From: Chloroflexota bacterium
GTDB lineage: Bacteria; Chloroflexota; UBA6077; JAJPHF01
Reading direction: 5' to 3'
Assembly (NCBI GenBank): GCA_019686175.1
Contig: JADGHJ010000008.1
Span: 1 to 34,160 of the forward strand
DNA: 34,160 bases
The position numbers were made by a program, and so were the translations under genes. Under the pieces are notes generated by a model that saw only the letters and a list, made by a program, of their open reading frames with translations, searched no databases and was not told the origin of the DNA. Of the stretch, positions 1-34,160 are shown one piece after another (position 1 is the first letter of the stretch; each line of letters begins with the position of its first letter).

Positions 1-48
1 GATCTGGTAGGTAGCCGATGTCCGTGTGCCCCTCGCCCTGCGCACTAC

Positions 49-1758
49 CTACTCACCTGCTGTCGACTGCACGGCGTAGATCACCACGGCGTTGCCATCC
101 CGACGGTCGAGCCAGAAGACCGGCTGCAGGCCCGGGGGGGGATGGCGCCAGTCCAGTAAGGCGCCGAACGTGGGCCGTGTGGCGAGGAAGCGCTCCTCTA
201 CGACGAGGAACGCGACATCTCGGTAGCGCGCGTAACGTAAGAGATCGGGATAGTCCGCGTACGGCGTCATCAGCGCGTACTCGTGCAGCCGCCCGTAGAA
301 CGAGAGCGCGGCCCCATGCACGGCCATGACACGCGCGGCGCTGTGCCCATTGTCGGTGAGCCAGCGGCCCGCGGCGACCGTTGCTTCCCAGGTCGGCTGG
401 CGCTGAGCAGTAACTCGATACGCTCCGGCCACCACGAGGAGCACGAGCGTCACTCCGAGCACCGGGGCGCTGCGGTACAGCCTGCGGAGACCAGCATGCC
501 CATCCAGAGCAGGGATGCGTGGAAGGTAGCGCTCCAGTGCCACTGTGCCCAGGGCGAGCCAGGGGATCACTAGGGCCACGAACGGTACGAAATAGCGCGT
601 GTAGAGGAAGAACGCCGGATACAGGAGCACGTACACCAGCACGAAGCTGCTGAGCGTGAGCCACGCGAGCCAGTGGTGGCGCCTCCGCAAACCGAGCAGC
701 CAACCCAGGAACGTCACCAGCAGGACGGGGAGTGGGAGCACCTGCACCAGGAACATCTGCTCGTCATAGAGGTTCCTGGTGTAGTGGGCAACGAATTCGC
801 GTATGGACACCGGGTAGTTCTGGGCCATCTCGGGCGAGTCGACGATCAGCCGCGTGCCGTCGGGCGTCAGGCGGTAGAAAGCGGCCTCCAGGTCGGCACC
901 ACGGGTCATCAGCGTGCCCTGCGCGAGGTTGCCTAGCTTGCCGCTGATCGTCCACTGGCCGAGCTGGCTGTGGAGATACAGCACGTAGGGCAGCAGCAGG
1001 GGCGCTAACCCCAGTGCCAGCCCGGTGCCGGCGAGGAGCGCGTCTTTCCACCGGTTGTGGGCCGCGGCCGCGAGCAGCACGAGCAGGCCGATCGGGCCGA
1101 GGTAGACGAGCCCCTCGGGGCGCGTGAGGTAGGCCGCGCCGACCAACGCCCCGGTGGCCACTCCCCACAGCAGCACGCGGCGTCCCCGTTGGATCGCTCC
1201 CAGCAGCGCCAGCGTGAGGAACAGCGCGCTGGCCAGCAGCAGCGTGTACAGCATCTCGGACAGCGGCGTGAGGCCCATCTCGAGGAACCGGGGGTAGATC
1301 GCGGCGAGGAACGCGGCGAGGAGGGCGACGCGCTCTCCGTACAGCGGCCGCGTGAGGTAGAACAGCACGGGGATCAGCAGGAGGCTCGCCAGCACCGAGA
1401 CCAGGTACGCCGCGGCGGCCAGATCGCCTCCGGTGAGCGGGCTTGCCAGCGCGATGGTCACGGCGTAGCCCGGCGGGAATACCTGGCCGACGGCGGCCGG
1501 CCAGTCGCCCGCGAGCAGGCGGAGCGCCTGCCAGGCGTAGCTCGCATCGTCGCCGATCAAAGGCCGCTGCACCGCGACCGGCCACAGCACGGCACGCAGC
1601 CCCGCCCCGGCGACGATGATCGCCAACAGGGCCCTTGGCCAGAACCACCGGGCGCGCGCTGCGGCCAGCGCATGCGGCGCAGTCCGAATCCGCGCGGGAA
1701 TGGTCTGGATGCCCACGACTACACCCGTCCTCTCTACCCGGATCCTGCTTGTGTCCAC
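49..1758 (-). CDS. ArnT/GT39-like multi-spanning membrane glycosyltransferase
   Basis: Hydrophobic ORF with many TM segments; N-terminal 'LIGDDASYAWQALRLL' followed by 'PPGYAVTIALASPL' and 'TRPEGLVYL' is typical of PMT/ArnT-like GT39 enzymes. The ORF track runs far upstream of the real start; GTG at 1758 or 1716 is plausible just after the GT2 stop at 1800. Confidence 0.75.
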   Translation of the reverse strand: MDTSRIRVERTGVVVGIQTIPARIRTAPHALAAARARWFWPRALLAIIVAGAGLRAVLWPVAVQRPLIGDDASYAWQALRLLAGDWPAAVGQVFPPGYAVTIALASPLTGGDLAAAAYLVSVLASLLLIPVLFYLTRPLYGERVALLAAFLAAIYPRFLEMGLTPLSEMLYTLLLASALFLTLALLGAIQRGRRVLLWGVATGALVGAAYLTRPEGLVYLGPIGLLVLLAAAAHNRWKDALLAGTGLALGLAPLLLPYVLYLHSQLGQWTISGKLGNLAQGTLMTRGADLEAAFYRLTPDGTRLIVDSPEMAQNYPVSIREFVAHYTRNLYDEQMFLVQVLPLPVLLVTFLGWLLGLRRRHHWLAWLTLSSFVLVYVLLYPAFFLYTRYFVPFVALVIPWLALGTVALERYLPRIPALDGHAGLRRLYRSAPVLGVTLVLLVVAGAYRVTAQRQPTWEATVAAGRWLTDNGHSAARVMAVHGAALSFYGRLHEYALMTPYADYPDLLRYARYRDVAFLVVEERFLATRPTFGALLDWRHPPPGLQPVFWLDRRDGNAVVIYAVQSTAGE

Positions 1759-1799
1759 GCGTTCCCCGCTCAGGACGGAGTTGGCGAGCGGACAGTGGT

Positions 1800-2780
1800 C
1801 TACGTCGATGTCGGCGGCCGCTTCAGCGAGGTAGGGTAGCGGAGCGCTGCGAGTGCGCCGATGACCATGTAGATGGTGAAACGCAACTCGGGTGGCTGCT
1901 CGCGACGCTTGAGGGCGCCCGCGATCTTGCGCAGGCGCCACAGGAGGTCCTGCAGGAACATGGCTGCCGCGAGCCAGTCGCCGCGGCGCAGGTTGCGCAT
2001 GTATACGGCCCCGAGCCCGAAGCCATACCTGGCGGATAGCACCTGGGCCGCAGGGCCGCTCCGTTTGCCCCAATGCACGACGGCGGGCTCGGGCAGATGG
2101 AGCAGTGTGAGGCCAGCGCGCAGTGCCCGGTAGCAGAGATCGAGGTCCTCGGCCTCTAGTGGCGAGCCTACCCCGAGCCACTCGTCGAAGCCGCCGAGCC
2201 GCTCGAGATCGGCCCGCCACAGGATGAAGTGCGCTCCGATCCCCGCCCACTCGAAAGCAGGCACGAGGCGCCCTGGGAAGAGGGGCGGCCCGCGCACGCG
2301 GTAGACGGATGCGGGCACGTGCTCGGCCACCACCTCTCGGCGGCGATCGTGAGGGACGGGCACGACCGCACCGCAGATAATGACCGGCTGCGGCTCCCGG
2401 AGTAGCGCGGCCACGGCTCGGCCCAGCCAGTCGGGCGGCACCGTCACATCGTCGTCGATCATGGCGACGACCGCGCCCATCAGGTGCGGCAGAGCGTGGT
2501 TCACGGCGCGACTCTTGCCCCGCACAGCTAGGCGCAACACGCGAACCCGGGGATCCCCGATCGCTGCCACCACGTCGACTGTGGCAGGGCCTGGGCTCTG
2601 GTCGCCGAGCACGACCTCGAAGTCCGGGTAGTCGTTGGCGAGGATGGTCGGCAGACAGCGTGCTACGTCCTCGGGCCGGTTGTATGTCGCGATGAGCACA
2701 CTGACAGGCGGGAGCGTGGTGACGGGCCGAGGAGCCATGGTGTCGCCGTGGCTCTTCTCGTGGTCGTCGATGGTTCGCAT
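1800..2780 (-). CDS. Glycosyltransferase family 2
   Basis: 'PPVSVLIATYNRPEDVARCLPTIL...FEVVLGDQS...AMIDDDVTVPPDWL' GT-A fold with DDD metal-binding motif. Start may be ATG 2780 or ATG 2738. Confidence 0.88.
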   Translation of the reverse strand: MRTIDDHEKSHGDTMAPRPVTTLPPVSVLIATYNRPEDVARCLPTILANDYPDFEVVLGDQSPGPATVDVVAAIGDPRVRVLRLAVRGKSRAVNHALPHLMGAVVAMIDDDVTVPPDWLGRAVAALLREPQPVIICGAVVPVPHDRRREVVAEHVPASVYRVRGPPLFPGRLVPAFEWAGIGAHFILWRADLERLGGFDEWLGVGSPLEAEDLDLCYRALRAGLTLLHLPEPAVVHWGKRSGPAAQVLSARYGFGLGAVYMRNLRRGDWLAAAMFLQDLLWRLRKIAGALKRREQPPELRFTIYMVIGALAALRYPTSLKRPPTST

Positions 2781-2813
2781 GCGTGATCACGTCCTCTACC
2801 GGCCACTCGATCG

Positions 2814-4091
2814 CTATCGGAAGCAGGCGAACAGCGTGCGGCCGTAGTTTTTCTTGTAGAACCGCTCGTTGTCCCGATCGGTGCCCAGTGGAACGATGTG
2901 GGTGAATGATGTGTGCTGTTTGACGAATCGCGCGACGTACTCTGGATTCCACTCTGGTAGTGTTGCACGGAACCACTCTTCGTGGGACTCCCCAGTGTCT
3001 AGGAACAGCACCTTACCGGTAATGGCATCAATCTTGTGTAGGATAGTTGCGGCATCACAGGGAATAGGAGCACGCGCAAAGTGATGTAGAATGCTAAGAC
3101 ACAAAACGATGTCATACTTGGTTTCATTGAGTTCTAGAAAGCCCTGAATATAGCTATGGTATAGCTGAGATGGAGAGAGCCCGTAGGCGATGCGACCGAT
3201 TTTGAGCGCATTGGGGTCGGAGTCGACACCGATCGCCGCGGCGCCGCGGCGTGCAAACTCGGCGACGAACCAGCCATAGGAGCAGGCAAGATCGATCATG
3301 GACGACCGGGCAATATCTATCTTGCGCTTTTCCAGAAAGGCCAACATCATGCTCAGACGATCCTCGCAGCAGCGTATAAGTGGCCAGGAGGCGTCGAAAT
3401 CTAGTGTGTTGAGGGGCTGGTAGAGTTCGCGCCGATTCTGCGTCGCAGATACACGGAGAACGAGTCGTTGTAACTCGGTGGGCTGTACGCCGGTTACCAC
3501 GGCTGGAAGGCGCCGTTGGCCTAGCATCCAAGCAATTGCGAGACGATGGAGGCCATCCACGACCTGATAGGTATTGGGTGTCCAGGTTGCATACACCATC
3601 GGCAGAGAGCCCCGCGCGGAATGGCCGTGGGGGCTGGGAAAAGCGACCTCCGTGGGATCCCCGCAACGGATGCGATCGTAAAGCTGCAGGAAAGCGGCTG
3701 CCTGGGCCTGGATGCCCGCCTCCGTCACTTGACCGAAGTAGTGGCCGGTGTAGCGGATCCTGGCCAGGGCGTTGCGATAGTAGGGCGTGGATCGGAGCGT
3801 GGGCAGGTCTAGGACCGCTGGGCCGCCACCGCAATAGAGCTGGAGCAGATGGACGCACGGCGACTCATGGAGCGGCAGGGAGGCTCGGCGGGGATCGTCC
3901 ACCAAATCCGCCCACTGGCCAGCGTCGTACTGCTGTTCGCCGCCCACCAGGACCCGGTCGAGGGGGATGAGGCGGACTCGGGCCCGATCCCGTAGCTCCC
4001 GGGCCCACCGGCGCGTTCGGCGGTAGTGAGCGAGCAGCGGCGACGGCACCCGGTCTCGGATGGTAGCGCGCAAAGCAGTCAGGGCGAGCAT
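2814..4091 (-). CDS. ParB/sulfiredoxin-like N-terminal region fused to a class I SAM-dependent methyltransferase
   Basis: 'NTYQVVDGLHRLAIAWMLGQRRLPAVVTG' resembles ParB-like domains; 'SMIDLACSYGWFVAEFARRGAAAIGVDSD...YDIVLCLSILHHF' is a Rossmann methyltransferase. ATG at 4091 (MLALTALRATIRDR). Confidence 0.7.
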   Translation of the reverse strand: MLALTALRATIRDRVPSPLLAHYRRTRRWARELRDRARVRLIPLDRVLVGGEQQYDAGQWADLVDDPRRASLPLHESPCVHLLQLYCGGGPAVLDLPTLRSTPYYRNALARIRYTGHYFGQVTEAGIQAQAAAFLQLYDRIRCGDPTEVAFPSPHGHSARGSLPMVYATWTPNTYQVVDGLHRLAIAWMLGQRRLPAVVTGVQPTELQRLVLRVSATQNRRELYQPLNTLDFDASWPLIRCCEDRLSMMLAFLEKRKIDIARSSMIDLACSYGWFVAEFARRGAAAIGVDSDPNALKIGRIAYGLSPSQLYHSYIQGFLELNETKYDIVLCLSILHHFARAPIPCDAATILHKIDAITGKVLFLDTGESHEEWFRATLPEWNPEYVARFVKQHTSFTHIVPLGTDRDNERFYKKNYGRTLFACFR

Positions 4092-4140
4092 AGGGCTGCG
4101 CCTCCCTAGACCGGTAAGCGAAGAATGGTAGCTCGCCTGG

Positions 4141-5133
4141 TCAGCGCGCGTGCTGCAGCTCCGAACGTCCGCTCGTCTGGAGGGAGATCGACATGCCGTT
4201 CGCCAAGGGGCGGTGGAAGGTCCGTGGCCAGCGCACGGCTGCCAGCGCGCCCAGTCCCATGTACGCCAGGTAGCGGACGGCGGGCGGACGACGGCGCTGC
4301 AGGAGCGCGAGCGCGATCTGGCCGGCGCGCCAGATGCCCTCCTGTGCCAGCAGATACACCGCGCGCCAGTCGCCCCGCAGAGCGTGGCGCATGTACATGG
4401 CCCCGTGCCCGAACCCGTACATGGCGTACAGGCGGCGGATCGCTGGCTTGCCCGTGTACCGCCCGCGATGCAGCACGGTGGTGTCCGGATCAAGGAGCAC
4501 CGTGTATCCCATCCGCAGCGCGCGATACGCCAGGTCGGTCTCGTCGTGGCTGATGAGCGGCGCCCCAACGCCCAGCCACTCGTCGAAGCCCCCGAGCCGC
4601 ACGAACACCGTCCGACGCGCGAACACGTGGGCGCCGCCGCCCGCGTAGCGCGTCGAGGGCACGAGACGGAACGGGGTTAGCGGCACGCCGTGGAACTCCC
4701 GCCGGGTGGGCGGAAGGAAGTGCGGCACCATCTCCTGGCGGGGATCGTGGGGCACTGGCGCGATGGCGCCGAAGATCAGCGCATTATCGGGGGCCGCGGC
4801 CACCGCCCTCGCTACTCGCTGTAGCCAGTCCGCTGACACCGTGCAGTCGTCATCGAGAATCGCCACGATCTCGCCCTGCGCGGCCTCGATGCCGGCGTTC
4901 ATGGCGCGCGAGCGGCCGCTCTCGGGCAGGTGCAGCAGGTGGAGGCGAGTATCGCCCAGCGTGGCCACCAAGCGTAGCGTGGCGTCGGTCGTGCTCTGAT
5001 CGGCCAGGACCACCTCGAACGCGGGGTAATGGCTGGCCAGCAGGCCCGGCAGCGTAATGGCCAGCTCGTGCGCGCGGTCGCGGGTAGGAATCACCACCGA
5101 GATCAGCGGCGAGGCCGCTGGTGGAGCGCTCAT
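4141..5133 (-). CDS. Glycosyltransferase family 2
   Basis: 'SPLISVVIPTRDRAHELAITLPGLL...VAILDDDCTVSADWL'; ATG at 5133 overlaps the stop of the upstream gene (5130) as ATGA. Confidence 0.9.
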   Translation of the reverse strand: MSAPPAASPLISVVIPTRDRAHELAITLPGLLASHYPAFEVVLADQSTTDATLRLVATLGDTRLHLLHLPESGRSRAMNAGIEAAQGEIVAILDDDCTVSADWLQRVARAVAAAPDNALIFGAIAPVPHDPRQEMVPHFLPPTRREFHGVPLTPFRLVPSTRYAGGGAHVFARRTVFVRLGGFDEWLGVGAPLISHDETDLAYRALRMGYTVLLDPDTTVLHRGRYTGKPAIRRLYAMYGFGHGAMYMRHALRGDWRAVYLLAQEGIWRAGQIALALLQRRRPPAVRYLAYMGLGALAAVRWPRTFHRPLANGMSISLQTSGRSELQHAR

Positions 5134-5930
5134 GATGTCTTCTCCAGCAGGCCGGCCAGCGTGGCGGTCGCGCGCTGGTAGCCCCGTGTCAGGCGGCGAC
5201 GCAGCAGTTTGCCCCGCGCCTGGCCCAGCCGGACGCGGCAGGCGATGTCGAACAGGTAGTCGGCACGGCGCACCTCGGTGCGCCGGAGCCGATGGAGGTC
5301 CGTCCACCGATCGTTCCGTCCGGGGTCGCTGGTGAAGGCCAGCGCGAAGTGGTGGCGCACCGCTTCGACGACCCGCGCGTCGTAACGCCCGAAGGGATAG
5401 GCGAAGGCCTCCACCGGCCGCTCCAGCAGCGCCGCCAGGGCATCGCGGCTGCCCTGTACCTCGGCGAGCAGAGTCGTATTGTCGAGTGCGGTCAGGTCGG
5501 GGTGCGAGCGGCTGTGCGCACCGAATTCGATGCTCTCGGCCGCCCATTGCTGGATCTCGGCTCGGCTCAGCAGCCGATGGGGCCCGCCCATCCAGACGTT
5601 GGTCTCTCCCAGGAGGTCGGTGACCACGAACACGGTGGCGCTGAAGCCGTACCGCCGTAGCACCGGGAGGGCGAAGCGCCCCACGTCGGCATAGCCGTCG
5701 TCGAAGGTGACCAGCACGGGCTTCGCTGGCAGGGGCGTGCCATGCGTGCGCCAGGCGAGCCAGTCCGACGCGCGGATCCCGCGGTAGCCGTGGGCGGCGA
5801 GCCAGCGCACGTGCGCCTCGAACCGCTGCGGCGAAACGGTTAGCCAGGCGTATCGGCCGGGCACCGGGCTTCCGACGTGGTGGTAGCTGAGCACCGACAC
5901 CCGCGGCTCCGCCAGCGAGACTGTGCCCAC
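5130..5930 (-). CDS. Polysaccharide deacetylase (NodB-like, carbohydrate esterase 4)
   Basis: 'VSVLSYHHVG', 'VLVTFDDGYADV', 'IEFGAHSRSHPDLT', 'FAYPFGRYD' NodB motifs; GTG at 5930 preceded by a GGAGGAGG-type RBS. Confidence 0.9.
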   Translation of the reverse strand: MGTVSLAEPRVSVLSYHHVGSPVPGRYAWLTVSPQRFEAHVRWLAAHGYRGIRASDWLAWRTHGTPLPAKPVLVTFDDGYADVGRFALPVLRRYGFSATVFVVTDLLGETNVWMGGPHRLLSRAEIQQWAAESIEFGAHSRSHPDLTALDNTTLLAEVQGSRDALAALLERPVEAFAYPFGRYDARVVEAVRHHFALAFTSDPGRNDRWTDLHRLRRTEVRRADYLFDIACRVRLGQARGKLLRRRLTRGYQRATATLAGLLEKTS

Positions 5931-5970
5931 CAGGCACCTCCTCCCGTGTGCGTGATCGTCGGCCTGAGGC

Positions 5971-7266
5971 TCAGGCGGCGCCCAGGTTGGCCGTGGTAGC
6001 CAGCCGGCTCTGGCGCCGCCGCAGGGCGAGCACGAGGTTGTCTTCCTCGAAGGTGACGGCATCGTGCGGGATCGGAGCGTCCTGCGGGATCGGGCGGGTT
6101 AGCCGCGCGAAACTGGCCAGCCCCACGGGCAGCAGATCGGCACGCTGGGCCTCCTCGGCGGCCATGATCAGGCCATAGCAGTCGAATCCGCCGATGCCAT
6201 CGAGCCGCTGCCCTGCCGGCAAGTCGCGCTTGGCGTAGGCGACCACTTCGGCCACCGGCTGGCCGCGCGGCGCGATGGTCGCGCACTGGTGCAGCGCCGC
6301 CTCGGCAGCGGACAGCGGCGCCTCGTAATGGCAGAGGACCTGCGGCCGGTACAGCAGGTAGTACGGCCCGTCGCCCATCTTCAGATAGCGGAACTCCCGC
6401 TGCACCGCCGGATCGGCGCTGTGGCCGATCACGAACACGCCGTTGGGAATCCCGAGCGTGTACTCGACGATCGGCCCGGCAGCGAGCAGGCCCCGTTGCT
6501 CGAAATCCGCCAGCACCGAGGCCAGCGTCGTCTCCGGCCCCACCATGCCCGTGACGGCCGGCCGCATGCCGGTGGCGTTGGCCACCACGGCCATCTCGAT
6601 GTTGAGCTTCGTGCCATCGGCCGCGGCCGCGGCGATCCACGGTTTCAGTCCGTGGGCGCGGGCGAACGCTTCCTGCGTGGCTGGGGTGGCGTAGCGCTTC
6701 AGCACTCCCTTGCAGTTGCCCGCGACCACGGGGGTCAGGCCGAGGGTCAGCACGTAGTCGTAGAGTTGCTTGAGCAAGCCGGGCTGGTCGCCATCCACGT
6801 CGCTGTACACCACGCCCGCCATCTCGGCCATCTGCTGGAGCACCGCCCCGACGGTCGCCTGGGTCTCGGGGTTGGCCGCCACGATGTGCTTGCCCTGGTG
6901 GATCGCCTCCACGGCCACCGCGGTGCCCACCAGCACGTCGCCGGTCGCTTCCATCACCACGTTGATGCTCGCCACGTGCGCCGGCAACAGCAAGGAGTTG
7001 GTGACGACGAACTGGCCGCGGGCGATCGCGGCGTCCGCCTCCTCGGGCCCCGTGCAGACGACGATTTCGCGAGGGTCGGCACCAGCCGCCACGAGAGCAG
7101 CCTGGGCCCGCTCGAGCGTCCGGTTGGCCACCACCGCCGGCACGAGGCCGGGGGTGCGGTACAGTTGGCGCACGAGCCCTCCACCGAAGAAGCCCGTGCC
7201 CACCACCGCCACGCGCACCGGGCACTTCTCGGCCTCGCGGCGCTCCAGCTCGGCGTAGATACTCAT
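5971..7266 (-). CDS. NAD(P)-dependent oxidoreductase of the predicted homoserine dehydrogenase/SAF-domain type (COG4091-like)
   Basis: 'VRVAVVGTGFFGGGLVRQLYRTPGLVPAVVANRTLERA' Rossmann motif; 'GKHIVAANPETQATVG', 'VVYSDVDGDQPGLLKQLYDYV', 'GNCKGVLKRYATP', and C-terminal 'AKRDLPAGQRLDGIGGFDCYGLI' SAF-like segment. Confidence 0.78.
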   Translation of the reverse strand: MSIYAELERREAEKCPVRVAVVGTGFFGGGLVRQLYRTPGLVPAVVANRTLERAQAALVAAGADPREIVVCTGPEEADAAIARGQFVVTNSLLLPAHVASINVVMEATGDVLVGTAVAVEAIHQGKHIVAANPETQATVGAVLQQMAEMAGVVYSDVDGDQPGLLKQLYDYVLTLGLTPVVAGNCKGVLKRYATPATQEAFARAHGLKPWIAAAAADGTKLNIEMAVVANATGMRPAVTGMVGPETTLASVLADFEQRGLLAAGPIVEYTLGIPNGVFVIGHSADPAVQREFRYLKMGDGPYYLLYRPQVLCHYEAPLSAAEAALHQCATIAPRGQPVAEVVAYAKRDLPAGQRLDGIGGFDCYGLIMAAEEAQRADLLPVGLASFARLTRPIPQDAPIPHDAVTFEEDNLVLALRRRQSRLATTANLGAA

Positions 7267-7326
7267 AGCGGCTCTCCTCGTCTCTGCCAGCGCTCGTTGG
7301 GCCGCTCAGCGTCCCCTCAGGCGGCA

Positions 7327-8325
7327 TCACGCAGAGGTGGCCCCGGCGGCTGTCATATTGGCCAGCGTCTCGCGAAGCGTGCGATGCATTTCGCTCGCGA
7401 TGCGAGTCAGCGCACCGGAGCGGTCGCCGTGCTGCTCGCGTATCTGACTGCAGAAGGCGAGCCGGTGGGCGGCCGCCAGCAGGGTGTAGCAGGGGACTAA
7501 TGGATCATCAGCGAGCGGGCCATAACCTTCTCGGAACGCTGCTTGCTCGCTGGGCGACAGGAAGGCCAAGCAGATCCCCACATCGTAGCGCGGGTCGCCG
7601 GCGAGGGTGTCGGCCAGATCGATGATGCCGGTGATGCGCTGGCCGTCGGTCAAGAGGTTGGCGGGGCGGTAATCACCGTGGAGGAGCGCGGCCTGCCCGA
7701 ACTGCGTGTCGCGCACCTGCATTCCCACCTCGTGCAGCAGCGCGAGTTCAGTGCGGGACAGCCATCCTCGCTCATGTAAGTAGGCCGCAGCGGTCTCGAC
7801 CATGCGCAGCTCGGTCCAGTAGTCGCGCCAGGACGCATACATACCCACGTATTCACCGTTCTGGAGAGACAGGGGACCGAAGTTGCGCACGCGAATCGTG
7901 TGTAAGCGCGCCAGCAGCGCGCCCGCTTGCCGGTACAGGTGGAGCCGCTGTTCGTGTGGCAGGGCCACGGCGTCCAATAGGACGCCGGGCAGCTTGCTAA
8001 CGATGGTGGTCGGTAGGTAGAGCCCTCGCGGCCGGAGGGCGGAGAACAGGAGCTGCGCGACCGGGAGGTCGGAATCCTGGAGCAGCGCATACGCTGCGCG
8101 CTCGGCGTGGAACGCCCCGAGTTCGGGAGCAACCAGGATCATGATCACCATCGCTTGATCGTTCCACGTCGCGCTGTAGACGCGCCGATGCGTACCGCTC
8201 ATCTCCGGTTCGATCCCCTCGACCCGTAGGCCAAAGCCCAGGACAAGGGCCCATTGCAGTAGACAGTGCTTCCAATCGTGCTGCAACAGCCAGTCCACCA
8301 GCCAAGCGCGGCCCAGCTTTGGCAT
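7327..8325 (-). CDS. Aminoglycoside phosphotransferase (APH)-family kinase
   Basis: 'LLHGDYRPANLLTDGQRITGIIDLADTLAGDPRYDVG' contains the APH HGDxxxxN motif and metal-binding D. Confidence 0.82.
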   Translation of the reverse strand: MPKLGRAWLVDWLLQHDWKHCLLQWALVLGFGLRVEGIEPEMSGTHRRVYSATWNDQAMVIMILVAPELGAFHAERAAYALLQDSDLPVAQLLFSALRPRGLYLPTTIVSKLPGVLLDAVALPHEQRLHLYRQAGALLARLHTIRVRNFGPLSLQNGEYVGMYASWRDYWTELRMVETAAAYLHERGWLSRTELALLHEVGMQVRDTQFGQAALLHGDYRPANLLTDGQRITGIIDLADTLAGDPRYDVGICLAFLSPSEQAAFREGYGPLADDPLVPCYTLLAAAHRLAFCSQIREQHGDRSGALTRIASEMHRTLRETLANMTAAGATSA

Positions 8326-8335
8326 CTCGGCACCC

Positions 8336-8893
8336 TCACGGGTGCACAGTGGTGAGCAGCGGCCAGCTACGGTCGCGCTCCGAGACGACGCTGGCCGGCA
8401 GCGGCCAGGCGATGCCCAGCGCCGGATCGTCGTAGCGGACTCCGCGCGCGCACTCCGGCGCGTAGAAGGTGCTCATGGCGTACAGCACTCCGGCGCCGTT
8501 CGTTAGAGTCTGGAACCCGTGCGCACAGCCCTCGGGCACGTACACCGCGCGGTCGTCGGCCGCGGCCAGCCGCAGCGCGACATGCTGGAGATAGGTGGGC
8601 GACGCGGGCCGCAGGTCGACCACCACGTCGTAGATCGCGCCCGCGATGCAGCGCACCAGCTTGGCCTCCGCGTACGGCGGCACCTGGTAGTGGAGCCCGC
8701 GCACCGTGCCTTGGCGGGTGGTGTAAGAGAGGTTGACCTGCGCGAGCACGGCGCTCAGGCCGTGGTCGGCGAACTCGCGCTGACAGAACAGCCGCGCGAA
8801 GGAGCCGCGCTCGTCGAGGTGCGGAGTCAATTCCACCAGGTAGACGCCTGCCAGGTCGGTCTCTACGAAGCGCACGGTCACTCTCCGATCCAT
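8336..8893 (-). CDS. rfbC: dTDP-4-dehydrorhamnose 3,5-epimerase-like protein
   Basis: 'LDERGSFARLFCQREF', 'QGTVRGLHYQVPPYAEAKLVRCIAGAIYDVVVDLR', 'YVPEGCAHGFQTL', 'VRYDDPALGIAWP' RmlC cupin motifs. Confidence 0.88.
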   Translation of the reverse strand: MDRRVTVRFVETDLAGVYLVELTPHLDERGSFARLFCQREFADHGLSAVLAQVNLSYTTRQGTVRGLHYQVPPYAEAKLVRCIAGAIYDVVVDLRPASPTYLQHVALRLAAADDRAVYVPEGCAHGFQTLTNGAGVLYAMSTFYAPECARGVRYDDPALGIAWPLPASVVSERDRSWPLLTTVHP

Positions 8894-9642
8894 TCCGGCA
8901 GTCGTGACGCCTGCACTAGACCGGCCGGCGTGCCGATATCGAGGAAGCGCGCGTCGGCGAAGGCGACGCCCTCGACGTGCAGGCCCGCCCCGAGCGCCTG
9001 CTGGAAGATCGCTCCCAGCGGGATCTCCGCTGCCGGACCGCGCTCGTCGGCGACCGCGGCGTGCAGGAAGCTGGTGAAGGCCGGCGTCCAGGCGGCCAGG
9101 ATCCAGGTGAGCGCCGGGGCGGGCTCGACCGCGGCGACCTGGATGGCCTGGACCCGTGCGCCCGAGCCAGCGACGACCGCGTCGATCTGGCTACCGGGCG
9201 GTCGGGGAAACAGGCCCAGTACCACGTCCGCCGCTGTGGCGGTCTGGCAGTCCAGCAGGCGCCGCAGCGCGTCCGCCGGCTGGAAGACGATGTCCGGGAA
9301 GCCGAACACCACCCGCTCGTCGCGGAGGAAGGGGTACGCCTGGTCCAGCGTGTAGGGAACCCCGAACGGCCGGCGCATCAGGAGGTAGGCGATCGGCAGG
9401 CCCACGCGGTGGCCATCCTCCAGGTAGGCGGGGATGTCCCACTTGCCGCGCCGCAAGATGACATACACCCGCTCGGCGCCCGCCAGGCGCATGGCCTCCA
9501 GAAGGTAGGTGCACACGGGGCGCGGCCGTGGCTCGGCGGCGCCATCTATGCGCTGGAAGCCGAGCGGGTACAGCTCCTTGCTGCAGGGCAGTGGCGCGAT
9601 CCGCGTCGCCTGGCCCGCCGCCGGCACGAGGCCCACCACCAT
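8878..9642 (-). CDS. RmlA-like sugar-1-phosphate nucleotidyltransferase
   Basis: 'VVGLVPAAGQATRIAPLPCSKELYPLGF' nucleotide-binding signature; 'VVFGFPDIVFQP'; 'FLDIGTPAGLVQAS'. Confidence 0.82.
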   Translation of the reverse strand: MVVGLVPAAGQATRIAPLPCSKELYPLGFQRIDGAAEPRPRPVCTYLLEAMRLAGAERVYVILRRGKWDIPAYLEDGHRVGLPIAYLLMRRPFGVPYTLDQAYPFLRDERVVFGFPDIVFQPADALRRLLDCQTATAADVVLGLFPRPPGSQIDAVVAGSGARVQAIQVAAVEPAPALTWILAAWTPAFTSFLHAAVADERGPAAEIPLGAIFQQALGAGLHVEGVAFADARFLDIGTPAGLVQASRLPEWIGE

Positions 9643-9672
9643 GCCGCCTTCCTCCTGGTGCCGGCCGGACGG

Positions 9673-10608
9673 TCACGTCGCGAGCGCGTCCGCCGCGACC
9701 GACGGGACGTACTCGCGGCCCTCCTCCGGCGCCGTGCTGTCGTACAGGCGAATGATCTCCTCCGGCAGACGGGCGAGGTCCGACACGCGGCGCAGCTCCC
9801 AGAGGGTCGTGCCCTGCGGCGCCGAATCGACGTTCAGCGCCCCGTAGCGCGCGGCCAGATCGCTGGCGCTCGCCACCCGGAAGTCGATGCTGAAGCGCGT
9901 GCGCCCGGAGGTGTTGGCCACCGTGGAGTGGAGCTGGGCGCCCGAGAAGAGGATCACGCTGCCGGCCCGGCAGACAATGCGCAGCTCCGGCTCTAGCTCC
10001 AGCGGCTCCTCCGGCCGCGGCTGCTCGCGGGCGTCGGTCTGGATGTGCTGGGCGGCGCTGCCGCGCGCCGTGCGGTTCCACTCGTAGTGGTTGTAGCGGC
10101 TCGACCCATTGCGTACCGGCTGCGCCCAATACTGCGGGTGGAACGCCATGCAGTTGGTCACGTCCAGATCGTAGATCGGCAGCCACCAGTTCTGCTGGCA
10201 CAGGGGCGCGGCGTACCAGGTGTCGCGGTGCGGGTGTAGGGCGTAGGCGATGCCCGCGCGGAGGTAGTCCCCGTGGGTCATGGTGCGCAGCCGCGGCACA
10301 TCGAAGTAGGTATCCTCGGGATCGCAGCCGAACTCCTGGAGCAGCTCGCGAATGAGTGCCTTGGACTGCGGGTGGTGGATGAAGCGAGGCTTGAGGTCCG
10401 CCAGGATGGCCACGAAGCGCTCGACCGGCAGCGAGAACTGGGCGCGCTCGGGATCCAACGGAGCGAACGCCTCGCGGATCATGGCGCGGGCGAACTCGCA
10501 GAAGGCGCGCGTACTCGGACGCGGCGAGTACACGAGAATGTCCCCATTGTAGAGGAGCGCGCGCCGCTGCTCGTCGCTGCACACAGGATCGAAGTAGATC
10601 GCTGTCAT
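9673..10608 (-). CDS. Fe(II)/2-oxoglutarate-dependent oxygenase-like (phytanoyl-CoA dioxygenase-like) protein
   Basis: 'HPHRDTWYAAPLCQQNWWLPIYDLDVTNCMAFHPQYW' (HxD) and 'AGSVILFSGAQLHSTVANTSGRTRFSIDFR' (distal H and R) fit the jelly-roll dioxygenase facial triad. Confidence 0.68.
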   Translation of the reverse strand: MTAIYFDPVCSDEQRRALLYNGDILVYSPRPSTRAFCEFARAMIREAFAPLDPERAQFSLPVERFVAILADLKPRFIHHPQSKALIRELLQEFGCDPEDTYFDVPRLRTMTHGDYLRAGIAYALHPHRDTWYAAPLCQQNWWLPIYDLDVTNCMAFHPQYWAQPVRNGSSRYNHYEWNRTARGSAAQHIQTDAREQPRPEEPLELEPELRIVCRAGSVILFSGAQLHSTVANTSGRTRFSIDFRVASASDLAARYGALNVDSAPQGTTLWELRRVSDLARLPEEIIRLYDSTAPEEGREYVPSVAADALAT

Positions 10609-10658
10609 GTCGCCGTCTCCTATCGTCTGTCACGCGGGGGTACTCGTCTCCTCGCGGC

Positions 10659-11516
10659 TCATTCCGCCCCGTTGCGCCGTTGTGGCAGGGGGACCGAGCG
10701 TCCATTGAAGCCGTACGGTTGGGCTTGCAGGATCGCGTCGAGCGTATCGCGATCCTTCGGCGTGTCCATGCACTGCCAGAACCCCTCGTGCTTGAACACG
10801 CGGAGCTGATCGTCGGCCGCCAGCCGTCGCAGTGGCGCTTGCTCCAGAATGCAGTCGTCGTCCGGCGAGAGGTAGTCGAAGATGCCTCGGCTGAAGACGA
10901 AGAAGCCCCCGTTGACGTAGCCAACACGGACCGTGGGCAGCGGGTGCGGCTTCTCTACAAACCGCGTCACCCGGATGTCGTCCTCGATCTCGAACTCGCC
11001 GAACCGAGCCGGTGGATGGACGCCTGTCACTGTCGCGATGCGGCCATGGGCGCGGTGGAACCGTAGCAGCGCGTCCAGATCGACGTCCGAGACCCCGTCG
11101 CCGTAGGTGCAGAAGAACTCGTCGCCGCTGATGTAGTGGGCGATGCGGTAGATGCGCGCTCCCGTCTGCGCGTTGACGCCCGTGTCGGCGCAGGTGACCT
11201 GCCAGTCGAGGATCGCTGGTGCGTGTGCGACCACCCGGGGGCGCGTGCCATTGAGGTGGAGGGTGAAATCGTTGTTGTGCAGGTAGTAGTTCAAGAAGTA
11301 GTCGCGGATCAGCTCGCCCTTGTATCCGAGGCAGAGCACGAACCGGTTGAGCCCGTAACTCGCGAAGTGGGCCATGATGTGCCACAGGATCGGACGGCCC
11401 CCAACGCGAACTAGCGGTTTGGGCAGCACGTCGGTATCCGGCGCGAGCCGCGTGCCGCGACCGCCGCACAAGATCACCACCTCGGGCCCTGGCCTCGCCA
11501 TACGCTCTTCGGACAT
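10659..11516 (-). CDS. rfbF: Glucose-1-phosphate cytidylyltransferase
   Basis: 'EVVILCGGRGTRLAPDTDVLPKPLVRVGGRPILWHIMAHFASYGLNRFVLCLGYKGELIRDYFLNY' and 'CTYGDGVSDVDLDALLRFHRAHG' are characteristic of RfbF. ATG at 11516. Confidence 0.92.
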   Translation of the reverse strand: MSEERMARPGPEVVILCGGRGTRLAPDTDVLPKPLVRVGGRPILWHIMAHFASYGLNRFVLCLGYKGELIRDYFLNYYLHNNDFTLHLNGTRPRVVAHAPAILDWQVTCADTGVNAQTGARIYRIAHYISGDEFFCTYGDGVSDVDLDALLRFHRAHGRIATVTGVHPPARFGEFEIEDDIRVTRFVEKPHPLPTVRVGYVNGGFFVFSRGIFDYLSPDDDCILEQAPLRRLAADDQLRVFKHEGFWQCMDTPKDRDTLDAILQAQPYGFNGRSVPLPQRRNGAE

Positions 11517-11545
11517 GCGGGATACCTCCCGGGGTTGGAGCCGTC

Positions 11546-12631
11546 TCAACGCGCGAGCGCCGCCACGCCCACGCCAGTCTCGTGGTTGCCAGCGACTCGT
11601 GCGATCAGGCGGCGATACAGTGCCTCGTAGGCGTCGACCACACGCTCCCAGTCGAAAGCCGCGGCGCGGGCGAGGCCGGCCCGGATCAGGTGTTGGCGCC
11701 ACGGCTCCTCGTCCAGCAGCGCCAGCAGCGTGCTGGCAAGCAGTGGCGGCGGCACCAGCACGCCATAGCGGCCGTCGTCCAGCACCTCGCGCGCGCCGGC
11801 GTTGGGCGTGGCCACCACCGGCGTGCCACTGGCCATCGCCTCGGCGTACGGCCGACCGAAGCCTTCGTAGCTGCTCGGCAAACAGAACACCCAGGCCCGG
11901 CGGTACAGCGCAGCCAGCTCGGCCAGGGGCAGGTTGGCGTAGCAGGTCACGCCCGCCAGCTCCACGCGGTCGTCGCACACTAGCCAGAGCTGCGCGTCGG
12001 GCAGCGCGGGCCGGATGACCTTCGCAAACGCCTCGACCAGCAGGTACAGCCGCTTGCGGTCGCGCAGCCGGTGGCCCACGCTGAGGATCGAGGGTGCGGC
12101 CGACTTTTCCCCGCCGGGCCTGAATACGGTCCGGTCGATCCCTTGTGGGATAACCGTGTGCACCCAGGGGAAGAACTGCAGGGAGTTGCGCGAGATGCCC
12201 ACGCTGGCGCGGGCCCGCGCCGCCCCCAGCAGCTCCAAAGGGTACAGCGACGCTTGCATGGCCCGCGTGGTCAGCTTGGGCGCGTGCCACGCCTCGGCCA
12301 GCGCGCAGCCGCTGAGAGTACGCACCACGGGGGTGACCGTGCGCAGGAAGTGATTGTCGCCCAGGGCGTGGACGATATCGAACTGGTCGTAGCGTTGGCT
12401 CGCCAGCCACCACCCGAAGCCGTACAGCCGTCCCAGGCGCCCCCGTAGGTAGGTAAGACCGGCGCTCGGGCGCACGACGTCGTAGGTCGCGTCGGCGGGC
12501 GCAGGATCTAGGGAGAATAGCGTCACCGCGTGGCCGCGGGCGCTGAGGCGGCAGGCGAACTGGTGGGCGAAGTGGCCCACGCCGCCTTGGGACCGACTGG
12601 GCAGGAAGCTCTGCAGTAGCGCCACTCTCAT
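11546..12631 (-). CDS. Glycosyltransferase family 4
   Basis: 'MRVALLQSFLPSRSQGGVGHFAHQFACRLSARGHAVTLFS'...'FCLPSSYEGFGRPYAEAMASGTPVVATPNAGAREVL'. ATG 12631 overlaps the upstream stop (12628) as ATGA. Confidence 0.9.
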   Translation of the reverse strand: MRVALLQSFLPSRSQGGVGHFAHQFACRLSARGHAVTLFSLDPAPADATYDVVRPSAGLTYLRGRLGRLYGFGWWLASQRYDQFDIVHALGDNHFLRTVTPVVRTLSGCALAEAWHAPKLTTRAMQASLYPLELLGAARARASVGISRNSLQFFPWVHTVIPQGIDRTVFRPGGEKSAAPSILSVGHRLRDRKRLYLLVEAFAKVIRPALPDAQLWLVCDDRVELAGVTCYANLPLAELAALYRRAWVFCLPSSYEGFGRPYAEAMASGTPVVATPNAGAREVLDDGRYGVLVPPPLLASTLLALLDEEPWRQHLIRAGLARAAAFDWERVVDAYEALYRRLIARVAGNHETGVGVAALAR

Positions 12632-13839
12632 CGGACCAGGCTCCCATCGACTGGCTGCCGTCCTGGATCGGTGGCTGCGCTCGCTAGGGGACGCGAGGTG
12701 GGTAGCCGCGGCTCCGCCAGCTCGTCCCACACCGCCTGGACCTGCCGTGCGGCCGCGGCGGCGTGGAAGCGGGCCAGGACGCTGGCGCGTGCCGCCGCGC
12801 CCAGCTGCTGGCCGTGGGCCGGGGCCTGCAGCAATCCCACGAGAGCCTCCGCGAGCGCTGCCGCGTCACCGGGCGGCACGAGCCGGCCCGTCACCCCATC
12901 CACGACGATCTCAGCCGGTCCGCCGGCGCGCGCGGCCACCACGGGCTTGCCGGCCGCCATGCCCTCCAGCACGACCAGCCCGAACGCCTCGGGCTGGATC
13001 GAGGCATGGACTACCACCGTCGAGGCGTGCAGCAGCGCGGGAACGTCGTGCCGCTGCCCAAGGAAGTGGACGTGCCCCTCGATGCCGAGCTCCACGGCCA
13101 GCGCGGCGAGCTGCCCCGGGTACTCGGGCTCCAGGCCGAACAGGGCGTCACCCACGATCAGGAAGTGGGCGGAGGGCACCCGGGCGAGCACGTGCGGCGC
13201 GGCGGCGAGCAGCACGTGTTGGCCTTTCCAGCGTTGGAGGCGGCCCACGAGCGTGACCAACGGACTGTCGGGAGGCAAGCCCAGCTCCGCGCGCACATCC
13301 TCGCGGTCGATCGCGGCGATGGCCTGGTCGAAGGCCGCCTGATCGAGGCCAGGGTAGATCACCTGCACGCGTGGCGCCGGGACGCCCAGCGCCACGAGCT
13401 GGTCGCGCACGGCCTCCGAGATCGCGATATACCGCGTTGCGGGAAGACGCAGTGCCAGACGGTTCAGGGGGCTCGCCGCGTCGAGGATATCCATCACGTG
13501 CCATACGCTGGGCCGGCGCAGTAGCCGGGCCGCTAGGCCGGCCACGATGTGTGCTTTGGCGCTGTTGGCGTGAACGATCGCCGCGCGGCCCCGCACGATC
13601 TCTCGCGCCACCGACCAGACCGCCCCCGGAACAGTGCGCGGGTTGCGATATCGTCCCGCAGGGGCATGGACGACCCGCGCGTAGCGGCGCGCCTCCTCGC
13701 CAACCCCGCCCTCTGGAGCCAGGATCAGCAGCGTCGCGGCCCAGCGCTGCCGATCGACGTAGCGCAGCGTGTCGAGCACGATGCGCTCGGCGCCGCCGAT
13801 GGCGCCCACTGCTTCGACGAGTACGATGCGCCGCGTCAT
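12628..13839 (-). CDS. Glycosyltransferase family 4
   Basis: 'VTLVGRLQRWKGQHVLLAA'...'QPEAFGLVVLEGMAAGKPVVAARAGGPAEIV' GT4 E(x7)E region. Confidence 0.9.
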   Translation of the reverse strand: MTRRIVLVEAVGAIGGAERIVLDTLRYVDRQRWAATLLILAPEGGVGEEARRYARVVHAPAGRYRNPRTVPGAVWSVAREIVRGRAAIVHANSAKAHIVAGLAARLLRRPSVWHVMDILDAASPLNRLALRLPATRYIAISEAVRDQLVALGVPAPRVQVIYPGLDQAAFDQAIAAIDREDVRAELGLPPDSPLVTLVGRLQRWKGQHVLLAAAPHVLARVPSAHFLIVGDALFGLEPEYPGQLAALAVELGIEGHVHFLGQRHDVPALLHASTVVVHASIQPEAFGLVVLEGMAAGKPVVAARAGGPAEIVVDGVTGRLVPPGDAAALAEALVGLLQAPAHGQQLGAAARASVLARFHAAAAARQVQAVWDELAEPRLPTSRPLASAATDPGRQPVDGSLVR

Positions 13840-15302
13840 TGAGGCACACCTTGCGTCGTGCGGGGGGCGCCATCGACGCCGGCCGGCGCCGTGGTGGGTA
13901 GTCGCGCCGCCTCATTGGCAAGGACAGTCGCGGCCCCGTACAAGAACCACTGGCATACGCCGTTCACCGCGAGCTCATAGCCGTTCATGGCCGTCTGGAC
14001 TTGGAACACCAGCATCCCCGCGAGCAGGCCGGCCAGCTCGTGGGCGCCCGCCCGGTGCGCCCGCTCGTGAGCACGCCAGGTCTGGAACCACAGGACCAAG
14101 CCCAGTGCGACGTAGACGATCAGGCCCAGGAGGCTCAGGTCGGCGAGCACCTTAGCGAGCGGCACCTCGATAAACAGAGGGATGGTGCTCTCGACATGGC
14201 GCACGCCGATCGCCGTGGCACCGACGCCGAGGCCTACAGGTGAGGCGCGAATGGCCTCTAGCCAATAGAGGAACGTACCGTGGCGTCGCTCCTGGATCAC
14301 GTTGTTGCGGTTCTCCGCCAGCTCGCGTATGCGTTCGGTGCCGATCGAGCCGGTCACTTGGTCGACGATGGTGAGCACGCCCAGCAGCACGATGCCTGCG
14401 AGGGGAAGGGCCCAGAACTGGCGACGAATGGCGAACAGCAGCGCGAAGTTCCATATCGTGGACACGTACAGCGCGCGCTCGCTCTCGAGGATGATCACCG
14501 CCAGGAGACCGGCCAGCAACAGTACGACCACGAAGCGCTGGAGGCCCCGGGTGCCCATCAGGAGAGCGCCCGCCATCAGCGGGATGATGACCAGGAACTC
14601 TCCGAAGTGCGACGGCCAGCTGAACGTGGCGTTGGGCCGGAACACCCACACATCGCCGACCAGGGTGACAAAGGTCGCGCTAGGGAAGGCCGGGCCTTGT
14701 GCAGCATAGGCGGCGGGCCCAGCGTAGTACTGAAAGACGGCGAGCGCGCAGATCGGCACCGCGCAGGCCATGAGGAACCAGAGAAACCGGCGCACATCGC
14801 GCTCTGTCCGCAGCATCTCCAGCGCCACGTAATAGAGCGGGATATAGAGGACCCAGCGACGGAGGCCCACCAGTGCCTGGCCCGGTCCGGCGACGAACGG
14901 GTTGACCGCTTGAATGAACACGATTCCCAGGAAGATCAGCAGCAACGGGTTGATCGGCGCCGCGGGCACCAACGGCTCTCGCCGCAGCAAGCGTTCCCCA
15001 AATACACGGAGATAGATGGCCACTACCATGGCGTCTTTGAGCAGCAATACAGCCGGATCGTTGAACCGAATCCGGAAGTAGCCCTCGACGAACACGACCA
15101 CCATGAGGCCGTAGACGGCCGGCCGCCACCAGACGAAGCACGCTACGACCAGGCCCAGTGCGAGCGCATAGGCCAGAAGATTGGGCCGGCCGCTCAGGAC
15201 CGCCATTACCACGCCAGCCTCGATCAGCGCGGCGCCGAGCGCCAGGGCCACCACGAGGAGGCGCGAGCGCGCAAAGCTCGAAGCAACCGGTATCGCAATC
15301 AT
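13836..15302 (-). CDS. O-antigen ligase/polymerase-like (Wzy/WaaL-type) multi-spanning membrane protein
   Basis: Many TM helices; 'VGLRRWVLYIPLYYVALEMLRTERDVRRFLWFLMACAVPICALAVFQYY', 'FVVVLLLAGLLAVIILESERALYVS', 'ASPVGLGVGATAI'. ATG at 15302 overlaps the stop of the upstream gene (15299). Confidence 0.8.
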   Translation of the reverse strand: MIAIPVASSFARSRLLVVALALGAALIEAGVVMAVLSGRPNLLAYALALGLVVACFVWWRPAVYGLMVVVFVEGYFRIRFNDPAVLLLKDAMVVAIYLRVFGERLLRREPLVPAAPINPLLLIFLGIVFIQAVNPFVAGPGQALVGLRRWVLYIPLYYVALEMLRTERDVRRFLWFLMACAVPICALAVFQYYAGPAAYAAQGPAFPSATFVTLVGDVWVFRPNATFSWPSHFGEFLVIIPLMAGALLMGTRGLQRFVVVLLLAGLLAVIILESERALYVSTIWNFALLFAIRRQFWALPLAGIVLLGVLTIVDQVTGSIGTERIRELAENRNNVIQERRHGTFLYWLEAIRASPVGLGVGATAIGVRHVESTIPLFIEVPLAKVLADLSLLGLIVYVALGLVLWFQTWRAHERAHRAGAHELAGLLAGMLVFQVQTAMNGYELAVNGVCQWFLYGAATVLANEAARLPTTAPAGVDGAPRTTQGVPQ

Positions 15303-16456
15303 GCCGCTACATCCAAGAACTGCTGGGCGATCCGCTCCCAGGAGAAGTGCCGCTCGTACAGGCGGCGTGCGCCGGCGCGCAGCCGGGCACGAAGGGCGGG
15401 TGATGCGAGTGCCTGGGCTGCGCGCGCGGCCAGCGCCCGCGCGTCGCCCGCGGGGGCAAGCAGGATGTTCTCGCCGTCTGCGAAGAGGTCGCTCGTCTCG
15501 ATACCGCGGTAGGCCACGATAGGCAGTGCGTGGGCCAGCGCGGCGGCCAGCGCGGTGCTGCGCGTGGAGGCCCCCACATCGCGGGCGTGCACGAACAGGT
15601 CGAGCGTGGCCAGCGCGCGGGAGAGCGCCGCGGGCGGCCAGTAGCCCGTCCGGCCGACGCGCTCGACCACCCCGGCTCGGCGCGCCAGGGCCTCGACCTC
15701 GCTCCAACGCGCGCCGTGCTCCGGTAGCCCCCCCAGCAAGACCAGGCGCGCCTGCGGCAGCCGCTGGAGTACCGTCAGTAGGTGCGCGGGCTGGTCGCCC
15801 ACCCCGAGCGCGCTCATGCTCCCCAGCAGCGGTCCTTCCCCAATGCCGAGCTGCTGCCGGACGGCGCTACGCGCCGGGTCGTCTCCCCCAGCGGGCAGGA
15901 TGTTGGCCCCCACTGGTAGGACCTGCGGCGTCACTCGCGCGCGCGTCCAGCGTTGCACGATCCGCGCGTAGCGGTGATTGGTCACGAGGACGCGGTGGCT
16001 CCCCAGCGCCAGCGCGAGCATCTGCGCGTACTGGGCGGTGGCCTGTGCCGCACGCCGCGGTCCCAGCCGCCAGCTAACTGCCACCTCGTGCAGTGTGACC
16101 ACCACTCGTGCTGGAGTGTGACGGCGCAGGAGCGCGGGTAGCAGCGCGATACCCGGCGCGATTCCTCCGCGACCGTACATCGTCGGCACGTATTGCAGGG
16201 CCACCACCTGCGGCGCCTGGGCCTGCACCTGCTGCGCGATCGCCAGCAGGGCGGCTGGGCCCCAGCTCGGCACCGTGGCGATCACCTGCACGGAGGCGGA
16301 GCCGGCGGGCGCGGCCGCGGCTTGGGTCGCGCGGGCGCTGGTCAGCACGCTAACCTCGTGGCCCAGGCCGGCCAGCGCGTGCGCGAGCCGGTCGGTGTAA
16401 TCGGCCACGCCCCCCACCAGCGGCGGGTAATCGGCCGAGAGGAGCAGGATTCTCAT
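15299..16456 (-). CDS. Glycosyltransferase family 4
   Basis: 'MRILLLSADYPPLVGGVADYTDRLAHALAGLGHEVSVLT'...'LGVGDQPAHLLTVLQRLPQARLVLLG'. ATG at 16456. Confidence 0.88.
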   Translation of the reverse strand: MRILLLSADYPPLVGGVADYTDRLAHALAGLGHEVSVLTSARATQAAAAPAGSASVQVIATVPSWGPAALLAIAQQVQAQAPQVVALQYVPTMYGRGGIAPGIALLPALLRRHTPARVVVTLHEVAVSWRLGPRRAAQATAQYAQMLALALGSHRVLVTNHRYARIVQRWTRARVTPQVLPVGANILPAGGDDPARSAVRQQLGIGEGPLLGSMSALGVGDQPAHLLTVLQRLPQARLVLLGGLPEHGARWSEVEALARRAGVVERVGRTGYWPPAALSRALATLDLFVHARDVGASTRSTALAAALAHALPIVAYRGIETSDLFADGENILLAPAGDARALAARAAQALASPALRARLRAGARRLYERHFSWERIAQQFLDVAA

Positions 16457-17235
16457 CGCACGCGCCGCAGGACTACGACCTGCTTGTAGCCATAAGGGCG
16501 CAGCGCCGGGATGCGATATGCCCAGCGGTCGAGCACGGCGCAGGCGGCGCTGACGGAGGCATAGCGATAGCCGCAGAGCTTCATATCGGCCAGCCGGAAG
16601 AACTCGAGCGCCGGGTAGTAGACAGCTGCCGCCCCATCGAAAATGCGGCCAAGCTGCGCGATCTCCGCACGGGTGAGCGGGTACTCGTCGTCGGTGCTCC
16701 ACTTGGGGATGCCAAAGTGCCCGCACAGGCGACGCGCGAGCATGAGCAGCGGGTTGTTGGCATTGTTCTCCTGGAACACCGCCCGTCCCCCGCGCCGTAG
16801 CACGCGCTTGATCTCCACGCCAGCCGTGGCGATGTCGAGGTGGTGCAGGATGTCCTGTCCGTGCACCAGGTCGAAGGTCTCGTCGGCGAACGCCAGCCGG
16901 TAGGCTGACATCACGCGCGCGTGGACCCTATCCGCCACGCCGCTCGCGGCCGCGCGCTGGGCGGTGGTGCGCACGCAGCGCTCTGAGATGTCCACCGCAT
17001 GTACCGTGGCCCCGTGCAGGGCCAGCAGCGTGGCAGCGTAGCCCAGCCCGCAGCCGAGGTCCAGGACGCGCTTGCCCGCCAGGCGACCGAGGAGGCGCAG
17101 GCGTGCCGCGGTGTAGACATCCAGCGGCCCAGGCCGCACCGGCTCGACCGGCGCGGCCGCCGCGAAGGCGTCCCAGAAATGGCTCTCGCGCGCCTCCTCG
17201 CGCTGCGTGCGGACCTCCTTCTCTCCGACGGTCAC
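16453..17235 (-). CDS. Class I SAM-dependent methyltransferase
   Basis: 'LAGKRVLDLGCGLGYAATLLALHGATVHAVDISERCV'...'FDLVHGQDILHHLDIATAGVEIKRVLRRGGRAVFQE'. GTG 17235 preceded by a GAGGAGAG RBS. Confidence 0.88.
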   Translation of the reverse strand: MTVGEKEVRTQREEARESHFWDAFAAAAPVEPVRPGPLDVYTAARLRLLGRLAGKRVLDLGCGLGYAATLLALHGATVHAVDISERCVRTTAQRAAASGVADRVHARVMSAYRLAFADETFDLVHGQDILHHLDIATAGVEIKRVLRRGGRAVFQENNANNPLLMLARRLCGHFGIPKWSTDDEYPLTRAEIAQLGRIFDGAAAVYYPALEFFRLADMKLCGYRYASVSAACAVLDRWAYRIPALRPYGYKQVVVLRRVR

Positions 17236-17246
17236 CGCTCTCTCCT

Positions 17247-18242
17247 CTACCAGCGGCCTGTCGGCCACCAGCGTCCCATCACCCGCATGCGTACATCGGC
17301 CCACGGCAGCCACCAGCCGCCGATCCGCGCGGCGATGCGATAGTCGCGCGCACAGCCCGGCTGCGCGGCCAGATCCCGTCGCCGCTCGAACAGGCGGCGT
17401 GCCTGGCGGGCAAGCGCGGGCGGCGTGTCCGGGGTACTGAGCGCGAGCACGATCGTCGAGACGGTGGCAGCCGGCAACCCATCGATCTCGGCCGCCAGGT
17501 TGCGCAGCGCGCCCTGGGCATACGCGCGTCGGGCCAGCTCGCGGACGGTGAAGTGCCAGTGCGCGCGGCCGCGTTGATTGACGAAGCGATAAGTGTCGTT
17601 GTCCCCGTGCCACCGATAGTGCAGGCCGCTGGCGGGGTTGAACAAGAACGGTCCCTGGAGCGCGAATTGACCCCACCATAGCCAGTCGCGACACCACGGC
17701 CACGTCCGCCCGCCCCAGAACAGCCCGGTGAGGGCTTGGCGACGGAACACCACGGCCGAGGCGAGCACCGGCGGCCCGGCGAGCCAGATCCCGTAGCCCG
17801 TCTCGTGCCAGTCGCGCACGTACAGCTCGGAGCGCGTGGCCCAGTCCGGGTGGTAGCGCCCCTCGCGCGAGCCGAAGAACGCCGCGCTGCAGCCGTAGAA
17901 CGACGCGGTGGGATGGCGCTCCAGGGCCTCGATCGCCGCGCTCAGGTGCCAGGGGGCCCAGAGGTTGTCGTCCTCGAGCACCGCAACGTACCGGGTGCGG
18001 GGGGCTGACAGCGCCGTGCGCCAGTTGGCTGCCAGTCCCACGTTGCGCGGCTGGCGCACCAGCCGTAGGCGCGGGTCACGGAACGCGGCGACTAGTGCCT
18101 CGACATCGTAGGGCGACGCGTTGTCGACGATCAGCACCTCGAAGTCGCGCAGGTCCTGCGCCACGACCGTGCTCAGCGTCTCGCGCAGGAGCGCCTCGCG
18201 GTTGAAGGTGGGAATGGCGACGGTCACCAGCGGGTCGGCCAT
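17247..18242 (-). CDS. Glycosyltransferase family 2
   Basis: 'PLVTVAIPTFNREALLRETLSTVVAQDLRDFEVLIVDNAS'...'YVAVLEDDNLWAPWHL'. Confidence 0.92.
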   Translation of the reverse strand: MADPLVTVAIPTFNREALLRETLSTVVAQDLRDFEVLIVDNASPYDVEALVAAFRDPRLRLVRQPRNVGLAANWRTALSAPRTRYVAVLEDDNLWAPWHLSAAIEALERHPTASFYGCSAAFFGSREGRYHPDWATRSELYVRDWHETGYGIWLAGPPVLASAVVFRRQALTGLFWGGRTWPWCRDWLWWGQFALQGPFLFNPASGLHYRWHGDNDTYRFVNQRGRAHWHFTVRELARRAYAQGALRNLAAEIDGLPAATVSTIVLALSTPDTPPALARQARRLFERRRDLAAQPGCARDYRIAARIGGWWLPWADVRMRVMGRWWPTGRW

Positions 18243-18330
18243 GTCACTCTCCGGAAGGCGTCGCGTGTCCTGCGGCGCGGGCCGTCGCTAGCACGCGCTA
18301 CAGGGTGCTCGGACCGACTGGGGCCTGTGC

Positions 18331-19482
18331 TCACTCGCGGGCGCTGACGGGGCTCACGACACGGGCCGGGGCACGATTGAGACATGCGTCGTACACGGCG
18401 AGCGTCTCACGCGCTGCGCGCTCCCAGGGATGGGCCTGGGCCGTCTGTCGCGCCGCCTGGCCGAGGGCGCGGCGTTGGCACGGGGCGCTCAGCAAGGCGA
18501 TCATCGCCTCGGCCAGTGCCGCCGGGGCGCGCGCCGGCACGAGCAGGCCGTTGCGTCCCGGGGAGATCAGGTCGGCCATGCCGCCTGTTGGCGTGCCCAC
18601 GACCGGCAGCCCCACGGCCATGGCCTCCAAGAACGCCATGCCGAAGCCCTCGTACAGGCTGGGCAGCACCAGCAGCGCGCACTCCCGCATCAGGGATGGC
18701 AACGCCTCGGGCGGGCAGCTGGGGGCCTCGACAGTTACCGCCGGGCGGAGCTCCTCGGGAAAACTCCGGAGCACGACGTCTCGTGGCGCGTGGGCACCGG
18801 CTACCCGTAGCCGCGCGCTCGGCAAGGCCGCGTGCACCTGCGCGAACGCGGCGACGAGGTCGCGGATGCCCTTGCGGAACGTCCACCCGCCCAGGAACAA
18901 GATGGTCTGGGAGTCGAGCGACGCGGGCGGCGCCTCCAGGAACAGGTCGTCGACGCCCGGCGGTGCGACGGTCACCTCGCCGGCCTGCCGCCAGCCCCGC
19001 GCGACGATCGCCCTCTGGTCCTGCCGGCACGAGCAGAGCACATGGTCGCTCCAGCGGATGGACGCCTCGACCTGCCGGCAGCGGAGGCCGCCGAACCAGA
19101 GGCGATGTCGCCAGCTCACGTGCTCCTCGCCCCGGCGCCGTGCCTCTTGCAGGTGCTGCCAGTGCACATGCTCCACGCCGAGCACGTGGTTGACCACGGG
19201 GACGTGTAGCAGGCCGCGCCGGCGCAGGGCCGCGGCGAGGACCGCATCGCCGCTGGCCACATGCACCAGGTCGTAGCGCCCGCTCAGCGCGCGCTTCGCC
19301 ACCGCCACGGGAAAGGTGCAGTACAGCAGCCGCTGCGCCCGCCACCGCGGCGGCAGGTCGTCGAGAAACAGGTACTCGACGGTGCAGCCCTGCTGCTCGA
19401 GCGCGGCGCCCAGCCGCAGGAAGTGCTTGGGCGAGCCGAGCTTCAGGTCCCGGGGATACGGCTGGGCCAGCATCACTCGCAT
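18331..19482 (-). CDS. Glycosyltransferase family 4
   Basis: 'MRVMLAQPYPRDLKLGSPKHFLRLGAALEQQGC'...'ALLVLPSLYEGFGMAFLEAMAVGLPVVGTPTGGMADLI'. ATG 19482. Confidence 0.9.
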   Translation of the reverse strand: MRVMLAQPYPRDLKLGSPKHFLRLGAALEQQGCTVEYLFLDDLPPRWRAQRLLYCTFPVAVAKRALSGRYDLVHVASGDAVLAAALRRRGLLHVPVVNHVLGVEHVHWQHLQEARRRGEEHVSWRHRLWFGGLRCRQVEASIRWSDHVLCSCRQDQRAIVARGWRQAGEVTVAPPGVDDLFLEAPPASLDSQTILFLGGWTFRKGIRDLVAAFAQVHAALPSARLRVAGAHAPRDVVLRSFPEELRPAVTVEAPSCPPEALPSLMRECALLVLPSLYEGFGMAFLEAMAVGLPVVGTPTGGMADLISPGRNGLLVPARAPAALAEAMIALLSAPCQRRALGQAARQTAQAHPWERAARETLAVYDACLNRAPARVVSPVSARE

Positions 19483-20702
19483 GCTACTGCCTCCGCTGGA
19501 ACCGCCGTGGCGGCTAGGGCTCGATACAGGCGCAGGAGCGCCGCGAGATGGTGGCGTGGGTGGAAGCGCTCTTCCCAGACACGGCGGCCTGCCTGGCCCA
19601 TCCGTCGTGCCTCCGCAGGGTGCGCCAGCAGGTAGTCCAGCTTGGCCGCCAGATCCTGCACGTCGTCGGGGCGGGCCAGCAGCCCCGTGCGTCCATCCAG
19701 CAGCCACTCCGCGACGGCCCCAACGTCGAAGGCCACCACTGGGCGAGCGTGCGCCATGGCCTCGGGCCCGACCAGGCCGAACGGCTCCGGGTAGCGCGTT
19801 GGCACGGCCAGCACCGCGCTCTCCCGCAGGAGCGTCGCCAGCCGCACCCGGTCCACATGGCCGTGAAACACCACGCGATCGCGGAGGTCGAGGGCGGCGG
19901 CTTGCCGCTCCAGCGCCGGGCGCAGGTAGCCGTCCCCGGCCAGGTGGAGCGTGGCGGGAATCGCGAGCTGGCGGAGTGCTGCTAGCAGCAGCGGCGCGCC
20001 CTTCACCGGAATGAGCTGCCCGACGTACAGCACGCGCGGCGGCCAGTGCGCGGGGTAGTCGTCCGACGGCCGTGGGATCGGCTCGACGACCGTCGGTGTC
20101 ACCGTGATCCGCTCGGCGGGGTAGCCGGCGGCCACCAGCGTTCGCTTCATGTACTCGCTATCCACGGCCAGCATCAATCCCCGGGCGAAGGCGCGCGCAT
20201 CATGGCAATCGAGCAGCCCGCGCAGCACGCGCTCTGGGCGGCGCGATTGGCACCCCTCGAGGTACGCGTTGCGCAGGCAGGTGAGCCCGGGACCGATCTG
20301 CGCGCAGGTGCGGCCCGAACGCAGGAGGAAGCGTGTCCCACTCGGGCAGGTCAACACGTGGTTGTGCACGAAATAGAGCGTCGGCCAGCGGCGCGCGATG
20401 GCGCGCACGAGGTGCCCATTGTTGATCTGGTGCAGGTGCACGAGGTCCACCCGTTCGCGCTCCAGTGCTGCCAGCGCTGTCGAGATGGCCGTTCGGTTGG
20501 GCAGCACCGAGAAGCTGCACAGGCCGGGAATGCGGTACAGCGCGCGCCCCGGGCCGCGCTGCGGCGCACCGATCTCGCGTTCGTACAGGACGCAGGTCGT
20601 GATCCCCTCGGCCTCTAAGAGCGCGCAGGTGGCGGGAACCGTCTGCTCGGTGCCGCTGCTGCCGCCCTGACCGTAGCTGTAGTTGATGTGGGCGACCTTC
20701 AT
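19473..20702 (-). CDS. Glycosyltransferase family 4
   Basis: 'MKVAHINYSYGQGGSSGTEQTVPATCALLEAEGI'...'LYVGQLIPVKGAPLLLAAL'...'FGLVGPEAMAHARPVVAFDVG'. Confidence 0.92.
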   Translation of the reverse strand: MKVAHINYSYGQGGSSGTEQTVPATCALLEAEGITTCVLYEREIGAPQRGPGRALYRIPGLCSFSVLPNRTAISTALAALERERVDLVHLHQINNGHLVRAIARRWPTLYFVHNHVLTCPSGTRFLLRSGRTCAQIGPGLTCLRNAYLEGCQSRRPERVLRGLLDCHDARAFARGLMLAVDSEYMKRTLVAAGYPAERITVTPTVVEPIPRPSDDYPAHWPPRVLYVGQLIPVKGAPLLLAALRQLAIPATLHLAGDGYLRPALERQAAALDLRDRVVFHGHVDRVRLATLLRESAVLAVPTRYPEPFGLVGPEAMAHARPVVAFDVGAVAEWLLDGRTGLLARPDDVQDLAAKLDYLLAHPAEARRMGQAGRRVWEERFHPRHHLAALLRLYRALAATAVPAEAVACE

Positions 20703-21700
20703 GGGCTTAGCACAGGCGTGGCCGGCGCTGTGGGCTCGCGCGCCGCGTGGACGACCACGGCTGGCCAGCGGCTGATCAGGAGGATCTCCGCGCCCAGGCC
20801 AGCCCGATCCAGGATGGTGCCGAGCGGCCAGCTCAGGCGCTCCAGTAGCTCGCCCGCCTGACGCACGTGGCTCCAGAGGCGCGCGCTGTGCGCGGAAGGG
20901 CGGGCCCGGGGCGTGACGCCGTTGTCCGCCCCGGGCCGGGCACTCGCGCCGCGCCGCAGGCGGCGGAGGGGGCCCAACCGCTGGTTGAGCACGAAGACGA
21001 GGTAGAAGGCGATGGTCTCGTCATCGCACCGCTCGGTGCTGTGCGCGATCGTGACGAAGCCCGCCTGCGCCAGCAGGCGGCTCAGCGTGGCGCGCGTGAA
21101 ATAGTACAGGTGCGTGGGCGGATCGACCCACCACCACTCGGGCCCGAACAGCCGTGCCGCCAGGCTGTCGAAGTTGGGCACTGCGACCAGCAGTAGTCCG
21201 CCGGGCGCGAGCAGCCGGCGCGCGTCGAGCACCATCCCCAGTGGATCCGGGACGTGCTCCAGGACATGGCGGATGGTCACGACATCGAAGCTGCCCGGCG
21301 CGTACGGCGCGTCGCTCAGCGGCCCGGCGTACACGGGCAGCCCGTAGGTCTCCTGCGCGAAGCGCGCCGCGCTCTCGGAGACCTCCACCCCTGCGACCGA
21401 CCAGCCCCGCTGCCGCGCGGTGTCCAGGAAGAACCCGTAGGAGCAGCCAACATCGAGGATACGGCGACCGTCCGTGAGCCGCTCCAGACGCGCTAGCTCG
21501 CGGTGACTCTTCGCGACCTTCCGGGGGCGCTGGGGCAGGAATGCCTCCGGCGGATACCGGTCGGCGTACAGCGCCGTGAAGTCGATCCCGGCCGGGTCGG
21601 CCGCAACGTAGACCAGGCCACACGCACAGCGGACGATCGGCCAGCCGCGCACCGTGTACACGAGCGTCGCGTCCTGGCCGCCGCAGAGATTACATCGCAT
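20699..21700 (-). CDS. Class I SAM-dependent methyltransferase with N-terminal Cys-rich (zinc-binding-like) motif
   Basis: 'MRCNLCGGQDATLVYTVRGWPIVRCACGLVYV' then 'RRILDVGCSYGFFLDTARQRGWSVAGVEVSESAARFA'...'FDVVTIRHVLEHVPDPLGML'-type motifs. Confidence 0.9.
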   Translation of the reverse strand: MRCNLCGGQDATLVYTVRGWPIVRCACGLVYVAADPAGIDFTALYADRYPPEAFLPQRPRKVAKSHRELARLERLTDGRRILDVGCSYGFFLDTARQRGWSVAGVEVSESAARFAQETYGLPVYAGPLSDAPYAPGSFDVVTIRHVLEHVPDPLGMVLDARRLLAPGGLLLVAVPNFDSLAARLFGPEWWWVDPPTHLYYFTRATLSRLLAQAGFVTIAHSTERCDDETIAFYLVFVLNQRLGPLRRLRRGASARPGADNGVTPRARPSAHSARLWSHVRQAGELLERLSWPLGTILDRAGLGAEILLISRWPAVVVHAAREPTAPATPVLSP

Positions 21701-22835
21701 GGCGCGCTCCTATGCTTCTCAGCACCGTGCCCAGGGCCCGCTGCTCGGCCGCGAAGCTATAGCGCTCGGCCATCGCTCGTGCTGCGCGCTCCATGGCGTG
21801 GCGTCGTTCAGACATCCGGTGCAGCGCTACCAGGCGATCGCGCAGGGCGGTCACGTCCCGCGCCGGGATGACGTAGCCGTTCTCGCCGTCGCGCACCGCG
21901 TCCTTGGCGCCCACTTGCTCGGTCACGATCACCGGGCAGCCGCTGGCCAGCGCCTCCAGCACCACGTAGGCGAAGCCGTCCTCGATCGAGGGCACTACGC
22001 ACACGCTCGCCTCGGCATAAGTGGGCGCCGGGTCGCCCCCCCGAAACCGCACGTCCGCGCGGCTGCGGTAGGGGGCCAGCAGCCGGTTCATGAAGCGGCT
22101 CCCGGCGCCTCCATGTAGGATCAGCTCGCTCCGGGGCAGCGCGGCGGCGTCCCACGCGCGGAGCAGGTAGTGGATGCCCTTGCGCAGGTCGAACGACCCG
22201 ACGAACGCCACGCGGAACACGTCGTCAGCGGGCCGCGCCCACCGGAAGCGCTCCAGATCGACAGCCGGCGGAATGAACAAGATCTTCTCCGCTGGCACGC
22301 CATGGGCGATCAGCGAATCGCGCACCAGGCGCGACTGCACGCGGATCCAGTCCGCCTCGGCGTACTCGCGCTCGACCTTGCGCACCGTCCAGGTGCTCAC
22401 CCAGCCCTGCCGCAGGCCGTGCAGCCGCGCCTCGGTGTGCAGCTCGCCCACCATGGCGCGGATGTGCGTGTTGGCGGCATGCAGCACCGTCACCGCGCCG
22501 TGCCGGTGGGCGGCGCGCATCGTCCACAGCGCTTGGTCCGAGTAGGCGTACAGCAGGTCTGTCGGTCCGAGCTGCCGGCTGGCCTGCCAGTCGAACAGGT
22601 TGTTCATCGCCGCCAGGGCGCCGCCGGACCACAGACGGCTGGCCCACGGCAGCAACACGCGCTCGACAGGGCGGAGATCCAGAATCTGGAGACACTCGGC
22701 GGGCAGCAGGCCGGGCTGGCTCCCCGTGCAGATGACGCGTAGCTCTGCCCCGTCGTGGTACAGGGCCCGTGCGATCTTGTAGCCGCCCTGGCCCATCCCG
22801 AGTGTGCCCAGTGGCGCACCCACGGACAGTGTCAC
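21690..22835 (-). CDS. Glycosyltransferase family 4
   Basis: 'VTLSVGAPLGTLGMGQGGYKIARALYHDGAELRVICTG'...'FRVAFVGSFDLRKGIHYLLRAW'...'PSIEDGFAYVVLEALASGCPVIVTEQVGAKDAV'. GTG 22835 or ATG 22955 are alternative starts. Confidence 0.88.
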   Translation of the reverse strand: MTLSVGAPLGTLGMGQGGYKIARALYHDGAELRVICTGSQPGLLPAECLQILDLRPVERVLLPWASRLWSGGALAAMNNLFDWQASRQLGPTDLLYAYSDQALWTMRAAHRHGAVTVLHAANTHIRAMVGELHTEARLHGLRQGWVSTWTVRKVEREYAEADWIRVQSRLVRDSLIAHGVPAEKILFIPPAVDLERFRWARPADDVFRVAFVGSFDLRKGIHYLLRAWDAAALPRSELILHGGAGSRFMNRLLAPYRSRADVRFRGGDPAPTYAEASVCVVPSIEDGFAYVVLEALASGCPVIVTEQVGAKDAVRDGENGYVIPARDVTALRDRLVALHRMSERRHAMERAARAMAERYSFAAEQRALGTVLRSIGARHAM

Positions 22836-22938
22836 CCGCAGCCCGCGGTGAGTGAGTGGAGACGCGCCGGCACGGCCGGTTCCCAGGGCGTGGCGCAGGT
22901 GTTCTGGGGCGTCCGGACGGCCGTTGCCTCCATGGACG

Positions 22939-23904
22939 CTAGCCGCCTGCAACACGGTACTGCCACCGCTGCATCTGCCAGCGCTTGGCTGCCAAGCGCG
23001 GTAAGTGTCCGATCCACCAGATGTGAGCCCGCCAGGTCGCGCGCCCTAGCGGCCGCCGGCGGCCCAGCAGCATCAGGCCGAGCTGCTTGGCCAGCCAGGC
23101 GTAGCGGTACCCGAGAAAGCCCAGCAGCGTGGCCAGCGGCGCGAACTTGAAGTACAGCAAGAAGACATTCTTCTCCATGTGGAAGTCGATCGTCTCGTTC
23201 TCGCGGTACTGCATCGTCACCGGCGGTAGGTGGTACGCGGCAGCCGCCGGGTACAGCGCGATGCGATAACCACGGCGCTGCAGCTTGAGCACCAGATCGA
23301 TGTCCTCGCCCGTGAACTTGAAGTCGTCGTCGAAGGCGCCCACGGCGTCGAGGGCCGCGCGCCGCGCCAGGGTGAGCGTCGGCGGCACGTAGGGGACCGG
23401 GCACAGCGTCTCGCGCTGCGGCGCCGCCGGGACCGGAATGTCGTGCACGATGCGGATCACGTCCACACCGAACTGGACGCGCCCGCCTGCACAACGGACG
23501 GTGCCGGTATCCGCGTCGTACAGCACCCCGGCCAGCAGGGCGAGGTCCGGTACCTGCTGCAGCAAGGGCACCAGCTTCGCCACGTAGTCGCGCTCGAGGA
23601 CCACGTCGTCGGTCAGCAGCAGCAACAGCTCGCCCCGCGCCGCCCGGATCCCCGCGTTCATGCCCCCCGTGAAGAACAGGTTCCGCGGGTTGCGCACCAG
23701 CCGCACCATAGGGAAATGGGTGGCCACATAGGCGGCCGTGTCGTCTGCGCTGGCATTGTCCACTACCACGACCTCTAGGTGCGGGTAGTCCTGGGCGATC
23801 GCCGCCGCCAGGCTGCGCTCCAGGAACTGACGGCGGTTGTAGGTCAGGAGAACCACCGAGACCAGGGGGGAGGCGGCGGTGGGCGCCGGGGCGCTGACGG
23901 TCAT
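22939..23904 (-). CDS. Glycosyltransferase family 2 (rhamnosyltransferase-like)
   Basis: 'PLVSVVLLTYNRRQFLERSLAAAIAQDYPHLEVVVVDNASADDTAAYV'...'NLFFTGGMNAGIRAARGELLLLLTDDVVLE'. Confidence 0.92.
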   Translation of the reverse strand: MTVSAPAPTAASPLVSVVLLTYNRRQFLERSLAAAIAQDYPHLEVVVVDNASADDTAAYVATHFPMVRLVRNPRNLFFTGGMNAGIRAARGELLLLLTDDVVLERDYVAKLVPLLQQVPDLALLAGVLYDADTGTVRCAGGRVQFGVDVIRIVHDIPVPAAPQRETLCPVPYVPPTLTLARRAALDAVGAFDDDFKFTGEDIDLVLKLQRRGYRIALYPAAAAYHLPPVTMQYRENETIDFHMEKNVFLLYFKFAPLATLLGFLGYRYAWLAKQLGLMLLGRRRPLGRATWRAHIWWIGHLPRLAAKRWQMQRWQYRVAGG

Positions 23905-25235
23905 CGCCGTGCCTCCGAGACGACCCCGGCGGGAGAGGCGCCATCAAGCGGCGCCTCCAGCCGAGTCACCCACTCCAGATAGGGGCGAATGGCGCCGGCC
24001 CACGGCCCTGGGTACTCGCCGCGCACGCCGCCTGTGTCGATCACATCGAAGGCGACAGCATCGTCGACCCAGGCGTGGATCGCGTGCGGGTTCCAGCGCC
24101 CCAGGGCCGCGTGCACCGTGATTCGGCCGCTGTTCAGGAAGTTACCCGGAATCGTGCACACGCTCCGGTACAGCCCGCGCGGCCGCGGCCGGCAGCCCCA
24201 CGTCGGCTCCAGGTTGTCATGGGTAGCGAACAGGTAGGTGCCCTGGGCGTCGTACAGGTGCACGTTGGCGATAAGCGGCTCGCCGTCCTTGAGGTGCCAG
24301 TACTCCAACTCGATCGCGAACGCCTGCTGGATATCCACGCTCGCGGTGCAGGCTCCGGAGGCATCGAGCACGCGCACTGCTCGCAAGCGGGCGACATCAT
24401 TGCCGGGTGCCGTCGCGAGATCGGGCCAGCAGCGGGCGGCCCCGATCTGTTGGGTGGCCTGAAGGTATCTGGCCGTGACCTCTGCCGCCGGGCCGTCGGC
24501 TACCACACGACCGCCATCGAGCAAGATGACCCGGGGGCACAGCCGCAGGATCGCGGGCATGTTGTGGGACACGAACAGCACGGTGCGGCCGAGACCTCCG
24601 ACATCCTGCATCTTCCCCATGCAGCGCTTCTGGAACTCCGCGTCGCCTACGGCCAGCACCTCGTCGACCAGCAGGATCTCGGGCTCCAGGTGCGCCGCCA
24701 CGGCGAACGCCAGCCGCATGTACATGCCGCTGGAGTAGTACTTCACCGGCGTGTCGATGAACCGCTCCACCTCGGCGAACGCTACGATCTGGTCGAATTT
24801 GCGCCGGATCTCGGCCCGCCGCATGCCTAGCACCGCGCCGGCCAGAAAGATGTTGTCGCGGCCGGTGAGCTCCGGGTGAAAGCCCGTGCCGACCTCCAGC
24901 AGAGCGCCCACCCGGCCTCGCACCCCGACCCGGCCGCGCGTCGGCGCCGTGATATGCGCCAGCAGCTTCAGCAGCGTGGACTTGCCCGCGCCGTTGCGTC
25001 CGATGATGCCGACCACTTCGCCTGGACGCACTTCGAAGCTGACGTCGCGCAGGGCCCACACCGTATCCCGCGTGTGGGACGCGGGCACATGGCCGTTGTG
25101 GCGGCCGGCCAGCCCCCGTAGCGGGCGGGCCGCAGCCTCGGCCAGGGTGTCGCGCAGGGTTCGATAGCGTGGCCCATGCTGCCCCAGCCGGTATTGCTTG
25201 GCCACGTGCTCGACCCGGATGGCCGCCTCGCTCAT
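23901..25235 (-). CDS. Polysaccharide ABC transporter ATP-binding protein (Wzt-type) with C-terminal carbohydrate-recognition-like domain
   Basis: Walker A 'GIIGRNGAGKSTLLKLLAHITAPTRG', 'EILLVDEVLAVGDAEFQKRCMGKM'; C-terminal ~150 aa 'TGGVRGEYPGPWAGAIRPYLEWV' resembles Wzt-C. Confidence 0.93.
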   Translation of the reverse strand: MSEAAIRVEHVAKQYRLGQHGPRYRTLRDTLAEAAARPLRGLAGRHNGHVPASHTRDTVWALRDVSFEVRPGEVVGIIGRNGAGKSTLLKLLAHITAPTRGRVGVRGRVGALLEVGTGFHPELTGRDNIFLAGAVLGMRRAEIRRKFDQIVAFAEVERFIDTPVKYYSSGMYMRLAFAVAAHLEPEILLVDEVLAVGDAEFQKRCMGKMQDVGGLGRTVLFVSHNMPAILRLCPRVILLDGGRVVADGPAAEVTARYLQATQQIGAARCWPDLATAPGNDVARLRAVRVLDASGACTASVDIQQAFAIELEYWHLKDGEPLIANVHLYDAQGTYLFATHDNLEPTWGCRPRPRGLYRSVCTIPGNFLNSGRITVHAALGRWNPHAIHAWVDDAVAFDVIDTGGVRGEYPGPWAGAIRPYLEWVTRLEAPLDGASPAGVVSEARR

Positions 25236-25245
25236 GCCGTGCTCC

Positions 25246-26124
25246 CTACACCGTGTCCGCGAACGATTGTTCCATTCGTCGGAAGTAGAACAGGCCTCCC
25301 AGCAGCACCACGGCGGTGGTCGCGGTTGAGGTCGCGATCACGCCCAGCGGCAAAACGCCTTGGCCGAGCACCGCCCAGCGGAAGCCCTCCACCACGCCCG
25401 CCATGGGATTGAGCCCGAGCAGGGGCCGCCACATCTCGGGCACCAGGCTGCTGGGGTACACCACGGGCGTGGCGAACAGCCAGAGCTGGATCAGGAACGT
25501 CGTGGTGTAGCGCACGTCGCGATACTGGACATTGAGCGCCGCCAGCCAGATCCCCACGGCTAGCGCGGTGAGCGCGGCAAGCAGCAGGAACAGGGGGGCT
25601 GCCAGTAGCGTCGGTCCCAACGGCACGCGATAGTACGCGAGCAATCCCACCAGTACGATGCTGGCGATCAAGGAGTCCACCAATCCGACCCCGACCGAGG
25701 CTAGCGGGATCACTAACCGTGGGAAGTACACCTTCGTAATGAGGCTGGCGTTGGTGACCACGCTGCTTGTGGACTCGGCCAGTGCCAGGGCGAATAGCTG
25801 CCAAACTACCAGGCCCGAGTAGACAAACAGCGGATACGGCAGGCCATCGGACGGGATGCCGGCGAGCCGTCCCAGGAAGATGCTGAAAATCACCGCCATG
25901 AACACGGGCTGGATGATTGCCCAGGCAATGCCCAGCACCGTCTGCTGATAGCGGACCTTGATATCGCGCCACGCGAGGAAATACAGCAGCTCTCGGTAGC
26001 GCCACAGCGCGCCCAGGTCGAGGGGCACCCACGCTCGTGGTGGTGTATTCCACTGCCACTCGGGCAGCGCCGATCCTGGGGGGCTCCCTACCGCGTGGCT
26101 GTGTGAACGCACCGGACACCTCAC
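25246..26124 (-). CDS. ABC-2 type polysaccharide export permease (Wzm-type)
   Basis: 'YRELLYFLAWRDIKVRYQQTVLGIAWAIIQPVFMAVIFSIFLGRL'...'NVQYRDVRYTTTFLIQLWLFATPVVYP'...'LNPMAGVVEGFRWAVLG'. Confidence 0.93.
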   Translation of the reverse strand: MRCPVRSHSHAVGSPPGSALPEWQWNTPPRAWVPLDLGALWRYRELLYFLAWRDIKVRYQQTVLGIAWAIIQPVFMAVIFSIFLGRLAGIPSDGLPYPLFVYSGLVVWQLFALALAESTSSVVTNASLITKVYFPRLVIPLASVGVGLVDSLIASIVLVGLLAYYRVPLGPTLLAAPLFLLLAALTALAVGIWLAALNVQYRDVRYTTTFLIQLWLFATPVVYPSSLVPEMWRPLLGLNPMAGVVEGFRWAVLGQGVLPLGVIATSTATTAVVLLGGLFYFRRMEQSFADTV

Positions 26125-26127
26125 CTT

Positions 26128-26445
26128 TCACACGCTCGTAGTGGTCGGCCCATCGCAGCGATGTTCTTCCAGGAGCGACTCATCGTCGTGGTCCTGCTCG
26201 GGGCGGTGGCCCTGCTCGGGCCGCCGGCGCCGGCGCTGGGCGAGCGCCTCGATCGCCTCGCGAAACTCATCGATGCTGTGGGGGTCCACGTCCAGGGCGC
26301 GCGCCAGCCGCCGAATCACCCGAGGCCGCGGGCGCGTGCGCCCCGCTTCGATCAGATAGATGGTGCTGGGAGCTACTCCCGCTGCCGCCGCCAGCTCGCG
26401 AATGCTCAGAAGCCGCTCCGCCCGAGCCTGACGCAATGTTGGCAT
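26128..26445 (-). CDS. Small XRE-family helix-turn-helix protein
   Basis: 'MPTLRQARAERLLSIRELAAAAGVAPSTIYLIEAGRTRPRPRVIRRLARALDVDPHSIDEF' is a complete HTH_3-type domain, followed by a charged tail. ATG at 26445. Confidence 0.85.
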   Translation of the reverse strand: MPTLRQARAERLLSIRELAAAAGVAPSTIYLIEAGRTRPRPRVIRRLARALDVDPHSIDEFREAIEALAQRRRRRPEQGHRPEQDHDDESLLEEHRCDGPTTTSV

Positions 26446-26518
26446 GGCCCTCGTACTCACTTGCTCCCCCGCGCTATGCGTATGGATGGGAGGCCCCGAG
26501 GCCCGGCCGTATTGACTG

Positions 26519-27979
26519 TCACACCTTGCGCCAGCCCGAGAGGGCGACCGCGGTGACGTCGTGCTGTGCACCCACCCTCGCACCACTCGCCGTCGAGCGA
26601 TCCAGGCCTGGCGCCCAGCGCTGCACCACACGGTCGCCGCGCGCGCGGTTCCACAGGCTGACCGCGGAGTGAGCGACAATGAACAGGTGTTGCCAGATGC
26701 TCCAGTTCCGCACCCAATAGACGTCTGCCAGGACCTGCTCCTCCTCGGGCAGGTGCTGGGGCACCAGGCGCCACGGCCCGGTGAGCCCGGGCTTGACCGA
26801 CAGCAGCATGCTCGCCCAGCAACCCAGTCGGTCGGCCTGGGAAAGCGGGATCGGGCGCGGGCCGGCCAGTGAACAGTCGCCCCGCAGCACGGCCAGCAGT
26901 GCTGGCGCTCCCCGCAGCAGCAGCCGGTCGGTAACGGCGGCGTCCAGCAAATGCAGGACCACGGGGCGACCGTGCTGGCCCAGCACGCGTTCCGTTACTA
27001 GCAACGGTCGCCTACCCCGCAGCCAGGCCCAGCCAAGCAGTAGCCCCAGTGCCGGGGCCACGAGCGGCAGCAGCAGCGCGGCCAGACCGACGTCCGCACA
27101 GCGACAGAGGATGGCGTCGATGCCCACCAGCCGAGCCGGATGCACCCGCACCAGTGGCACGAACCCGAGCGGAGCCGGCTGGAGCTGTGCCGCATCCAGA
27201 TCGTAGTGGGTGGGCGCGAGGCGTACCTCCAGCCCCTGCGGCGGCCGCTCGGCCAGCCGCACGATGCTCTGCTGGCTCTCCCAGCTCATCGCGGCGGGCA
27301 CGGCGATCACCAGGTCGGCGCCGGTCTCCGCGACGATGGTCTGGGTGTCGCGCGGATGCCCAAGGACGGCGAAGTCGGTCGTGGCGTGCCCGTTCGAGGA
27401 CCAGGCCCTGATGCGGGTTCCTGGCCCCACGTAGTCGTCGAGCAGGCCGAGGACTTCCACGCCCTGCCGCTGCGGCCCGTGGAGCTGTTGGGCGATCGCC
27501 AGCCCTTGGTCGCTCGCGCCCACGATCAACACACGACGGACGAACAGCCCGCGCCGCCGCAGGGCGTAGGCCACGCGCCGCAGCAGGAACCGTCCCGCTC
27601 CCACCAGGGCGATGGCCAGCACCCAGAAGAACAAGAGCCAGCCGCGGGACACCACCGGTAGCGAGCCGTTGACGTAGCTCACGCCCACTACCAGCAGCGT
27701 GCCGTAGGTGCAGCCGCCAGCGATACACGCATACTCCTCTGGGCCGCCCAGCAGAATGCGTGGGCGGTAGGCGCCGCGCAGCCAGAAAATGAGCAACAGC
27801 CCCGGAATGACCGCGGCCGCGACGAGGCTGTAATGCTCGGTGGCGAACTGCGGCTGCACCGGCAGGACATCCACCGCGCTCCGCAGCCACGCGGCGCCCA
27901 CGAATGCCAGTGCCATCAATAGCGCATCGGCCACCACCAGCGCCGCGATGTACGCACCCATCACTCGATCTCTAGACAT
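26519..27979 (-). CDS. Exopolysaccharide polyprenyl glycosylphosphotransferase-like protein (WbaP/CpsE-type architecture, degenerate catalytic motif)
   Basis: N-terminal TM bundle plus CoA-binding-like 'RVLIVGASDQGLAIAQQL'; C-terminal 'LRGDCSLAGPRPIPLSQAD...LLSVKPGLTGPWRL...YWVRNWSIWQHLFIV'. The normal LDELPQ is replaced (see finding). ATG 27979 overlaps the hddA-like stop. Confidence 0.8.
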   Translation of the reverse strand: MSRDRVMGAYIAALVVADALLMALAFVGAAWLRSAVDVLPVQPQFATEHYSLVAAAVIPGLLLIFWLRGAYRPRILLGGPEEYACIAGGCTYGTLLVVGVSYVNGSLPVVSRGWLLFFWVLAIALVGAGRFLLRRVAYALRRRGLFVRRVLIVGASDQGLAIAQQLHGPQRQGVEVLGLLDDYVGPGTRIRAWSSNGHATTDFAVLGHPRDTQTIVAETGADLVIAVPAAMSWESQQSIVRLAERPPQGLEVRLAPTHYDLDAAQLQPAPLGFVPLVRVHPARLVGIDAILCRCADVGLAALLLPLVAPALGLLLGWAWLRGRRPLLVTERVLGQHGRPVVLHLLDAAVTDRLLLRGAPALLAVLRGDCSLAGPRPIPLSQADRLGCWASMLLSVKPGLTGPWRLVPQHLPEEEQVLADVYWVRNWSIWQHLFIVAHSAVSLWNRARGDRVVQRWAPGLDRSTASGARVGAQHDVTAVALSGWRKV

Positions 27980-29036
27980 GGGCCCCAGCCACCTCCCGTA
28001 GCGCCCACCTGGGATGTGGCGCCGGCCGCGCCATGGCGTTCACGAGGACTTGCGCCCCGCCACGCTCGAACCGGTAGGTCATCCGGAACAGCCCGGCGCG
28101 CTCAAGGGCGTCCGTCACCGCTGCCTGGTGGGTCGGCTCGCAGTACAGCATCAGGAAGCCGCCGCCGCCAGCTCCTGCGAGCTTGCCACCCACTGCGCCA
28201 TGACGCCGCGCGAGCTCGTACAGCTCGTCGATCTTGGCGTTCGAGATCCCCGCCGCCAGGCGTTTCTTCTGCTCCCACGACTCGGCCAGGATCTCCGCGT
28301 AGTACCGCACGTCCCCGCGCTGCAGGCAGCGCAGTGTCTCGTGGGCGGCTTCCTTGATGCGGTGCAAGGCGGCCACCGCCGCGCCCTGGTCGTCGGTGCT
28401 CGCCTGGCGCTGCTCGCGCAAGATGCTGTTCGCGCTGCGCGCCGCCCCGGTGAAGAAGAGCAGCAGGCACGCCTGGAGCCGTGCGATGGTCTCGGGCGCG
28501 ACGCGCAGGGGCTCCACCAGCACCGCCTCACGCGTGAACGTGATGGCATTGAGCCCACCGAAGGCCGCCGCGTACTGGTCCTGCTTGCCGATGGGCGACC
28601 GCAGGCGCTCCAACTCGAGCACGCAGGCCAGATGGGCGACCTCCGCTGGCGACAGCGTGAGCCCGCGCAAGGTGGACAGGGCCTTGACGAGCGCGACAGC
28701 CACCGTGCTCGACGACCCGAGCCCGGTGCCCGGTGGGACTTCCGAGGCCAGGAAGAGCGAGAGCCCGGTGAAGCAGCCGAACTCGTGCAGGGCCGCCTTC
28801 ACGAGACCGAGGTCGCCATCCCACAGCGGCGGCATCCCGTGTCGGTGCCGCGAGAACAGCCGATAATCGGACGAGCTGATCTGGACGTCGTCGGGCTCGC
28901 TGCGGGTCACGAACACATAGAAGTACTTGTCGATGGTGGTCGAGACGACCAGGCCACCATGCCGCTCGTAGTAGGCGGGAAGGTCGGTACCACCGCCGGC
29001 CAAACTGATGCGTACAGGAGCACGGACGATCAGCAT
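27972..29036 (-). CDS. hddA: GHMP kinase, D-glycero-D-manno-heptose-7-phosphate kinase-like
   Basis: 'MLIVRAPVRISLAGGGTDLPAYYERHGGLVVSTTIDKYFYVFV', 'EVPPGTGLGSSSTVAVALVKAL', 'ELERLRSPIGKQDQYAAAFGGLNAITF', 'GGKLAGAGGGGFLMLYCE'. ATG 29036. Confidence 0.88.
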   Translation of the reverse strand: MLIVRAPVRISLAGGGTDLPAYYERHGGLVVSTTIDKYFYVFVTRSEPDDVQISSSDYRLFSRHRHGMPPLWDGDLGLVKAALHEFGCFTGLSLFLASEVPPGTGLGSSSTVAVALVKALSTLRGLTLSPAEVAHLACVLELERLRSPIGKQDQYAAAFGGLNAITFTREAVLVEPLRVAPETIARLQACLLLFFTGAARSANSILREQRQASTDDQGAAVAALHRIKEAAHETLRCLQRGDVRYYAEILAESWEQKKRLAAGISNAKIDELYELARRHGAVGGKLAGAGGGGFLMLYCEPTHQAAVTDALERAGLFRMTYRFERGGAQVLVNAMARPAPHPRWALREVAGAHV

Positions 29037-29048
29037 GCTACCGCCATT

Positions 29049-29185
29049 CCCGGCAGGGCCGGGCCTCGATGTGCGCGCCCCGAGGCGGACGCGCCTATGC
29101 AGTTGCCGGGCGCGGCCCCGCGAATTGCACGGGGCCGCCGGACCCGGCACGCCTGCCGTGGCACCCGGCCACCAAGCTGGCCGGG
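29049..29185 (-). promoter_or_regulatory. Cluster of four stable RNA hairpins in the 164-nt gap between the nucleotidyltransferase-NusG fusion and the hddA-like gene
   Basis: Perfect or near-perfect inverted repeats read directly: 29164-29171/29178-29185 (CCCGGCCA/TGGCCGGG); 29105-29110/29143-29148 (GCCGGG/CCCGGC) enclosing 29112-29120/29130-29138 (GCGGCCCCG/CGGGGCCGC); 29063-29068/29081-29086 (GCCTCG/CGAGGC); 29049-29054/29058-29063 (CCCGGC/GCCGGG). Confidence 0.6.
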
Positions 29186-29200
29186 CGCCGTGGCGAGGGG

Positions 29201-30436
29201 TCAGATCGCGTAGCGGAGCGCGTTCATCTCCAGCGTGACGGGCACGAGCCGGCTGAGCAATTGGACGAATACGCGGGCTCGCACGCCGCCGGAGCACTCC
29301 GCGTCGAAAATCGCGTCCAATTCACGGAACGGGCCGCGAGCGATGCGGACCTTCTGGCCGCGGACGAAGGGGACGCGCGCACGCTCCTCGCACCGGTCGC
29401 GAATGTCCTCGACCAAGGCGTCGGGCACCGGCTGTGGGCCGGCGTCGCTACCCAAGAGGTACACCACGTTCGGCGCCGAGCGTGCGCGCAGCAGCGCGTC
29501 GTCGCGGTTGTCGGACCGCACGAACAGATAGCCGGGAAACAGGACCTCGCGCTCCTCGCCGCCCCGCCGCCGGCGCCGCCACTCGGGCAGGTAGGCGCGC
29601 AGACCGCGGCTCTCGATCGCCATCGCGGCCAATCGCTCGGCGCGCGGCCGTGTGCGTGCCACGAACCAACGGTAGGCCAGCGGGCCGGCGGCAGGGTTGC
29701 AGCGCCCGGCGCGCAGGTCGTCGTCGGCCTGCGCGTAGCGCTCGAGCGAGCCGACGTCCAGCACGTAGCTGTCGGTCCGGTAACCGTAGAGGGCCGCCCC
29801 GCGCTGCAGCAGCGCCGGAAACACCTCGTGCCCGAAGTCGCACGGCCGCCCCGGTGGGATCGCGTCCAGTACCGTGGGCTCCAGCACATACACGCCCGCG
29901 TTGGCCAGCCGTCCGAGGCCGGCGTCCGGCGCGGGCTTCTCCACGAACCGCGTGATGCGGTCGTCCGCGGCCAGCTCGACGATGCCGCAGCGGCTGGGCT
30001 CGTCCACCTCGTACAGCGCCACCGTGGCGCAGGCGTCGAGCGCGCGGTGGCGCTCCAGCAGGGCCGTCAGGTTCAGATCCGTCAGCACGTCCCCGTACAG
30101 CACCAGGAACGTATCGTCGAAAAACCACGCCAGCTCGCGAACGGCGCCCGCGGTGCCGAGCAGGGTGGGCTCGTAAGAGTAGGTGAGCCGCACGCCGAAC
30201 GCGGCACCATCGCCGAAGTACCGCGTGATCACGTCGGGACAGTGGTGCAGGTTGATGGCGATGTCCCGGATGCCGTGCTCCCGCAGCAGGACCAGTTGGT
30301 GTGCGAGAATCGGCCGGTCCGCAGCCGGCAGCATCGGCTTCGGGCAGGTGTCGGTCAGTGGCCGCAGGCGCGTCCCCGCGCCAGCGGCGAGGATCAACGC
30401 ACGCGGCGCGTCGCTGGGGCTGCGACGAGTGGCCAT
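29201..30436 (-). CDS. Fusion protein: N-terminal sugar-1-phosphate nucleotidyltransferase (HddC/GDP-heptose pyrophosphorylase-like) plus C-terminal NusG/RfaH-like transcription elongation/antitermination (NGN-KOW) domain
   Basis: N-term 'RALILAAGAGTRLRPLTDTCPKPMLPAADRPILAHQLVLLREHGIRDIAINLHH'...'FLVLYGDVLTDLNL'...'ITRFVEKPAP'...'YVLDVGSLERYAQADDDL'; C-term 'YRWFVARTRPRAERLAAMAIESRGLRAYLPEWRRRRRGGEEREVLFPGYLFVRSDNRDDALLRARSAPNVVYLLG...PVPDALVEDIRDRCEE...FVRGQKVRIARGPFRELDAIFDAECSGGVRARVFVQLLSRLVPVTLE'. Single open frame; ATG 30436. Confidence 0.88.
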   Translation of the reverse strand: MATRRSPSDAPRALILAAGAGTRLRPLTDTCPKPMLPAADRPILAHQLVLLREHGIRDIAINLHHCPDVITRYFGDGAAFGVRLTYSYEPTLLGTAGAVRELAWFFDDTFLVLYGDVLTDLNLTALLERHRALDACATVALYEVDEPSRCGIVELAADDRITRFVEKPAPDAGLGRLANAGVYVLEPTVLDAIPPGRPCDFGHEVFPALLQRGAALYGYRTDSYVLDVGSLERYAQADDDLRAGRCNPAAGPLAYRWFVARTRPRAERLAAMAIESRGLRAYLPEWRRRRRGGEEREVLFPGYLFVRSDNRDDALLRARSAPNVVYLLGSDAGPQPVPDALVEDIRDRCEERARVPFVRGQKVRIARGPFRELDAIFDAECSGGVRARVFVQLLSRLVPVTLEMNALRYAI

Positions 30437-30449
30437 AGGGAGCGACCTC

Positions 30450-31049
30450 CTAGCCGGCGACTGGGGCCCTGGCGGGCTCGCGCTGGAGCGCCTGCCGGAG
30501 GGCTCGCGTGAGCGCGTGCCCGATCGCCATGTGGGTGTCCTCGACGAGCCCGTAATTGTCGAACGGCACGTGGATCGCGATCTCGACCAGCGAGAGCGCG
30601 CGACCGCCATCGAACCCGAGCAGGCCGATGGTCCGGGCGCCGATCGCCTGGGCCGCTTGCAAGCCCGCGACGATGTTGGGCGAGTTGCCGCTCGAGCTGA
30701 TGGCGATCACTACGTCGCCCGGCTCGACCAGCGCGTGGATCTGCCGCGCGAAGATCTGGTCGTAGGCGGTATCGTTCGCCCAGGCGGTGAGCGAGGGAGT
30801 GTTGTCGGTGAGCGCGAACGCCCGCAGGGGCTCGTAGCCCGCGACCTGGGCCGTCTTGACCAGGTTGCAGACGAACTGACTGGCGATCGCCGCGCTGCCG
30901 CCGTTGCCCATGACGTAGACGCGACGGCCGGTGGCGCGCGCCTCCAGCAGGGCGTCGAGCGCCGCTTCCAGGGGCTCCGGCGGCACCGAGCGCAGCACGG
31001 CGCCCAGCTCGCCGAGGTAGTCGACCGCGGTGGCCGCAGATCCGTTCAT
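30450..31049 (-). CDS. gmhA: SIS-domain phosphoheptose isomerase-like protein
   Basis: 'RRVYVMGNGGSAAIASQFVCNLVKTAQV', 'WANDTAYDQIFARQIHALVEPGDVVIAISSSGNSPNIVAGLQAAQAIGARTIGLLGFDGG', 'LVEDTHMAIGHAL'. Confidence 0.85.
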   Translation of the reverse strand: MNGSAATAVDYLGELGAVLRSVPPEPLEAALDALLEARATGRRVYVMGNGGSAAIASQFVCNLVKTAQVAGYEPLRAFALTDNTPSLTAWANDTAYDQIFARQIHALVEPGDVVIAISSSGNSPNIVAGLQAAQAIGARTIGLLGFDGGRALSLVEIAIHVPFDNYGLVEDTHMAIGHALTRALRQALQREPARAPVAG

Positions 31050-31118
31050 CGGCTCCTCCTGGACTGGCGTGGGCCGGCGCCGGGGCGCCTGCGCGCGCCA
31101 ACGGTACGTGGTCGAGTC

Positions 31119-31267
31119 CTCCCGCCGTGCGCGGTGCCTCGCGGTCCCACGAGGAGCAGCCGATGCGACGACTGCACGGCGAGGGCGGACTGCGAGCGCT
31201 CCTCCTGCGGCGGACCCGCCGGTGGCAGCCGGGGTGGGTCCGCGAAGTATTCCGGCGCGATGTCTCC
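31119..31267 (-). ncRNA. Leader element copy B, candidate structured cis-regulatory RNA upstream of the gmhA-like gene
   Basis: Shares ordered blocks with 33788-33938 on the minus strand: GGAGAC; hairpin with CUGCCA loop (31210-31243); identical GGAGGAGCGCTCGCA (31191-31205); CCTCGTGGGACC..AGGCAC (31134-31154); CGCGCACGGCGGGAG (31119-31133). Confidence 0.55.
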
Positions 31268-31306
31268 TTTCGACCCTTTGCGGCGGTCGGGTCGTCCTCG
31301 GCCCGC

Positions 31307-33778
31307 CTACGGCCGTGGCAGCAGCACCGGCTCGATCGCCGGGCCTCCGGTTGCCGCCGTGGCGGATCCGCCGCCCGAGCCGCCGACCACGGCCCCCAAC
31401 GGACCTGATGCCCGGTCGCGACGCGAGGTCAGGGGGCGCGTGCCATCGGCAGCTTGCTGGCTGTCGCGCACCGGCAGGTTGATGGTGGCCGTCATGCCCA
31501 GGCGCACTGTCGGCGGGATCCGATTCAGATCCACCCGGACAGGGAACACCACCCGATCACCCTGCCGCACGGCGGCCGCACTGACATCCACGATCGTGCC
31601 GAGCACCGGGTCGCTGGACATCCCTGGGAACTCGATCTGCACCACTTGCTCCGGCGCCAGGCGCGTCACTTCCCACTCCGAGACGTTCGCCAGCACCGAC
31701 ACGCGACCGGGATCGTCCAGGCGCACCACGGGCGCGCGTGCCTCCACAGGCTGATTGGGTGCCACCTCGATCGTGGTCACGGTCCCATCGAACGGCGCGG
31801 TGAGGGTGACCACGGGCTGCGCGGCGGCGCGGGCGGCGACCGCCTCGGCCTGGAGCAGCGCGGCGCGCCGCTCCTCGTTCTGGATCACCTGCGCTGAGTA
31901 GGCGGCGCTCTCCATCTCTCGCAGCCGCGCCTCGGCGGCGCGCAGCGCGTCCCGCGCCGCAGCCACCTGGAGGTCCGGGACGCCCTGGCGCGAGGCGTTG
32001 CCCGCTTCGACGCGCTGTTCGCTGGCGCGCGCCTGCTGCAAGCGCAGGGTTGCCTCGGCGAGCTTGCGCTCGGCGACACGCACGGCAAAAGCGGTGGCGC
32101 TGGCCGAGGCCTGCGCGGCCTCGCTATCACGGCGGGCGGCCAGCTCCGCCTGCGCCTGGGCTGCTGCCAGGTCGTCCTGGGCCTGGTTGAGCGCGAGCTC
32201 GGCCAGGCGCATCTCGGCGTCGGTCGGTCCGGCGGGCGCGGCCTCTAGCTGCTGCAGCCGGAGCTGTGCATCCTCCACGCGGCGCTCTGCTGCCCGCACC
32301 GTGACAGCTGCAGTGGGGAACCCGTTGCGCGCCTCCTCCTCCGCCTGGCGCGAGGCCGCCTGCGCGGTGGCCTGGGCGCGCACCAGGTTCTCCTGGGCGG
32401 CCTCGAGATCCATCTGCGCGATCTGGCGCTCCGCGTTGCGCGCCGCCAGGGCCGCGGGGTCGGCCTCGACGGGTTGGTTGAGCCGCTCCAGGCGCTGCGA
32501 CGCCTCCAACAGGTTGCGCTCCGCGCTCCGCACGCTGGCGATCGCGTCCGCGACCCCCACCGGCGAGGCCGGCGCCGGCGTGGCCGTGGGGGCGGCGCCG
32601 GGAGTACCTACGGCCCGCTGCTCCCCCAGCGCGCCATCGATGCGGATCACGCCGTTGGCACTCGGGCGCGTCTGTTGCTCGGCCTGGCGCTGTCGGAGGT
32701 TCGCCTGGGCCTGCGCGAGCTGGGCCTGCGCCTCGGCCACCTCGGCCCGGGCTAGTTGCCGGTCGCCATCGCGCGCGTTGGTCGTGCGCTGCTCGGCCGC
32801 GCGGGCCGCGTCCAGCCGGAGGGCAGCGACCGCGACTTGGCGCTCCGCCGCCCGCACGGCCGCGGCCGCGGCATCGGGCGCCTGCGCCGTCTCGTCGGCC
32901 GTGCGCTGGGCCACCTGGCGGGCGCGGGCCAGCTCCTCCTGGGCCTGCGCCAGCTCGTTCTGGGCGCGCTGGATCTCGATGGCCCGGCCGGCGGCGGCGC
33001 GCTCGCGCTCCGCCTGGAGCTGCTGGATCCGCAGCTGGGCCTCCTCGACCCGACGCTGAGCTGTCCGCAGCGAGGTGGCAGATGAGGAGGACTCTTGCTC
33101 CTGCGCGCGCCGCGCCGCGGCCTGAGCGTTGGCCAGCTCGTCGGTGGCTTGGTCCACGGCCAGCTTGGCGAGCTGCACCTCGATGCTGGGCCCCCCGTCG
33201 GGGCGCGCCGCATCGCGCGCCAGCTCCGCCTCGAGCAGAGCCGCGCGGGCCCGGGTGACCGCCGCCCGCGCCTCCTCCACGGAAGCGGCGCTCGTGCCGC
33301 GGCGCAGCTCGTCGACCCGCGCGAGCTGGCTCTGGTAGGCCAGCTCGGCCACCGTGGCCTGGGTCTGGGCCGCGCGCAGCGTGGCCTCGTCGAGGGTCAG
33401 GTCCACTAGCGGCTCGCCAGCTTTCACCTCCTGGCCGGTGCGCACGTACACGGTCCGCACCGTCCCACCTGTGCGGAACGATAGCTGCGCGGTGCGCGCG
33501 GGCACGACCTGGCCGGTGAAGGAGAGGAAATCCTGCCGGGGCTCCGTCTGGGCCGACCCGGCGGGTGGCGGCGTGCTGTCCGCCGAAGCGTTCGGGCCGG
33601 CCCCGGTCGTCGGCAGCGGGGTGCGCGCGAGGCTACCGAGCTGGCCGCCGCGCTCGTCGGGGGCCGGCGGCAGAAGTTGACACGCCGCGACGCCGAGTCC
33701 CAGCGCTACCGAGGCACACCATACCCAGACCCGGATCCGACAACGCCTGGCCGTAGGAGCGCCTCGTAAGGATGCCAT
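31307..33778 (-). CDS. HlyD-family membrane-fusion/adaptor lipoprotein with greatly extended coiled-coil
   Basis: Lipobox 'ALGLGVAACQLLPP'; 'FTGQVVPARTAQLSFRTGGTVRTVYVRTGQEVKAGEPLVDL' lipoyl-like half; ~550 aa Ala/Gln/Arg-rich heptad region; 'VVTLTAPFDGTVTTIEVAPNQPVEARAPVVRLDDPGRVSVLANVSEWEV' and 'VFPVRVDLNRIPPTVRLGMTATINLPV' beta-barrel. ATG 33778 with GAGGAG RBS. Confidence 0.88.
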   Translation of the reverse strand: MASLRGAPTARRCRIRVWVWCASVALGLGVAACQLLPPAPDERGGQLGSLARTPLPTTGAGPNASADSTPPPAGSAQTEPRQDFLSFTGQVVPARTAQLSFRTGGTVRTVYVRTGQEVKAGEPLVDLTLDEATLRAAQTQATVAELAYQSQLARVDELRRGTSAASVEEARAAVTRARAALLEAELARDAARPDGGPSIEVQLAKLAVDQATDELANAQAAARRAQEQESSSSATSLRTAQRRVEEAQLRIQQLQAERERAAAGRAIEIQRAQNELAQAQEELARARQVAQRTADETAQAPDAAAAAVRAAERQVAVAALRLDAARAAEQRTTNARDGDRQLARAEVAEAQAQLAQAQANLRQRQAEQQTRPSANGVIRIDGALGEQRAVGTPGAAPTATPAPASPVGVADAIASVRSAERNLLEASQRLERLNQPVEADPAALAARNAERQIAQMDLEAAQENLVRAQATAQAASRQAEEEARNGFPTAAVTVRAAERRVEDAQLRLQQLEAAPAGPTDAEMRLAELALNQAQDDLAAAQAQAELAARRDSEAAQASASATAFAVRVAERKLAEATLRLQQARASEQRVEAGNASRQGVPDLQVAAARDALRAAEARLREMESAAYSAQVIQNEERRAALLQAEAVAARAAAQPVVTLTAPFDGTVTTIEVAPNQPVEARAPVVRLDDPGRVSVLANVSEWEVTRLAPEQVVQIEFPGMSSDPVLGTIVDVSAAAVRQGDRVVFPVRVDLNRIPPTVRLGMTATINLPVRDSQQAADGTRPLTSRRDRASGPLGAVVGGSGGGSATAATGGPAIEPVLLPRP

Positions 33779-33787
33779 GGCTCCTCA

Positions 33788-33938
33788 CTCCCGCTGTGCG
33801 CGTTGCAGCCAGTCAGTCGGGCGTGCCTGGTGGTTCCCGCGAGGCGCAGGGCACACGGTAGGGGCGTGCGAGCGCTCCTCCGCGGCGCCAGCCCAGTGGC
33901 AGCTGGACTGGTCGCGCCTGGCCGCCGGGAAGGTCTCC
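33788..33938 (-). ncRNA. Leader element copy A, candidate structured cis-regulatory RNA in the 5' leader of the HlyD-like gene
   Basis: Same block order and near-identical length as copy B: GGAGAC; long hairpin 33884-33918 with CUGCCA loop; GGAGGAGCGCTCGCA (33867-33881); CCTCGCGGGAACC..AGGCAC (33823-33844); CGCGCACAGCGGGAG (33788-33802). Confidence 0.55.
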
Positions 33939-33984
33939 CCAGGCAGCGTCATCGCTGTCTGCGCGCACAGCGTAAGCGGGGAGT

Positions 33985-34090
33985 GTTTAGAACGCGTTAA
34001 GATCAGGGGATGAATACGTAAAGAAGTTATGAAGAGTTTGCAGACGCAAGCGGACGGTGGACGTACATCTCTACGTGCGGATGCAAGCGA
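33985..34090 (-). promoter_or_regulatory. Probable promoter/regulatory region of the polysaccharide operon
   Basis: AT-rich island in an otherwise GC-rich window, lying between the response-regulator stop (34098) and the leader element; contains imperfect direct repeats TGCGGATGCAAGCG (34076-34089) and TGCAGACGCAAGCG (34039-34052). No confident -35/-10 assigned. Confidence 0.35.
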
Positions 34091-34097
34091 GTCGAGA

Positions 34098-34160
34098 CTA
34101 CTCCGCGCGGAAGCGATACCCGATGCGGGGCTCAGTGAGGATGTAGATGGGGTGGGCGGG
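34098..34160 (-). CDS. Response regulator, OmpR/KdpE-type winged-helix C-terminus (partial, runs off window edge)
   Basis: Minus-strand translation of 34160->34098: PAHPIYILTEPRIGYRFRAE-stop, the typical end of the Trans_reg_C domain ('YILTEPGVGYRF'). Confidence 0.75.
   Translation of the reverse strand, partial: PAHPIYILTEPRIGYRFRAE

Follow-up and report, generated by a model that had tools for sequence, protein, structure and literature searches.

The minus strand of the window, by which we mean the whole stretch of 34,160 nt analysed here, carries one long heptose/exopolysaccharide gene cluster that holds two copies, A and B, of a structured element. All window features described below lie on this strand. 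The end of an OmpR-type response regulator-like gene (34101-34160, read from the sequence) precedes the leader with copy A, and the gene downstream of copy A encodes a HlyD-like/periplasmic adaptor protein (31307-33778; PF13437, 1.5e-10; TIGR01730, 4e-23). Copy B is located between this gene and a gmhA-like gene for a SIS-domain isomerase (30450-31049; PF13580, 1.9e-21, together with phosphoheptose isomerase models). The cluster continues with a gene encoding a nucleotidyltransferase fused to a NusG paralog (29201-30436; PF00483, 1.2e-47; PF02357, 3.6e-15; start codon inferred) and with a GHMP kinase (HddA-like) gene (27972-29297; PF00288, 4.5e-18), beyond which a sugar transferase and more glycan genes are found. 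The joint presence of GmhA-, HddA- and HddC-like genes suggests a GDP-heptose pathway.

The core of copy A, composed of the helices P1 and P2, lies at 33848-33918 in the leader of the hlyD-like gene, 69 nt 5' of its ATG; that of copy B lies at 31168-31246. The P1 hairpin of copy A (33888-33911) has 9 bp, is unbulged and exposes the loop CTGCCA (33897-33902), while that of copy B (31210-31243) has an internal bulge and the same loop (31223-31228). In both copies the hairpin is followed by an identical 15-mer, GGAGGAGCGCTCGCA, found at 33867-33881 in copy A, where it forms the 5' side and loop of P2, and at 31191-31205 in copy B. The alignment of the two cores scores 48, a value reached by none of 2000 paired dinucleotide shuffles. 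The two hairpins, their order and the 15-mer had all been reported in a preliminary description of this region and stand as given there. Other parts of that description changed: the proposed length of about 150 nt shrinks to a conserved unit of about 80 nt, and instead of two copies the genome has at least three and the class at least eight. A GGAGAC block at the 5' end, also assigned to the element, is best attributed to chance, since the similarity of that region was equalled in 1817 of 2000 shuffles; a third copy, C, lacks GGAGAC at this place.

The blocks described on the 3' side had a mixed fate. Those of copy A, CCTCGCGGGAACC..AGGCAC (33823-33844) and CGCGCACAGCGGGAG (33788-33802), and those of copy B, CCTCGTGGGACCGCGAGGCAC (31134-31154) and CGCGCACGGCGGGAG (31119-31133), are common to A and B only. 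Their similarity is real (local score 28, equalled in 7 of 2000 shuffles), but A and B are the sole sites in the genome of the exact 3' 15-mer CGCGCACRGCGGGAG, so the blocks belong to this operon and not to the element at large. An enclosing stem had also been postulated. Its 8-bp complement, CGCCGTGC/GCACGGCG, does exist in copy B; however, the stem is not formed in unconstrained minimum-energy folds of A and B, is perfect in B alone and is clear in no other member, and it was rejected as a conserved feature.

The exact 15-mer GGAGGAGCGCTCGCA occurs three times in the 4.36-Mb genome, in A, in B and in copy C on another contig (C372), where it is again preceded by a hairpin with the loop CTGCCA and a different stem. 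No clear gene is present in the 570 nt downstream of copy C, at which point the contig ends. The same hairpin and GAGGAGCGCT were also detected in genome G017, upstream of a NusG-paralog gene. A covariance model, R1, was built from A, B, C and the G017 copy; under it copies A and B score 50.3 and 72.6 bits, respectively. Across 29 genomes of the class, R1 detected a member in G002 (42.7 bits, E 4e-6) and lower-scoring, though well-formed, ones in G006 and G013, and near the paralog gene of G003 it detected a member at 19.6 bits. These four were absent from R1 and were later included in a second model, R2 (copy A, 36.5 bits; copy B, 65.7 bits), whose scores for the later members are not independent because R2 was built with them. 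In total there are eight members in six genomes, three in the window genome and one each in five other genomes of the class. Two of the outcomes that would have refuted the preliminary description were checked for and did not occur; related genomes do hold further homologs, and covariation exceeds that of shuffles and slid controls.

The next-best matches of R2 in the 29 class genomes had E-values of at least 0.1, and those checked lay in coding-like frames; the same model, run with stricter filters on 399 genomes of the phylum, found no further members. A scan of these 399 genomes with the pattern CTGCCACYGN{4,34}GAGGAGCGCT gave one credible match outside the window genome, about 270 nt upstream of a paralog gene and ahead of Wzz and glycosyltransferase genes, and three others that read as coding. 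When 85,462 species genomes were scanned with an exact pattern, 32 stretches were returned, only two of which score well by the model, both of them Chloroflexi members already found. Given so few matches in the phylum and in the 85,462-species scan, the element is rare and narrow within the genomes searched, and a genome that has it carries one to three copies. Weak matches to the model in G005, G013 (C326), G011, G022 and G020, and pattern matches in G345, G047 and G013 (C57), lie in or read as coding frames and were not counted.

No family of Rfam 15 matched the window at gathering scores, and a permissive search gave only chance matches for copy B (E 8-9.6) and none for copy A, in line with the earlier remark that the element was not recognised as a known riboswitch. 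Literature searches found no such element. As judged from comparison of its members, the element is a structured leader element, probably an RNA, of about 80 nt that is missing from Rfam, with a well-supported P1 fold and good comparative support.

The core consists of the P1 hairpin, with a CTGCMA loop that shows small variations among members, followed by GAGGAGCGCT...ACACCCCTYGCC closed by P2. P1 is built of an inner helix (3-4 bp) and an outer helix (7-10 bp), usually with two bulged bases on the 5' side. The sequence joining P1 to P2 is short and usually contains GCRGAG. In P2, GGC-N-GAGG is paired with CCTC-GCC around AGCGCT...ACACC, the GAGG lying within GGAGGAGCGCTCGCA and the CCTC downstream of it. 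In an alignment of the eight members fitted to a model, two-sided changes are present at 12 of 19 pairs, amounting to 20 cells against 6.1 in shuffles, none of 500 shuffles being as high; cells are paired in 84.9% of cases against 71.3% in shuffles, and control alignments slid out of register show two-sided change at no more than 5 pairs. Because this alignment was model-fitted, the count was repeated for the five best members, aligned by sequence alone. Two-sided change was found there in 9 of 13 P1 pairs and in none of the 7 P2 pairs, three of which show it in the eight-member alignment; on these comparative grounds P1 is considered firm and P2 moderate. P1 folds predicted singly agree with the consensus, and their folding energies give a combined z of -8.1 over the eight members. 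Whole-region folding energies taken alone are not exceptional, as expected of GC-rich DNA. Pairing is retained through compensatory changes, as in structured cis-regulatory RNAs.

A compensatory change by itself fits RNA or single-stranded DNA alike, and the element could also be read as DNA: a single-stranded or cruciform hairpin of the REP or IS200/605-end kind, or an operator palindrome. We regard this as improbable. There are merely one to three copies per genome, their orientation to genes is fixed, and the arms of P1 are broken by bulges and by a fixed loop. The DNA reading draws some support from copy C, which has the ops-like sequence GGCGGTAGCGTG about 40 nt before its loop (L016/L097 662-673, minus strand). 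We take this sequence to be identical to the ops DNA element of Escherichia coli RfaH. The ops signal is a 12-nt sequence of the non-template DNA strand, whereas the unit conserved here is a two-helix element of about 80 nt, of which copies A and B lack an ops match and copy C has one; nowhere in the window is the ops element GGCGGTAGNNT matched exactly. Across the class the ops-like 12-mer has 39 matches, fewer than a reversed control pattern; it shows no enrichment and was discarded as a class-wide signal. In G002 it is present at C79:40387-40398 (minus strand), its sole copy in that genome, about 300 nt upstream of a NusG paralog gene.

The members lie outside coding sequence. Wherever the downstream gene is known, which is the case for seven copies (copy C is not placeable), the copy stands upstream of it in the sense orientation. 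The genes that follow are diverse. Besides the hlyD-like and gmhA-like genes downstream of A and B, the G017 copy is followed by the NusG paralog, Wzz and a glycosyltransferase, and the G003 copy by the NusG paralog and a SIS isomerase; both of these copies stand about 190-270 nt ahead of a stand-alone RfaH-type NusG paralog. The G002 copy precedes a gene for a 475-aa secreted protein with no Pfam match, the G006 copy precedes genes for a histidine kinase, a response regulator and an epimerase, and in G013 a multicopper-oxidase-like gene lies 448 nt away. The gene order in G003 (GHMP kinase, nucleotidyltransferase, element, NusG paralog, SIS isomerase) represents the window gene set rearranged.

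This position supports the earlier preference for RNA or DNA function over a peptide. The element might be a coding remnant or a leader peptide gene with GGAGGAG as its ribosome-binding site, since this motif is Shine-Dalgarno-like and GC-rich DNA often has long open frames, but we consider this very improbable: the codon-position GC pattern is absent at the members, save for flanking-gene frames that reach B and the G006 copy, no start codon stands at a constant distance, and G002 has GAGAGAT in place of GGAGGAG. A small trans-acting RNA, or a processing or stability element that lies in leaders by chance, would agree with the compact fold of about 80 nt and with the lack of a clear gene within the 570 nt between copy C and the contig end. 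Against it stand the sense orientation and upstream position of all seven copies that can be placed, and the presence of A and B in one gene cluster; we hold it unlikely, if a little less so than the DNA reading.

The NusG paralog is present in 14 of the 29 class genomes, and five of the six element-bearing genomes have both a paralog and a canonical NusG; in the window genome these are the fusion protein and a canonical NusG encoded on contig C33. Among the frames seen, the paralog is fused in frame to the sugar nucleotidyltransferase in the window only and stands alone elsewhere in the class. To judge from gene order, the fusion could have arisen through loss of a G003-like spacer between nucleotidyltransferase and NusG genes. 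The window paralog scores 81.7 bits with the RfaH model, 44.5 with NusG and 36.2 with LoaP (cut-off 125); the ranking is RfaH, UpxY, NusG, LoaP, and since the protein falls under every curated cut-off it is filed as none of the four. In an AlphaFold2 model of the fusion (mean pLDDT 85) the C-terminal part is partly helical, which may point to RfaH-like fold switching. A fold search of the PDB gave the lowest E-values with NusG structures and the highest TM-scores with autoinhibited RfaH.

The paralog gene is located beside or inside the element-bearing operon in the window, in G017 and in G003, and the presence of a NusG-paralog gene in the same operon, overlooked in the preliminary description, points to the likeliest function of the element. 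P1/P2, once transcribed by RNA polymerase, would probably serve to load the RfaH-type NusG paralog, which would then stay with the polymerase and keep it from terminating along the long heptose/exopolysaccharide operon. A further round of loading would take place at copy B, which lies within this operon; copy C and the copies ahead of other operons in relatives would be further members of the regulon. Established here are the conserved sequence, the compensated P1 fold, the sense-upstream position and the paralog neighbourhood; we infer the transcription of the element, its partnership with the paralog, the binding of the latter and antitermination. We favour this loading of the paralog for antitermination tentatively, at somewhat under an even chance.

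Several observations weigh against the partnership. In nine of the 14 paralog-bearing genomes no element is detectable, and scans with filters off around the paralog genes of these element-less genomes revealed none. G013 has the element and only a canonical NusG was found in its 89% complete assembly, although two genomes of its genus do carry the paralog. A neighbouring paralog gene is missing from half of the elements, the detected copies of G002, G006 and G013 having none adjacent, and the association is partly ascertained because it was a search around paralog genes that first brought the G017 and G003 copies to notice. The mostly element-less paralog genomes, the elements away from the paralog and this partial ascertainment keep the partnership tentative and leave considerable weight to a cis-regulatory RNA that is independent of the paralog, that is, a ligand-sensing riboswitch, an attenuator or a self-sufficient RNA for processive antitermination, like EAR or put of phage HK022. 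Such an RNA, which we hold possible but less probable than paralog loading, would suit stems that vary while loop and joining bases are conserved, the varied downstream genes, the lack of the element near most paralog genes and its occurrence in G013, where no paralog was found. However, the sole credible match of the sequence scan outside the window genome adjoins a paralog gene, as does the G003 copy; no Rfam family matched, EAR included; and no alternative terminator/antiterminator pairing is conserved.

For loading of the paralog by the leader RNA, the closest known parallel is LoaP of Bacillus velezensis, which binds an RNA hairpin in the leaders of its targets, the hairpin being needed for antitermination in vivo and in vitro (PMC12691694). 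As in the LoaP-controlled dfn and mln operons, a specialised NusG paralog encoded beside target operons would act together with a small leader RNA hairpin on a long biosynthetic operon. The dfn hairpin is of the UNCG type (PMC12691694), whereas in the element described here the loop is CTGCMA, of six bases and not of the UNCG type, and there are also a bulge and P2 as a second helix. The paralog is also closer to RfaH than to LoaP. With E. coli RfaH it shares the paralog type, the link to polysaccharide operons and, as proposed, action from a leader signal, besides being TM-closest in its predicted fold to the autoinhibited form. In Bacteroides fragilis, the gene of the NusG paralog UpxY lies inside the capsule operon and the protein acts on its own 5' leader (PMC7819879). 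A NusG-paralog gene within a polysaccharide operon is common to both systems, but no common RNA motif is recognised in the UpxY case, and upxY is a separate gene near the leader whereas the window paralog forms one protein with a nucleotidyltransferase, encoded within the operon.

Other RNA elements take part in processive antitermination, such as HK022 put and EAR, the latter in Bacillus exopolysaccharide (eps) operons. EAR and put work without a dedicated NusG paralog, and the Rfam search shows no match to EAR in sequence or structure. The conAn system of pLS20 is a two-part processive antitermination system, formed by a protein and an RNA, at the start of a conjugation operon of more than 30 kb (PMC8955417). 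It resembles the proposed system in that a protein and RNA pair acts at the start of an operon. To our knowledge, ConAn1 and the RfaH-type paralog described here are not the same.

Leader RNAs that work in antitermination are a known kind of element; what appears to be new is this particular RNA, together with its pairing with an RfaH-type paralog. A wider claim would be that an undescribed class of leader RNAs in Chloroflexota is the recognition site of an RfaH-type NusG paralog, which in the window organism is fused to a sugar nucleotidyltransferase of the very operon under its control. LoaP would then be joined by a second NusG-family protein whose recruitment depends on a specific RNA structure. 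This claim is slightly more doubtful than paralog loading at this operon. If true, a second, unrelated RNA element would be tied to RfaH-type paralogs in another phylum, which would suggest more than one origin for the RNA-guided loading of such proteins, and there would be a handle on how long glycan operons are switched on in uncultured Chloroflexota. Even with the wrong partner, the element would be a structured RNA absent from Rfam and comparatively well supported.

Also counting against paralog loading for antitermination, the surroundings of A and B revealed no intrinsic terminator, and no conserved downstream terminator was found across members. Only G017 and G006, and marginally G002, have a conspicuously strong hairpin downstream of the element; between element and gene, G017 (L040 10281-10552, minus strand, z -2.6) and G006 (L089 5178-5290, plus strand, z -3.7) have GC-rich hairpins without T-runs, and no such hairpin was seen at A or B. 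Two-component regulator genes occur near four of the eight copies, namely A, C and those of G006 and G013 (window 34101-34160, minus strand; L097 1560-5818; L089 5217-6835; L090 9135-9959), which may be a coincidence. About 450 nt upstream of copy C there is a short frame (L097 1084-1270, minus strand) with a likely transmembrane segment, within a 900-nt region otherwise devoid of clear genes.
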